Made by a program: the position numbers and the translations under genes | Shown: positions 1 to 64,000 of the stretch, in pieces | How positions within the stretch are numbered: position 1 is the first letter of the stretch | Layout: each line of letters opens with the position of its first letter | The notes under the pieces: model-generated | Told to the model about the DNA's origin: nothing | Seen by the model: the letters and a program-made list of their open reading frames with translations, nothing else | Databases searched by the model: none | Assembly: GCA_014801865.1 (NCBI GenBank) | Contig: JAAVDH010000018.1 | Coordinates: 137,714-201,713, forward strand | DNA from: Bacteroides sp. | GTDB lineage: Bacteria > Bacteroidota > Bacteroidia > Bacteroidales > Muribaculaceae | Length of the DNA stretch: 64,000 nt | Direction: 5' to 3'

Positions 1-1267
1 TGATTAGACCCTTCAGATTGGGTATGAGACCGAATATGCCTATTGAGCCGGTGAGTGTGACGGGCTCGGCATATATCTTCTCGGCGCCGCATGATATGTA
101 GTAGCCGCCCGATGCCGCATAGTCACCCATTGACACATAGAAGGGTTTGCCGGTCGACTTGAAGTATTCGAGGGCTTCCCATATCTGTTCAGAAGCAAAG
201 GCGCTGCCGCCGCCGGAGTTCACGCGGAGTACGAGGCCTTCAACATCGTCATCCTTTGCCAGCTTGATAATCTCGGGCACAAGGCGTTCTGAGGCGATAC
301 CGGTTTTGTCTGATTCGGTTATGTCGCCCAAAGCGTAAAGCACGGCTATTTCATGCTGATGTTTTTTCTGTTTCGCGGGGTTGGACTTGGCATAGTCGGT
401 ATAGCTTATCAGGCGGGGTTCGTCGTCGTGCGACAGTTTGGCAAGAATATCGTCAATCTCTCTGCGGTATACGAGGCGGTCAACCACCTTTTCCTCCACA
501 AGTTTCTCGGCTGCGGCCGCAAAGAGTGAAGAGTTGGCCCAAGCGTTTACCTGCTCGACTGTAACAGAGCGGTTCTCGGCAATTTCATTGGCGAATCTAC
601 CCCATATCTGATTGAGGAACAGGCTTATCTGCTCGTGGTTTGCCTCACTCATGTGGTCAAGTATGAAAGGCTCCACGGCGCTCTTGTATGTGCCTACCTT
701 TACCACCTGCATCTCTACTCCCAACTTGTCAAGCAGATTCTTGAAGAACAGAACCTGTGATTGCAGACCGTGTATATCCACCATGCCGACGGGGTTGAGG
801 AATATAGTGTCGGACACCGATGCCAGTATGTAATCGCCCTGAGCATATCCGTCGCTATAGCTGTAAATCCATTTTCCACTCTCTTTAAACTCCTTGAGAA
901 CTTTAGATAGCGCTTCTATCTGAGCCATCCCGGCTTCAAGTCCTTTGCAATCGAGAAAAATACCTTCAATATTATCATCATTTGCAGCTTGGCGTATCAC
1001 CCTCCCCAAAACTTCGAGTGACATGGGCTCGGTATATTCATCATTGAACATAGCCATTGAAAACTCACGGGGACTTTCGCGGTCTTCCATCATCCCCTCG
1101 AGGGTTAAGTGGAGTATCGAGTGTTTCTCAACTTTGGCAGGGGTGTCGCTGCTGAAACTTGATGCCACTATTCCGCCAACAATCATAGCGAAAATAAAAA
1201 ATCCGATGAGGGCAGAGAGCCATATTGCAGCCAGTGCACCAAGAAGGCTGAGGAAGAAATTTTTCAT
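1..1267 (-). CDS. sppA: Signal peptide peptidase SppA (67K-type serine protease), 3' end beyond window
   Basis: Minus-strand translation from ATG at 1267 (MKNFFLSLLGALAAIWLSALIGFFIF..., N-terminal TM) and a downstream Ser-protease-like region; continues past position 1. Confidence 0.8.
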   Translation of the reverse strand, partial: MKNFFLSLLGALAAIWLSALIGFFIFAMIVGGIVASSFSSDTPAKVEKHSILHLTLEGMMEDRESPREFSMAMFNDEYTEPMSLEVLGRVIRQAANDDNIEGIFLDCKGLEAGMAQIEALSKVLKEFKESGKWIYSYSDGYAQGDYILASVSDTIFLNPVGMVDIHGLQSQVLFFKNLLDKLGVEMQVVKVGTYKSAVEPFILDHMSEANHEQISLFLNQIWGRFANEIAENRSVTVEQVNAWANSSLFAAAAEKLVEEKVVDRLVYRREIDDILAKLSHDDEPRLISYTDYAKSNPAKQKKHQHEIAVLYALGDITESDKTGIASERLVPEIIKLAKDDDVEGLVLRVNSGGGSAFASEQIWEALEYFKSTGKPFYVSMGDYAASGGYYISCGAEKIYAEPVTLTGSIGIFGLIPNLKGLI

Positions 1268-1417
1268 CTTTTGCGATAATATTATCAGATATAACGATTT
1301 GTAATTTTTGAGGGGTAAGGAAAGGATTACAAAATTAACACAATCGCCTCATTCATACAAATATTACCGCACCCAATTCCTTGATAAAAATACTACGACT
1401 ACTTTTTAATCAAATTC

Positions 1418-1448
1418 TTGCCTCAATAAGAATTGATTTGTAATTTTG
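1418..1448 (+). promoter_or_regulatory. Bacteroidetes-type promoter (TTG-N20-TAATTTTG)
   Basis: TTG at 1418-1420, TAATTTTG at 1441-1448, matching TAnnTTTG consensus. Confidence 0.65.
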
Positions 1449-1454
1449 TTGTTG

Positions 1455-1760
1455 TAGACCAAACGCATAAGTTCAGTCAGAGCTTGTGTGTTGGTTTGCG
1501 GACATTTTAAAAGCGTTTACTATACGCTCTTTCTTGTCTTTCTGAAACCTGGAAAATTTCAATCATGGTCAAGAATGTAGCAAATGGTAGATGCCTTGTG
1601 GATATGTATGTTTTCATCAATGATGTGCACGTGAGTGCATGTTGTTGATATACGCATATTCAGCGTGAGGCTTCTGCAAATTTGCTCGTTCTACCATGAT
1701 GGGCAATTCCAGGGCCTCAGAAAGCGGAACGGGCAAATGTACAGCTCTCACGCTTTTTTT
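1455..1760 (+). ncRNA. Candidate structured ncRNA (~300 nt), family unassigned
   Basis: Promoter directly upstream; hairpins CCAAACGCATAAG/CTTGTGTGTTGG, AGCGT/ACGCT, ATCAATGATGTGCAC/GTGCATGTTGTTGAT, ATTTGCTCGTTC/GAACGGGCAAAT; ends GCGTGAG...CTCACGC-T8. Confidence 0.55.
1663..1760 (+). terminator. Intrinsic terminator-like closing stem with T-tract
   Basis: GCGTGAG (1663-1669) pairs with CTCACGC (1746-1752) followed by T8. Confidence 0.55.
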
Positions 1761-1798
1761 ATTTATCTAAGGCTGATAGATGGGAGCATATCGGTAGT

Positions 1799-2671
1799 TT
1801 GAATTGTTTTATGCGAATAGTTTTATTATTCCTTATTTCTGTATTTACTCTTTGCCATGTGAGTGGACAGAGTTATGAGCCCAAATGGGTAGGTCAGGTT
1901 GTTGTACTTGATACCCAAAATGATTCAGTCGTAAAACAAGCAGAAAAAGCCAATGTAAAAGTAAAAACCAAACAATCTGCGGGAAGACTTCTTGCCGGTA
2001 TTGGTAATGTCCGACAGAAGGTATATATCCAAGGTGGTGCTTCCACATTACAATTGAATCCTAATGAGCCTATTACACTCATTGTTAAGTGTAAGGACAA
2101 TGACTCTGACCCATATTCCTTTATTCAAGTTATAAAATTTGAAAAAGGCCGCAACGAACGAAGAACTGAATTGGCAATGCAAAATTGGTTGGGTGATACC
2201 TCTGAAGGTAATATGGAATTAGTCCAATATGAAGCGGATTCTTATGGTAAATCATCATATATACTTACCATTCACCCTCAAGAAGGAGAGTTTGGTGTTA
2301 GAGTAGTAAATCCTAATGTGCAAGATGAGAGAGTACCAATATTTTATTGCTTTGGCACCTCCTCATATGCTAATCCTATATCGGTACAAATGGAGGCGAC
2401 TAAAGCCGAAGCCAAGGATGGAAATAATACCTCCGATAGTAATATTGTACCTGTAAGAATGGACGCGACTAAAACCGAGGCTAAGGATGAAACAAATTCC
2501 ACCGATGGTAATCTTGTATCAGTAAAAATGGAAGCGACTAAAACAGATGTTAGGGATGGAACAAATTACGAGTACAAAGGCAGTATATATCAAGTATATG
2601 TTGATAAATTTGGCAAACGATATATAAATATAAGCAAAAAGGAACGAGTGTATTTGCCGGATAATAAATAA
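1799..2671 (+). CDS. Secreted hypothetical protein with three ~23-aa C-terminal repeats
   Basis: ORF with signal peptide (start TTG 1799 or ATG 1811); AT-rich; repeats M(E/D)ATK(A/T)(E/D)(A/V)(K/R)D. Confidence 0.7.
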   Translation: MNCFMRIVLLFLISVFTLCHVSGQSYEPKWVGQVVVLDTQNDSVVKQAEKANVKVKTKQSAGRLLAGIGNVRQKVYIQGGASTLQLNPNEPITLIVKCKDNDSDPYSFIQVIKFEKGRNERRTELAMQNWLGDTSEGNMELVQYEADSYGKSSYILTIHPQEGEFGVRVVNPNVQDERVPIFYCFGTSSYANPISVQMEATKAEAKDGNNTSDSNIVPVRMDATKTEAKDETNSTDGNLVSVKMEATKTDVRDGTNYEYKGSIYQVYVDKFGKRYINISKKERVYLPDNK

Positions 2672-2749
2672 CACTACTGTTTCTCGCTTAAAATTTATTA
2701 GAGTAGATAAAATTTGAGTGTAGGGTCAAACAAACTTATCATTAAGAAC

Positions 2750-2860
2750 ACACCTCGGAGGAGGTGTGCCGACAATAGCCGTGGGTGAGCCGAAGGCGTA
2801 ACCCGCGGTTTGGTATTTATACAAGTTAAAAGACATCCCGGAGAGGATGTCCCGATAGTC
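2750..2860. repeat. REP-like palindromic intergenic sequence
   Basis: CACCTCGGAGGAGGTG palindrome, TGCCGACAATAGCCG, and GACATCCCGGAGAGGATGTC palindrome. Confidence 0.5.
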
Positions 2861-3006
2861 TATAACTCGTCAAATTAATTAATTATCCAGTTTCTCGGGA
2901 TATCTTTTCCGAGATGTTTAATTATTGAAGGTAATGAGTCAAACTTCATGGGATATGGTGTAGTACTTAACGAATACCCAGGGATCCTTTTAATTGTCAA
3001 GGCGGC

Positions 3007-3984
3007 TTAATTGTCAAGGCGGCGCAGGAGTTTGCCGGTGGAGGTATGGGGTAAGGTGGGACGGATGACTACCTGTTTCGGACATTTGATCGGGGGGAGA
3101 AGAAGGCGGCAGGCGGCCATTATCTCTTCGGCAGACAGTCCGGTAGGGGTGGTTACGAGTATCATTTCCTCGCCCCATCGTTCGCTTGGGCGCGAAGTGA
3201 CGAAATATTCGCTATTTCCCATAATGGAGGCCAGTGCACGCTCTATTTCTTCGGGGTGTATCTTTACTCCCCCGCTGTTGATTACGTTGTCATAGCGCCC
3301 GTGCCATATGAATGAATCCTCACCTGTTAGCGTCACTATATCGTTGGTCACGAGTCGGCCGAAAGTATAGTGTGGCGCATTGATGACGAGGCAGTTGCGT
3401 GAGTCTGTGTCAAAGGTTATTCCGGGCATCGCTGTATACCGGTCAGTCCCTATGGCGCGGAGTGCCACATGACTGCATGTTTCGGTCATGCCGTAAGTGG
3501 CGTAAGCATTGGCATTATGGTACTGAAGCATCTGTTCCTGCTGTGGAGTCATCGGTGCTCCACCCACTATCACCGTGTCAATAAACTGTAGAGCCGGAGT
3601 CTGCAACAGACCCTCTATCTGTGAAGGTACTATGGCTGAGAGCGATATGCGTTTCTCCTCTTTAAGTAGGTTTTGTATAGACGGGATGCTGACATCATTC
3701 AGAGGATGATTTGACGGCTCCTCGCTGATAATCCGCGCTCCCGATACGAATGATCTTACCATCATCATCTTTCCCGCTATGTAGCGCAATGACAGGCAGA
3801 GGTGGAGTATGCTTCGGTGGTCTATACCGAATCGGCGGCATGTGGCCTCGGCTGAGGCGCGCATGTCGCTTTTCGGTAGTTCGATTCGTTTCGGGATACC
3901 TGTCGACCCCGAGGTAAAGGCTTCGACATATGGCTTGGAATCAAGCCACTGTGGGGTAAATTCCTGTATCTCGTCAGATATCAT
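3007..3984 (-). CDS. menE: o-succinylbenzoate--CoA ligase (AMP-binding)
   Basis: TSGSTGIPK AMP-binding motif, TYGMTETCSH, terminal TSTGKLLRR; next to menC/menB/menD. Confidence 0.88.
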   Translation of the reverse strand: MISDEIQEFTPQWLDSKPYVEAFTSGSTGIPKRIELPKSDMRASAEATCRRFGIDHRSILHLCLSLRYIAGKMMMVRSFVSGARIISEEPSNHPLNDVSIPSIQNLLKEEKRISLSAIVPSQIEGLLQTPALQFIDTVIVGGAPMTPQQEQMLQYHNANAYATYGMTETCSHVALRAIGTDRYTAMPGITFDTDSRNCLVINAPHYTFGRLVTNDIVTLTGEDSFIWHGRYDNVINSGGVKIHPEEIERALASIMGNSEYFVTSRPSERWGEEMILVTTPTGLSAEEIMAACRLLLPPIKCPKQVVIRPTLPHTSTGKLLRRLDN

Positions 3985-5033
3985 CCTTCGATCCAGTTAA
4001 GGTCAGGAAGCTCCCACTGCTTGTCGGCCTGATATGACAGGCGCTCACCGTCAAGTGTGAGAGGTGAGGGGATGTTGTTTTCATACAGTTGGCCTGTACC
4101 AAGTCCCTGAGGCATATCCACATCAAGACATGCCACCCATTGTGCCAGAGCATTAAGACCTATGTTTGATTCAAGAGCGGAGGTAACCCACCAGCCGATA
4201 TTCTTCTGCTCGGCTATCTGCATCCATTCCGTAGCGCCTGATAGTCCGCCACAGAGCGCCGGCTTAAGAATGATATATTGGGGAGCGATATAGGTGAGCA
4301 TCTTGCGCTTATCTATCAGTGAGTCAATGCCTATAAGTTCCTCATCAAGCGCTATGGGTATAGGAGTGTTTGCACATAGATAAGCCATCTTATCCCACTG
4401 ACCCTGACGTATGGGTTGCTCTATAGAGTGAATGTCAAGCACAGCGAGGCGATTGAGGCGTTCCATCGCGTCGTCAGGTGAGAAAGCTCCGTTGGCATCA
4501 AGCCTGATGGTGAGTCGCTCAGGTGAGAAGGCACACCGCAGTTTGTCGAGAATCTCCAGTTCGCGGTTGAAGTCTATCCCGCCGATTTTAAGCTTTATGC
4601 AGCTGAAGCCTTTTTCCAGTTTCTCGGTGATGCGCCGGGTCATAACCTCCGCATCGCCCATCCAGATAAGGCCGTTGATGATGATACTCTCACGCCCTTC
4701 AGTGAACGGCGAGGGTAATGGCGTAAACGGATTGCCGTTCTGATAGGCGAGCAGGGCAGTGTCAAGTCCGAACCGTATGGAACTGTAGCTGCTTATATCG
4801 CAAGGTGAGTCTTCTCCGATACATTGGCAGAGATGTGCGAGGGTCGCTTCATAATTAGGCACATCGTCGGCCCCAAGACCTTTGAAGAGAGCACATTCAC
4901 CGATACCGAAGTGTGAGGGGTCGGCCTCATCCCACAGTTTTATAAAGTATGTATCCTTCACGGTCATAGTAGAACGTGAAGTAATGGCCGGCTCCTTGAA
5001 GCGGAGGGTATAACGGGCATAAGCTGCTTTCAT
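3981..5033 (-). CDS. menC: o-succinylbenzoate synthase (enolase superfamily)
   Basis: KLKIGGIDF, RLDANGAFSP, ALDEELIG enolase-superfamily motifs. Confidence 0.88.
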   Translation of the reverse strand: MKAAYARYTLRFKEPAITSRSTMTVKDTYFIKLWDEADPSHFGIGECALFKGLGADDVPNYEATLAHLCQCIGEDSPCDISSYSSIRFGLDTALLAYQNGNPFTPLPSPFTEGRESIIINGLIWMGDAEVMTRRITEKLEKGFSCIKLKIGGIDFNRELEILDKLRCAFSPERLTIRLDANGAFSPDDAMERLNRLAVLDIHSIEQPIRQGQWDKMAYLCANTPIPIALDEELIGIDSLIDKRKMLTYIAPQYIILKPALCGGLSGATEWMQIAEQKNIGWWVTSALESNIGLNALAQWVACLDVDMPQGLGTGQLYENNIPSPLTLDGERLSYQADKQWELPDLNWIEG

Positions 5034-5056
5034 CTGTCGTGGGGGGAAACACTCTC

Positions 5057-5875
5057 TTAGCCTGGGAACTTGGGAAACTGCTGGAAGTCAGGGTCACGCT
5101 TTTCAAGGAATGCGTTTTTACCCTCCTGAGCTTCAGCCATGAGGTAGTACATAAGCGTTGCATCGCCGGCAAATTCCATCATGCCTCGCTGGCCGTCAAG
5201 CTCGGCATTGAGCGCACGCTTGATCATGCGTATTGCCATTGGGCTGCGTTTGAGTATGGTCTCGCACCATTCTACGGTCTCATCTTCAAGGCGGTCGAAT
5301 GGCACAACCTTGTTTACCATGCCCATTTCCTCGGCTTCGCGGGCTGTGTACTGGCGGCAGAGGAACCAAATCTCGCGCGCCTTCTTCTGACCTACGCAGC
5401 GTGCGAGGTATGACGAACCGAATCCGGCGTCGAAGCTGCCCACCTTGGGACCTGTCTGGCCGAAACGGGCGTTTTCGGAGGCGATGGTAAGGTCGCAAAC
5501 CACATGGAGCACATGTCCTCCGCCGATGGCATAGCCGTTGACCATGGCTATCACGGGCTTGGGTATGGAGCGTATGGCTTTGTGAAGGTCAAGTACGTTA
5601 AGGCGAGGTACACCGTTTTCATCAATATATCCACCTATGCCTTTCACCTTCTGATCGCCGCCCGAGCAGAATGCTTTGTCTCCGGCACCTGTGAGGATGA
5701 TGACACCTATGTCGGATGCCTCGCGGCAATAGGCCATGGCGTCAAGCATCTCGCGGTTGGTCTGCGGACGGAATGCATTATATACCTGCGGGCGGTTGAT
5801 GGTGATTTTGGCTATTCCTCCATACTGCTGAAAGAGGATGTCTTCGTATTCCTTAATGGTTTTCCAGTCTCTCAT
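5057..5875 (-). CDS. menB: 1,4-dihydroxy-2-naphthoyl-CoA synthase
   Basis: [30 protein letters not shown], terminal [13 protein letters not shown]; start trimmed to [15 protein letters not shown]. Confidence 0.93.
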
Positions 5876-7571
5876 AATAGTTACGTAAAATGTCACCTCC
5901 GGTCTCTGCGGGTGTATGCACGGCGAGAATTGCCGGACGTGTGTTGTCTGTCAAAAAATTTTCCCACTCCTGAGCGAGCTGCTGTTCGTCCGCGGCCTCG
6001 AAGTAAGAGAATCCGTATCCCTCGGCAAGCTGACGCAATGGGAGATGCGGAGCCATACACAGGAATTGTTCACGTTCTTCAAGGTGAGCGGTGGAGGCTA
6101 CGAAGCGGAATATGCTGCCTCCTCCATTGCAGATGACCACTATCTTCAGTCGCGGAGTGATAAGGGAGGAGCTAAGTGCGCCTATATCGTAGGCGGCGCA
6201 TGTATCGCCGGTTATAAGCAGTGTGACATCGCTGCGATATGCTACTGATGCACCTATAGCCGTGGATGTACATCCGTCGATACCGCTCACACCGCGATTA
6301 CAGTCGCAGCGGTGTGTGACGCCGGTATTGAATAGCTGGAAGTAGCGCACTGTGGTGCCGTTGGAGAGTTGCACGTTCCATCGTGCAGGTATGCGGGGCA
6401 CCATGTAGGCAAAGGCTCTCATGTCGCTCCAAGGTATACGGGCCACGAAGTCATGCTGCCGTCTGTCACCGCGAGCCGCTGCTTCGTGCCATCGCGCGGA
6501 GTAGTCGCAGGGAGTGCGATGGGGTTGCATGGCCGATGCTAACTGATTGAAGAACATTCCCGGTTGCATCTCCACTCTCAGCGTGAGTCTGCGGTAACAG
6601 TCTATTGTGGTGTGTGACAGTCCTACATGCCAGTGTTCGGCATCTTTACATTTGCGCAAAAAGCGTTTACACTTGTCAGATATGAGTGCTCCCCCGAAGG
6701 TGATTATCACATCCGGGTGCAGTGATTCTTCTTCTTCGCGGGTGAGGGCAAGCAGGGTAGTGTCGATGCGGTGTATTATGTCAGGTCCGTGGAGATTGGC
6801 TACGGACTCAGCCATTATAGTTACGTTTGGCAGGTCGGCGAGACGTAGCAGCGCTTTGTTGAGCTTTTGGTCGGGAGAATGAAATCCGCCTACAATAAGC
6901 ACTTTGCGCGGCGAAGCTATTGAACTGCCGAGACGTCGTGACTCGGCTACAGTGAGGTCAGTGCGCGGGGTGAGCATATTGATTACGCGCGGATGTTCGT
7001 CGGCTTCGGTCAGCGTGCCTAATGGTGCAGAGAGTTGTAAGTTGATATGCACAGGTGCCTGACGGCCTGTTGTGGCCGTGAGCAGGGCATCGTTTATCAG
7101 TCGGTCGGCAAGCCACTGTGCAGTACGTATACTCTGAGCGCTGTCTGAGTCGTCAGTGGCGGGAATGTCACAGGTGGTTTTTACCCATGGGCCGAGTGCT
7201 CCGGGTTGCTTAAGGGTCTGCGAATCGTCCTGATCTATCCACTCCTGAGGGCGGTCGGCAGATATGACTATAAGGGGAGCCTTACGATAAAATGCTTCGG
7301 CTACAGCCGGAGCGTAGTTGAGCAGGGCAGTACCGGAGGTGCATACCATTGCCACCGGGGCAGAGGTCACTGTCGATATACCGAGCGCCACAAATCCGGC
7401 CGAGCGTTCATCAATCACGGGATGAAGACGCAAGCTGCCTTCACGTGCAAGAGCCACAATGACAGGAGAATTGCGCGAGCCGGGTGACACTACTACATCG
7501 GTGACACCGTGAGCGGCGAGTAGCGAGGCAAGTATGCGGCAGGTAGATTTAGCAGTCGTAATATGTGTCAT
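5853..7571 (-). CDS. menD: 2-succinyl-5-enolpyruvyl-6-hydroxy-3-cyclohexene-1-carboxylate synthase
   Basis: ThDP enzyme; [50 protein letters not shown]. Confidence 0.93.
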
Positions 7572-7578
7572 GACTAAC

Positions 7579-8514
7579 TTATTTGGGCAGCTCCGAACCG
7601 GGTTGATTATTGCCGAGACGCTCGCCTACTATAAGGCCAATGAGTATGAGTGCACAACCGGTGTAGCCTATGATAGATACTTGTTCGTCAAGCAACCAGG
7701 CCGATAGGGCCAGTGTGGCAAGAGGCGACAGATACAGATAGTTGTTGGCTTTGAGTGCACCGAGTTTTCCTACGGCAAGCCCCCAAAGCAGATATGCGGC
7801 CATCGAGCATACCATGCCGAGAAACAGCAGATTGCAGTAGACTTCGGGGCGGGTAAAGGATGAGAGGGGAGCGAATTCTGACTCTAAGAATAGGAACGGC
7901 AGAGCTGTAACCACGCCGTAGAAAAATGTCTTGCGGGTAATGAACCATGCGCTGTAAAGTGCGCTTACGGAGCGGAGAAGCAACGAGTAAATAGCCCAGC
8001 AGACAGCCGCCAATAGTGAGAGAATATCACCGAATGGCTTGATGGAAAGCACGAAGCTACTGTTGAATATCACGCAGGCCACCCCTAAAAAGGCTATTGT
8101 TGAGCCGGTGAGGAGACCTTTTGACAGTTTCTCACCTTTATAGAGCAGCGCCACTATAAGAGTGGTGATGAGGGGCGCCGTAGCCACGATGAGCGATACG
8201 TTGGAAACGAGGGTGTACTGTACCGCGGTGTTTTCAGCAATGAAATATACAGAACCACCGCAAATGCCACACAGGGCAAATTTCAATTCGTCTCTCCATG
8301 AATGACTCATCAGAGGGCGCGGACACAGTATGAGAGTAAGCAAGTATGCTATTAGAAAACGGTAGAGATATATCTCGACAGCATTGAGACCGTTCTGAAG
8401 CAGTACCTTGGTAGAGATAAAAGATGCTCCCCAGGTGGTTACTGCCACCAATGCACATAGATGAAATGGCAGTAGGCTCTTGTGTTCGCGTGGCGATTCG
8501 TTGCTGCGGCTCAT
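7579..8514 (-). CDS. EamA/DMT family transporter
   Basis: About 10 TM helices, WGASFISTKVLL, second EamA repeat. Confidence 0.85.
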   Translation of the reverse strand: MSRSNESPREHKSLLPFHLCALVAVTTWGASFISTKVLLQNGLNAVEIYLYRFLIAYLLTLILCPRPLMSHSWRDELKFALCGICGGSVYFIAENTAVQYTLVSNVSLIVATAPLITTLIVALLYKGEKLSKGLLTGSTIAFLGVACVIFNSSFVLSIKPFGDILSLLAAVCWAIYSLLLRSVSALYSAWFITRKTFFYGVVTALPFLFLESEFAPLSSFTRPEVYCNLLFLGMVCSMAAYLLWGLAVGKLGALKANNYLYLSPLATLALSAWLLDEQVSIIGYTGCALILIGLIVGERLGNNQPGSELPK

Positions 8515-8553
8515 AGGAGTATATAGTTAATTGTTTCCGCAAAGATACAAAAT

Positions 8554-10914
8554 TTATCTTACGGTTATTTCATCGAAGTAAATCCATGTGGGGGTACCCT
8601 CACGTGCCATGCCGTCGGGTATGCGACCGGGATTCGTGGCGCGGATACGCAGATAGCGGGCAGAGTCGAGATTTGCGTTGAAGGTTGACTCCAGCCTATT
8701 GTTTCCGGGGCGGAAGTATGTGGCGGAATCGTAGCTGATGGTGTCAATAAGAGTATAGTCTGTGCCGTCATTGGAGGCATACAGCTCTATGATGGCCGGG
8801 GCTGCGACACACAAATCGGGGTCGACAAGAGTTCCGACAGCAACAGTGTTAACCGCCGTAGGTGCGCCGAGATCAAGGGTCATTTCCGCATCGCTGTTAT
8901 GCCATCCGGCCCATTCAAAGTCGCTGTTGCGGGAGCTGCCTCTTACCCCGTTGGTCAGCACGGCGTGACGTCCGTTCGTCGATTTTGCGGTCACGTTGCG
9001 TCCTACGCCTTTATGGTTGACGACGGGGAGCGAGAGCATACGTCCGTGCTGACGACCCTGTTTGTCGTATGTAGCAGCGTAAACGGTTGTGCCCGGGGCG
9101 ATGGTCAGGGGTGCGGTATATATGGTTCCTGTGGCCACATCGGTATTTTCGCTATTGCTCCCTCTATTGCTCAGTATGTAGCGGATATCCATGTCGGGGC
9201 GCTCATTCGTGAGTGTCACGGTTACGTTTCCGATGTTGTCGGGCTGCGCATCGTGCTGTATGTTATACATGGAGGTAGCATAGTTGATGCCCTTATCGCC
9301 CATCTCTTTAAGCATGTTGTCAGATGAGGCGATGAATTCACCCCACTGGCGGCGACCTGCGGGACTCCATGCACGTTCGGCCACGGCAAGCATGCGGGGG
9401 AAAAGCAGATACTCCATGTCTGATGGAGATGAGCAGAATTCACTCCATAGCGATCCTTGAATACCTTGAAGCTGATTTTCCATTTCGGGGGTCCAGTCGT
9501 CGGCTACAGGCTCGTAATTGTAAATATCCGTAAGAGTGTTGTTGCCGAAATAGGTAAACGGCTCAAACCATTGAGGCCCCTGATAGCGGATAAGGTAAAG
9601 TTTCTGGGCGGGTGTCATGATGAACTTGCGTCCGGAGTGTCGGGCATCCTCCACGGCCACTTTGCCGGTGCCCTGCCAACCCATGATGGTCATCTCTTTT
9701 GTGGGATTGCCGTATGTAGCCTCGTCCCATCCCATGGGTGTACGTCCGTTAGCCATGACATGATCAGCTATCTGATTCATAAACCATCCCTGGAGAGCCT
9801 CATATCCGTCGAGATCGAGGGAGTCGATACGGGCCTTGCATCGGGGGCACTTCTCCCAACGCGATTTATTTGCCTCGTCGCCTCCGAGATGTATCATTTT
9901 GGAGGGGAATATATCCATCACTTCATCAAGCACACCTTTATAGAAAGTGATGGCGTCGTCATTGCCTCCGCAGATTATAATGCTGGCATCCTTACCTCCG
10001 ATGCCGGGAAACGGACCTATGAATTCGTTATCAACCGGGCAGGTGAGCTCAGGATATGATGCTATGGCTGCCGCAGCGTGGGCGGGAAGCTCTATCTCAG
10101 GTATGATGTTGACATTGCGTTCCGCGGCATAGTTCACCAGTTCCTTCATCTGTTGTTGAGTGTAGAATCCGCCGTAAAGAGCGGGTTCGTCAGCCGAACG
10201 GGCGTTGAGACGCGTCGGGAATTTGTCGGGCCTGTCCACACGCCACGCACCTATTTCGGTGAGGCGGGGATATTTCTTGATTTCGAGTCTCCAGCCGTTA
10301 TCATCGGTGAGATGGAGATGTACGTTGTTAATCTTAAGTGCTGAGGCTTGGTCAATTAGTTTTCTTAAGTTTTCAACCGGGATATAACAGCGCGCCACAT
10401 CCACCATCATACCTCTGTAACCGAATCGCGGTGAGTCGGTTATGGTACATTCGCGGAGCTTGCCTCCCTCTGAGGCGGCCTGACGCAGCATCTGAGCGAG
10501 GGTCTGGGCTGCGTAGTAGAATCCGGCTTCTGTTGATGCGGTGACAGTGACCCCTTTTCTACCGACGGTGACTCCATAGGTCTCGTCAGTCGCGTTACTG
10601 TCAGTGTGTGAGGGCAGTAGTTTAAGGGTTACGTTGAGAATATCTTTTGAGCTATGTTTGCCGGACACGGCACGGATACTTCTCGATTCGAGGTCGGAGG
10701 CGAATTTCACAGCCTGTGGTTCATCGCCTTTGACCGTCACCAATGTCAGTGAATTGTAGTCAAGTGCGCCATCATTATACGTTATCTCAGCAACGGAGGG
10801 GAGAATATGATAATTATATCCGGGAGTTGTATACGGAGTATTTTGTGTGGCTGATAAGGCGGGCCCTGCGAGTAGCATGGCTATGGATAATATACCTGAT
10901 TGGTAGCGGTTCAT
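8554..10914 (-). CDS. GH20 beta-N-acetylhexosaminidase
   Basis: HLHLTDDNGWRLEIKKYPRLTEIGAWR, HLGGDEANKSRW, GWDEATYG; C-terminal discoidin-like domain. Confidence 0.93.
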   Translation of the reverse strand: MNRYQSGILSIAMLLAGPALSATQNTPYTTPGYNYHILPSVAEITYNDGALDYNSLTLVTVKGDEPQAVKFASDLESRSIRAVSGKHSSKDILNVTLKLLPSHTDSNATDETYGVTVGRKGVTVTASTEAGFYYAAQTLAQMLRQAASEGGKLRECTITDSPRFGYRGMMVDVARCYIPVENLRKLIDQASALKINNVHLHLTDDNGWRLEIKKYPRLTEIGAWRVDRPDKFPTRLNARSADEPALYGGFYTQQQMKELVNYAAERNVNIIPEIELPAHAAAAIASYPELTCPVDNEFIGPFPGIGGKDASIIICGGNDDAITFYKGVLDEVMDIFPSKMIHLGGDEANKSRWEKCPRCKARIDSLDLDGYEALQGWFMNQIADHVMANGRTPMGWDEATYGNPTKEMTIMGWQGTGKVAVEDARHSGRKFIMTPAQKLYLIRYQGPQWFEPFTYFGNNTLTDIYNYEPVADDWTPEMENQLQGIQGSLWSEFCSSPSDMEYLLFPRMLAVAERAWSPAGRRQWGEFIASSDNMLKEMGDKGINYATSMYNIQHDAQPDNIGNVTVTLTNERPDMDIRYILSNRGSNSENTDVATGTIYTAPLTIAPGTTVYAATYDKQGRQHGRMLSLPVVNHKGVGRNVTAKSTNGRHAVLTNGVRGSSRNSDFEWAGWHNSDAEMTLDLGAPTAVNTVAVGTLVDPDLCVAAPAIIELYASNDGTDYTLIDTISYDSATYFRPGNNRLESTFNANLDSARYLRIRATNPGRIPDGMAREGTPTWIYFDEITVR

Positions 10915-11059
10915 GGCGAGGTTATTATGACGGTGATATAATGGTGATGAGATATTATGTCAGGGGGAATACGTGACAATTAAATGCAAAATTAACCAAA
11001 ATACTGACCCGTGTACCATCTGATTTTGTTAATTTTGTGAGTTGTCAGGAGATATCCCG

Positions 11060-11917
11060 ATGGCTCAACCATTGTATAACTCTAATTTTACTGTTGACAT
11101 GCAGAAAGTTAAGCCTAAAAAGGCGCTTGGTCAGCATTTTCTTACTGACCTCTCGGTAGCCGACCGTATAGCCTCCTCGCTGGATGATTACACTCACGTG
11201 CCGGTGCTTGAGGTAGGCCCCGGTATGGGTGTGCTGACACGACCTCTTATCAATAAGGGTCATGATGTTAAGGTGGCTGAGATTGACACCGAAAGTGTGG
11301 CGTATCTCCGCAATGAGTTTCCCGAGCTTGCCGCAGCTGACGGCATAGTGGAGGGTGACTTCCTTACGCTTGATCTTGCCACCGTGTTTCCCGGCGCTGA
11401 AAAGATATGCGTGATAGGCAATTATCCCTATAATATCTCCTCACAGATTTTTTTTCATGTACTTGAGTATCGCGACTTGGTTGTGTGCTGTAGCGGTATG
11501 CTTCAGCGCGAGGTGGCGATGCGCCTTGCAGCAGCTCCGGGCTCGAGAGACCGCGGCATACTCAGTGTGCTGCTCCAGGCCTGGTATGATGTGAGCTACC
11601 TGTTTACTGTAGACGAGCATGTGTTTCATCCCGCACCTAAGGTCAAGAGCGGTGTGATAAAGATGGTGCGCAACGATGTTACCTCTTTAGGTTGTGACGA
11701 ACGGCTGTTCAAGAGTGTAGTTAAAGCCGCCTTCGGACAGCGCCGCAAGACACTGCGCAACGCTATTAAAAGCATACTTCCTCCGGGAGTGACTCCCGCT
11801 GTACTGGAGCAGCTTAATGACGAGCAAGGACGTCCCATGATGCAGTTGCGCCCTGAGCAACTTTCGGTGGCTGACTTCATAGCCCTTACCAATGCTGTGA
11901 CGCAACTGAGAGGCTGA
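11060..11917 (+). CDS. rsmA: 16S rRNA (adenine(1518)-N(6)/adenine(1519)-N(6))-dimethyltransferase
   Basis: KKALGQHFLTD, VLEVGPGMGVLT, GNYPYNISSQI. Confidence 0.95.
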   Translation: MAQPLYNSNFTVDMQKVKPKKALGQHFLTDLSVADRIASSLDDYTHVPVLEVGPGMGVLTRPLINKGHDVKVAEIDTESVAYLRNEFPELAAADGIVEGDFLTLDLATVFPGAEKICVIGNYPYNISSQIFFHVLEYRDLVVCCSGMLQREVAMRLAAAPGSRDRGILSVLLQAWYDVSYLFTVDEHVFHPAPKVKSGVIKMVRNDVTSLGCDERLFKSVVKAAFGQRRKTLRNAIKSILPPGVTPAVLEQLNDEQGRPMMQLRPEQLSVADFIALTNAVTQLRG

Positions 11918-11987
11918 TAAAGTAGTCCCTCCCTCCTCCCATCCCCATTTACCCCGAATCCATCACCATCACATAATACTGCAATAA

Positions 11988-13349
11988 ATGAAAGAGTTTA
12001 CCCCGGAGTATCTTTCGCAGTTGCGCGAAATCATCCACAATAAGGATGCAGAGGCCGCTGCCAAGGAATTGGCCGACCTCCACCCCGCCGATATTGCCGA
12101 ACTGTATCAGGACCTTGACATAGATGAGGCGGAATTCCTCTATCATCTGCTTGATGAGGAGAAGGGTGCGGACGTGTTGATGGAACTTGATGAGGATGAC
12201 CGTAAAAAGCTGCTTCAGACGATGCCCGCTGAGGAAATCGCCAAGCAGTTTATCGACCACCTTGATACTGACGATGCGGTAGATATTATTCAGGAGCTCG
12301 ACGAGGAACACCGCGACGAGATTCTTGCGCATATCGATGATGTGGAGCAGGCCGGAGATATCATCGACCTGCTGCGCTACGACGAGGACACCGCCGGTGG
12401 TGTGATGGGTACGGAGATGATCGTGGTCAACGAAAACTGGAGTATGCCCGAGTGTATACGCCAGATGAGGATGCAGGCCGAGGATATGGATGAGGTGTAC
12501 TACGTGTATGTGGTGGATAATGAATACCGGCTTCGCGGAGTGCTCCCGCTTAAGAAACTCATAACCCATCCTTCGGTATCGAAGATTAAGAATGTGATGG
12601 ATCCTGACCCTGTGGCGGTAAAAGCCGATACTCCGGTAGATGAAGTGGCTCTTGACTTCGAGAAATATGACCTTGTGGCGATGCCCGTGGTAGACTCGAT
12701 AGGCCGTCTGGTAGGTCGAATCACGGTCGATGACGTTATGGACCAGGTGCGTGAATCATCGGAGCGTGACTATCAGCTGGCATCAGGTCTGTCCAGCGAT
12801 GTGGAGTCAGACGACACCCTCTTTACACAAACCAAAGCACGTCTGCCGTGGTTGCTCATAGGCATGCTTGGCGGTATCGGCAACTCGCTTATTCTCGGCA
12901 CGTTTGAAAACGGACTAAGTATGGACCCCACACTGGCTCTGTTCATACCTCTTATCGGTGGCACGGGTGGTAACGTCGGCACTCAGTCATCGGCTATCGT
13001 AGTGCAGGGTCTTGCCAACGGCTCGATGGATATACGCAACTCGGCCCGTCAGCTCCTTAAGGAGTTGGGTGTGGGTCTGATGAACGGTAGTATCATATCA
13101 CTGCTGGTGCTGATCTACAACTTCTTTAAACTCGGAGGATTTCATCAGGTGACCACTATAGCCGTGTCTCTATCGTTGTTTGCCGTGGTACTTTTTGCGT
13201 CAGTGTTCGGCACACTTGTGCCCCTGACTCTCGAACGTCTTAAGATAGATCCCGCGCTTGCCACAGGTCCCTTCATTTCTATCACCAACGACATTATAGG
13301 TATGCTCATCTATATGAGTATCTCTACTTGGTTGATGGCAACTCTCTAA
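11988..13349 (+). CDS. mgtE: Magnesium transporter MgtE
   Basis: MgtE N domain, CBS pair, TM domain with GGTGGNVGTQSSA. Confidence 0.95.
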   Translation: MKEFTPEYLSQLREIIHNKDAEAAAKELADLHPADIAELYQDLDIDEAEFLYHLLDEEKGADVLMELDEDDRKKLLQTMPAEEIAKQFIDHLDTDDAVDIIQELDEEHRDEILAHIDDVEQAGDIIDLLRYDEDTAGGVMGTEMIVVNENWSMPECIRQMRMQAEDMDEVYYVYVVDNEYRLRGVLPLKKLITHPSVSKIKNVMDPDPVAVKADTPVDEVALDFEKYDLVAMPVVDSIGRLVGRITVDDVMDQVRESSERDYQLASGLSSDVESDDTLFTQTKARLPWLLIGMLGGIGNSLILGTFENGLSMDPTLALFIPLIGGTGGNVGTQSSAIVVQGLANGSMDIRNSARQLLKELGVGLMNGSIISLLVLIYNFFKLGGFHQVTTIAVSLSLFAVVLFASVFGTLVPLTLERLKIDPALATGPFISITNDIIGMLIYMSISTWLMATL

Positions 13350-13411
13350 GTCTCTTCCTTGGTTTACTCAGTTGTTTTATAGTTATTTCCGGGATGGGCG
13401 TTATCTTAGGC

Positions 13412-13906
13412 TCAGAATGTGAGCGGGCGCACTATGTGTATGCCGGGGCGGATTCTCAGGGGCGTGGCGGCAAATAATGTCCCGCCATTTTCACCATTGT
13501 AGCGCAGGTGATAGAGTTTGGGTCGAAGAAAACCGAGTGATACAGTGGCCGACTGCATAGGTTCGAGCTGATAATGTCCGGCGGTAATGCGTTCTTCGAT
13601 GGTAATATCTGTACCCACCACTGTCACTACGAGACTTACGGCACCATCGCTGCATACGCCCGTCAATCCGTGGCGAACGAGGGTGACAGTAAGGTCTTCA
13701 TTGACGGTCAATTCTATTGAGGGCGTATCATTACCATCGGCCGACAGGTGCATTGCAAGCAGATGCTGTACTACCTCGCCATGTTTTGCGGGTCGTACAA
13801 AGAGCGATATTATGGCTGCCGCCACCACTATGCAGATGACGTGAAACTCTACGGAGTGAAGAAAAGTCAGTATCATATCCACAAATATACAAACTTTTCC
13901 CCCCAC
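13412..13906 (-). CDS. Hypothetical membrane-anchored protein
   Basis: 164-aa ORF, one N-terminal TM, beta-rich remainder; divergent from dut. Confidence 0.6.
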   Translation of the reverse strand: MGGKVCIFVDMILTFLHSVEFHVICIVVAAAIISLFVRPAKHGEVVQHLLAMHLSADGNDTPSIELTVNEDLTVTLVRHGLTGVCSDGAVSLVVTVVGTDITIEERITAGHYQLEPMQSATVSLGFLRPKLYHLRYNGENGGTLFAATPLRIRPGIHIVRPLTF

Positions 13907-14001
13907 TTTCCCCTCTTTTTCACCATTGGTCCGAGGGGCTGTCAGCTATTATCACTAATTTTGTGTCATAGAAATACTTGATGAGTTTTTTGAGATACGA
14001 T

Positions 14002-14445
14002 ATGGATAGCGTAAAAGTTAGAATCATAAATAGTTCGGCAAACAGCATGCCGGAGTATGCCACACCTTCTTCGGCCGGAATGGATGTGAGGGCCAATATT
14101 GAGACTCCCATTACTCTGATGCCGATGCATAGGGTACTTGTCCCTACGGGGTTGCGTATACAGCTTCCGTTAGGATACGAGTGTCAGATACGCCCGCGCA
14201 GTGGTCTGGCTCTGAAGCATGGTGTTACGGTGCTTAACTCTCCGGGCACGATTGATGCTGACTATCGCGGCGAGATAGGTGTGGTGTTGATTAACCTTTC
14301 GGACACACCTTTTGTTATCAATAACGGGGAGCGAATATGTCAGATGGTCGTGGCTCCCTACTCTCATGTAGAATGGGAGGCTGTGGAGAGTCTTGACGCT
14401 ACTGAGCGCGGTGAGGGTGGCTTCGGCCACACCGGGGTGTGTTAG
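14002..14445 (+). CDS. dut: dUTP diphosphatase
   Basis: [40 protein letters not shown]; start trimmed to MDSVKVRI. Confidence 0.95.
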
Positions 14446-14502
14446 CTTGGTTCTAATCTACGAACGACATATCTACTTGATTGAAATAAAAATACTTACT
14501 AA

Positions 14503-16260
14503 GTGAATATAAGAATTGTACGATATTTGGCAACTGCAGTGGTGGTATTAACGGCTTTCACTGCATTGTCGGCCAAGAGTCTCCGCACGTGGGATGTGGA
14601 GGCGACGACACGTAAGGCAGACTTCATATATCTGGAAGCGTTGCGACAGAACATGCTGTCGAATGACGATGCCGCCTACGAACTTGTGTCGCGTTCCTAC
14701 GACATGCATCCTACTGACCCTTATGTGGGTTGGGAGAAGGGTGTGACGCTTCTGCGCCTATCGCAGGGCGATTCGGCCATGGTGGTGGATGGGGTGAACA
14801 TGATGGGAAGATACGTAAAGTCTCATCCCTCGGATCTCTATTCGTCGCTTATGTTGGCGAGCATACTTGACCGCATAGGTCAATATGATGCTGCGGCCAA
14901 GATATGGGAGACGCTTCACGGGGTGTATCCTACGCGCGCAGAGGTTACTTACCGTTATGCCGATATGTTGGCTCAGTCACCAGACCAGGATCGCCGTCAG
15001 CGCGCCATTGAGCTGTATGACTCGCTTGAAATCAGTGAGGGAAAGAGTGTGACGCTTACCGGTCAGAAGATGCGTCTGCTACTGCGCGATCAGGACACGA
15101 CGGCTATATTAGGTGAACTTCACGCCCTGTTGTCGGCGCTTCCGAATTCTGTGGAGGCAAATACGTTTGCCGGAAACGTCATGGCTCAGTTCGCTACGCG
15201 CGACTCTGCGCTTAAGTATTATGACAAGGCATTGGAAATTGATCCTACAAGCGGTTTTGCTTACTACTGTCGCGCCAACTATTTCAGGTCGATAAATGAT
15301 AGTACGGCCTACGACCGCGAAGTGTTTGAGGCGCTCAAGCAGCCCGACCTTGACCTTGCGGTGAAGCTTGGTATCTTTCAGGAGTATATCAAAGAACTGT
15401 ATTCTGACCCTCAGCAGCAGCCACGTATAGCAGACCTGTTCAAGGTGTTGATAGATCTTCATCCCCATGAAGGTGAGATACATAAACTCTATACGGACTA
15501 TCTTGTGGCCGTAAAGGATTATGCCGGAGCGGCCGAGCAGGCTGACTATGCTCTGTCGCTTGATCCGTCGGAGGAGATGGCCTGGGTGCAGCTCATGGGT
15601 ATGTATATGATGGCCAATGAGCCTGTGAAAGCCTTGGATGCGTCGGCGCGAGGCAAGCATTATTTTCCTGAGAATTCCTCATTCCCTACTTTCGAGGCCA
15701 TGTGTTATGTCACGCTCAAGAAGTATGACGAGGCTCAGGCGGCTGTAGATACGGCTCTGACTCTTGTAGATGACTCGGATTATGTGAAGATAGCCGAGCT
15801 ATATACCACCAAGGGTGACATATTTTATTCTCAGAAGCAGCCCGACAGTGCGTTTGTATACTATGATAAGGCCATAGCGATAGACCCTGAGGCTACTACG
15901 GCAATGAATAACGCTGCTTATTATCTTGCCAACAGTGACAAAGACCTTGACCGCGCTCTGGAACTGGTGGAGCGTTGCATGGCTCTGCGCCCCAACGACC
16001 CCACTACGATGGACACCTATGCGTGGGTGCTATTCAAGCTCAAGCGCTATGACGAAGCGCTCAAGGCCATCGATCAGGTGCTTGAAGAGGGAAACGAGGA
16101 TATATTGTCATCAGAGGTCTATGACCATGCAGGCGACATATATTTCATGAATCAGCAGCCTAAGGAGGCGCTTGAATATTGGAAAAAGGCGCTTGAACTT
16201 GACGGCGACAATGAGTTGCTGAAACGTAAAGTACAACACAAGACTTACTTCTATGAATAG
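14503..16260 (+). CDS. Tetratricopeptide repeat protein
   Basis: Multiple TPRs (YYDKALEIDPTSGFAYYCRA etc.); GTG start, signal peptide. Confidence 0.88.
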   Translation: MNIRIVRYLATAVVVLTAFTALSAKSLRTWDVEATTRKADFIYLEALRQNMLSNDDAAYELVSRSYDMHPTDPYVGWEKGVTLLRLSQGDSAMVVDGVNMMGRYVKSHPSDLYSSLMLASILDRIGQYDAAAKIWETLHGVYPTRAEVTYRYADMLAQSPDQDRRQRAIELYDSLEISEGKSVTLTGQKMRLLLRDQDTTAILGELHALLSALPNSVEANTFAGNVMAQFATRDSALKYYDKALEIDPTSGFAYYCRANYFRSINDSTAYDREVFEALKQPDLDLAVKLGIFQEYIKELYSDPQQQPRIADLFKVLIDLHPHEGEIHKLYTDYLVAVKDYAGAAEQADYALSLDPSEEMAWVQLMGMYMMANEPVKALDASARGKHYFPENSSFPTFEAMCYVTLKKYDEAQAAVDTALTLVDDSDYVKIAELYTTKGDIFYSQKQPDSAFVYYDKAIAIDPEATTAMNNAAYYLANSDKDLDRALELVERCMALRPNDPTTMDTYAWVLFKLKRYDEALKAIDQVLEEGNEDILSSEVYDHAGDIYFMNQQPKEALEYWKKALELDGDNELLKRKVQHKTYFYE

Positions 16261-17161
16261 TGTAGTCACATCATACGCGGGGCGTATACTGCCTGCACGG
16301 ACTGTGCGCAGTGTGGCGGGTTGTGTCCTTGCCGGACTGCTTGCCGCAGGTATGAATTCGTGCGGGAGCCATAAGCAGACTGTCGTTGCGGATCAATCTT
16401 ATGAATCAATAGAACGCATGATATCCGGAGGGAGCTATGCCGAGCGTTTTGCCTCGATATTGCAGGCCGATGATCAATGGACCCGCGTAAAGCTTCCCGT
16501 CACTTTCGGGCTTGAGACTCCGGCACGTTTTTCGGTGACGGGTACGGCTCAGATAGAGCGTGGTGAGAGTGTGTTCGTATCGTTCCGTATGTTAGGCTTC
16601 GAAGTGGCACAACTGTTTGTGACCGACGACCGTATAGTGCTCATCGACAAATACCATCGTAAGTATGTCGAAGAGTCTACCTCTAAGCTGCTCAACGGGG
16701 TGAATGTGACGGTTGACGATTTGCAGTCGCTTCTGTTGGGGCAGCCCTTTGTGGCAGGTGTGGCAGGAGAGGAACTGTCGCGGGCCATAAAGGCAATCGA
16801 TATTGAAGAAATAGATGATAACTGGGATGTGTCGTTGTCTACCGATATAGGCGTTGACTACGGATTTATGTTCAACAGCAATAATAATCTGGGTTATTTC
16901 AGCGCGGGATTTGATAATACGATACCTTTTTTCGTGTGTGAATACTCTTCGCCCGTGAGCCACGGCGAAAGCCTCTTTGCTTCCGGGGCACGCTTTACGG
17001 TGAGAACGGGGAATGACCCTAATAAGAACTTCGTGGGCAGTGTGACGTGGAATTTTGACAAAGCATCGTGGGATGACAATGTTGAACCACGAAAAGTGTC
17101 GACTCCGTCGGGATATGATAAAGTGACCGCTGCCGAATTACTGCAACTCTTTGCTAAATAG
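16253..17161 (+). CDS. DUF4292-type lipoprotein
   Basis: Lipobox-like GMNSCGS, beta-rich LolA-like fold; TPR / DUF4292 / EnvC order is familiar in Bacteroidales. Confidence 0.7.
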   Translation: MNSVVTSYAGRILPARTVRSVAGCVLAGLLAAGMNSCGSHKQTVVADQSYESIERMISGGSYAERFASILQADDQWTRVKLPVTFGLETPARFSVTGTAQIERGESVFVSFRMLGFEVAQLFVTDDRIVLIDKYHRKYVEESTSKLLNGVNVTVDDLQSLLLGQPFVAGVAGEELSRAIKAIDIEEIDDNWDVSLSTDIGVDYGFMFNSNNNLGYFSAGFDNTIPFFVCEYSSPVSHGESLFASGARFTVRTGNDPNKNFVGSVTWNFDKASWDDNVEPRKVSTPSGYDKVTAAELLQLFAK

Positions 17162-17171
17162 ACCCTGAGAT

Positions 17172-18563
17172 ATGAATTTGCGATGGATGAAGTTGACGCC
17201 GTTAGCTATTGCGGCCGCCATGATGATAGGTGCGGTGGCTGATGCCGATGCAGCGCGACGCAAGAAGTCCGCTCCCCGCGATATCAATAAGGTGCGCAAG
17301 GAGCAGACTGCGGCTACGAAAGCTATCAAGGAGGCAAATCGCAAGCTTGATGTCAACACCAAGGAGACACGCCGACAGCTCAACCGACTGTCGACCCTCA
17401 ACGGAGAGATACAGGATAAGCGTAAGGAACTGACTAAGCTTCAGACCAGTATTAACACTCTCGCCAATGAAATCAAGGCCAAGCAGGACTCTGTAGACAT
17501 ACTTGAAGGACATCTTGATCATTTGCGCGACAACTATGTGGTCACGCTCCGTGCCATGCAGGAGGCTCCTGCGGCCCTGAGCCCGCTGGCATTCGTCTTC
17601 GCCTCCGATTCGTTTACCGAGGCGTGGCGCCGCATGCGCTATATGCAGCAGTTCAAGGACTGGCACCGGGTAAAGACTGATGAACTGAGAGCATCGGCCG
17701 ACGCGCTGAAATTGAAGCAGTCGGAGCTCTCTGAGCTTCATGCCCGACAGTTGGAGATGGTAGGGAATGTCGCTTCCGTGCAGCATAAACTCGAGGCTTC
17801 GCAGGAGGAGACATCGCGTATCGTGGCCGACCTTAAGAAGGAACAGGGTGCTCTGAAAGCCACGCTAAAGGAGAATGAGGCTAAGATGAAGCAACTTGAC
17901 CGCGAGCTTGACCGTCTTATTGCAGAGGAGCAGAAGAGACAGGAAAGAGCTGACGCCGAGCGTCGTAAACGTGAGGCTGCCGAGGCTAAGAAAAAGTCGC
18001 AGGGACGTGCTTCCTCAGGTAGCGCAAAGGATGGGGTGAAAGGCACTTCAAAGGATGCCTCCAAAAGCGGAGCTACCAATACCAAGGTTGCAAAACCATC
18101 ATCAGGGGGTGCCGCAACGGCCGTAGCTGATGAAAACCGCAAGCTTAATGGCGGGTTCGAGAGCAATAAAGGCAGACTGCTTTTCCCTGTAAGCGGACGT
18201 TACCGCATAGTACGCGGATTCGGTGTGCAGAAGCATCCCGACCTGGCACACGTGGAGACAAACAATAACGGTATCGACGTAGAAGTATCACCCGGCACAA
18301 GGGTTCGCTCGATATTTGACGGTACGGTATCGGCCATCTTCGTACAGCCCGGTTATAATACCATCGTGATGATACGCCATGGCAGTTACATATCCATCTA
18401 TGCCGGATTGCAGGGCGTCACTGTGACCAAGGGACAGAAGGTGAAAGCCAATCAGACCATCGGTTCCGTAAGCCCCGATGTAGAAAACGATAACCGCGCG
18501 ATACTCCACTTCGAGCTGCGCAAGGAGCGCGAGAAACTCAATCCACTAAACTGGGTGAAGTAG
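17172..18563 (+). CDS. Murein hydrolase activator EnvC-like, M23 peptidase domain
   Basis: Coiled coil plus C-terminal M23 (NNGIDVEVSPGTRVRSIFDGTV, ILHFELRKE). Confidence 0.9.
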   Translation: MNLRWMKLTPLAIAAAMMIGAVADADAARRKKSAPRDINKVRKEQTAATKAIKEANRKLDVNTKETRRQLNRLSTLNGEIQDKRKELTKLQTSINTLANEIKAKQDSVDILEGHLDHLRDNYVVTLRAMQEAPAALSPLAFVFASDSFTEAWRRMRYMQQFKDWHRVKTDELRASADALKLKQSELSELHARQLEMVGNVASVQHKLEASQEETSRIVADLKKEQGALKATLKENEAKMKQLDRELDRLIAEEQKRQERADAERRKREAAEAKKKSQGRASSGSAKDGVKGTSKDASKSGATNTKVAKPSSGGAATAVADENRKLNGGFESNKGRLLFPVSGRYRIVRGFGVQKHPDLAHVETNNNGIDVEVSPGTRVRSIFDGTVSAIFVQPGYNTIVMIRHGSYISIYAGLQGVTVTKGQKVKANQTIGSVSPDVENDNRAILHFELRKEREKLNPLNWVK

Positions 18564-18616
18564 GAGAAATCGGAATAATCAGAGCAGTTGGAGCAATCAG
18601 TGCAATTGGAGATTTG
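18563..18616 (+). repeat. Degenerate 9-nt period repeat array (GGAGNAATY)
   Basis: GGAGAAATC GGAATAATC AGAGCAGTT GGAGCAATC AGTGCAATT GGAG... Confidence 0.55.
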
Positions 18617-18630
18617 ATCGGGGGGAAAGG

Positions 18631-20061
18631 TTACTCCTGGTTGGAGGCAACTGGCATGAGGCCGAGGGTAGCGGCTATGGAGAGCATGTATGCGTAGGCG
18701 GCATCATGTTCGTTGGCCACTTCGCCGTCAAGGATAGCGTTTTTGATGGCTTGCTTGATGGTGCCTACAGTGGCGCAGGGGCTCAGTCCGAAGGTCTCCA
18801 TAATTTCCTGTCCGTCGACGGGTGGCTGATAATTGCGGATATGGTCACGCTCCTCAAGTTCGACCATTTTTTGTCGTACATGCTCGAAGTTGGCAAGATG
18901 GCGCTTTACCTTTTCGGCATTCTTAGAGGTTATATCGGCTTTACATAGCGTCATAAGATCCTCGATGTCGTCGCCGGCATCATTAATCAGTCGTCGTACG
19001 GCAGAGTCGGTCACTTCGTCTTCTACAAGCGCTATGGGGCGCATGTGGAGTTCGACGAGTTTGGCTACGTACTTCATCTTCTCATTGAGCGGGAATTTCA
19101 TCTTGCGGAAAAGACGGGGCACCATCTTGGAGCCGACGAAGTTGTGATTGTGGAATGTCCAGCCGATGTTGTCATCCCAGCGCTTGGTGACGGGTTTGGC
19201 TATGTCATGGAGCAGGGCAGCCCAGCGTAGCCATACGTTATCACTGTTTTCTGCCACTTTGTCGAGCACTTCGAGCGTGTGGAAGAAGTTGTCCTTATGT
19301 CCGCGTCCCTTCACGGTCTCTACGCCGCGCATGGCATCAAGCTCAGGGAATATGAGTTTGAGCAGCCCGGTCTGCGCCAACAGTTTCCATCCGATAGACG
19401 GGCGGGACGACTTCATGATTTTCATCAGTTCGTCCATGATACGCTCGCGCGTTATTATGGTGATACGTCCTGCATTTCGCTTGATGGCCTCAAACGTAGG
19501 CTCGTATATCGTGAAGTCAAGCTGGGTTGCAAACCGTATGGCCCTCATCATACGCAGGGGGTCGTCAGAGAAAGTTATGTCAGGGTCAAGGGGAGTGCGA
19601 ATGATACGTCGGGCGAGATCATCTTCGCCTCCGAAGAGGTCAATGAGTGTGCCGTAGCGCGATGCGTTGACGCACAGGGCCATGGCATTGATAGTAAAGT
19701 CACGTCGCGAGAGGTCTTCTTCCAGAGTGCCGTCCTCTACAATAGGGTTGCGGCTGTCGCGTGAATAGGATTCACGGCGTGCTCCTACGAATTCGAGTTC
19801 AAGGTCGCCGCGGCGTACCTGAGCGGTGCCGTATGTGCGGAATACACTGAGGTGTACACCTTTGCCAATCCGCGAGGCTACCTCACGGGCCACTTCTATG
19901 CCGCTGCCTACGGTTACGAAGTCAATATCCTTGGAGGGGCGCTGTAAAAAGAGGTCGCGCACACATCCTCCCACTGCATAACATTCGCGATTGAGAGAGT
20001 CGGCGGCCAATCCTACCTTGCGGTATATATCTGTAGTGATTCTTTCTGCTATGTGATGCAT
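18631..20061 (-). CDS. CCA tRNA nucleotidyltransferase / poly(A) polymerase family with HD domain
   Basis: CYAVGGCVRDLFLQRPSKDIDFVTVG, RRDFTINAMA, HDIAKP. Confidence 0.92.
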   Translation of the reverse strand: MHHIAERITTDIYRKVGLAADSLNRECYAVGGCVRDLFLQRPSKDIDFVTVGSGIEVAREVASRIGKGVHLSVFRTYGTAQVRRGDLELEFVGARRESYSRDSRNPIVEDGTLEEDLSRRDFTINAMALCVNASRYGTLIDLFGGEDDLARRIIRTPLDPDITFSDDPLRMMRAIRFATQLDFTIYEPTFEAIKRNAGRITIITRERIMDELMKIMKSSRPSIGWKLLAQTGLLKLIFPELDAMRGVETVKGRGHKDNFFHTLEVLDKVAENSDNVWLRWAALLHDIAKPVTKRWDDNIGWTFHNHNFVGSKMVPRLFRKMKFPLNEKMKYVAKLVELHMRPIALVEDEVTDSAVRRLINDAGDDIEDLMTLCKADITSKNAEKVKRHLANFEHVRQKMVELEERDHIRNYQPPVDGQEIMETFGLSPCATVGTIKQAIKNAILDGEVANEHDAAYAYMLSIAATLGLMPVASNQE

Positions 20062-20076
20062 GTGTGTATGTCGGTG

Positions 20077-21258
20077 TTACTTGATAAGCTCTATCATCTC
20101 TTCGGGAGCCTTTGTGAGGCATTCCATGCCGTCGGCGCGCACTACATAAGTGTTTTCTATGCCTACGGCGCCGGTCTTCGGAATGACGAACTTGGGTTCG
20201 AGAGCTATGACGTTGCCTTCCTGAAGTATGTCGCGGCTACGGGGAGCTATCACGGGCAATTCGTTGATTTCTATCCCTACTCCGTGGCCTATGAATCCGG
20301 CCTTCTGATGCAGTCCCATGAAGTATTCGTGGAGTCCGGCATCGGCCACCATCTTCTCTGCGAGCTCATACAGCTGTTTTGCGGGAGTGCCAGGAACGCC
20401 GGCCTTGGCCACCGCGCGGCATATATCTATGGAACACTGATGAGCCTTCACGGCAAGCGGGCTAACCTCGCCTATACGGAATGTGCGGGTCATGTCGGTC
20501 ATATATCCCGTGAAGTTGCCGTTCATGTCCACCATCACGCTGTTTCCCGGGGCTATCAGCGTACCGTCACTACCTACGGGCAGCGAGGGATTCATACCGG
20601 CACCACCCATGGCAAAATCATACGGCGTAGGGTTTTCGGCATTTTTGCCTACGAGCAGACTGCCCATGTAGATCTCCATCGTGTCGCCGCTGATACGGAA
20701 TTGTCCGAGGCATCCTTCGAGTCGGGCCACGCGCTCTATCTCTATCTGAAGCTCATTGTCGGTCATTCCCTCGCGGTAAATGTGGGGTATGCGGCTGTAT
20801 ACGAATGAATGGTGTATGCCTGACTTCCTTACTTCCTCAATCTGAGCCGGAGTCTTGACGGCACGAACCTGACGCAGCAGCGGAGATACGTTGACAAAGG
20901 GTATCTCTCCGAAAGCCTTGTCAAGACGGGTTACGGCAGAGTAGGGGAGCAGGTCAAGCTCCAGACCTAAGGGACCGTCAATGGTGATGGCGAGGGTCTG
21001 GCCCATCTCCTCAGGCTTACGGATGTATACCACACCGTCGCCTTTAAGCCCTGAGGGACGGCGAATGAAGAACAGGGGCAACCCCTCGGCGGGTATGTAT
21101 GCATAGCCGGCATACACTCTTCCCGTGAGGTAAAACAGGTTGGCGTTATCTGTTATCAGCAGTTGCTTCACCGAGGCCTCGTTCATGGCCTCTCTGATAT
21201 GGGATATGCGGAGAGCGAACTCTTCGTCAGAAAGAAGTACCAAGGGTGTCATTGTCAT
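20077..21258 (-). CDS. M24 family aminopeptidase (Xaa-Pro type)
   Basis: GNSVMVDMNGNFTGYMTDMTRTF, GHGVGIEINELP, ALEPKF. Confidence 0.9.
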   Translation of the reverse strand: MTMTPLVLLSDEEFALRISHIREAMNEASVKQLLITDNANLFYLTGRVYAGYAYIPAEGLPLFFIRRPSGLKGDGVVYIRKPEEMGQTLAITIDGPLGLELDLLPYSAVTRLDKAFGEIPFVNVSPLLRQVRAVKTPAQIEEVRKSGIHHSFVYSRIPHIYREGMTDNELQIEIERVARLEGCLGQFRISGDTMEIYMGSLLVGKNAENPTPYDFAMGGAGMNPSLPVGSDGTLIAPGNSVMVDMNGNFTGYMTDMTRTFRIGEVSPLAVKAHQCSIDICRAVAKAGVPGTPAKQLYELAEKMVADAGLHEYFMGLHQKAGFIGHGVGIEINELPVIAPRSRDILQEGNVIALEPKFVIPKTGAVGIENTYVVRADGMECLTKAPEEMIELIK

Positions 21259-21300
21259 ACATTATATATGTGTCGCAGACTTAATATATGTGTCGCAGAC

Positions 21301-21834
21301 CTACTTATGCTGTTGGGTCAGTCTTACTCCCACCTGGTCGATGCCTCTGAGGGTATCGACGCGCATGATGTGGCGAACACCTACGCTGAGCACACTGTCG
21401 GTAACTACGCTCATAGGAAGTGACGCACTCATCTGAAAGGAGTCGCCGAAGCCGTTTCCGTACCAACGTCCGAAGGCATCACATAGTTCGACATTGACTG
21501 TGTCGGTATGCACGGCTCCCGAACTTACGGCGGTAGTCACTTCGAGCCACAGGTTGCTGTAGGGATAGTCATTTGTGTGGCGGAGCGCCACCTCAAGAGT
21601 GCCCGACGCGGCATCCGGAGATGTCGGTATCACGAAGTTCAGGGTGTCACCGTAGGCCCATAGTCCGCGCGGGATGGTGCGGAACGACGTGGCGTCAGTG
21701 TCAGAACCGCTGCATGACGGGAGCGTCATCACGGTGAGCAACATGACAGCCGGCATCAGCGAAGATAGTATACCCGATACAAAATTTGAACGGCCTAACG
21801 TGGCAGTGACGCGTGATATGAGGTGTCTGGACAT
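21301..21834 (-). CDS. gldH: Gliding motility lipoprotein GldH-like
   Basis: Lipobox LPSCSGSD, Y(D/A)...W..GDTLNF; adjacent to PSP1/RicT gene as in other Bacteroidetes. Confidence 0.75.
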   Translation of the reverse strand: MSRHLISRVTATLGRSNFVSGILSSLMPAVMLLTVMTLPSCSGSDTDATSFRTIPRGLWAYGDTLNFVIPTSPDAASGTLEVALRHTNDYPYSNLWLEVTTAVSSGAVHTDTVNVELCDAFGRWYGNGFGDSFQMSASLPMSVVTDSVLSVGVRHIMRVDTLRGIDQVGVRLTQQHK

Positions 21835-21840
21835 GCCTTA

Positions 21841-23355
21841 TCAGGAATTGCTTTTTGCGTCAGAGTTACCGGAGTTACCATGGGTGCCTCCCCCGTTATT
21901 CCCGCCTGCGTTGTTGCCTCCGCCGCTGTTGTTACGCTGCTGAGGCTTTTTACGGCGCTGTCCTTCGGGACGCTGACGCTTCTGTTGAGGCTGTTGGCCA
22001 TCCTTCCGCCCCTCACGCCTGTCATCGCGCTTGTTGTTATCATCGCGGCGATCCTCACGCTTGTCCTCGCGTCGTTCCTCGCGGGGCTGTTGGGGTTCGG
22101 CGTTGTTGCCCTTTGACTTCTTACGCTTTTTCCTTTTGTCAAAGCGGGTAATGTCCTGTCCGAGTATGTCGTTGAATCTCTTCTGTTTACCGTCATCTTC
22201 GGTTTCGCCGTCGCGCTGCAGGGTGAGTGGCTTTTCTCCACGGCGGTTCATGGCCATGATCTCAAATGCGCGGTCGGCATCGATGGTCACGAGATTGGCC
22301 GGTACCGACTTGTCGGTAGAGTAGGTTATCTCGCGCTTGAATATGTCATACTTGAAGTGGAAGTATGTGGCATCGGCTGTCTCGAGGCGCACATCTTTAC
22401 CGGGCATACGCTTTACGCTCTCCACATAGGTGTCTACCTCGAAGTTGAGGCAGCATTTCAGCTTGGCACACTGTCCGGCCAGTTTCTGAGGATTGAGCGA
22501 GATGTCCTGGAAGCGTGCGGCGGCGGTACCTACCGACACGAAGTTGGTCATCCAGCTGGCGCAGCAGAGCGGACGGCCGCAGGGGCCTATGCCACCTATG
22601 CGCCCGGCCTCCTGACGCGCACCGATCTGTTTCATTTCTATGCGCACCTTGAAGGTGTCGGCCAGCACTTTGATGAGCTGACGGAAGTCGACACGCTCGT
22701 CGGCGATGTAGTAGAATATGGCTTTGTTGCCGTCGCCCTGATACTCTACGTCGCCAATCTTCATGTTGAGCTTAAGTCCGTCGGCAATGCGGCGGGCACG
22801 TATCATGGTGTCATTTTCCTTGGCACGGGCTTCGCGATATTTCTCCAGGTCGCCGGGCTTGGCCTTGCGGAATATGCGTTTGATTTCGGAGTCGGGACGC
22901 ACATTGGCCTTGCGCATCTGCAGGGCCACGAGCTGTCCGGTGAGAGTCACCTCGCCTATGTCATGGCCGGGTGAGGCTTCTACGGCTACAAGGTCGCCTA
23001 TTGAGAGTGGCAGATTGGAGGAGTTGCGGTAGAATCCCTTGCGGGTATTCTTAAATTGCACCTCCACGATATCGAAGTCGGCTTTGCCTCCGGGCACATC
23101 CTCAAGCCAGTTGAAGCAGTGGAGCTTGCCGCGCGGAGGCTCCTTGCGGCATGAGCCCGGGCATGAGTCCTTTTGGCAGTCTCTGTTGCACTCTTTGTCG
23201 CAACCGTCGCCACATTCCTTGCCGCACTCAGCCTTGCCGCACTCAGCCTTGTCACACTCCTTGCCGCATCCGTTGCCGCAGCAGGCAGCTGATTCTTCAG
23301 CACTGTCTGTAGCCGGGCGTGACATCTCCTCTGATTTAAAATGGTTTTTACCCAT
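21841..23355 (-). CDS. ricT: PSP1/RicT (YaaT-like) protein with Cys-rich N-terminus and basic low-complexity C-terminus
   Basis: VEVQFKNTRKGFYRN, GIGPCGRPLCCASWM, LSGQCAKLKCCLNFE-like core (LAGQCAKLKCCLNFE); N-terminal C(C)xxxCxxxC repeats. Confidence 0.85.
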   Translation of the reverse strand: MGKNHFKSEEMSRPATDSAEESAACCGNGCGKECDKAECGKAECGKECGDGCDKECNRDCQKDSCPGSCRKEPPRGKLHCFNWLEDVPGGKADFDIVEVQFKNTRKGFYRNSSNLPLSIGDLVAVEASPGHDIGEVTLTGQLVALQMRKANVRPDSEIKRIFRKAKPGDLEKYREARAKENDTMIRARRIADGLKLNMKIGDVEYQGDGNKAIFYYIADERVDFRQLIKVLADTFKVRIEMKQIGARQEAGRIGGIGPCGRPLCCASWMTNFVSVGTAAARFQDISLNPQKLAGQCAKLKCCLNFEVDTYVESVKRMPGKDVRLETADATYFHFKYDIFKREITYSTDKSVPANLVTIDADRAFEIMAMNRRGEKPLTLQRDGETEDDGKQKRFNDILGQDITRFDKRKKRKKSKGNNAEPQQPREERREDKREDRRDDNNKRDDRREGRKDGQQPQQKRQRPEGQRRKKPQQRNNSGGGNNAGGNNGGGTHGNSGNSDAKSNS

Positions 23356-23380
23356 AGTTGTCTGTAAGGGAGGTGAGTGG

Positions 23381-24925
23381 TTACTTCGCGAAAGCTACTG
23401 AGCGAGTTTCGCGGATGACGGTAATCTTTACCTGACCGGGGTAGGTCATTTCGTCCTGAATACGCTGGGCTATTTCGGCTGACAGCTTTTCGGTTTCGGC
23501 ATCGTCAATCTTATCGGCACCGACAATCACGCGGAGTTCACGACCGGCCTGTATGGCATAGGTCTTGATAACGCCGGGATATGAGAGGGCAAGCTGCTCA
23601 AGGTCGTTGAGGCGCTTGATGTAGGCTTCTACGATTTCGCGGCGTGCACCGGGACGCGCACCGGATATGGCGTCGCACACCTGCACGATGGGAGCCAGTA
23701 GCGATGTCTGCTCTATTTCGTCGTGGTGGGCACCGATAGCATTGCAGATTTCGGGCTTTTCCTTATACTTCTCGGCCAACTTCATGCCAAGGAGTGCGTG
23801 GGGCAGTTCGGGTTCTTCATCGGGCACCTTGCCTATGTCGTGGAGCAGACCGGCACGACGTGCCTTCTTGGGGTTGAGACCGAGTTCCGATGCCATTACG
23901 GCGCAGAGATTGGCCGTCTCGCGTGAATGTTGCAGGAGGTTCTGGCCGTAGCTTGAGCGATACTTCATCTTACCTACGAGGCGCACGAGTTCGGGATGCA
24001 GACCGTGGATGCCGAGGTCGATAACGGTGCGTTTGCCGGTTTCGATGATTTCTTCTTCGACGAGTTTACGCACTTTTGTCACCACTTCTTCAATACGCGC
24101 GGGGTGTATACGTCCGTCGGCCACGAGCTGATGGAGAGCCAGGCGGGCTATCTCGCGACGCACGGGGTCGAAGCCTGAGAGCACGATGGCTTCGGGGGTG
24201 TCATCAACGATGATTTCGATACCGGTGGCAGCCTCGAGAGCGCGTATGTTGCGTCCTTCGCGACCGATGATGCGACCCTTGATTTCGTCAGAGTCAATCT
24301 GGAACACTGTCACGGAGTTTTCGATGGCGGTTTCTGTGGCCACACGCTGTATCGACTGTACCACGATGCGCTTTGCCTCCTTGTTGGCGGTCATCTTGGC
24401 TTCGTCCATGATGTCGTTGATATAGCTCTGCGCGGCTGTCTTGGCCTCATCCTTGAGCGATTCGATAAGCTTCTCCTTGGCCTCCTCGGATGAGAGTCCC
24501 GACACGTGTTCGAGCTCTTCCTGAGCCTTGCGGCGCAGGCTGTCAAGTTCGGCTCTGGAGTTTTCGAGCTGTGCGCTCTGCTCTTCGAGGCGAGCTTTGG
24601 TCTGTTCGTTTTCCGATTTGTTGCGCTGGTTTTCGCTCTGCTGCTGGTTGAGCTGATTCTCGCGCTGCTTGAGTTTCGACTCCATCGACTGGACTTTCGA
24701 CATGCGCTGCTGGGCGTTACGTTCGGCCTCGCCCTTGATGCGCAGTTCCTCCTCGCGAGCCTCAAGGAGCTTGTTTTTCTTTATCACTTCAGCCTCGTTG
24801 CGAGCCTCGCGGAGTATCTCCTGCGAGCGGCTGTTGGCATTATTCTTCTGCACTATGAGTGTGCCCCATATACTGGCGGCCACCGCTATGATGAGAGCTA
24901 TTGCCCAGAGGATTGTGTATGTCAT
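23381..24925 (-). CDS. rny: Ribonuclease Y
   Basis: N-terminal TM, coiled coil, KH ([30 protein letters not shown]), HD (LLHDIGK). Confidence 0.96.
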
Positions 24926-25097
24926 ACTGGTAAATATTGGGTAGTTGGATTTGTAGAAATGTTATGAATGGTTCTCTTTTTCTTCGAATTATCTGATTAA
25001 TGTCGATTGATTTATGATTGGGTTGATTGAATGTCTATGGTTGTATGTATATTTATACTTAATGAGTTAGCTGTGAATGTTTGAAATGTGGTTATAC

Positions 25098-25215
25098 AAA
25101 AAAAACCGCATCATCATTCCGGCCGGTGCTCTCGTCGGTGTGTGAGAGCATAGCGGATAATGGTGCAGGTCTGATATAATTGATCGTTTATCCTGTAGCC
25201 GGACCGTGAGGCCCG
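25098..25215 (-). ncRNA. Candidate structured RNA/terminator in zapA-rny intergenic region
   Basis: CUCGUCGG/CCGACGAG, GGAUAA/UUAUCC, GCUCUC/GAGAGC, CCGC...GCGG-U8. Confidence 0.4.
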
Positions 25216-25222
25216 ACGAGGG

Positions 25223-25531
25223 TCAGTCTTTTATGCCGAGCATCCGGTCGAGGTTGTCCTCGAAGGATGCAAGCACATCGTCAAGGCGAGTCGCCTCTGC
25301 CTGCCGGCTCAGATAGCCTTTGGCAAACAGTAGCGTCACCATTGCAAGAACCTCATGAGGCGTCTTTCGGCTGAATCGTGCCTCGTCGCGCCATGCGTTC
25401 CATACATAGTTGATTTCTTTGGCGGCTTTTCTCAGCAGTTCCTCCTCATCACGGTTGATGCTGAGGCTCAGGGCTGTGTCAGCCACACGCAGATTTATAT
25501 CAAGTTTATCATTCATCGCATCGTCGGTCAA
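25223..25531 (-). CDS. zapA: Cell division protein ZapA
   Basis: INLRVADTALSLSINRDEEELLRKAAKEIN, ~100 aa; upstream of rny. Confidence 0.85.
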   Translation of the reverse strand: MTDDAMNDKLDINLRVADTALSLSINRDEEELLRKAAKEINYVWNAWRDEARFSRKTPHEVLAMVTLLFAKGYLSRQAEATRLDDVLASFEDNLDRMLGIKD

Positions 25532-25538
25532 GATCGCA

Positions 25539-25832
25539 TCATTGGTCGAGATCGTTGATACATTTGTCGATTTCCCGCACTAATTCGGCTAATAATGCCC
25601 GGGTGCCGATTACGCTCTCCCTGTCGGGGCAGAGTGTGGTGACAACCTGAAGATACTCTATCTGACGCTCCAGGCGCTCTATGTCGCGTGCCTGACGCTC
25701 CACGGTTGCTTCGAGTTCCTCAATCTTGACATCAGCCTGCGCTTTCGCCTCCTGTAGCAAGCGATAACGCTCTGTAAGCATGGCAGCCTTGGCGGCAATG
25801 CCGCTTAACCGCAGTTCAAGATTGTCGGCCAT
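25539..25832 (-). CDS. Small coiled-coil protein (ZapB-like in position), hypothetical
   Basis: 97-aa coiled coil directly upstream of zapA. Confidence 0.65.
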   Translation of the reverse strand: MADNLELRLSGIAAKAAMLTERYRLLQEAKAQADVKIEELEATVERQARDIERLERQIEYLQVVTTLCPDRESVIGTRALLAELVREIDKCINDLDQ

Positions 25833-26010
25833 TATTATCCCAATTTTTTACAAAAGTAGTCATTAATTTTCTAACCGCATAGCGTATGTTTGAAAAAAGC
25901 ATCCCACTCTGTCGAAAAGTACTGAACTGCTGATGTTAAAGGTGTGCGGTGTTCGTAAATAGTGTTTCATACGGATGCCAACAATTGGCATCTCCTCAGT
26001 ATTTAAAGCC

Positions 26011-26250
26011 TTATTTCCAAACATCTAAGAACTTCCAATTCTTGGGAAATCCCATTTCTTGCAGGCTTAGTAAATTGCCACCATCTCCGATGATTGAAAG
26101 GATATTACGCTTCAAATCACTGTCCGGACTGATGATGTTGCTGATATATTTTATGCAGCAAAGCACACTAAACACCTTGTTGGGGTGGAGGGAAATTAAC
26201 GTTTGCCTATCCAAAAATGGGAAATCGGTATTCCATATAAAACTTGAAGA
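26011..26250 (-). pseudogene. C-terminal remnant of Abi_2/AbiF-type abortive infection protein
   Basis: Frame reads SSFIWNTDFPFLDRQTLISLHPNKVFSVLCCIKYISNIISPDSDLKRNILSIIGDGGNLLSLQEMGFPKNWKFLDVWK*, like Abi_2 C-termini; N-terminal ~2/3 absent. Confidence 0.65.
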
Positions 26251-26290
26251 CCTCCCCGGGTGCGCTGGTCAATGGGAAGCGTGGGAGGTC
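26249..26290 (-). ncRNA. GC-rich hairpin at the predicted 5' end of the Abi-remnant transcript
   Basis: GACCTCCC-ACGCT-TCCCATTGACC-AGCGC-ACCC-GGGGAGGTC. Confidence 0.4.
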
Positions 26291-26300
26291 ATATTGAACG

Positions 26301-26330
26301 CAAAGTTAGCACTTTATTTGTGGATAACAA
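26301..26330 (-). promoter_or_regulatory. Bacteroidetes-type promoter (TTG-N19-TAACTTTG)
   Basis: Minus strand TTG at 26330-26328 and TAACTTTG at 26308-26301; predicted start falls just before the hairpin. Confidence 0.6.
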
Positions 26331-26456
26331 TGCTTCTGCTCATAAAAAATTGTAAAAAGTTTGTTTCTTGGCTGATTTTTATACTCACAAATGCTTGGCC
26401 CGAATTTAACATAAGAGAATCACGCGGTAAAGTAACTATTCAATATGTCGCTAAAT

Positions 26457-26542
26457 ATAATGAGTCGCGGAGCGACAGTATTGTGACACATTCTTTTGTG
26501 AAAGAGATGTACCGACAATACAGCCGCTCCGCGACTCATTAT
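26457..26542. repeat. Long inverted repeat / REP-like palindrome
   Basis: ATAATGAGTCGCGGAGCGAC-AGTATTGT ... ACAATAC-AGCCGCTCCGCGACTCATTAT. Confidence 0.7.
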
Positions 26543-26557
26543 TTTGATTTCCCCTTG

Positions 26558-27163
26558 TTACTTTGAGGTGTTGACCTTATTGTAGCGGGCGTTGAGTCCT
26601 TCGATAATCTCTGACGTGATGTCGAGGGCGGGGTTGAAGTAGATACCTGAAGCCTTGTAGAGGATGGCATCATAGCCGCGTGAGGCGTTGTAGTCGCGGA
26701 TAAATGAGTCGACAGAGTCGGTTATCTGCTGCTGCTGCTGAGCCAGTTCGCTGTCGGCGTTGCGGCTGAGGGTATTGAGATAGTTTTCGGCGTCGGCCTG
26801 CATCTTCTCCAGCTTCTGCATGTCGGCTTTGTAGCTGGCTTCTGACAGGTAGCCGTTGTTCTGTACTTTTTCCTGGATTGAAGCGGCAAGTCGCTGTATT
26901 TCGTTACCACGAGCCTGACGTGCGCCGTCAATCTTTGAGAGTGCGCTCATGTAAGCCTCGCGGAAGTCTTTTGAAAGATTGTAGTGGGCCATGAGTGAGT
27001 CGCCGTCAATATAGCATATATTGAGTCCGGCGGGGGCTGCGCTGTCATTTGATACGGTGGCCACTGCCGCGGGTGCTGTGGCGGCCTGCTTATCTGAGCA
27101 TGATGACGCTGCAGCGCCCATGAGAATGATGAGGAGGTTAGCTGTAAAGGCTAATTTTTTCAT
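26558..27163 (-). CDS. OmpH/Skp-family periplasmic lipoprotein
   Basis: Lipobox ASSCSD, 'ICYIDGDSLM' start motif, coiled coil. Confidence 0.75.
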   Translation of the reverse strand: MKKLAFTANLLIILMGAAASSCSDKQAATAPAAVATVSNDSAAPAGLNICYIDGDSLMAHYNLSKDFREAYMSALSKIDGARQARGNEIQRLAASIQEKVQNNGYLSEASYKADMQKLEKMQADAENYLNTLSRNADSELAQQQQQITDSVDSFIRDYNASRGYDAILYKASGIYFNPALDITSEIIEGLNARYNKVNTSK

Positions 27164-27242
27164 TATGATGTATGATAAAAATGGTTTTACGAATTATGGT
27201 TAGTCTGTAAGGTCGATATTAATAACTGTTTGTGACAGCAGG

Positions 27243-27410
27243 TCAATCCTGTTCCGGAGCGTGAGCACAGCCGATACCTTTGTCTCTGAGCTGGGGTATG
27301 TCGTGGGCATGTCCCGAAGGGAATTTCCCTCCCTTGACAAAGAGCACCTTGATGCCTAAAAGTATCACCGCTATGGCGACCATTAATACTGTCAGAAGAA
27401 TCAACTTCAT
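27243..27410 (-). CDS. Small single-TM protein (55 aa), conserved-looking, not in supplied ORF track
   Basis: Reverse complement reads MKLILLTVLMVAIAVILLGIKVLFVKGGKFPSGHAHDIPQLRDKGIGCAHAPEQD*. Confidence 0.7.
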   Translation of the reverse strand: MKLILLTVLMVAIAVILLGIKVLFVKGGKFPSGHAHDIPQLRDKGIGCAHAPEQD

Positions 27411-27585
27411 GAAATGAGTGGTTAATTGCAGTGCAAATATAGGACAAAATTAGCAATATCGGAGAATTTTTTGGCCTGGTATCAAATATATTTTGTAACT
27501 TAGGGTGCTCTAAAGAGGAATTTTAACAAATTTTCTCATTCGGAGAAGTCGTGTAAAATCATAATTCATAATCAAAAATACAGAC

Positions 27586-29046
27586 ATGGAAGTGAAAGAT
27601 TTAAAACCCACGGAGGTTTTTACCATTTTCGATGAAATAACAAAGGTTCCCCGTCCTTCCAAGAAGGAGGAGAAAATACGTCAATATCTTCTTGATTTCG
27701 CAAAAAAGCATGGCATAGAGGCCAAGACCGATGAGGTAGGTAACGTAGTTTACACCAAGCCTGCGACTCCCGGTCACGAAGATGCCCCCACAGTGATACT
27801 TCAGGGTCACATGGATATGGTGTGTGAGTCAAACGACAAGAGCTTTGACTTCGAGAATACTCCCATCACCACTATCGTTGACGGCGATTGGGTGAAGGCC
27901 AACGGCACTACACTGGGTGCAGACAACGGTATAGGTATGGCGGCTGCTATGGCTATCTTTATCGAGCCTGATCTGGTTCACGGTCCTCTCGAAGCTCTCA
28001 TGACAGTAGACGAGGAGACCGGTATGACCGGTGCTTTCGGCCTCGGTAAGGATATGATCAAGGGTGACATCCTGCTCAACCTCGACTCTGAGGACGATGC
28101 CGAGATTTTCGTGGGATGCGCAGGTGGGGTCGACACTGTCGCTACCTTTAACTACCACCGCTCTACAGCTCCCAAGGATTTCAAATACTTCAAGATTGAC
28201 ATCCGCAATGGTCTTGGCGGTCACTCAGGTGGAGATATCCATCTCGGCCACATGAATGCCAACAAGACTCTGGCCCGCTTCCTTTTCGAGCTCACCAAGA
28301 GCCATGAGGTGTCAGTGTCGGAAATTGACGGCGGTAATCTGCGCAACGCTATTCCCCGCGCCGCTCATGCTATTATAGGTGTGCATACCTCCAAGAAGGA
28401 AGAGGTCAATGCTGCCTTTAATCGCTTCGTAGCCGATATCGAAGGCGAGTATGGCGATATCGAAAAGACTGTGGAACTGACCATGGAGAGCGTAGATGCT
28501 CCCGACTTCTGCATCGACAGCACTACTTCGCTTAATCTTATCCGTGCCCTCTATGCATGTCCTCACGGTGTGGCCTCAATGAGCCGCGAACTCGAAGGCC
28601 TCGTAGAGACTTCTACCAACCTTGCTTCGGTCAAGATGGTTGCCGACTCCAAGATACTTGTCACCACCAGCCAGCGCAGTATGGTAAATTCAAGCAAGTG
28701 GGATATCGCGAATCAGGTAGAGGCTGTGTTCCTTCTGGCCGGTGCCGAGGTACAGCATGGCGAAGGCTATCCCGGATGGAAACCTAATATGAATTCACCC
28801 GTAATGCAGGTGGCTCGCGACGCTTACAAGGAACTGTATGGAGTAACTCCCGCTATCAAGGCAATCCACGCCGGTCTGGAGTGCGGACTTTTCCTTGAGA
28901 AGTACCCCCACCTCGATATGGTGTCATTCGGACCTACCCTCCAGGGTGTCCACTCTCCCTCGGAGCGCATGTTTATCCCCGCGGTAGAGCGCTTCTGGGA
29001 GCAGCTTAAGCTGACAATCACCAAGATTGCCGACCTCAAGAAGTAA
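27586..29046 (+). CDS. pepD: Aminoacyl-histidine dipeptidase / beta-Ala-His dipeptidase
   Basis: QGHMDMVCE, TLGADNGIGMAAA, DEETGMTGAFGL, GGHSGGDIH. Confidence 0.95.
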   Translation: MEVKDLKPTEVFTIFDEITKVPRPSKKEEKIRQYLLDFAKKHGIEAKTDEVGNVVYTKPATPGHEDAPTVILQGHMDMVCESNDKSFDFENTPITTIVDGDWVKANGTTLGADNGIGMAAAMAIFIEPDLVHGPLEALMTVDEETGMTGAFGLGKDMIKGDILLNLDSEDDAEIFVGCAGGVDTVATFNYHRSTAPKDFKYFKIDIRNGLGGHSGGDIHLGHMNANKTLARFLFELTKSHEVSVSEIDGGNLRNAIPRAAHAIIGVHTSKKEEVNAAFNRFVADIEGEYGDIEKTVELTMESVDAPDFCIDSTTSLNLIRALYACPHGVASMSRELEGLVETSTNLASVKMVADSKILVTTSQRSMVNSSKWDIANQVEAVFLLAGAEVQHGEGYPGWKPNMNSPVMQVARDAYKELYGVTPAIKAIHAGLECGLFLEKYPHLDMVSFGPTLQGVHSPSERMFIPAVERFWEQLKLTITKIADLKK

Positions 29047-29097
29047 CTCCGGGTTGTGAGGGGTTACCCCGAGCAATCGTTGTATACGAAAAAGTCA

Positions 29098-29137
29098 TGT
29101 GGCGGGAGGGCGTCATCGCTCTACCGCCACTTTTTTA
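29098..29137 (+). terminator. Intrinsic terminator after pepD
   Basis: GTGGCGGGAGGGCG...GCTCTACCGCCAC-TTTTTT. Confidence 0.75.
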
Positions 29138-29164
29138 TTTATTCCGTAAATCACATACTCATTC

Positions 29165-30028
29165 ATGAAATCCATATTACGACCATTTGCCTTATCATGC
29201 CTGATTGCTGCCGGTGCTGCAGCTACATCGGCTTGGGCTATAGATTATAGACATCTGCTACCGATAGTCAATGTTGAGGCCGACAGCATATCGGAAGTTC
29301 CGGTGTCGCCGCTTGACTCTGTAATGAATGTGATGGTCACTGAGAATGTGATACTTCGTCTCACTGAGGATGATTTCAGGATGGCGGCCGAGGAACTTGG
29401 TATAGATGTGCCGGCCATAAAGGCTGTTGTGGAGATAGAAGCCGGAAAATCACATAACGGGTTTTCTGCACCCGGAAGACCCATTATTAATTTCGATGTG
29501 AGCATGTTCAAGCGGTTTGCATCACGCTCAGGGGTCAATATAGCGAAGTATGCCAAGAGTCATCCCGTAGTGTTTCAGTCACCGCAGATACGTAAATATG
29601 GTTCGCAGCAGGCGGCACAGCATGCACGCCTCGAGGCGGCATATACCATTGACCGCAAGTCGGCCATACAGGGTACGTTCTGGGGTATGTTTCAGATAGG
29701 GGGATTTAACTGGAAGAAATGCGGAGCATCCTCTATGGATGAGTTTGTGGAACTGATGAGCAGCAGTGAACATAATCAGCTCGAACTATTTGTGAGGTTT
29801 ATAGAAAACTCAGGACTTGCACAACATCTGAGGGCTAAGGATTGGGCCTCATTTGCCCGGGGATATAACGGTCCGTCATACGCCCGAAGGGGGTATCATA
29901 CGCGCCTTGCAAACGCTTATGCGCGATATAAGGCTATGGATAAGGAAAAGGGCTTGGATAAGGACAAGAAAAATAGCAACGGCAGCGCTCAGTCAAAGAA
30001 TGCCGAACAAATAGAGTCGACGCGCTGA
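29165..30028 (+). CDS. N-acetylmuramidase-domain (DUF3380-like) protein
   Basis: VPAIKAVVEIEAGKSHNGFSAPGRPIINFD, QGTFWGMFQIGGFNWKKCG, FARGYNGPSYA. Confidence 0.85.
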   Translation: MKSILRPFALSCLIAAGAAATSAWAIDYRHLLPIVNVEADSISEVPVSPLDSVMNVMVTENVILRLTEDDFRMAAEELGIDVPAIKAVVEIEAGKSHNGFSAPGRPIINFDVSMFKRFASRSGVNIAKYAKSHPVVFQSPQIRKYGSQQAAQHARLEAAYTIDRKSAIQGTFWGMFQIGGFNWKKCGASSMDEFVELMSSSEHNQLELFVRFIENSGLAQHLRAKDWASFARGYNGPSYARRGYHTRLANAYARYKAMDKEKGLDKDKKNSNGSAQSKNAEQIESTR

Positions 30029-30783
30029 TCAATAGCTTCTTCAAACATCTCGCGCGAAGGCTGCTTTGTAGGAGTAGCAGCTATAGTATCAGTTTTAGTT
30101 GCAGGGGGTGTTTTTGCCGCAGGAGTTTTGGATGTCTTTACTCCCTGACGTAATTTCTTAAAAGCCTCATCGTATTTTGTCTGGCCTGATTGGGACGTGG
30201 AAATATTATCACGCGTATTTTTAACCTCCTTTTTCGTTGACTTACCTGTGAGTGAGGCAAACTGTTCTACACGGCCGCAGCCATAAAAGTTTTTGACAAA
30301 ATAGGCTTCGTTAAGTGAGCTTATCATTACCCCGCGGCTTCCGGAGGCATGTATCATGTCGCCATTGCCGATATACATTCCTACGTGATTCACTCTGCCG
30401 GTACTGCGTGGCGCGAAGAATACCAGGTCGCCCACTTCGAGCTGATCGCGCTCGACGGCGTTGCAGAATTCGGCCTGAGCCGCAGAGTTGCGCGGTAGCT
30501 TTATTGACAGTGCATCACTGTAGAGGCTCATGACAAGTCCCGAGCAGTCCACTCCCTCGCCACGTGTAGTGCCACCATACTTATAAGGAGTGCCAAGCCA
30601 TTTTTCCGCCTCGGTGAGTAGCATGCGGCTGTGAGGAGCCGAAGCGGCGCTTATGTTCACATGGCGAGTCACCACGGGGTGCGGCTGTACAGTGGTCTTG
30701 TGCGAAGAACATCCGTAACAGGCGGCCATGATAATCACGGCAAGTGAATAAATGAGCTTTCGATGAGGCGTAGATAATGACAT
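29989..30783 (-). CDS. C40 family peptidase (NlpC/P60) lipoprotein
   Basis: KYGGTTRGEGVDCSGLV, HVGMYIGNGDMIHA, lipobox YGCSS. Confidence 0.92.
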   Translation of the reverse strand: MSLSTPHRKLIYSLAVIIMAACYGCSSHKTTVQPHPVVTRHVNISAASAPHSRMLLTEAEKWLGTPYKYGGTTRGEGVDCSGLVMSLYSDALSIKLPRNSAAQAEFCNAVERDQLEVGDLVFFAPRSTGRVNHVGMYIGNGDMIHASGSRGVMISSLNEAYFVKNFYGCGRVEQFASLTGKSTKKEVKNTRDNISTSQSGQTKYDEAFKKLRQGVKTSKTPAAKTPPATKTDTIAATPTKQPSREMFEEAIDQRVDSICSAFFD

Positions 30784-30822
30784 ACCGCAAAGTTACTCTT
30801 TTTTGTGGCAAAATGGATAGTC

Positions 30823-30867
30823 GGAGCGATTGAAGCAATAAGAATAACCGGAGAAACCGGAGTGAAT
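30823..30867. repeat. Second degenerate 9-nt period array (GGAGNAATY-like)
   Basis: GGAGCGATT GAAGCAATA AGAATAACC GGAGAAACC GGAGTGAAT. Confidence 0.5.
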
Positions 30868-31080
30868 GATATGAGGGGCTGGAGGGCGGATTGTAACCTT
30901 TATACGCAATTTTTCACATTTGATGCCTAAATGGCTGTTAATCCACGTGGGTAAAGTATTAAATGAGTTTAAATTAACTCACTTTGACATTCGCGGATTA
31001 AATTATCTCCTATCTTTGCCGTCATAACAGTAAAGTTAAATTTAACAAGTTCATCATTTAAATTTTAACACTTGCATTTT

Positions 31081-32649
31081 ATGAATCTTTACGGAAAAAT
31101 CGCAATGCTGGCAGCCGGCATAGCTGTTGCCGGGTCAGCAGCTACAGTTCTCGCTATGCAGTCACTGGGCGTTTCGCCCTCCGGTCCCATCTCTGACTCT
31201 CTGATACCGGCAGAGACTTCTATCTCACAGCCTATGGCCATGCACGGATTCGTGAATGTGTCACACACACCTACGTCAGATACAGATTTCACTATTGCCG
31301 CCGAAAAAGCAGTCGGAGGTGTGGTAAGTATCAAGAGTTTTGTGTCGCAGCGTTCGGGAGGGTACTCTCAGCGGGGTGGTAATGACTTCTTCAGTGATCC
31401 CTTTTTCGATTTCTTCTTCAACAGTCCCCAGCAGCGTCAACCTCAGCAGCGCCGCCGTCAGAATGATAATGACGAGTCGCAGCAGCGTCAGGCAGGTCTC
31501 GGCTCTGGTGTGATTCTTACCTCCGACGGATATATCGTGACCAACAATCATGTGATTGACGGCGCCGACCGCCTTGAGGTGACTCTTAATGATAATCGCT
31601 CATTCAATGCTACAGTCGTAGGCACTGACCCCGACACCGACATCGCTCTTATCAAGATAGATGCCAAGGATCTCACCGTTATACCTATGGGCGACAGCGA
31701 TAGACTGAAAGTAGGTGAATGGGTACTTGCCGTGGGCAATCCCTTCGGCTTCAACTCTACGGTCACCACCGGTATCGTCAGCGCCAAGGCCCGCTCCATA
31801 AGCGAGGCTGCAAACGCCGGACATAAGATGGGTCTTGACTCCTACATACAGACTGACGCCGCCGTCAATCCCGGTAATTCGGGAGGCGCACTCGTAAATC
31901 TCGCGGGTGAACTCGTAGGTATCAATACCGCCATCTACTCTCAGACCGGTAACTATGCAGGCTACTCCTTTGCAGTGCCTACTACTATAGTAAACAAAAT
32001 CGTGGCCGACATCAAGGAGTATGGAGCCGTGCAGCGTGCGGTGCTGGGCATTCGCTACGGAGTGCTCACCCCGAAACTGGCCAAGGAGAAGGGCATCACC
32101 GCCGTGACCGAAGGCCTATATGTAGGCGAAGTGCTCGAGCGCGGTTCGGCCATGGAAGCCGGACTGAAGGAGGGCGACGTAATAGTGGCCGTCAACGGCT
32201 CGCCCACACGCAACTCCGCTCAGATGGGCGAACAAATCAATAAGTATCGTCCCGGTGACAAGATCACTGTGACTTACATACGCGACAATAAGCAGCACAC
32301 CGCCACCGTGACCCTGCTCAACAGTCAGGGTAGCACCTCGGTGACCAAGGCTCTTACGGTCAATGACCTTGGATGTGTGTTCAAGAAAGTATCGTCAGAG
32401 ACCCTCGGCCAGCTCGGTCTGCGCGATGGCATTCAAGTGGCTCAGTTGTCATCGGGCAAGTTTAAGGATGCCGGGGTTAAGGAAGGCTTCATCATCATGT
32501 CCATCAATGGCGAGCGCGTAAGCAGCGCCGATGACGTCGAGCGAATCTACCGTCAGACCATGGAGAGCGGTGAAGAAAAGGTGCTGTTCCTTACCGGAGT
32601 ATACCCCACCGGCAAGAAGGTATACTATGCGGTAGATCTCACCGACTGA
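31081..32649 (+). CDS. Do/DegP/HtrA-family periplasmic serine protease
   Basis: TNNHVIDGAD, DTDIALIKID, NPGNSGGALVN, two PDZ domains. Confidence 0.95.
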   Translation: MNLYGKIAMLAAGIAVAGSAATVLAMQSLGVSPSGPISDSLIPAETSISQPMAMHGFVNVSHTPTSDTDFTIAAEKAVGGVVSIKSFVSQRSGGYSQRGGNDFFSDPFFDFFFNSPQQRQPQQRRRQNDNDESQQRQAGLGSGVILTSDGYIVTNNHVIDGADRLEVTLNDNRSFNATVVGTDPDTDIALIKIDAKDLTVIPMGDSDRLKVGEWVLAVGNPFGFNSTVTTGIVSAKARSISEAANAGHKMGLDSYIQTDAAVNPGNSGGALVNLAGELVGINTAIYSQTGNYAGYSFAVPTTIVNKIVADIKEYGAVQRAVLGIRYGVLTPKLAKEKGITAVTEGLYVGEVLERGSAMEAGLKEGDVIVAVNGSPTRNSAQMGEQINKYRPGDKITVTYIRDNKQHTATVTLLNSQGSTSVTKALTVNDLGCVFKKVSSETLGQLGLRDGIQVAQLSSGKFKDAGVKEGFIIMSINGERVSSADDVERIYRQTMESGEEKVLFLTGVYPTGKKVYYAVDLTD

Positions 32650-32745
32650 CCTAATACGGCCGTATGACACAAATTACCTTATGATACGTGCGATTACAGT
32701 ATGATTGAATAACTCCAACTGCTATTACGGCTTACTTAACTATCA

Positions 32746-32782
32746 GGAGGCTCCGGCGATTTGCTGAGGCCTCCCTTTTTTT
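32746..32782 (+). terminator. Intrinsic terminator after htrA
   Basis: GGAGGC...GCCTCC-CTTTTTTT. Confidence 0.75.
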
Positions 32783-32791
32783 GTAATTTTG
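32761..32791 (+). promoter_or_regulatory. Promoter for asd (TTG-N20-TAATTTTG), overlapping the terminator
   Basis: TTG 32761-32763 and TAATTTTG 32784-32791. Confidence 0.6.
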
Positions 32792-32847
32792 CATCGTGAA
32801 TCTCTCCAACCTATTAGTAGATACACTTAAAAAATCATAGCAGAAAA

Positions 32848-33867
32848 ATGAATGTTGCAATAGTTGGCGCCAGCGGTGCCGTAGGTCAGGAGTTCCTGAG
32901 AGTATTGAGTGAACATCCCTTTCCGGTAGACAATCTCCGCCTGTTCGGTTCAAGCCGTAGTGCAGGCCGCGAGTATCAGTTTCGCGGAGCCACATATAAG
33001 GTAGAGGAACTGACCCACGAACCAGACCTCTTCAAAGGTATAGACATAGCTTTCGTATCTGCCGGAGCAGGTGTGTCGCGCGAGTATGCCGAGGATATCA
33101 CCCGCCACGGTGCTCTGATGATTGACAATTCGAGCGCTTTCCGCATGGATGAGGATGTGCCCCTGGTGGTGCCCGAAGTCAATGGTATGGACGCCTTCAA
33201 CATACCCCGCAATATCATCGCCAATCCTAACTGTACCACCATACAGATGGTCGTGGCTCTGAAGCCAATCAATGACCTCAGCCGCATACGCCGAGTGCAC
33301 GTGGCCACCTATCAGGCTGCCAGCGGTGCGGGTGCATCCGCCATGGATGAACTGGTAAAACAGACCGGTGAGATAATCAGCGGCCAGGAGCCCACGGTAG
33401 AGAAGTTTGCCTATCAGCTTGCCTTTAACGTCATACCTCATATCGATGTATTCCAGGATAATGGCTACACCAAGGAGGAGATGAAGATGTACTTCGAGAC
33501 CAAGAAAATCATGCATGCTCCCGAATTGAAGGTGAGTGCCACATGTGTACGTGTGCCCGTGATGCGCGCTCACTCCGAGGCCGTATGGGTCGAGACCGAA
33601 CGTCCTCTTGCGCTTGACACCGTGCGCGAAGCCTTCGCTAAGGCGGAGGGTATAGTAGTGCTTGACAACCCCTCAGAAAAGGTATACCCCATGCCCCTTG
33701 ACATAGCCGACAAGGAACCCGTATATGTGGGTCGTCTGCGTGCTGACCTCACTGACGACTGTGGGCTCTCGTTCTGGATCGTAGGTGACCAGATAAAGAA
33801 GGGTGCCGCCCTCAATGCTGTGCAGATAGCAGAATATCTCATCGCCCACGGCAAACAATTTTCCTGA
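32848..33867 (+). CDS. asd: Aspartate-semialdehyde dehydrogenase
   Basis: [46 protein letters not shown]. Confidence 0.96.
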
Positions 33868-33875
33868 AACTCGCT

Positions 33876-36083
33876 GTGATGACAAGCATGATATCCCTGC
33901 TCGCGCTTGCCGTCAGTGAGCCGTTGTTGACCTCCCCGGTCGACATATTTCTCTGTGTACTGCTGCTCATCCTCTTCGTTCCGCTGATACTCAATGTGCT
34001 TAAGGTGCCTCCCGTTATAGGACTTATTCTGGCGGGAGTCATCGTGGGGCCGCATGGATTCAATCTCCTTGCCCGCGATATGAGTTTCGAGGTGTTCGGA
34101 CAGGTTGGTATTCTCTACCTGATGTTTCTCGCGGGTATAGAGATAGATATGTATCACTTGCGCAAGAATCTGAGGCGCGGTGTGATATTCGGGCTTTACA
34201 CCTTTTTCATTCCGCTTGTCATAGGGTCGGTAGGAGCTTATTACGTACTGGGGCTCAATGTAATAGCCTCGCTTCTTGTGGCCTCTATGTTCTCGGCTCA
34301 TACGCTTATCGCCTATCCTATAGTATCGCGCCTGGGGCTCACGAAGTCGTCCCCGGTCATTATCGCCATTGCCGGTACTATCTTTACCGTGCTCGGTTCG
34401 CTCATGGTACTTGCCGTAGCCGTAGGCATTGAGCGTGAGGGTGAATTCCGTCCGGGCAACATCCTCACCCTCTTAGGTGGTCTGGCGGTCTATTGCCTGT
34501 TGGTGGTGTACATATACCCGCGCCTTACCCGATGGTTCTTCAAGAGCCATGGCGACAACATCACACAGTTTATCTACGTGCTTGCCATGACATTTCTTGC
34601 TGCCGTAGGTGCCGGAGCGATAGGTGTGGAGGGTGTGTTCGGTGCATTCTTTGCCGGTATTGTGCTCAATCGTTATATACCTCTGAGGTCACCTCTGATG
34701 ACGAGGCTTGAGTTTGTAGGCAACGCCATCTTCATACCCTACTTCCTTATAGGCGTAGGTATGCTGATTGACGTAAGTGTGTTGGCCAAAGGGTGGTCTA
34801 CCATCTATGTGGCCGGAGTGATGTCAGCCATAGCCATGAGCAGCAAGTGGATAGCGGCCTACTGCACTCAGCGTACATTCCGCCTCAGTACTACGGCAAG
34901 ATCTATAATGTATCAGCTATCCAACGCCCATACGGCCGTGGCCCTTGCCGTGGTGATGATCGGCTATGGCATGGGTATCTTCGGTGAGGAAATACTTAAC
35001 GGCACTGTGATCATGATTCTCATCACCTGCACAGTGTCGTCGGTAGGTACTTCACGCGCGGCCACGAAACTCAAGGTAGAGCAGTTGGCCGAAGATACGC
35101 CGGCTCAGGTCAACCGAGGCAACAAACGTATGACCAATGTGCTTATACCCGTGGCATCCCCTGCAGCGGCTCCCGAGCTGGTAGACTTGGCCCTGCTGAT
35201 GCGTTCGCCTCAATCAAAGGGTAATGTCTATGCCCTCCATGTGCGCAACGACAATAGCGCATCCTCGCGTGCCATAGGCCGAAATGCACTCGATATTGCC
35301 GAACAGGTGGCTGCAAGTGTTGACGTGCCAATCCGCAGGCTTGAGCGCTACGACCTCAACGTAGTGACAGGAGTGATAAATACCATCGAAGAGCGCGATA
35401 TCAGCGAAGTTATCATCGGGCTCCATCGTCGAAACTCGATTATTGACACTTTCTTCGGTGACAAGCTGACCGAACTCATAAAGGCCACTCACCGTATGGT
35501 AGTCATAACGCGCTGCTTTATCCCTGTCAATACGGTGACACGTATCGTGGTGATAGCTCCCGATAAGGCGCAGTTTGAGACGGGTTTCTGCCTTTGGGTA
35601 GAGAGTCTGGCCAATCTGGCTCGCCAGGTAGGATGCCGCCTGATATTCTGTGGCTTTTCCGACACCTGCGATGCTATCCGCGCTGTGATTCATCGCGGAG
35701 GTTATGGTATCAGAAGCGAGTATAGGGTAGTGGAGGAATTTGATGACTTCATACTGCTGGCCAATAAGGTGCTTGATGATGACCTGTTCGTGTTCGTCAG
35801 CTCACGACGCGCGGCAGTGTCGTTTACAGCCGAGTTGGATACCATGCCTGAGTTCCTCCACCGCTATTTCCAGTCAAATAATCTGCTGGTAATCTATCCC
35901 GAACAATTTGGCGAGGATGTAGCAGTACCTACCATGGCCGAGACCATGACCTCGGATCTTATTTCTGAGCCCTCGCGACTGTGGATAAGCATGATGAAGC
36001 TCTACAGAGGCATCGCGGCTGTGCGCCGTCGCATCTCCCCCCGTCACAAACACCACAAAGATAAAGACCGTCTTAAACTCTGA
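33876..36083 (+). CDS. Cation:proton antiporter (CPA2-type) with cytosolic USP-like domains
   Basis: About 12 TM helices, GLILAGVIVGPHG, C-terminal universal-stress-like region. Confidence 0.9.
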   Translation: MMTSMISLLALAVSEPLLTSPVDIFLCVLLLILFVPLILNVLKVPPVIGLILAGVIVGPHGFNLLARDMSFEVFGQVGILYLMFLAGIEIDMYHLRKNLRRGVIFGLYTFFIPLVIGSVGAYYVLGLNVIASLLVASMFSAHTLIAYPIVSRLGLTKSSPVIIAIAGTIFTVLGSLMVLAVAVGIEREGEFRPGNILTLLGGLAVYCLLVVYIYPRLTRWFFKSHGDNITQFIYVLAMTFLAAVGAGAIGVEGVFGAFFAGIVLNRYIPLRSPLMTRLEFVGNAIFIPYFLIGVGMLIDVSVLAKGWSTIYVAGVMSAIAMSSKWIAAYCTQRTFRLSTTARSIMYQLSNAHTAVALAVVMIGYGMGIFGEEILNGTVIMILITCTVSSVGTSRAATKLKVEQLAEDTPAQVNRGNKRMTNVLIPVASPAAAPELVDLALLMRSPQSKGNVYALHVRNDNSASSRAIGRNALDIAEQVAASVDVPIRRLERYDLNVVTGVINTIEERDISEVIIGLHRRNSIIDTFFGDKLTELIKATHRMVVITRCFIPVNTVTRIVVIAPDKAQFETGFCLWVESLANLARQVGCRLIFCGFSDTCDAIRAVIHRGGYGIRSEYRVVEEFDDFILLANKVLDDDLFVFVSSRRAAVSFTAELDTMPEFLHRYFQSNNLLVIYPEQFGEDVAVPTMAETMTSDLISEPSRLWISMMKLYRGIAAVRRRISPRHKHHKDKDRLKL

Positions 36084-36206
36084 CATCCGCGCTACGAAGC
36101 CCATCTCAATCTCTAATGGACAACCGCGTCCGTAGGCCGCGGATATATACGTAACCCCGACCACCGACTGTAGGGAGGTGCTCGGGGTTAATCGTGAGCA
36201 GGAGAG

Positions 36207-36247
36207 AACGGCGCCCGCGAGGGCGCCGATGTCAGATGGGCGCCGTT
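36207..36247. terminator. Strong GC hairpin between convergent genes
   Basis: AACGGCGCCC...GGGCGCCGTT with an internal alternative GGGCGCC arm. Confidence 0.5.
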
Positions 36248-36283
36248 AATGGTTAGGCACCGACTTCTTTATCCCTCTCGCCC

Positions 36284-37555
36284 TTATTGTTGGAGGCTCT
36301 TTTTGGCTTTCGCACCGAGTTCGCGCAGACGTTCGGCGCGGGTAAGGAGATTGCCCGTACCCTGCGAGAGCTTGGTCATTGCGCTGTCGTATGTGCCGCG
36401 CAATGAATCTATGCCTTTCTCTATCTTACGCATATCCTCGGTGAAGGCTACGAATTTATCATACATTCTACCACTCTGTTCGGCAATATCTATAGCGTTG
36501 CGGGTCTGACGGTCATGGCTCCACAGCATGGCTATGAGCCGCAGAGCGGAGACAAGATGGGTGGGCGATACTATCAGTACGCGCTTGTCATAGGCCTCTT
36601 GCCAGAGGGTATTGTCAAGAGTCATGGCCGCTATATAGGCCGATTCGTTGGGGATGAACATCATCACGAAGTCAGTGCGCTCATGGCCAACATAATCCTG
36701 ATAGCTCTTAGATGCAAGCTCGGCCACATGCTTGCGTACCGACTCTACGTGGCGTCGTCCGGCATTCGTTTGTTCGTCAGGAGAGTCGGCATTGATGTAG
36801 TCGACAAACGCTGTCAGTGACACCTTGGAGTCGATTATGACTACTCTGCCATCGGGGTAGTTGACTACAACGTCGGGTCGCAGCAGGCGTCCCTCTTCGT
36901 TGCGCAGGGTCTTTCCTTCCTGAGAGGTCTGCTGTACGGTAAATTCCTCGCCTTTACGCAGTCCTGACTTCTCAAGTATGCTTTCGAGTATCATTTCACC
37001 CCAGTCACCCTGGGTCTTGGAGTTGCCTCTTAGCGCTGTGGTAAGTTCCTTGGCTTCGCGGCCTATGGATTTATTGGTCTCTATCAGTTCGCGTATTCGC
37101 TCCTGAAGCGAGAATCGCTCACGAGCCTCGGTGGAATAAGCTTCGTCAACTGACTTCTTGAATTTCTCGATATCGTTGCGTAGCGGGGTGAGAAGTTCGG
37201 CCAGCCGGTTCTCGCTCTGAGTCTTGAATCGGTCGGTGTGGTCGGTGAATATCTCCATTGCAAGGAGGCGAAATCTTTCGGCCTGCTTCTTTTCCTCCTC
37301 GGCGCGTGATTCTGCCGCATGCTCTGCCGCGCGATGAAGTTCGGCTATCTGACTGTCGCGCATGGCTACGCGCTCGGTCAGTCGTGCATTTTCTTCAGAC
37401 AATTGTCGCAGTTGCTTCTCTTCCTGCGACTGTTGCCGGCGTATCTCGTCGAGTTCACGCGTTAGCATCGTGTTCTGTGAGCGAAGGCTGTTGGAATATA
37501 TCAGAGCTATTGCAGCCACTGCTGCAATGGCTACGGCAAAGAGTATGGTGGTCAT
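36284..37555 (-). CDS. rmuC: DNA recombination protein RmuC
   Basis: Coiled coil; GNSKTQGDWGEMILESILEKSGL, VVIIDSKVSLTAF. Confidence 0.94.
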   Translation of the reverse strand: MTTILFAVAIAAVAAIALIYSNSLRSQNTMLTRELDEIRRQQSQEEKQLRQLSEENARLTERVAMRDSQIAELHRAAEHAAESRAEEEKKQAERFRLLAMEIFTDHTDRFKTQSENRLAELLTPLRNDIEKFKKSVDEAYSTEARERFSLQERIRELIETNKSIGREAKELTTALRGNSKTQGDWGEMILESILEKSGLRKGEEFTVQQTSQEGKTLRNEEGRLLRPDVVVNYPDGRVVIIDSKVSLTAFVDYINADSPDEQTNAGRRHVESVRKHVAELASKSYQDYVGHERTDFVMMFIPNESAYIAAMTLDNTLWQEAYDKRVLIVSPTHLVSALRLIAMLWSHDRQTRNAIDIAEQSGRMYDKFVAFTEDMRKIEKGIDSLRGTYDSAMTKLSQGTGNLLTRAERLRELGAKAKKSLQQ

Positions 37556-37643
37556 AGAGAATGTATGTTGAGATGTAGTGTAGGGGGGATAAATAAAATA
37601 GGTCGTGCATCATTGGTGATACACGACCATCATTTTTCTTTGT

Positions 37644-37716
37644 AGCGGGATCGAGAATTGAACTCGAGACCTCCGGGTTATGAATCCGACGCTCTAACCA
37701 ACTGAGCTATCCCGCC
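37644..37716 (-). tRNA. tRNA-Met (CAT)
   Basis: GGCGGGATAGCTCAGTTGGTTAGAGCGTCGGATTCATAACCCGGAGGTCTCGAGTTCAATTCTCGATCCCGCT cloverleaf. Confidence 0.92.
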
Positions 37717-37821
37717 ATTTATTAGTCCCTCCCGAGTTTTACTGTCAAGTCGGCCATCGGTAATCCTCGTTGAGGGTCTAAATTAAGGCAGCCGTTAAGC
37801 TGCCTGATTTCTTGAGGTTGT

Positions 37822-37893
37822 AGCGAATCCGGGAATCGAACCCGGGTCTCCACCGTGAGAGGGTGGCGTGCTAGGCCACTACACTAAATCGCC
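37822..37893 (-). tRNA. tRNA-Glu (CTC)
   Basis: GGCGATTTAGTGTAGTGGCCTAGCACGCCACCCTCTCACGGTGGAGACCCGGGTTCGATTCCCGGATTCGCT; anticodon loop CTCTCAC. Confidence 0.9.
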
Positions 37894-37941
37894 TCATTTT
37901 CTTGTCAGCTTCGATGACGCTCCATCGTTGTTTTGACACTG

Positions 37942-37972
37942 CAAAGGTAGGCACTCTTTATGACTCTGCCAA
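37942..37972 (-). promoter_or_regulatory. Promoter of tRNA-Glu/tRNA-Met pair (TTG-N20-TACCTTTG)
   Basis: Minus strand TTG 37972-37970, TACCTTTG 37949-37942. Confidence 0.7.
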
Positions 37973-38116
37973 ATATTTTACGATAAAAATATCGCATAAA
38001 AATGTTTTTTCTTATTGTCTCAACCGTAATACGCTGTAAGTTAGGCTATGAACGTATAGATATATACGATTGTACGTGCAGTTGACTACAAGAAAGCGTG
38101 CGTGCGGGGGTGGTGC

Positions 38117-38162
38117 ATAATAACAAAGCCTGACGGCAATGTGACCATCAGGCTTTTGTTCG
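38117..38162 (-). terminator. Terminator-like hairpin downstream of rpmH
   Basis: AACAAAAGCCTGATGG...CCGTCAGGCTTTGTT. Confidence 0.65.
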
Positions 38163-38199
38163 TGCTGTCCATCAGAGGAGCAGCGTGGAAAGTAAATCT

Positions 38200-38355
38200 T
38201 TACTTAGAGGCGATGCGATCGCTTACGGTAAGATAACGACGGCCTTTTGCGCGACGACGGGCAAGAACCTTGCGGCCATCGGGAGTTGACATTCTTTCAC
38301 GGAAGCCGTGCTTGTTAACGCGCTTGCGGTTAGAGGGTTGAAATGTTCTTTTCAT
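38200..38355 (-). CDS. rpmH: 50S ribosomal protein L34
   Basis: Reverse complement reads [51 protein letters not shown]; missed by ORF track. Confidence 0.98.
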
Positions 38356-38398
38356 TGCCTTATGATTGTTTTTTGATATATTTGCACAATTCGAGGTG

Positions 38399-38429
38399 CA
38401 AAGATAGTTATTATTTGCTTATTTGGCAA
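38399..38429 (-). promoter_or_regulatory. rpmH promoter (TTG-N20-TATCTTTG)
   Basis: Minus strand TTG 38429-38427, TATCTTTG 38406-38399. Confidence 0.7.
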
Positions 38430-38442
38430 ATGTTAAAGCCTT

Positions 38443-38479
38443 AAAAATACTCCGCTACAGATGGTAACGGAGTATTTTA
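38443..38479 (-). terminator. Terminator downstream of GH92 gene
   Basis: AAAATACTCCGTTACC...GTAGCGGAGTATTTTT. Confidence 0.7.
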
Positions 38480-38510
38480 TTGAATATCAGTGATTAATCT
38501 GTTGACTGGT

Positions 38511-40688
38511 TTATTTTGCAGGGCCCATCTCAAACACTAATTCTCCACCCTTCATGATATCGTCATGGGTGATATAGCGCTTGTCGTATTCCGCTCCGTT
38601 GAGAGTCACTTTGCGGATATAGCGGTTGGTGTCTGAGTTGTTGACTGTAGAAACTATGAACTTGCCGCCGGGCACTGCTATCTCAGCCTTGTCAAAGATG
38701 GGAGAGCCGAACCAGTAGCGTCCGCTTGCGGGTTCTACTTCGTAGAAGCCGAGCGACGAGAGAATATACCATGCTGACATCTGTCCGGCATCTTCGTTAC
38801 CGGCGAGGCCGTCGGGGTTGGTGGTATACATCTCTTCAAGCACCTGTCTGATTTTGTCGGCTCCCTTTTCGGGTTGATCCATCATTGTGTAGAGATAGAG
38901 GATGTGATGACCGGGTTCGTTGCCGTGGGCATACTGGCCGATAAGGCCGGTAATGTCGGGTGAGGCGTTGTCGCCGGTGAGCTGTGAGCTTACGGTGAAG
39001 AGTGAGTCAAGCTTGGTGACGAAGGCTTCGTTGCCACCGAGGAGTTCGCTCAGTCCCTCTACATCCTGCGGTGCAAGCCACAGATACTGCCATGCATTGC
39101 CTTCGCAGTAGTCGTCCTCGCGGTGGGCGGTAGAGAAGGGATCGAAGGGTGTACGCCATGAGCCGTCGGCAAATTTGCCGCGCATGAAGCGCACGGAGGG
39201 GTCGAAATAGTTGCGGTACGACTGGCTGCGGCGGGTATATTCTTCGGCCTCGGAGTTCTTGCCGAGTGCTTTGGCGGCTTGTGCTATGGCGCCGTCAGCT
39301 ACGGCATATTCCATATCGTAGGCTATGGCTTCGTTGAATTTGTCGGCAGGGATAAAGCCGTACTGCTTACGCAGTGCACCTCCGCGTGCGGTATCGTTTG
39401 AGGTCACGATGAGAGCCTTGAAAGCACGTTCGGCGTCGACACCGGGCACCTTCTTGACGATAGCGTCGGCCACGGGAATAATGCCGGGGTTGCCCACCAT
39501 ACAGTCGGTCTCGTTGGCCCAGAGATGCCATACGGGCAGACGGCCCTGCTGGTCAAAGATGTCGAGCATGGCGTTGATTACCTCTGAATTCTTTTCGGGA
39601 TTAATGATACTCATCAGAGGCATGGCGGCACGATAGGTGTCCCAGAGCGATAGTACCGTATAGGCGGAGTGTGATGGATTGTTATGAATCTCTCCGTCGG
39701 CCCCGCGATAGTCGCCGTTGACATCGCTCAGGGTCATGGGAGCGATCATCGTATGATAGAGCGCGGTATAGAATTTCTCGCGGTCATTCTCGTTGGGAGT
39801 GCTGATGATGACGCGTGACAATTGATCGTTCCAGGTCTTGTCGGCAGCTTGACGTGTGCCCTCGAAGTCCCAGCCTGGTAATTCGGCAGCGAGGTTGGCT
39901 TTTGCACCATCGATTGATACGGGGCTGAGTGCAACTTTGAGAAGGACCTGTTCGGCTGAGTCAGTGGTGAATGATGCACGGCCGAATTGGTCATTACCCT
40001 TAAGCTCGAATGAGTCGAAGGGCTTCGAGAACTGGGCTACGAAGTATACCTTCTGGTCTTTGGCCCATCCTGTAGAATAACGATAGCCCGTAAGAGTGCT
40101 GTCATTCTCGGCGGTAATCATTACCTCGGTGGGCTTGTCCCATGCTCCGCCGTTGGCGAGGTCAAATACGATGGCGGCCGAGTCGGAGGCGGGGAAGGTA
40201 TAGCGGTGGAGACCCACACGGTTTGTGGCTGTCATTTCGGCAAGGATGTCATAGCGTGTGAGAGGCACACTGTAGTAGCCTGGCACGCTTACTTCCTGTG
40301 AGCGGGCGGCGTATGACCAGAGACCTGATGCGGGGCCCTCTTCTTCTGTGCCGCGGGCATAGGTCACGTCACCGATGACAGGCATTACGGTCACGTCAAA
40401 GAGGTCACCGATACCTGTGCCTGACAGGTGGGTGTGTGAAAAGCCGATTACCGTAGAGTCTGATTCGTGATAGCCCGAGCACCAGTCCCATGTCTGAGGT
40501 ATGCTCGTGAGGCCGAGCTGTACCATACCGTAGGGCACGTTGGCTCCTACGAATACATGGCCATGGCCGCCGCTTCCGATGTGGGTATTGACGTATTGTG
40601 TCAGGTTGGGGGTTGCTTCGTCATGGCTGTCATTTGAGCATGCCGTGAATACGAGAGGAGCAACCAGAAGAATAGCGTATGATTTCAT
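38511..40688 (-). CDS. GH92 family alpha-mannosidase-like lipoprotein
   Basis: YVNTHIGSGGHGHVFVGANVPYGMVQLG, SLWDTYRAAMPL, GNEDAGQMSAWYILSSLGFYEV; start trimmed to MKSYAILLVAPLVFTACSND. Confidence 0.93.
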   Translation of the reverse strand: MKSYAILLVAPLVFTACSNDSHDEATPNLTQYVNTHIGSGGHGHVFVGANVPYGMVQLGLTSIPQTWDWCSGYHESDSTVIGFSHTHLSGTGIGDLFDVTVMPVIGDVTYARGTEEEGPASGLWSYAARSQEVSVPGYYSVPLTRYDILAEMTATNRVGLHRYTFPASDSAAIVFDLANGGAWDKPTEVMITAENDSTLTGYRYSTGWAKDQKVYFVAQFSKPFDSFELKGNDQFGRASFTTDSAEQVLLKVALSPVSIDGAKANLAAELPGWDFEGTRQAADKTWNDQLSRVIISTPNENDREKFYTALYHTMIAPMTLSDVNGDYRGADGEIHNNPSHSAYTVLSLWDTYRAAMPLMSIINPEKNSEVINAMLDIFDQQGRLPVWHLWANETDCMVGNPGIIPVADAIVKKVPGVDAERAFKALIVTSNDTARGGALRKQYGFIPADKFNEAIAYDMEYAVADGAIAQAAKALGKNSEAEEYTRRSQSYRNYFDPSVRFMRGKFADGSWRTPFDPFSTAHREDDYCEGNAWQYLWLAPQDVEGLSELLGGNEAFVTKLDSLFTVSSQLTGDNASPDITGLIGQYAHGNEPGHHILYLYTMMDQPEKGADKIRQVLEEMYTTNPDGLAGNEDAGQMSAWYILSSLGFYEVEPASGRYWFGSPIFDKAEIAVPGGKFIVSTVNNSDTNRYIRKVTLNGAEYDKRYITHDDIMKGGELVFEMGPAK

Positions 40689-40725
40689 CTGCTTGTGATA
40701 AGTGATGGTAATTAAGTCGGGTTTT

Positions 40726-40920
40726 AGAGAGTGTTTGAATTTAAATGCTTTTAGCACAAAGAAGTTTTCGGAGGGATTTTCAAGAGTTGAAGAGGGAGCG
40801 ATGCGGGCATCGTGACCGATGATAACTCTTGAAAAGCACCCGAAAAATTCTTTGTGATGAAAGCAAAAATTTCCGAACTCTCTCATAAAAATTAATTTGG
40901 TTTAAATTCAAACACTCTCT
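40726..40920 (+). repeat. Copy A of ~195-bp hairpin element (TIR AGAGAGTGTTTGAATTTAAA)
   Basis: Perfect 20-bp terminal inverted repeats; core 40786-40819 identical to copies B and C. Confidence 0.9.
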
Positions 40921-43184
40921 TACTTCTTGTCCGAAAGGGTAAACTTCAGATTCTTGCCCTTGATGAGGTCATCGTGGCTTATGCGATATTTTTTCAATGG
41001 GCGGTCACCGAGGGACATTGACTTGATGAAGAGCTGGTCGGGGCTCTTGCGGTCGGCCTCAATGGTGATGGTGCCATGGTCTGTGTCTATCTCCACGCGG
41101 TCAAACACCGGTGAGGTGAGTGTGTAGTAGGGTTCCCCGGGACAGTCGGGATAGAGGCCCATCATGGAGAATACTGCCCAGGCTGACATTGTGCCGGTGT
41201 CGTCATTGCCTGGAATACCGTCGGGGGCGGTGGTGAAGTGCTTGTCAAGAAGCTCGCGGACGGTCTTTTGTGTGCGCCATTCCTCGCCGGGAACACGGCT
41301 GAAGAGATAGGGATAGGCAATGTCAGGTTCGTTGGCGGGGTCATACAGACCTTCGTCAAACACTTTCTGGAGTTTGTTGGTGAAAGCTTTGCGGCCACCG
41401 TTTAGTTTTATCATGCCGTCTACGTCGTGAGGAGCGAAGAAGGTGTAATTCCATGCGCTGCCTTCGTGGAAACCGGGCACAGGCTCGAAGTTTTCACCCT
41501 GACGGGGATTAAAGGGTTCGAGGAATTTGCCGTCCATTTCGATAGGGCGTAATGTACCGCTCTCCTTGGAGTAGTAGTGGCGGTAGCCTAATGAACGCTT
41601 GGTGAGTTCATCGGCCAGAGCTACATCGCCACGCTCACGTGCCAGCCATGCCAGTGCATTGTCAGCGACGTAATATTCAAGTGCGTGTGATACGGAATTA
41701 TCACCCGAATTGTCGCCTGAGTATGCTCCTAAGGGTATGTATTCATACTGGAGATAGGGGTCGATGTCGGGACGCATCGGATTCTTGGCGCCGGGTGTGG
41801 TGGCTGATTTCACCATAGCTTCATAGGCGCGGTCCATGTCGAAATTGCGTAGACCCTTACGCCATGTGTCGACAATGACGGGGAGTGCGGGATCACCTTC
41901 CATAGTGAAGGTCTCGCGGCCGAACAATTCCCATTTCGGGAGCCATCCCCACTCATCGTACATGGATATCATGGAGCGTACCATGTCGGTCTGACGCTCG
42001 GGATAGACGAGGGTCATCAACTGGTGAAGATTGCGATAGGTATCCCAGAGCGAGAATACGGTGTAGCGGTCGTGGCCCTCTTCTACCTGTCCTTCGCCGA
42101 ACGATTCCATAAGTGGGTACTGACCGTTGACGTCGTTGAGTACGTTGGGGTGTATCAGCGAGTGGTAGAGCGCGGTGTAGAACACCTTCTTCTGATCGTC
42201 TGTGCCACCGGTCACTCTTATACGGCCGAGGTCGGCATTCCACTGGTCACGGGCTGCCGAGCGCATGTCGTCAAAGGTAAGTGACATCTGTTCCTTATCA
42301 AGATTCTCACGTGCGTTGGCTGTCGAGACGAACGATACGCCCATTCTCACCTCCACCTGTTCGCCGGGAGCCAGTGAGTCGTAGGTAAACCAGTATCCTA
42401 TATCGTCGCCCGACAGTTCACGGCCATATTCGCGGTATATTTTATATGTACCGTTATCGGGGGTCCACTCGGCTTCTACGCCTGTCATTACAGGTTGCAT
42501 CTTCCAGTAGCCTGATGATGAGGGCTTCTTGGTGACGCGCATTACGAAGTAGATTGGGAATACCTTCTGAGGATTGTAGCAGAAGGTACCCAGCAGTTTT
42601 GAGCCTTCAATCTCTGTGTCGCTCACGCGGCGCACTGTGGCTCCGCTTTCATTGGTGAGGCCCTGTCCAAGATTGATGAGGATATTACCCTTACCGCCGG
42701 GGAAGGTATATCGTTCGGCCGAAGTGCGTGATGTTGAAGTCGCCTCGGTAAGTATGTCGTACTTCGTCAGGCGGTTGGTATAGTAGCCGGGTGAGGCTGT
42801 TTCATTATCGTAGTGCGAACCGTAGTTGAAGTAGTCAGGGTCAAGATCACCTGTAGTGGCGATGGTGAGGAGTGAGCCGACGTCGGGACAGCCTACTCCA
42901 CTCAGGGCCACATGGGCATAGCCCGTAAAGAACTTGTTGTGAAACTCATAGGGGGTTGACCACCAACGGGCATCCTTATCAAAGACGTTGTCTGATGAAC
43001 CCATCACATTGAAGGGGGTTACAGTCATCATGCCGTTGGGCACTCTCGCACCGGGATTGGTGGTGCCGAAGTTGGTAGTACCGATAAACGGATCTACCCA
43101 CTTCGTATAGTCGTTGTCAGTGGCGTTAATCCACTGACATACGGCTATTGCAGCTGAAATTATTATTAATCTGGAATTAGACAT
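40920..43184 (-). CDS. GH92 family glycosidase (second, tandem paralogue)
   Basis: WVDPFIGTTNFGTTNPGARVPNGM, FSLWDTYRNLHQL, GNDDTGTMSAWAVFSMMGLYPDCPG. Confidence 0.93.
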   Translation of the reverse strand: MSNSRLIIISAAIAVCQWINATDNDYTKWVDPFIGTTNFGTTNPGARVPNGMMTVTPFNVMGSSDNVFDKDARWWSTPYEFHNKFFTGYAHVALSGVGCPDVGSLLTIATTGDLDPDYFNYGSHYDNETASPGYYTNRLTKYDILTEATSTSRTSAERYTFPGGKGNILINLGQGLTNESGATVRRVSDTEIEGSKLLGTFCYNPQKVFPIYFVMRVTKKPSSSGYWKMQPVMTGVEAEWTPDNGTYKIYREYGRELSGDDIGYWFTYDSLAPGEQVEVRMGVSFVSTANARENLDKEQMSLTFDDMRSAARDQWNADLGRIRVTGGTDDQKKVFYTALYHSLIHPNVLNDVNGQYPLMESFGEGQVEEGHDRYTVFSLWDTYRNLHQLMTLVYPERQTDMVRSMISMYDEWGWLPKWELFGRETFTMEGDPALPVIVDTWRKGLRNFDMDRAYEAMVKSATTPGAKNPMRPDIDPYLQYEYIPLGAYSGDNSGDNSVSHALEYYVADNALAWLARERGDVALADELTKRSLGYRHYYSKESGTLRPIEMDGKFLEPFNPRQGENFEPVPGFHEGSAWNYTFFAPHDVDGMIKLNGGRKAFTNKLQKVFDEGLYDPANEPDIAYPYLFSRVPGEEWRTQKTVRELLDKHFTTAPDGIPGNDDTGTMSAWAVFSMMGLYPDCPGEPYYTLTSPVFDRVEIDTDHGTITIEADRKSPDQLFIKSMSLGDRPLKKYRISHDDLIKGKNLKFTLSDKK

Positions 43185-43202
43185 AAGAATGATAAGTCAT
43201 TT

Positions 43203-45170
43203 TTATTTGCGGGCACGCATGCTGTCCCAGGTGAGATAGATAATCAGGGCGGCATATACCACTACGCCGAGAGTCTGATTGAGGGTCTCTGACATAGGTG
43301 CGGTATACTCGAAGCCAAGAAAACGGGTAAGTGCGGCGAACACACCGAACAGTGCGCCACCGGCTATAAGACCTGATGAGATGAGGGTACCGCGGTCGCG
43401 ACGTGCGTCGTTGACGGCCTTATCCTTCGAGCGGGTACTTACAAACCATGCGATAGCACCACCTACGAGAAGGGGAGTGTTGAGGTGAAGAGGTATGAAC
43501 ATACCGAGGCAGAATGCCAGCGCGGGTACTCCGAGCCAGTTGAGCAGCAGAGCGAGGATAGCACCTGTCATGTAAAGTATCCAGGGAGTCTCGCCACCCA
43601 TCATGATGGGTTCGATTACCTTGGCCATGGCGTTGGCCTGAGGTGCCACCAGGGCGTCAGGACCGGCAAAACCGTATACATCGTTGAGAAGCATGATTAC
43701 AAGGCCTACGGTAGCGGCTGATACGAGTGTGCCGAGGAATTTCCAGCTCTCCTGCTTGCGGGGAGTGGAGCCGAGCCAATAGCCTATCTTGAGGTCGGTG
43801 ACGAATCCGCCGGCCATCGAGAGTGCTGTGCAGACAACACCACCGATAACCATAGAAGCTACTATGCCTGAAGTGCCGGAGATTCCAATACCTACAAAGA
43901 TGGCTGAGGCAATAATGAGTGTCATGAGTGTCATGCCGGACACGGGATTGGAGCCTACGATGGCAATGGCGTTTGCTGCCACGGTGGTGAACAGGAATGA
44001 TATCACGGCTACTACAATCCAGGCTACGAGTGCCTGCCAGAAGTTATGAAGCACACCGCACCAGAAGAAGATGAGGACGGCCACGAGGGCTACACTGATG
44101 AAGAAGATGATATGCTTCATGGAGATATCCTGCTGCCAGCGCACTGCTTTGGCGGTTTGAGCGCCGCCCTTGAATTCGTGTGCGGCAAGTCCGGCAGCCT
44201 GCACGATGATACCCCATGATTTGATGATGCCGATAATACCGGCCATTGCTATACCACCGATACCGATGAGGCGGGCGTAGTCACTGAATATGGCTGAGGG
44301 TGCCATCGCGGTAAGCTCAGGCGCACCGTATGTGCCGAGCAGGGGTATGAGTATCCACCATACGAAGGCCGAACCGGCGCAGATAATGAAGGCATATTTG
44401 AGACCGATGATATATCCGAGGCCTAAGAGTGCGGCACCGGTATTGCAGCTCACGAGTAGTTTGGTCTTGTCTATTACAGCCTGACCCCATGATGTGGCCG
44501 CAGTAGTGATAGTGTCGGCCCACACACCGAAGGTGGCTACCACATAGTCGTAGATACCGCCTATGAGAGACGCTACCACGAGGGTTTTGGCCTGACTGCT
44601 GTCCGATGAGGTGTTCTGTCCGCTGGCGAGTACCTGAGTGGTGGCTGTAGCTTCAGGGAAGGGGTATTTGCCGTGCATATCCTTCACGAAATACTTGCGG
44701 AAGGGTATGAAGAACAGTATGCCAAGCACACCGCCCAGCAGCGAGCTGAGGAATATTTCAAGGAAGCTTACGGTAATTTCAGGATATTTGGCCTGAAGAA
44801 TGTAAAGTGCGGGAAGGGTAAAGATCGCACCGGCTACAATCACACCCGAGCATGCTCCGATTGACTGTATGATGACGTTCTGTCCCAGAGGATTCTTGAT
44901 TTTCAGAGCGCCCGACAGACCCATAGCTATGATGGCGATGGGAATAGCGGCCTCGAATACTTGACCTACTTTCAGGCCCAGATATGCAGCTGCGGCACTG
45001 AACACTACGGCAAGCACCAGTCCTAATCCTACGGAATAGGGGGTGATTTCCGCATAGTCACGGGCTGGATGCATCAGCGGACGGTAATGTTCGTCAGCTC
45101 CAAGTTCGCGGAACGCATTTTCTGGCAGTTCCACCGGATCGGCATCCTGATAGATGGGATCTTCTTTCAT
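43203..45170 (-). CDS. OPT family oligopeptide transporter
   Basis: About 14 TM helices, GLVLAVVFSAAAAYLGLKVGQVFEA; start trimmed to MKEDPIYQ because the upstream extension is encoded by a repeat end. Confidence 0.92.
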   Translation of the reverse strand: MKEDPIYQDADPVELPENAFRELGADEHYRPLMHPARDYAEITPYSVGLGLVLAVVFSAAAAYLGLKVGQVFEAAIPIAIIAMGLSGALKIKNPLGQNVIIQSIGACSGVIVAGAIFTLPALYILQAKYPEITVSFLEIFLSSLLGGVLGILFFIPFRKYFVKDMHGKYPFPEATATTQVLASGQNTSSDSSQAKTLVVASLIGGIYDYVVATFGVWADTITTAATSWGQAVIDKTKLLVSCNTGAALLGLGYIIGLKYAFIICAGSAFVWWILIPLLGTYGAPELTAMAPSAIFSDYARLIGIGGIAMAGIIGIIKSWGIIVQAAGLAAHEFKGGAQTAKAVRWQQDISMKHIIFFISVALVAVLIFFWCGVLHNFWQALVAWIVVAVISFLFTTVAANAIAIVGSNPVSGMTLMTLIIASAIFVGIGISGTSGIVASMVIGGVVCTALSMAGGFVTDLKIGYWLGSTPRKQESWKFLGTLVSAATVGLVIMLLNDVYGFAGPDALVAPQANAMAKVIEPIMMGGETPWILYMTGAILALLLNWLGVPALAFCLGMFIPLHLNTPLLVGGAIAWFVSTRSKDKAVNDARRDRGTLISSGLIAGGALFGVFAALTRFLGFEYTAPMSETLNQTLGVVVYAALIIYLTWDSMRARK

Positions 45171-45204
45171 TTTGTAAGAATGGATTTTGAAGGAATGATT
45201 GGTA

Positions 45205-45223
45205 TTAAATTCAAACACTCTCT
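45205..45223. repeat. Solitary end of A/B-type hairpin element
   Basis: TTAAATTCAAACACTCTCT identical to the right terminus of copies A/B. Confidence 0.75.
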
Positions 45224-45239
45224 AAGTTTAGCCTTGAGT

Positions 45240-45581
45240 TCAACTTTGGTTGGCGCGGGAGAGTATCTCGAAGTTATCGACATAGACAGCGGTGATGGTG
45301 CGCTTTATAGCGTTGCGATCTTCCCATGTGCGGCTGCGCAACTTTCCCTCCACAAAGAGTTTTGACCCTTTGCGAATGTACTTCTCGGCTGTTTCGGCAG
45401 CCTGGTCCCACATGACTATGTTATGCCACTCCGTGCGTTCAGGAATGGTCACTCCGGCTGCCGTAGTGCGTGGACGTTCGGTAGTAGCTATCGTAAACTC
45501 AGCCACGGCACGTCCGTCGACGTAGCGTATGACGGGGTCTTTGCCCACATTGCCTACAAGTATGACTTTGTTGATTGACAT
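45240..45581 (-). CDS. ssb: Single-stranded DNA-binding protein
   Basis: MSINKVILVGNVGKDPVIRYVDG, TEWHNIVMWDQAAE. Confidence 0.95.
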   Translation of the reverse strand: MSINKVILVGNVGKDPVIRYVDGRAVAEFTIATTERPRTTAAGVTIPERTEWHNIVMWDQAAETAEKYIRKGSKLFVEGKLRSRTWEDRNAIKRTITAVYVDNFEILSRANQS

Positions 45582-45649
45582 ATAAATAGTTATAAGCCCT
45601 TAATCACTCTCCTTGCGAAAAAATTTTGAAGACTAACTTAAAAACATAC

Positions 45650-45695
45650 AAGGCATGTCGCGGAACGTATAGCCCCCGGCATGCCTTGTTGATAT
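45650..45695 (-). terminator. Terminator-like hairpin after lpxA
   Basis: ACAAGGCATG...CATGCCTTGT followed by TATGTTTTT on minus strand. Confidence 0.6.
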
Positions 45696-45733
45696 ATTGG
45701 GTGATATCAGCGTCATCGAGGTGCGTGTATCGA

Positions 45734-46510
45734 TTACACGTAGCCTCGGATGATGCCGCGCTTGGCATTGCGCACGAACAGTATTATCTCGTCACGTTCG
45801 GGGGTTGCGGGGAGTTCGGCCTCTATACGTTCTATAGCGTCAGAGTTGTTGAGCCCTGACAGGTAGAGGTAGCGGTAAATTTCCTGAATATCTCTGATGA
45901 CTTCGCCGCTGAAGCCTCGACGACGCAGACCAATGGAGTTTACTCCGGCGTAAGCGATGGGTTCGCGGGCGGCCTTGACGTATGGAGGGATATCTTTGTT
46001 TACAAGAGCTCCGCCCTGAAGCATCACGTGGGGGCCAATGTGGCAGAACTGATGTACGAGTGAACCTCCTCCGATTACTGCGAAGTTGTCCACCTGTACC
46101 TCACCGGCCAGCTGTGTGGCATTTGACATGATAACATTATCACCTACTATACAGTCGTGAGCCACGTGGCAGTAGGCCATAATAAGACAGTTGTTGCCTA
46201 CCACGGTCTTGCCCTTGGCGGCAGTACCGCGGTTGATAGTCACACACTCGCGTATTGTGGTGTTGTCGCCGATGATAGCCAGGGTATCCTCACCCTTGAA
46301 CTTGAGGTCCTGAGGTATACCGGAGATAACGGCACCGGGAAATATTGTGCAGTTCTTACCGATGCGTGCGCCTTCCATGATGGTGACGTTGCTCGCTATA
46401 CGTGTTCCCTCTCCGATCTCGACATTAGCCTCGATGGTGACAAACGGGTCTATTACCACACTGGGAGCTATCTTTGCTGCCGGATGGATATATGCAAGAG
46501 GTTGCTTCAT
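45734..46510 (-). CDS. lpxA: Acyl-ACP--UDP-N-acetylglucosamine O-acyltransferase
   Basis: Left-handed beta-helix hexapeptides; VVGNNCLIMAYCHVAHDCIVGDNVIMSN. Confidence 0.95.
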   Translation of the reverse strand: MKQPLAYIHPAAKIAPSVVIDPFVTIEANVEIGEGTRIASNVTIMEGARIGKNCTIFPGAVISGIPQDLKFKGEDTLAIIGDNTTIRECVTINRGTAAKGKTVVGNNCLIMAYCHVAHDCIVGDNVIMSNATQLAGEVQVDNFAVIGGGSLVHQFCHIGPHVMLQGGALVNKDIPPYVKAAREPIAYAGVNSIGLRRRGFSGEVIRDIQEIYRYLYLSGLNNSDAIERIEAELPATPERDEIILFVRNAKRGIIRGYV

Positions 46511-46548
46511 TATAAGACTGAGTTTACTGTGGGATGTAATGTGTGTGA

Positions 46549-47931
46549 TTACTTGTTTTTGATAATCTGAGCCATGAACTCACATTCAGATACGATTTTC
46601 TCGCCTACGAAAGCATAACCTTTCATCATGGCGCAACCGCGACGAAGTTCGGTCATGAACGATACGTGGAAGAGGAGAGTGTCGCCGGGCACTACTTTCT
46701 GGCGGAACTTCACGTTATCAATCTTCATGAAGTATGTGGAGTACTTGTCGGGATCGTCTACGGTGCTTAGCACAAGGAGACCGCCGGTCTGAGCCATGGC
46801 CTCGATTTGGAGTACACCGGGCATAACGGGTTCCTGGGGGAAGTGGCCGAGGAAGTAAGGTTCGTTGGCGGTGATATTCTTTACTCCCACGATATGATTG
46901 GTGCCCTTTTCGATCACCTTGTCAACAAGCAGGAAGGGATAACGGTGGGGAAGGAGTTCGCGGATGCGGTTGTTGTCCATCAGCGGCTCTACGTTGGGGT
47001 CGTATACGGGAGCCTGCACATCCTGACGCTTGATTTCGCGGCGTATCTTCTTTGCAAATGTGGTGTTGATGGAGTGGCCGGGACGAACGGCTATCACCTT
47101 GCCCTTGAGCGGACGGCCTATGAGGGCTATGTCGCCGAGCACATCCATGAGTTTATGGCGGGCGGGTTCGTTCTCACTGGTCAGAGGACGCTCCTGGATG
47201 TATCCGAATTCGCTCACCTCCTTGTGGTCTACGCCCATGATGTCGGCCAGACGGTCAAGCTGTTCCTGACCCATCGGTGAGTCATATATCACCACGGCAT
47301 TCTGCAGGTCGCCACCCTTGATGAGGTTGGCATTTACCAGAGGCTCTATCTCGCGTACAAACACGAATGTGCGGCTGTCGGCAATCTTTTCGGCGAATTC
47401 GTCAAGATGCTCCAGTGTGGCAAACTGATTGGTAAGCACGGGGGAGGGATACTGTACCATCACATCAAGGCTGAACTCCGTGTCGGGGAGCACTACGATA
47501 GAAGCTCCGGTCTCGGTGTCGCGCACCTCCATCTTCTGCTTCACGATGTAGAAATCCTTGTCCTGATTCTGCTCTTCGGTGCCTACTTCGGCTATCTTGG
47601 CTACGAATTCACGCGCGCTGCCGTCAAGTATAGGCATCTCGGGGCCATTGATCTTAATCAGGCAGTTGTCGATACCTGACGCATAGAGGGCGGCCATTGA
47701 ATGTTCGATAGTGCTTATCTGCACATCACCTTTGGCTATTACAGTGCCACGGGTAGTGCTCACCACATTTTCGGCAAGTGCATCTATGATGGGTTCATTC
47801 TCAAGGTCAGTGCGCTGAAACTTATATCCGGTATTTTCGGGAGCAGGCAAGAACTCAGCTTCGATTTCGCGGCCGGTATGCAAACCTTTACCTTTTACAG
47901 TAAAAGGGGCTTTGAGGGTAATCTGCTTCAT
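46549..47931 (-). CDS. lpxC/fabZ: Bifunctional UDP-3-O-acyl-N-acetylglucosamine deacetylase / 3-hydroxyacyl-ACP dehydratase (LpxC-FabZ fusion)
   Basis: LpxC (EHSMAALYASGIDNCLIKINGPEMPILDGSA) then FabZ (LPHRYPFLLVDKV, GHFPQEPVMPGVLQIEAMAQ); start trimmed to MKQITLKAP. Confidence 0.96.
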   Translation of the reverse strand: MKQITLKAPFTVKGKGLHTGREIEAEFLPAPENTGYKFQRTDLENEPIIDALAENVVSTTRGTVIAKGDVQISTIEHSMAALYASGIDNCLIKINGPEMPILDGSAREFVAKIAEVGTEEQNQDKDFYIVKQKMEVRDTETGASIVVLPDTEFSLDVMVQYPSPVLTNQFATLEHLDEFAEKIADSRTFVFVREIEPLVNANLIKGGDLQNAVVIYDSPMGQEQLDRLADIMGVDHKEVSEFGYIQERPLTSENEPARHKLMDVLGDIALIGRPLKGKVIAVRPGHSINTTFAKKIRREIKRQDVQAPVYDPNVEPLMDNNRIRELLPHRYPFLLVDKVIEKGTNHIVGVKNITANEPYFLGHFPQEPVMPGVLQIEAMAQTGGLLVLSTVDDPDKYSTYFMKIDNVKFRQKVVPGDTLLFHVSFMTELRRGCAMMKGYAFVGEKIVSECEFMAQIIKNK

Positions 47932-47959
47932 GCTTATATGGTTGATTGGTTTTATTTTG

Positions 47960-48988
47960 TTAGTTTTTGGGGTCGAGGAGGCGTTCGATTTTCTTGAGTT
48001 TAGCCACAAGATCGGGTATACGGGAGATGTTTACCTGGTTGCGGGCGTACTCGCGGAAGTCTACGGCGGGCGAACCGAACAGGCGCGAGCCTGACTTCAC
48101 TTCGTCTTTGATACCCGACTTTGCGGCTACCATCACATTATCGCCGATGGTGATATGTCCGGCCATTCCTACCTGACCGCCGAACATGCAGTGTGCCCCT
48201 ACCTTGGTGCTTCCGGCCACACCGGTCTGTGCGGCCATTACAGTGGCCTGTCCTATCTCGGCGTTGTGACCTACCTGTATAAGGTTGTCGAGCTTAACGC
48301 CCTCATGGATGCGTGTAGCTCCCATAGTAGCACGGTCTATGGTGGTATTGGCCCCTATCTCTACATTATCGGCTATCTCTACGATACCGAGCTGCGGTAT
48401 CTTGTCGTAGTGGCCGTCCACGGGGGCGAAACCGAATCCGTCGGCGCCTATGACGGCTCCTGAATGGATTATGCAGTTTTTACCGATACGACATCCCTTG
48501 TATACCCTTACTCCGGCATAGAGCGTTGTTCCGTCGCCTACCTTCACTCCGTCGCCTACGTAGGTCTGAGGATAGATCTGTGCTCCTGCGCCTATGACGG
48601 CTCCTGTGCCTATGTAGGCGAATGCTCCTATGTAAGCGTCCTCGGGCACTTCCACACCTTCGGCTATGAAGCAGGGCTGCTCGATGCCCCGCTTGGGAGG
48701 ATTGAGCATGGCCGATACCATACGCAGCAGCATAGCCACTGTGGCATAGGGATCGTCAACACGTATGAGAGTGGTGGTAATGGGCTGCTCAGGGGTGAAG
48801 TCACGCCTTACGAGCACGGCTGTAGAGCCGGTGGTATAGATATAGTGGGTATATTTTTCGTTGGCCAGGAAAGAGATGGCACCGGGGTGTCCCTCCTCAA
48901 TTTTGGCAAACGAGGATATTTTTGCTTCGGCATCTCCTTCGACCTGTCCGTTGACAAGCGAGGCAATCTGTCCTACTGAAAATTCCAT
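47960..48988 (-). CDS. lpxD: UDP-3-O-(3-hydroxymyristoyl)glucosamine N-acyltransferase
   Basis: Hexapeptide repeats; [33 protein letters not shown]; start trimmed to MEFSVGQIA. Confidence 0.95.
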
Positions 48989-49178
48989 TGTCGATTGGAG
49001 GTGGTTATAATGATTGATGCAATGTATTCTCCGCCACTGCTCACGGGTAATGGGGCAGTGCCGCATAGAATTGTGCAAAGATACAAAAAAAGTTTAACAA
49101 CGGTATGAATGAACGGGTACTTGATTTTTCTTAAATTTGCACCATATTATAATTTTTGATAATCTAACATTGACATAT

Positions 49179-50285
49179 ATGACACTCATTCGCTCAAAGA
49201 TATGGATTTCAGGCATAAGCGGCATACTTGCCATGACTTCTCTCGGCTCTTGCAGCCACTCCGCCCAATGGGAGGCCAAGGGTACTGTCGCCGGCGGTGA
49301 AGGACGCGAGATGCTCCTGCAGGCTTCGACCAACGGCCGATGGTATACGATTGATACTGTTGAGATTGATAAGAACGGCAAGTTCTCTGTCACTCAGTCG
49401 CCAGCCGGTTATCCCGATATCTACCGCCTGTCGCTTGACGGAAAGAATCTATACTTTCCGGTCGACAGTATCGAGACTGTAGTGATTACCGCCGACGTTG
49501 ATGGTTTTGACACCGGATATACCCTTTCAGGCACTCCCTCGGCCGAAAATCTCATGAAAGCCAATGCTGAACTTAATGCCGTCATTCGCGCCCAAGGAGT
49601 GGAGAAGGCGCTCAAAGATACTGAACTGAAGAAAAAACTCAACGACATTATCCTCTCAAATCCCTCTGATATAGTGTCTTATTACATCATTAGCCGCAAC
49701 GTCCAGGGGAGTCCGCTCTATGATCCTACAGACCGCGACGATGTGAAGCTAATCGGGGCTGTGGCTAATGCCTTTAACGATTACCGTACACGTGATCCTC
49801 GTACTTCATATCTAAAATCGCTCTTCCTCTCCAATCGGGTCCGTAACGTCGCTCCCACCGACACGATTCATGCCGAAGAGGTGTCATACTTTGATATCAA
49901 ACTCTATGATGAGAATGGTAATATGCGCTCGCTCAAAGAGTTGACCGAGAAGGGTAAGGTGGTGTTGCTTAACTTTACAGTTTACAATGCCGAGAATTCT
50001 CCCGCTTTCAATCGTCAACTAAACGAACTCTATCAGCGTTATCATGATGCGGGTCTGGAGATATATCAGGTGTCAATCGACAGCGATGAGTTTCGTTGGA
50101 AACAGTCGGCCCGCAATCTGCCCTGGATTACTGTGTACAATTCTCCGGTCGACGGCCGACAGAATCTGCTCAATTTCAACGTCACGGCTATTCCCACGTC
50201 ATTCGTCATTGACCGCAATGGCGACCTGGTGGAGCGCATTGACGATGAGTCACAGCTGGCATCCAAGGTAAGAGCACATATCTAA
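49179..50285 (+). CDS. Lipoprotein with DUF4369-like N-terminus and thioredoxin-like (TlpA/AhpC-TSA) C-terminus
   Basis: Lipobox LGSCSHS, GKVVLLNFTVYNAENSPAFNRQL, AIPTSFVIDRNGDLVERI; no CxxC. Confidence 0.82.
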   Translation: MTLIRSKIWISGISGILAMTSLGSCSHSAQWEAKGTVAGGEGREMLLQASTNGRWYTIDTVEIDKNGKFSVTQSPAGYPDIYRLSLDGKNLYFPVDSIETVVITADVDGFDTGYTLSGTPSAENLMKANAELNAVIRAQGVEKALKDTELKKKLNDIILSNPSDIVSYYIISRNVQGSPLYDPTDRDDVKLIGAVANAFNDYRTRDPRTSYLKSLFLSNRVRNVAPTDTIHAEEVSYFDIKLYDENGNMRSLKELTEKGKVVLLNFTVYNAENSPAFNRQLNELYQRYHDAGLEIYQVSIDSDEFRWKQSARNLPWITVYNSPVDGRQNLLNFNVTAIPTSFVIDRNGDLVERIDDESQLASKVRAHI

Positions 50286-50314
50286 CTCATCTTTTTTTCT
50301 AAATTATCAGCAAT

Positions 50315-50767
50315 ATGAATGTAGGAGATCTCATTCCCGAAGTGTTAGGCACTGACGAACAGGGCCGTGTTGTAAAGTCAACCGATTTCCCCGGTCAGCC
50401 TCTTGTAATATATTTCTACCCCAAGGATAACACCTCGGGCTGTACCGCCGAGGCATGTTCGATACGCGACAATATCACCGCCCTCACCGATAAGGGCTAC
50501 AAGGTGATAGGTATCAGCAAGGACTCTCCCGCAAGCCATGTGAAGTTTGGCGAGAAGTACTCATTACCGTTTTTGCTTCTGAGCGATGTTGATACCACAG
50601 TCAATCAGGCCTTCGGTGTATGGAAACTCAAGAAGATGGCCGGACGCGAGTACATGGGTACCGTCCGCACCACTTTCATCACCGATGCATCGCACCACGT
50701 CACCGACATTATCACCAAGGTACGTACCAAGGATGCCGGTGAACAGCTGCTTGAGGTAATCGGCTGA
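50315..50767 (+). CDS. bcp: Thioredoxin-dependent thiol peroxidase (Bcp-type peroxiredoxin)
   Basis: VIYFYPKDNTSGCTAEACSIRDN. Confidence 0.95.
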   Translation: MNVGDLIPEVLGTDEQGRVVKSTDFPGQPLVIYFYPKDNTSGCTAEACSIRDNITALTDKGYKVIGISKDSPASHVKFGEKYSLPFLLLSDVDTTVNQAFGVWKLKKMAGREYMGTVRTTFITDASHHVTDIITKVRTKDAGEQLLEVIG

Positions 50768-50780
50768 TAACCCTCTATTC

Positions 50781-50797
50781 AAAAGTAAACATACTCT
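50781..50797. repeat. Solitary end matching C-type hairpin element
   Basis: AAAAGTAAACATACTCT as in right terminus of copy C. Confidence 0.65.
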
Positions 50798-50813
50798 AAG
50801 GCTATATCCGCCT

Positions 50814-53027
50814 ATGAACAACGAGAATAACGAATTTTTTCAAGGAAACGAGGCTGCGGAATTGCGTTCGCTCTACCGCGACTTGCTGAGGGAGACGGCT
50901 GCCGTAGCCCTTCCGGGCGATATACGTGCGCTGCGTGCCACTATCGCCGAGTCTATTGCCGGAGGTCACTATGGGCGCGACCGCTTCGGAGGCAATGCCT
51001 TGATTCATTACATGCGCACGGCTCTGGAGCTGTGCAGACGCATCAGTGCCGACCGCAATATGATAGTGGCCCTGATGCTGTCGAGTCTTTGTCGTTCCGA
51101 TTACCTTTCGCCCGAGGATGTGGCTCGCGACTGGGACGAGGATATAGCCAAGATAGTGAGGGGACTGCAGAAGGTGTCGACGCTCTACAACCGCGCCGCG
51201 ACGGTAGAGGACGATAACTTCCGCAAGCTGCTGCTCACCTTTGCCGAAGATATACGTGTCATCATAATCATGATTGTTGATCGCCTCACGCTGATGAAGG
51301 CTATCAATCATCATCCGGATGAGGCGCTTGTGGCAAGCACGGCCAAGGAGGCCGGACTGCTATATGCTCCTCTTGCCCACCGCCTCGGCCTCTATGCCAT
51401 CAAGGGCGAACTTGAGGATATGTCGCTCAAGTATACCAACCGCGACATGTACTCGCGCATAGCCCATAAGCTCAACGAGACCAAGCGCAGCCGCGACGCA
51501 TATATCGCCGACTTCATAGCACCCGTCAAAGCAGCTCTCGAAAAGGAGGGGCTAAACTTTGAAATCAAGGGTCGCACGAAGTCCATATACTCCATCTGGA
51601 ACAAGATGAAGAAGCAGCGCGTAGACGTAGAGGGTATCTACGACCTATTCGCCATACGTATCATCATAGACGCTCCCCCCGAGCGCGAACGCAGCGAGTG
51701 CTGGCTGGCCTATTCCGTGGTCACCAATATGTATCAGCCCAATCCGGCACGTCTTAAAGACTGGCTCTCCATACCCAAGAGCAACGGCTATGAGTCGCTG
51801 CACATTACCGTCATGGGTCCTCAGGGCAAGTGGGTGGAGGTACAGATACGTTCGCGCCGCATGGATGAGATAGCCGAGCGCGGTGTGGCGGCACACTGGC
51901 GCTACAAGGGCATCAAGAGTGAACAGAATCTTGACACCTGGATGAACCGCGTGCGCGAGATTCTCGAGGCTGCCGACAACGACCCGCTCAATCTTATGAA
52001 GAATCTGAAGATGGACATCTACGATAAAGAGGTGTTTGTCTTCACCCCCAAGGGCGACCTCTATCGTCTTCCCTCGGGTGCCACGGTGCTTGACTTTGCC
52101 TTCATGGTACACTCCCGCCTGGGCTGTACGTGTACGGGTGGTAAGGTCAACGGACGCACCCGCAAAATCAATCATCGCCTCTCCAACGGCGACACCGTGG
52201 AGATAATGACTTCGGCCAATCAGGTTCCCAAGCAAGACTGGCTGGGATTCGTGGTCACTTCAAAGGCCCGTACCAAGATACGCCAGACGCTCAACGAGCA
52301 GGCCAACCGCTCGGCCGAACTTGGCCGCGAGATGCTGCAGCGCCGCTTCAAGAACCGCAAGATAGAGATAGACGAGGGTATACTCAGCAAACTCATAAAG
52401 AAGCTCGGATATAAGACCTCTACCGACTTCTTCAACGCTATAGCCGACGAGTCGCTGGAGGTCAACCGCGTGGCAGTGGAATATGACCTGATAGACCGTC
52501 CGGTGGAATCTACCGAAAGCCGTTCGGCAGAGGAATTCTCGCTCCAGACATCTCCCGAACAAGATGATGACAGTGGCTCTGACACTCTCGTGATAGGCGA
52601 GGGAGTGAAGGGACTGAATTACCGCATGTCGCGCTGCTGCAATCCCATTTACGGCGATCAGGTGTTCGGATTCATAGCCTCTGACGGAGCTATCAAGATA
52701 CATCGCGCCGACTGCCCCAACGCTGCGAATATGCGCCGCCGCTATCCCTATCGCTTCATCCCCGTGAGATGGTCGGGTAAGCTCGGCACGCAATTTGCCG
52801 CTACACTAAAGATAGTGGGTGTCGACGATATAGGTATCGTCACCAACGTATCATCCATTATCAACAAGGAAAAGGACTGCTCGCTGCGCAGCATCGCTAT
52901 TGATTCGCATGACGGTATCTTCCACGGCACTCTCGTGGTGGGTGTGGTCAACACCGAGTCGCTTGCGAGCTTGATAAGAAAGATTAAAACAGTAAAAGGC
53001 GTAAAAAATGTTGAACGTAGCAATTAG
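50814..53027 (+). CDS. RelA/SpoT family bifunctional (p)ppGpp synthetase/hydrolase
   Basis: HD, synthetase (GRTKSIYSIWNKMKKQ, YESLHITVMGPQGKWVEVQIR), TGS and ACT domains. Confidence 0.95.
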   Translation: MNNENNEFFQGNEAAELRSLYRDLLRETAAVALPGDIRALRATIAESIAGGHYGRDRFGGNALIHYMRTALELCRRISADRNMIVALMLSSLCRSDYLSPEDVARDWDEDIAKIVRGLQKVSTLYNRAATVEDDNFRKLLLTFAEDIRVIIIMIVDRLTLMKAINHHPDEALVASTAKEAGLLYAPLAHRLGLYAIKGELEDMSLKYTNRDMYSRIAHKLNETKRSRDAYIADFIAPVKAALEKEGLNFEIKGRTKSIYSIWNKMKKQRVDVEGIYDLFAIRIIIDAPPERERSECWLAYSVVTNMYQPNPARLKDWLSIPKSNGYESLHITVMGPQGKWVEVQIRSRRMDEIAERGVAAHWRYKGIKSEQNLDTWMNRVREILEAADNDPLNLMKNLKMDIYDKEVFVFTPKGDLYRLPSGATVLDFAFMVHSRLGCTCTGGKVNGRTRKINHRLSNGDTVEIMTSANQVPKQDWLGFVVTSKARTKIRQTLNEQANRSAELGREMLQRRFKNRKIEIDEGILSKLIKKLGYKTSTDFFNAIADESLEVNRVAVEYDLIDRPVESTESRSAEEFSLQTSPEQDDDSGSDTLVIGEGVKGLNYRMSRCCNPIYGDQVFGFIASDGAIKIHRADCPNAANMRRRYPYRFIPVRWSGKLGTQFAATLKIVGVDDIGIVTNVSSIINKEKDCSLRSIAIDSHDGIFHGTLVVGVVNTESLASLIRKIKTVKGVKNVERSN

Positions 53028-53850
53028 AAATCTCCTCATTCTCTCAGCTTCGGCTGTTGTGGTCACCTCATGTGGCGAGAGCGCCGATACCAAGGCCGCA
53101 CGCGCTCTACTCGAACAGGCAAAAACATGTCTTGACGAAGGTAATTTCACTCGCTCGCTTGAGTTGCTCGATTCTATCGAGTCGGCCTATCCTGCCGAGA
53201 TAGCGCAGCGTCGCGAGGGGCTTCACCTGCGTCCCAAAGCCATAGAGGGCGTGACTTTGCGTCAGCTCGAAACCACCGACAGCCTTATCGCCGCGCTACA
53301 GATAGAGAACGAGCGTCTGAGCTCTGCCATACGTTTCGTGGAGAATCCCGTAGAGGGTTATTATGTGTCGACCTCTGCCGTTAAGGGTGACTTTATAGGC
53401 ACTAACGGTATTCAGCCCCGCATTACTCCCGAGGGAATCTTCTATATCGTTTCATCGGTCGTCCGTCCCGTAAAGAGCACTGCGGTGACCCTCACAAGTG
53501 GAGGCGAAAGTGCCACTACGGCTACTGTGGCTTATGACGACGAACGCAACTACCGCCGCAACGGAGTGGAGGTGATTACCTTCATGGCCTCGGAGTGCGA
53601 CACGCTCGGACGTTTTGCCCTCACACATCGCGATGAGCCCATGAAGCTTACCTTTGATGGTGCCACTCCCTATACCATAGACTTCCCCGCCGCCCGTGTC
53701 GAGGAATTAGCGTCGGTCTACGAAGCAGCCACCGCCGTCAACCGCGGCAAGAAAGCGCAGCTTGACAAGACGCGCCTCGAGCGTCAGCTCGCCCTCTCCC
53801 GCTCGCAGCAAGCCCGCACGTTCCAGGACGAGGCGCAGGGAGAGGAGTAA
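53008..53850 (+). CDS. Hypothetical lipoprotein overlapping the rel 3' end by 20 bp
   Basis: Lipobox VTSCGES; coiled coil and beta-rich region. Confidence 0.75.
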   Translation: MLNVAIRNLLILSASAVVVTSCGESADTKAARALLEQAKTCLDEGNFTRSLELLDSIESAYPAEIAQRREGLHLRPKAIEGVTLRQLETTDSLIAALQIENERLSSAIRFVENPVEGYYVSTSAVKGDFIGTNGIQPRITPEGIFYIVSSVVRPVKSTAVTLTSGGESATTATVAYDDERNYRRNGVEVITFMASECDTLGRFALTHRDEPMKLTFDGATPYTIDFPAARVEELASVYEAATAVNRGKKAQLDKTRLERQLALSRSQQARTFQDEAQGEE

Positions 53851-53887
53851 GCCTATTATATAATACTTTTGCTTAGAATTAATTCAA

Positions 53888-54829
53888 ATGTTCTCAAGGT
53901 ATACTTTCAAGCAATCTATTGGTTGGTTATTGGGCTTGGTTGGTGTAGTGTGCTATATAGCCGGGTATTGGATAAAATATGAGTATCCAGACAGTTTCTG
54001 GGCTGATATCCCAATTAAGATAGCAGATATTCTTATTATAGGTGTGGTCGTTGGATATCTTACAGGAGTAGCACAATGGGCAGGTATCTTCAAGCGAGAG
54101 ATTCAAGATATTGTATACGGTAAAGAGTTTCTCAATAAACGAAACGATATTGAGGCTATATGGTATAATGTAACTAAACAGATGTTTAAGTTTAAATTTG
54201 CAGAAATTCATAAAGATCTGTTAGGCGCTCTACGATATACACTTCCTGGAGAGGATGATATAAGTTATTATGAGGATTACGATGCCGATACGAAAGTTGA
54301 ATGGATTGATAAAGAGAGAGGGATAATCAAGACCATAGATACATTTGCAATGTATATTGTAACTGAATCTGAAAAGGAATTCTCATATCCGATAAAATCG
54401 TGGACAATTACTGATGATGAACCGTCTGATGTACAACAGACCGGCCATGATATTAAGGTATATGTTGATGGAACCTTATTATCTAATTTACATACAGAGA
54501 CGAAACGTGATGGAGATGAGATATGTAATGAAACGACAATTTCTTTAAAGGGTAAAAAGAGATATTTCATACAATATACTCGTGAAAAACAGTATAATAT
54601 TAATGATGATTATTATATTGCTTTTAGAGCAAGATATCTTACTAAGAACTTAACAGTATCACTTGAACTGCCTCAGGATATTGAAGCTCTTTTCGTTGAA
54701 CGTGGTACTACAAAGAATTTTATAAATGTTAAAAATTCTAAACATTGTATCAAAAAAGTATTTAAGGGCGTTATCTTTCCAAGACAAGGTTATATCTTTG
54801 TACTTAAAGTAATCAATGCTAATTCATAG
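53888..54829 (+). CDS. Hypothetical protein with two N-terminal TM helices and beta-rich cytosolic domain
   Basis: GWLLGLVGVVCYIAGYWI and IADILIIGVVVGYLTGV TM segments; AT-rich coding sequence. Confidence 0.7.
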   Translation: MFSRYTFKQSIGWLLGLVGVVCYIAGYWIKYEYPDSFWADIPIKIADILIIGVVVGYLTGVAQWAGIFKREIQDIVYGKEFLNKRNDIEAIWYNVTKQMFKFKFAEIHKDLLGALRYTLPGEDDISYYEDYDADTKVEWIDKERGIIKTIDTFAMYIVTESEKEFSYPIKSWTITDDEPSDVQQTGHDIKVYVDGTLLSNLHTETKRDGDEICNETTISLKGKKRYFIQYTREKQYNINDDYYIAFRARYLTKNLTVSLELPQDIEALFVERGTTKNFINVKNSKHCIKKVFKGVIFPRQGYIFVLKVINANS

Positions 54830-54925
54830 GAGGACTACATCATGACTATCCTTTATGGTGATACCGAATTTTAATCGGGTTATTTTCAATTAGAATTTTT
54901 TCAATAATAGTATTCACCTTAAATT

Positions 54926-54953
54926 GGCGCTGTGTCATAATTGACATGGCGCC
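54926..54953 (+). terminator. Terminator-like hairpin
   Basis: GGCGCTGTGTCA TAAT TGACATGGCGCC-ATTTT. Confidence 0.5.
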
Positions 54954-54992
54954 ATTTTCGTCATAATAGTGCCATAATGGAGTGAAGGTAAT

Positions 54993-55027
54993 ATCTTACA
55001 TCGGCGGCCTCACGGCCGATGTAAGAT
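54993..55027. repeat. Perfect 13-bp inverted repeat
   Basis: ATCTTACATCGGC GGCCTCACG GCCGATGTAAGAT. Confidence 0.75.
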
Positions 55028-55061
55028 GGGTGCAGGAAATCGTGAGGCGCTTGTAAGGGAT

Positions 55062-55190
55062 GTGCCGACAACACCGTCGCTCCGCGACTCATTGTCTAGA
55101 GGCAGATAGAATCCGTGGACTCCCTTCGGTCATCCACGGTTATACACGATGTCGTGCCTCCGGCACTCTGTCACTACGCTTCCGGGATGC
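55062..55190. repeat. REP-like dispersed sequence sharing GCCGACAACACCGTCGCTCCGCGACTCATT
   Basis: Matches 26510-26545 and partly 2768-2785. Confidence 0.55.
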
Positions 55191-55199
55191 CCACAAGGG

Positions 55200-55225
55200 G
55201 ATGGATGGATGGATGGATGGATGGG
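55200..55225. repeat. GGAT tetranucleotide microsatellite (~6 units)
   Basis: GGATGGATGGATGGATGGATGG. Confidence 0.9.
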
Positions 55226-55231
55226 GGGATG

Positions 55232-55264
55232 AAAAAAGCGCTATGTCGGGGACATAGCGCTTGG
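55232..55264 (-). terminator. Terminator after susD-like gene
   Basis: AAGCGCTATGTC CCC GACATAGCGCTTTTTT on minus strand. Confidence 0.8.
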
Positions 55265-55304
55265 GGTATCTAATGGGTTAGAGATCCAGTAGATGGGCGG
55301 GGGA

Positions 55305-57143
55305 TTAATAGCCGGGAGTCTGGAGTACAACGTCGCTCACGAGGGCAGTGTTGATGGGCCAGAGTGCCATCTGCTTCTGGGTGGCGTAGTCAAGTACGGG
55401 AACGTTGGTCACCAGAGGGCAGTTGGGCAGGTCGTTGATCCTGAGGCAAACCTCGTTGTAGTAGGGGTTGGTAGCGTCAAGTCCAAATCCGGCGCAGCTT
55501 TCGGGCTGGAAGAGAAGGTGATCCTTGTCTTCACCATCCTTAACGGTGGTGAGACGGCGGATATCCCACCAGCGCTGACCTTCACCTACGAACTCTCTTG
55601 TCTTCTCCTGAAGGATAGCAACTTCGTTTTCGCGGAATGAACCGGCCTTGTAGCCAAGAGTAGCTTCGTCCCAGTTGTCGGCGTAGGCTCTCTGACGAAC
55701 CATGTTGATATACTTCTCTACATCGGAGTTGTTGCCTTCGTAGTTGGCGATTTCAGCGAGATACATGTAGGCCAGAGGCAGACGATAGTATATCATATCG
55801 TTGGTGCCCTGAAGGTTACTGTTCTGAAGTTCGCCTTTGTACTTGAAGAAGAAGAGTCCGGCGAGGTTGCGTTCGTTCTTATTGAAGTCTGCGATGAAGT
55901 TGACGGGTGAAGCACCTTCGATGGGAGTTTCACCATCGGCCTGTACGCCATTTTCTTCGTTGGTGGCAAGGTAGTTGTCCATGAAGTTGGCGTCACGGCG
56001 GGTGTCAAGTTCGTTGTACTGATACCATACGGCATTGCGATACTGATAACGGTTTACAACGTTGCCGGGACCGTGATACCAGAGGTTGTTGTTCACCTGC
56101 TTGCCTTCGGTGTTGATATAACGTCCGAGACGGTTGGCGTATGCCGTGGGAGTAATACCGTCCTCACCGTAGCATGCCCAGAAGATACCCTGAGCCTGAC
56201 CGGTGGTAGGATTCCAGAATGACTGGAAGTACCAGTTGGCGGTATTTACGCCGTAGCCGTAGTAGGTAGAGAAGATGACCTCTGTATTTGCAGCCTTTTT
56301 AGCAGCGTCGAATACATCGGCATAATTGGGCATCATAGAGTAGCCGGCCTTGGTTACTTCTTCAAAGTAGCCCTTGGCTGTGGTTACGTCTGCGGGGGTT
56401 GCCTTATGGTTGCCGGTAGATACCTTGCCGCTCCAGAGATATACTTCGCCGGCGAGCATCTGTGTTGCGGTGGGGTTCCAGTAGTTCTTACCCATGACAC
56501 GCTGGTCATTGAAGCCGGCACCTGCTTCAAACTCCTTGATGGAGTTCTTTACGTCTTCCTTGATCTGGTTCAGCACTGCCTCAGCCTCGGCACGGGGCAT
56601 GGCGAGAGCCACAGCGTTGAAGTTGCCGAGCAATACGTCGGGCTCGGTACGCAGGGGGCATGTACCATACATCTTGTGGAGCTGGAAGTAGAGGTAAGCA
56701 CGCATACCGTAGGCCATACCCTTGAGGTAGCTGCGGGCAGACTCTGAATTGAATACGCCGGCATTTCGGTCGGCATAGTAAAGGAGTGCGTTGAGGTTAC
56801 CGATAGTGCCGTAGAAGTTGGCGAAGTTGGTAAACTGAGGATGGGCGGCATCAAGCACGTTGTTCACGGCCTCAATACCGTCGAGCATCGAACCGTCGAT
56901 ACCGGATGTAACCGGGCTGTAGATACCTGAGCGGAGCTCACCGGCATTGCGCATCATGTTGATGTCAAAGTCAGAACGCCACTCCTGAGTGATACCTACC
57001 ATATTGAGCACAAATTTATCCTGCTCGTTGAAGTAGCCTGTAGCTGTAGGTCCGTCGGGATTATCGAGGTCAAGGCTACATGACGCAAACATGCCCGAGG
57101 AGGCGATTGCTAATGAAGCAAGTATATTGATATATTTTTTCAT
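55305..57143 (-). CDS. SusD/RagB family nutrient-binding lipoprotein
   Basis: Lipobox FASCSLDL, TPR-like helices, EGQRWWDIRRL motif. Confidence 0.94.
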   Translation of the reverse strand: MKKYINILASLAIASSGMFASCSLDLDNPDGPTATGYFNEQDKFVLNMVGITQEWRSDFDINMMRNAGELRSGIYSPVTSGIDGSMLDGIEAVNNVLDAAHPQFTNFANFYGTIGNLNALLYYADRNAGVFNSESARSYLKGMAYGMRAYLYFQLHKMYGTCPLRTEPDVLLGNFNAVALAMPRAEAEAVLNQIKEDVKNSIKEFEAGAGFNDQRVMGKNYWNPTATQMLAGEVYLWSGKVSTGNHKATPADVTTAKGYFEEVTKAGYSMMPNYADVFDAAKKAANTEVIFSTYYGYGVNTANWYFQSFWNPTTGQAQGIFWACYGEDGITPTAYANRLGRYINTEGKQVNNNLWYHGPGNVVNRYQYRNAVWYQYNELDTRRDANFMDNYLATNEENGVQADGETPIEGASPVNFIADFNKNERNLAGLFFFKYKGELQNSNLQGTNDMIYYRLPLAYMYLAEIANYEGNNSDVEKYINMVRQRAYADNWDEATLGYKAGSFRENEVAILQEKTREFVGEGQRWWDIRRLTTVKDGEDKDHLLFQPESCAGFGLDATNPYYNEVCLRINDLPNCPLVTNVPVLDYATQKQMALWPINTALVSDVVLQTPGY

Positions 57144-57161
57144 CGTAGTGATTGATTGGAT

Positions 57162-60100
57162 TTAGAATGTAAGGTTAAGACCGAACAGGAGAGTACGGGG
57201 CAGATTGTATGTACCGCCACCACCGGCTGTGTTACCGTCGATAAGCTTCACGTTGTCAGGCAGGGGTATGGTACACTTCTTGATGTAGCCGAGGTTCTGT
57301 CCGGTAACTGACACTGTCAGACCCTGGCAGGCAAACTTGCGGCAGATGTTCTGGGGCAGAGCATAGCTGAGCGAGAGTTCGCGGCAGGCGAGATATGAAC
57401 CTGATTGTGCGAGGATATCGCTGGTACGGATCCATGTGGTGGTACCGTTCTGTGATGCCCATACATAGCGGGGATACTTCGCGTCGGGATTGTCGGGAGT
57501 CCATGTGTCCTTGATCTGTGAGGGGAATGAGTATGAACCCTGTCCGCAACCGAGTGACCATGCGAGCATGGGGTCATATACGGTGAAGTCGAAGCCCATG
57601 TCGAAGCGGGCGTAGAGCTGCAGGCCCTTCCAGTTGAGTGAGGTGTTGAAGCCGCCGGTCCAGTGAGGAGTACGGTTGCCGAGATCCCACTGGTCGTAGG
57701 TGTCGATCATGTTATCGCCGTTGCGGTCCTTCCATACAACATCACCGGGCTGAAGCTTGAGAGCATTGCCGGCGCGACCCATCTCTACGAGGCGTGCATA
57801 ACCTTCATCGTCGGTGTAGAGAGCGCGGGCACCTGAAATATCGATATAGCCGGTGGGAAGCTGTGCTTCGGAGCGAATGATGTAAGCCTGCTTGTAACCG
57901 ATCAGGTGGTTGGGCTCCTGACCCTGCTGAAGACCGCCGATATAGGTCTTTTCAGTGCCGTTGCCGCTATAAACGAGGGTAGCGTTCTGCTGATAGTTGA
58001 AGTCCTTATACTCGTTTTCGGGGAGCTTGACTACGACGTTCTTATTGTAGGTGATATTGGCTCCGAGAGTCCAGTAGAAGTCCTTGGTGCGGAGCAGGGT
58101 AGCGTTGAAGTCAATTTCCACACCCTGGTTGCGGAATTCACCGTTGTTGTTAACCACTGAGCTGAATCCGGTGGTGGGGGGAAGCTGATAGTTGGCATAC
58201 TTGTCTGTGGTCAGACGGTTGTAGTATGTCATGCTGAGGTTGAATCGGTTCTGGAGGAATCCGAGGTCGATACCTACTTCACCGGTACGTGTCTTTTCCC
58301 ACTTAAGATTGGGGTTGGGGAGCGCGCTGATACGGTAGCCGTAGTTGCCGTTGTAGTTGTAGGCTGAGTAGGCACCCTGAAGAGTGTAGTAGCCGATTAC
58401 ATTGGGGTTAACGATACCGTTCATACCGAATGATCCGCGGATCTTGGCGTAGTTGATGATATCAGCGATATGGGAGTTCTTGAAGAAGTCTTCCTGTGAG
58501 GCGACCCAACCGGCTGATACACCGGGGAAGAAGCCCCAACGGTTGTTGATCAGACGTGAGTAGCCGTCTTCACGGAAGGTAGCGGCAATCAGATACTTGT
58601 CCATATAGTCATACTCTACGCGGCCGAAGTATGAGAGGATGCGCTCCTTCTGGTGTGATGAGTCAACACTGCGTGAGCTTGCCTGATAGGGGTTCTGAGA
58701 GCCGGGGAAGGTAAGGCCGAGGTCCATCCAGTAACCTGTGGGCGAACCGTAACCGCTGGCGCTGAGATCTTTGTACTGACGTTCGTAGAATTCTACACCG
58801 ACCATGGCGTTGATGGTATGCTTCTCGGCGAAAGTGCGGTTGTAGTTGGCTACGAGGTTGTAGGTCTGGTCAAAGTAGCGGGCGAATGATGCAGACTGAT
58901 TATAGGTGCGTATCCATCCGTTGTTAGAGCCGGGGATTGCACCGGGAGCATTCTGATATTCCTTGTCCATCGACTCCTTGAGGGTCTCGTCGTAGTACCA
59001 TGACATTGTACCTTTGACTGTCAGGCCATCGATAGGAGTGGCGGTGAACGATTGTGTCATCTGGAATTTGTCACGCTGATTTTCACGTACAAACTGGTCG
59101 GGCTGCCAGTTCCAGTTACTGTTTTCCTTGTTCTGACCGAAGGCCATGTTGCCATCCTCATCAGTGAAGCGGATTGTGGGAGGCAGTGACATAACACGAC
59201 CGAAGATATAGTCGGCCATGTTGTCCTCGGATGTGTCAAAACCGTTCCAGCGACCTCCGAAACCGTTGGGAAGCTTGTTCCAGTTGGCGCGGGTGAAGGT
59301 GAACATGGAGTTCGATTCGAGCCAATTGGTTATCTTATAGCTGCCGGTGAGTGAGAAGTTGTAGCGTTCGTAGAATGTCTTCTTGAATGCACCGTCGGCA
59401 TTGTAATAGCCGAGTGAGGCATAATATTTGCCACGGTCGTTACCGCCTGAGAAGCTCAGGTTGTAGTCCTGGGTATAGGCGGGGGTGTTGAGCTGAATGT
59501 CGGCTATGTTGGCGTCGCGGTAAAGGATGGTGGTGGCAGGATCCAGAGGGTCGGGCATAGATGACCATCCCTTGTTAAGGAGGTACTTGTTGTCCTCGGT
59601 CATGGTCATGATATTCCATACCATGTCGTTGGTGATCTGGGTACGTCCGATACCGTTAGGCTGATTAGAGGCGGTGAGACCGTTACCGTTAAACCATTCG
59701 GTGTTGGCTGTGCCGAGACGGCTGTAGTAGATATAGTCGTGTGCGTTTACCCAGTCGTAGCCGGTGTCGTAGTAGTTGAGACCGAATTTGGCGTTGAGGG
59801 TCACGCTGGCTTTACCGGCTTTACCCTGCTTGGTGGTGATGAGTACAACACCGTTGGCAGCGCGGGCACCGTAAAGGGCTGTTGCACCGGCATCCTTGAG
59901 GATATCCATCGACTCGATGTCGTTGGGGTTGATATCGCTGAGTTCGCTGCGGATCTGTCCGTCGACAACGATCAGAGGTTCGTTCTTTTCAGTGTAGTTA
60001 CCCCAGTTTGTACCACCACGGATAACGATGCTGGGTGTAGCGCCGGGATCACCTGTGGTGAGGTTAACCTTCACACCTGACACCGCACCGGCCAGGGCCT

Positions 60101-60578
60101 GTGCGGGGTTGGCGTTAGCGCCAACCGTGAGAACTTCCTGGTCAACTTTAGCAATTGAGTTGGTAACTTTGGCGCGTTTCTGCTTCACGCCGTAACCCAT
60201 TACCACTACTTCGTCAAGGGCAGTGGCGCTTTCGTGGAGCTGGATGTTAAGAGCCTGTCCGTTCCATACGGTGCTTGAAGGCTGATAACCAATATAGCTC
60301 ACTTCAATGGTAGAACCGGGCTTGACGTTGTTTAACGAGAATTTACCGTCAAGGTCGGTGCTTGAGGCCAATGTAGTACCTTTCACACGTACTGTGGCTC
60401 CCATGAGGGGTTCACCGTTTTCATCGACTACTGTACCCATGCAAGTCTTGGAGGCCTGCTGGCGGCTTTCCACCTGGGCAATCTCCGAATTGGCGGCTAC
60501 TGCAAACGCCGGTGTGGCACACAGTGCGGCGGACAGCAGAAGCGACCAACGGTTGGGTTGCTTTTTGTTCATCTTCAT
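57162..60578 (-). CDS. SusC/RagA family TonB-linked outer membrane protein
   Basis: Carboxypeptidase-like domain, TonB box/plug (DEVVVMGYGVKQKRAKVTNSI), ANPAQALAGAVSGVKV, terminal aromatic beta-strand. Confidence 0.96.
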   Translation of the reverse strand: MKMNKKQPNRWSLLLSAALCATPAFAVAANSEIAQVESRQQASKTCMGTVVDENGEPLMGATVRVKGTTLASSTDLDGKFSLNNVKPGSTIEVSYIGYQPSSTVWNGQALNIQLHESATALDEVVVMGYGVKQKRAKVTNSIAKVDQEVLTVGANANPAQALAGAVSGVKVNLTTGDPGATPSIVIRGGTNWGNYTEKNEPLIVVDGQIRSELSDINPNDIESMDILKDAGATALYGARAANGVVLITTKQGKAGKASVTLNAKFGLNYYDTGYDWVNAHDYIYYSRLGTANTEWFNGNGLTASNQPNGIGRTQITNDMVWNIMTMTEDNKYLLNKGWSSMPDPLDPATTILYRDANIADIQLNTPAYTQDYNLSFSGGNDRGKYYASLGYYNADGAFKKTFYERYNFSLTGSYKITNWLESNSMFTFTRANWNKLPNGFGGRWNGFDTSEDNMADYIFGRVMSLPPTIRFTDEDGNMAFGQNKENSNWNWQPDQFVRENQRDKFQMTQSFTATPIDGLTVKGTMSWYYDETLKESMDKEYQNAPGAIPGSNNGWIRTYNQSASFARYFDQTYNLVANYNRTFAEKHTINAMVGVEFYERQYKDLSASGYGSPTGYWMDLGLTFPGSQNPYQASSRSVDSSHQKERILSYFGRVEYDYMDKYLIAATFREDGYSRLINNRWGFFPGVSAGWVASQEDFFKNSHIADIINYAKIRGSFGMNGIVNPNVIGYYTLQGAYSAYNYNGNYGYRISALPNPNLKWEKTRTGEVGIDLGFLQNRFNLSMTYYNRLTTDKYANYQLPPTTGFSSVVNNNGEFRNQGVEIDFNATLLRTKDFYWTLGANITYNKNVVVKLPENEYKDFNYQQNATLVYSGNGTEKTYIGGLQQGQEPNHLIGYKQAYIIRSEAQLPTGYIDISGARALYTDDEGYARLVEMGRAGNALKLQPGDVVWKDRNGDNMIDTYDQWDLGNRTPHWTGGFNTSLNWKGLQLYARFDMGFDFTVYDPMLAWSLGCGQGSYSFPSQIKDTWTPDNPDAKYPRYVWASQNGTTTWIRTSDILAQSGSYLACRELSLSYALPQNICRKFACQGLTVSVTGQNLGYIKKCTIPLPDNVKLIDGNTAGGGGTYNLPRTLLFGLNLTF

Positions 60579-60842
60579 AAAAACGTTTTTAGAAATGGTA
60601 TAATGATTAAAGTGTTGATATGAATCGATTTGGTTATTGTTGATTAGCGTCTGAGGGGTAATAGATTATTTATGACGTTAATGTGACCGGGATATTGGTA
60701 TACCGCATCACTGATCGTTGAAGATGAAGAGAGGGCGAGAAGAGACGCCGTAAAGTTATGGTTAAAATTTGTATCTGACAAATAATATTTCAAAAATATG
60801 CAGATGCCCTCGTCTGCCCGGGATAGAGTCAGTAGACCGGTC

Positions 60843-61042
60843 TAAGAGTATGTTTACTTTTAAATCAAATTCACATTACTTAAGAGTATGGATAATTTTT
60901 GATTTCATCACAAAGAATCTTTTGGGTGCTTTTCCAAAGTTTTCGTCGGTCACGATGCCCGCATCGCTCCCTCTTCAACATTGGAAAATCCCGCCAAAAT
61001 CTTCATTTGTGATAAAATCATTTAAAAGTAAACATACTCTTA
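60843..61042 (-). repeat. Copy C of ~200-bp hairpin element (TIR TAAGAGTATGTTTACTTTTAAA)
   Basis: Perfect TIRs of at least 22 bp; core 60946-60979 identical to copies A/B in reverse orientation. Confidence 0.88.
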
Positions 61043-61050
61043 GAGAGGCT

Positions 61051-62424
61051 TCAGGCGAAGAGGGCGCGGAAGGCTTCTTCGATTTTGCTCACTTCGGTGA
61101 TCTTGAGCGAGAGGCGCGAGGTGTCGAGTCCTTTGAGATTGTGGCGGGGAATGATGATTTCGGTCATGCCGAGTTTTTCGGCTTCGAGTAGTCGCTGCTC
61201 AAGGCGTACGACGGGGCGTATTTCGCCCGAGAGTCCTATCTCGCCGGCCATGCATACGGTGCGGGGTATGACCATGTCGACATTTGACGAGAGTATGGCG
61301 CCTACTACTGCGAGGTCAAGGGCGGGGTCGTTGACTTTCATGCCTCCGGCGATGTTGAGAAACACGTCTTTCTGGGCGAGTTTGAATCCGACGCGCTTTT
61401 CGAGGACGGCGAGGAGCATGTTCATGCGTTTGGAATCAAAGCCTGTGACGGAGCGCTGGGGAGTACCGTAGGCGGCGGTGCTCACCAGAGCCTGCACTTC
61501 GATGAGAAACGGGCGCATGCCCTCCATGGTGATACCCACGGCTGTGCCCGAGAGTTCTTCGTCGCTGTGGGTGAGGAGCATTTCGGAGGGGTTGGTGACT
61601 TCGCGGAGTCCGCGCTGGCCCATTTCATATATGCCTAATTCGGAGGTGCTTCCGAAGCGGTTTTTGATGGAGCGGAGTATGCGATACATATAGTGGCGGT
61701 CGCCCTCAAACTGTAGTACGGCGTCGACGATATGTTCGAGCACTTTGGGTCCTGCGATACTACCCTCTTTGGTGATGTGGCCTATGAGTATGACGGGGAC
61801 GTTGCTCTCCTTGGCGTAGCGGAGGAGTCGGGCTGCACACTCGCGGACCTGGCTCACGCTGCCGGCTGAGGATTCGATGTCGTCGCTGGCGATGGTCTGT
61901 ATGGAGTCGATGATGATTATCTCGGGCTCGATGTTTTCGATGTGGTCGAAGATGGTGTCGAGCGAGGTGTCGCATACGATATACACGTTTTCGCTGTCGC
62001 GTCCTATGCGGTCGGCGCGCATTTTAATCTGTGAGGCGCTTTCTTCGGCCGATACATATAATATGCGTTTGCTTTTTATGGCCAGGGTGTTTTGCAGCAC
62101 GAGGGTGGATTTGCCGATGCCGGGTTCGCCGCCTATAAGCACGAGTGAGCCGGTGACGAGGCCGCCGCCGAGCACTCGGTTGAGTTCGTGGCTGGGCATG
62201 GGTATGCGCTGCTCTGTGCCGGTCTTGAGGTCGGATACGGCCATAGGGGTGGAGCGGGGGGTGCGCAGTGAGGCGGTGGTGCCTTTTTTCTGCGATGTTT
62301 TGGCCGTGACACGCTCTTCGACCATGGTGTTCCAGGCTCCGCATGCGGGGCAGCGTCCTGACCATTTGGGTGCGTCGGCTCCACATTCGGTGCAGAACCA
62401 TAGGGTCTTCGTCTTGGTAGCCAT
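61051..62424 (-). CDS. radA: DNA repair protein RadA
   Basis: CTECGADAPKWSGRCPACGAWNT zinc finger, GGEPGIGKSTL Walker A, KNRFGSTSELGIYEM. Confidence 0.97.
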   Translation of the reverse strand: MATKTKTLWFCTECGADAPKWSGRCPACGAWNTMVEERVTAKTSQKKGTTASLRTPRSTPMAVSDLKTGTEQRIPMPSHELNRVLGGGLVTGSLVLIGGEPGIGKSTLVLQNTLAIKSKRILYVSAEESASQIKMRADRIGRDSENVYIVCDTSLDTIFDHIENIEPEIIIIDSIQTIASDDIESSAGSVSQVRECAARLLRYAKESNVPVILIGHITKEGSIAGPKVLEHIVDAVLQFEGDRHYMYRILRSIKNRFGSTSELGIYEMGQRGLREVTNPSEMLLTHSDEELSGTAVGITMEGMRPFLIEVQALVSTAAYGTPQRSVTGFDSKRMNMLLAVLEKRVGFKLAQKDVFLNIAGGMKVNDPALDLAVVGAILSSNVDMVIPRTVCMAGEIGLSGEIRPVVRLEQRLLEAEKLGMTEIIIPRHNLKGLDTSRLSLKITEVSKIEEAFRALFA

Positions 62425-62444
62425 ATCGGTAGGGGGAGGTGGGC

Positions 62445-63215
62445 TTATTTGTAATTCTGGAGACGGCGGAATTCGGCCACGCAGATGGCTGTGGCCACCG
62501 CTACGTTGAGCGATTCGGAAGTCGTGGCCTCGGGGGGATAGGAGGGTATACGCAGGCGGTGGGTGATGAGCCGGTCAAGCTCGGGGGATATGCCGCGGCC
62601 TTCGTTGCCCATGACTATGAGTGCCGCTTCACGGAGCTGTGAGCGGTATATGTCTTCGCCGTCAAGAAAAGTGCCGTAGACGGGATATGGAAATCGCGTC
62701 ACGATATCTTCAAGGGGGTGGTATATGACTTCGACGCGGCTGATGGCTCCCATGGTGGACTGCACTACCTTGGGGGCATAGAGGTCGGCGCTGCCGGGGC
62801 TGCAGAAGATGGTGGTGATACCCATCCAGTCGGCGGTGCGCATTATGGTGCCGAGGTTGCCGGGGTCCTGCACTCCGTCGAGGGCGAGGTAGAGGTTGGG
62901 GACGAGGCTGTCAATATCGGCGTGGCGCTCGGGGATTTCGTAGACGGCCATCACTTCGGGCGGCGTGGTGAGGTGGCTCATGCGCTCAAGGTCTTTGTGT
63001 GGCACTATACACAGGGCCTCAGAATGGCGCTTTGCCGTCGCGGCATGTTCGGCGGCCCAGCGATCGGTGGCGAAGAGCCAGCGCAGACGGAAGCTCTCTA
63101 TGGTGTCGAGCACACACTTGGTGCCTTCGGCCATGAACAGTCCGCTCTCCTTGCGATACTTGGCCTTGTCGAGCTGTGTCACCGTCTTGCGGATATTGTT
63201 GGTGAGGGTAATCAT
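62445..63215 (-). CDS. TrmH/SpoU family RNA methyltransferase
   Basis: LDGVQDPGNLGTIMRTADWMG, LIVMGNEGRGIS, SLNVAVATAI. Confidence 0.94.
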   Translation of the reverse strand: MITLTNNIRKTVTQLDKAKYRKESGLFMAEGTKCVLDTIESFRLRWLFATDRWAAEHAATAKRHSEALCIVPHKDLERMSHLTTPPEVMAVYEIPERHADIDSLVPNLYLALDGVQDPGNLGTIMRTADWMGITTIFCSPGSADLYAPKVVQSTMGAISRVEVIYHPLEDIVTRFPYPVYGTFLDGEDIYRSQLREAALIVMGNEGRGISPELDRLITHRLRIPSYPPEATTSESLNVAVATAICVAEFRRLQNYK

Positions 63216-63285
63216 ACGGCAAAGTTACTTCAAAAAGCGCAGTCTGACAATGGTGTGAGGGAGGGGATTGATAAGGCGGCACTGA

Positions 63286-63507
63286 TCAGGCTACGGTGTG
63301 GCGGTGTGTGTCGCGACGCACGGAGTCGAGAATAAAGGCCACTATCATATTGTGGTAGGGCGAGAGGGTGTCCTTGGGGTCTATGCCTAAGAAGAGGTAT
63401 TGGGCCACGGCGGTGGATACTATGCTGCGTTCACTGGCGGGAAGTCCCTGAAGAGTGCGGATGACGCGGGGAGAGATGATGATGGAGGAGTCAGAAAGGT
63501 GTGTCAT
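63286..63507 (-). CDS. Small hypothetical protein
   Basis: MTHLSDSSIIISPRVIRTLQGLPASERSIVSTAVAQYLFLGIDPKDTLSPYHNMIVAFILDSVRRDTHRHTVA; start trimmed. Confidence 0.6.
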   Translation of the reverse strand: MTHLSDSSIIISPRVIRTLQGLPASERSIVSTAVAQYLFLGIDPKDTLSPYHNMIVAFILDSVRRDTHRHTVA

Positions 63508-63676
63508 GAGGTATAGGTTTTTTTTTTTACATGTGGTATTGGTTTTTATCGGTGGCAAAATTATCGGTCATCGCAAGCAACAATTTTGCACGCGGGTGTT
63601 AACGAAGGTTAATTCGTATAGCCCGTTCCGCGGAAATGGATTTATCAACGTTTAATTAATGCGGGTCTATCCTCTT

Positions 63677-63871
63677 AGAGAGTGTTTGAATTTAAATGCT
63701 TTTAGCACAAAGGAGTTTTCGGAGGGATTTTCAAGAGTTGAAGAGGGAGCGATGCGGGCATCGTGACCGATAATAACTCTTGAAAAGCACCCGAAAAATC
63801 CTTTGTGATGAAAGCAAAAATTTCCGAACTCTCTCATAATAATTAATTTGGTTTAAATTCAAACACTCTCT
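63677..63871 (+). repeat. Copy B of 195-bp hairpin element
   Basis: Same length as copy A, identical TIRs, core 63737-63770 identical; few substitutions including a compensated pair. Confidence 0.9.
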
Positions 63872-63953
63872 AAATTAGATGGGCGCGATAATGAAGATTG
63901 TATAATTGAGTCTTCAGAATGATTTAAATGATAACCAAATAAAGTATAGTACA

Positions 63954-64000
63954 ATGATTAGACTTAATGCATTTTTTGAAGTAAAGGATGAGAAAGACCT
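63954..64000 (+). CDS. 5' end of small protein, possibly antibiotic biosynthesis monooxygenase (ABM)-domain
   Basis: ATG at 63954, MIRLNAFFEVKDEKDL..., resembling ABM-domain N-termini; runs off window. Confidence 0.4.
   Translation, partial: MIRLNAFFEVKDEKD

Follow-up and report, generated by a model that had tools for sequence, protein, structure and literature searches.

A relic AbiF locus of Bacteroides sp. with a divergent abiF RNA, compared with toxin-less abiF RNAs of bacteria and phages

RCd22 of C. difficile and AbiFr act as RNA antitoxins: each binds AbiF and inhibits its HEPN RNase (PMC12373285; PMC12737573, PDB 8vz6), and RCd22 works both in cis and in trans (PMC12373285). Binding and neutralisation of an AbiF toxin by RNA have been published for RCd22 and PbAbiF only. 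AbiF has also been linked in print to adjacent structured RNAs and to Cas13 (PMC12373285, PMC12165695, PMC12737573), as the first-pass annotation of the locus described here had stated. The type III systems ToxIN, CptIN and TenpIN likewise encode an RNA antitoxin upstream of an RNase toxin, but their toxins have an unrelated fold, and the tandem antitoxin repeats of these systems are absent from our locus.

This locus lies on the minus strand of the window, by which we mean the whole 64,000-nucleotide stretch of Bacteroides sp. DNA that was analysed. It shares with RCd22-AbiF (PMC12373285) and with PbAbiF-AbiFr of Prevotellaceae (PDB 8vz6, PMC12737573) a hairpin between the promoter and the Abi_2 gene, an RNA architecture of stem, single A, short stem, loop and 6-nt bulge, and a homologous protein. 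It differs from both in that the body of the toxin is deleted; further, it has a single hairpin where RCd22 has two, and its loop and bulge (GCUUCCC...CACCCG) score below the Rfam threshold. We are highly confident that the locus represents an AbiF-type (type III-like) toxin-antitoxin or abortive-infection module whose inactivation was recent, a relic of a known kind; its anatomy, homology, deletion and conservation are established at the level of sequence. The features are as follows, where L003 denotes the full-length copy in a genome of the same genus (G028).

26328..26330, minus strand: -33 element TTG of a Bacteroidota-type promoter, read directly; TTG-N19-TAnnTTTG is also found in L003
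26301..26308, minus strand: -7 element TAACTTTG, a box conserved among homologous hairpins
26249..26290, minus strand: divergent abiF RNA (putative RNA antitoxin), from RF03085 (24.9 bits), model R1 (68.4 bits) and covariation
26207..26236, minus strand: orphaned AbiF start codon (26236-26234) with TAG after 9 codons, aligned to the L003 start MDYTKRPLTL
26228..26233, minus strand: probable deletion junction, from the overlap of BLASTN pieces; its GAATAC matches GACTAC on the start side and GAATAC on the tail side of L003
26011..26232, minus strand: C-terminal 73 codons of AbiF/Abi_2 and stop codon (PADLOC AbiD, E 4e-6; 89% identity to L003), HEPN motif absent

The promoter (26330-26301) and the hairpin (26290-26249) had been placed in the first-pass annotation at exactly the positions that we find. 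Read directly on the minus strand, the promoter consists of TTG (26330-26328), 19 nt and TAACTTTG (26308-26301), with 10 nt between TAACTTTG and the hairpin, and the transcript is expected to start just 5' of the latter. The hairpin reads GACCTCCC-A-CGC-TTCCCATTGACCA-GCG-CACCCG-GGGAGGTC, which gives an 8-bp outer stem, one unpaired A, a 3-bp inner stem, a 13-nt loop and the 6-nt bulge CACCCG. Folding energy was rejected as proof of this structure: in isolation the hairpin has -16.7 kcal/mol, which 2 of 200 dinucleotide shuffles equal (z -2.4), and when it is folded within a 101-nt stretch its energy does not stand out (z -0.2). Because folding energy alone is insufficient, the claim that the hairpin is real rests on conservation and covariation.

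A pattern derived from the window hairpin found at least 118 matching stretches in public genomes; among the matches listed, those with a proper stem come almost entirely from Bacteroidota or their relatives, and chance matches elsewhere have no stem. Judged by its conservation, the -7 box of the window is not a chance occurrence: TAnnTTTG stands upstream of 90 of 111 homologous hairpins among the matches listed (89 of them at 9-12 nt), compared with 28 of 1005 control stretches. In the 36 distinct relatives among the matches listed, most of which lie directly upstream of Abi_2 genes, 92.7% of cells pair, and at five of the eight outer pairs both partners have changed. Outer-stem covariation in this set was 0.328, as against 0.127 in shuffles (0 of 500 reached the observed value) and at most 0.108 in slid alignments. 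The window hairpin thus has a two-helix architecture with a 6-nt 3' bulge that is supported by covariation. Its presence upstream of intact homologues was looked for specifically, and comparable hairpins were found in front of L003 and L004 (BLASTN), of L001, and of intact Abi_2 genes at 52 loci in public genomes (among the matches listed), as well as in covariance-model matches.

With cmscan, the window hairpin aligned to RF03085 (abiF RNA) with the same helix layout at 24.9 bits, below the cut-off of 37, and scored 68.4 bits with model R1. The RF03085 gathering threshold was reached neither by the window nor by any of 18 sister loci, and AbiF leaders of the same genus (L005-L008) scored between 30.7 and 57.8 bits. 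The window hairpin therefore belongs to a Bacteroidota branch of abiF RNA that lies below the Rfam threshold and is missed by current annotation, with the consequence that many AbiF systems and relics are at present unannotated. Rfam matches to plant microRNAs at 26455-26545 and 25980-26060 were discarded as sub-threshold and biologically implausible.

Downstream of the hairpin, an open frame runs to the stop at 26011, as had been proposed; yet of the roughly 75 codons ascribed to Abi_2, only 73 (26232-26011) derive from it, and the preceding residues SSFIW are leader sequence read out of frame. That the fragment is an Abi_2/AbiF C-terminus is borne out by its match to the PADLOC AbiD profile (E 4e-6; profile positions 222-272 of 277), by its 89% amino-acid identity to the tail of L003 and by matches to Abi_2 C-termini from six further genomes. 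Searches against Pfam and NCBIfam yielded no match, including none to the Abi_2 profile PF07751, because the remnant is C-terminal to that model. The HEPN catalytic motif R-N-x-x-A-H and an intact frame are both missing. The surviving AbiF ATG and the surviving tail are in different frames, and therefore no truncated AbiF is made from that start. A search for direct repeats between 25840 and 26560 found none, and thus no tandem antitoxin repeats, and there is one RNA-model match at the locus.

Comparison with L003, from a cultured isolate assembled at about 100x, supports the earlier proposal of a deletion that removed the toxin body and spared RNA and promoter. In G028 the same promoter, RNA and gene occur together, and the full-length homologue, interrupted by one in-frame TAA, has a PF07751 match at E 4e-62. 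BLASTN aligns the window to L003 in two pieces, one covering promoter, RNA and start (107 nt, 87.9% identity) and one covering the tail (223 nt, 74% identity; 89% in amino acids). These pieces, 26228-26333 and 26011-26233, share 6 nt (GAATAC, 26233-26228). This fits a deletion across a short direct repeat of about 6 nt, with a loss of about 725 bp in L003 coordinates. In the window, the second codon is fused to the last 73 codons; the toxin body and the catalytic motif are gone and the frame is shifted. The HEPN motif RNCCAH of L003 is situated some 25 residues N-terminal to the start of the part that the window retains. The two tails have diverged to saturation at synonymous sites (pS about 1.0) but have a pN of 0.086, which indicates that purifying selection acted on AbiF over most of their divergence, that protein and RNA alike were selected until shortly before the deletion, and that the deletion took place comparatively recently. 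L003 (172-3183) is flanked by genes of the tyrosine-recombinase type, of which the downstream one is a Pfam Phage_integrase, suggesting that the module travels on a mobile element.

By analogy with RCd22/AbiF and PbAbiF, the RNA of an intact copy, made in excess, would bind to the AbiF dimer and keep its RNase inactive, a balance that phage infection would disturb. By the same analogy, the window most likely still makes antitoxin RNA without its toxin: its promoter would yield a short RNA beginning with the hairpin, and no toxin would be made, although transcription, binding and lack of toxicity are matters that we infer. Loss of the toxin first, with the RNA kept, would be the safe order of decay for an AbiF module, since a cell that lost the RNA first would be left with an unrestrained toxin. 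The window gives a direct view of the demise of an RNA-antitoxin module, in which the toxin goes before the RNA. The same genome carries a second, intact AbiF (L001, on contig C9), which matches PDB 8vz6 at E 2e-65 and has its own, different abiF-type RNA.

Loss of the toxin is common among bacterial copies. After removal of duplicates, the 92 evaluable RNA-bearing loci among the matches listed comprised 52 with intact AbiF, 22 with broken AbiF and 18 with none, so that 40 of 92 had lost the toxin and kept the RNA; this set was found through the RNA, and survival of the RNA is thus built into it. A search that started from Abi_2 proteins found an upstream RNA match for 8 of 11 broken and about 36 of 51 intact genes, by our own tally of canonical genes away from contig ends, with one of the 8 below the Rfam threshold; the two proportions are much alike. 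Within the genus, our count of RNA-bearing copies is seven intact and five broken. The RNA is intact in G017, where 23 N-terminal and 52 C-terminal toxin residues remain, in G026, where an N-terminal scrap has lost its start codon, in G004, where the toxin frame is broken, and in G028, where one stop breaks it. Internal deletions like that of the window recur in L028 (Parabacteroides massiliensis SN4, a cultured isolate), L070, L072, L083, L105, L121 and L127, and L025 has only a few toxin codons left at each end.

Could such an orphan RNA be kept in order to work in trans, as an anti-addiction or back-up antitoxin that neutralises the AbiF of contig C9 or one arriving on a mobile element? The intact RNA and promoter of the window, the second intact AbiF with its own RNA in the same genome and the trans activity of RCd22 (PMC12373285) speak for this, but the window and C9 RNAs differ in stem and bulge (CACCCG vs CGCUCA). 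Moreover, the promoter box is present in 47 of 52 loci with intact, 16 of 22 with broken and 11 of 18 with no toxin, among the matches listed, and this fall with toxin loss points to slow decay of orphan RNAs, not to their general retention. The two pairs of orphans that we compared (L046/L094 and L071/L135) are nearly identical over their whole regions, too similar throughout to reveal extra constraint on the RNA. We consider retention for action in trans improbable.

Two further readings are less probable still. The deletion might be an artefact of metagenome assembly in an organism that has the full-length gene; the source is indeed a draft of 46 contigs, about 71% complete. The junction, however, lies inside a 252-kb contig, and comparable truncations have arisen independently elsewhere, among others in a cultured isolate, which makes an artefact very unlikely. 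That the remnant of 67-85 codons is a functional small protein we hardly credit at all: its frame is open and its amino acids are conserved relative to L003, but the AbiF start is out of frame and runs into a stop after 9 codons, selection on the gene while it was still full-length accounts for the conservation, and other truncated copies retain different pieces. A recently inactivated AbiF module thus remains our preferred reading of the window.

Some orphan RNAs have other genes behind them. In a Ferruginibacter MAG (L115, 2083-3756), the abiF RNA lies 38 nt before a SLFN_AlbA_2/HATPase gene instead of AbiF; either this effector has taken the place of AbiF, or the gene came to lie there by chance once the toxin was lost. 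New effectors behind orphan RNAs, namely this gene and an 804-codon frame in L117, were rejected since they are single cases and L117 contains an AbiF scrap. In two Chlorobiaceae MAGs (L046, L094), translations read by eye place the orphan RNA directly upstream of an apparent addiction-module or RelE-ParE-like pair.

Toxin-less abiF RNAs are also found in phages. A scan of IMG/VR with the window hairpin and three sequence variants of it gave 35 contigs, most with a well-formed stem, the R1-type matches scoring 48-74 bits; an exact-sequence scan of viral contigs re-found only five contigs. An Abi_2 gene was present in 5 of the 32 records searched whole and absent from 27, a few of these matches being chance or fragmentary. 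The Abi_2-free records reach 173 kb, and the sampled ones include terminase, portal, DNA polymerase or virion genes. RF03085 scored above threshold (49.9-58 bits) in eight cultured phages, Acj61, S-SZBM1, Thibault, S-CREM1, CRP-143, PZL-Ah8, CGphi29 and LittleE, and no Abi gene is annotated near the abiF RNA of the cultured phages. Phages with the RNA only are diverse and mostly of lytic type, ranging from T4-like Acj61, Omegavirus mycobacteriophages and cyanomyoviruses to T7-like Autographiviridae, Arthrobacter phage Mimi and large uncultivated phages. AbiF proteins in the phage collection belong, instead of to these, to phages of Streptococcus, Clostridioides, Lactococcus, Listeria, Enterococcus, Staphylococcus and Lactobacillus and to unnamed faecal contigs.

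The phage copies have compensatory changes of their own at six of the eight outer pairs (14 sequences, L354 being a partial match). A tRNA gene lies within 100 nt of 15 of the 35 toxin-less phage RNAs, mostly at 4-19 nt, where uniform placement in the same stretches would give 3.8; the 15 include related contigs, so that independent cases are fewer. Partial matches in Burkholderia phages BcepSauron and BcepSaruman, where they are antisense to a gene, and in MT835720 were discarded, their outer stem being disrupted or missing. The Acj61 RNA did not match the leaders of AbiF on Acinetobacter plasmids; only a Phocaeicola and a Piscirickettsia plasmid matched.

The occurrence of toxin-less abiF RNAs in diverse phages, and of AbiF proteins in other phages, suggests RNA-based decoys against AbiF. 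We lean towards the view that these RNAs are a widespread phage counter-defence, often encoded within tRNA arrays and expressed during infection to keep the host's AbiF RNase shut; on this view the orphan RNA of the window would be their equivalent on a chromosome, left behind when the toxin was lost. Such decoys would resemble the pseudo-ToxI of PhiTE (PMC3475682) and the RNA anti-CRISPRs Racr (PMC10651486), to which only the phage copies compare, in that a phage possesses the RNA that goes with a host defence RNase but lacks the protein itself; they differ from these in that the RNA belongs to AbiF and inhibition is putative. The closest published case is the abiF sRNA of cyanophage S-CREM1 (PMC9964418), an RF03085 RNA inside the tRNA array of a lytic phage with no Abi gene nearby, which was reported as an annotation, with no anti-defence role proposed; the present survey adds many unrelated phages. 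This annotation was the only earlier mention of a phage abiF RNA in our literature search, outside which the AbiF structure paper fell. Rfam already lists a few phage members, and we are not certain that the decoy idea is new.

If phage RNAs do inhibit AbiF, they would constitute a naturally widespread RNA-based anti-defence against a proposed ancestor of Cas13, phage tRNA clusters would gain a second role as RNA-decoy islands, and the target of AbiF's defence would become testable with phages already in culture. In itself, the window locus is unexceptional, a recent remnant of a system already known; its value lies in the RNA branch, the order of decay and the case for phage inhibitors.

Several phage contigs are individually of note. 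In L313, L316, L322 and L323 (IMG/VR, 96-173 kb), the toxin-less abiF RNA follows tRNA-Thr by 13 nt, in an array of eight tRNAs near GroEL and DNA polymerase genes. L349, L350 and L351 have abiF RNA cores directly behind phage tRNAs, with an outer stem apparently interrupted by an insert of about 30 nt before the GGGGTG-like strand, and are possibly a three-way-junction variant. Phage MT836731, which also has an abiF RNA, contains a DUF3800-VIII RNA above threshold (L383, 2404-2815), and mycobacteriophages Thibault and LittleE have a DUF3800-IV RNA below threshold beside tRNA-Tyr (L374, 3781-3862; L382, 3430-3511); no DUF3800 protein was recognised near these three RNAs in a profile-free reading of their surroundings. 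Phages may thus collect several toxin-associated RNAs.

In its genomic context (23381-27163), the window relic lies between an OmpH-like gene and a DUF3450-like/ZapA/RNase Y cluster. None of the 29 ompH loci of the same genus that we examined has a gene of the ZapA cluster within about 1.5 kb, which places the relic at a lineage-specific point of rearrangement or insertion. A comparison with an empty site was dropped, because ompH and the zapA cluster are not neighbours in these loci and no clean empty site could be aligned. Next to the relic, at 26454-26545, is an imperfect palindrome with 31-nt arms (AATATAATGAGTCGCGGAGCGACAGTATTGT), of which about six related copies occur elsewhere in the genome on both strands (74-88% identity), so that it is a dispersed REP/MITE-like repeat.
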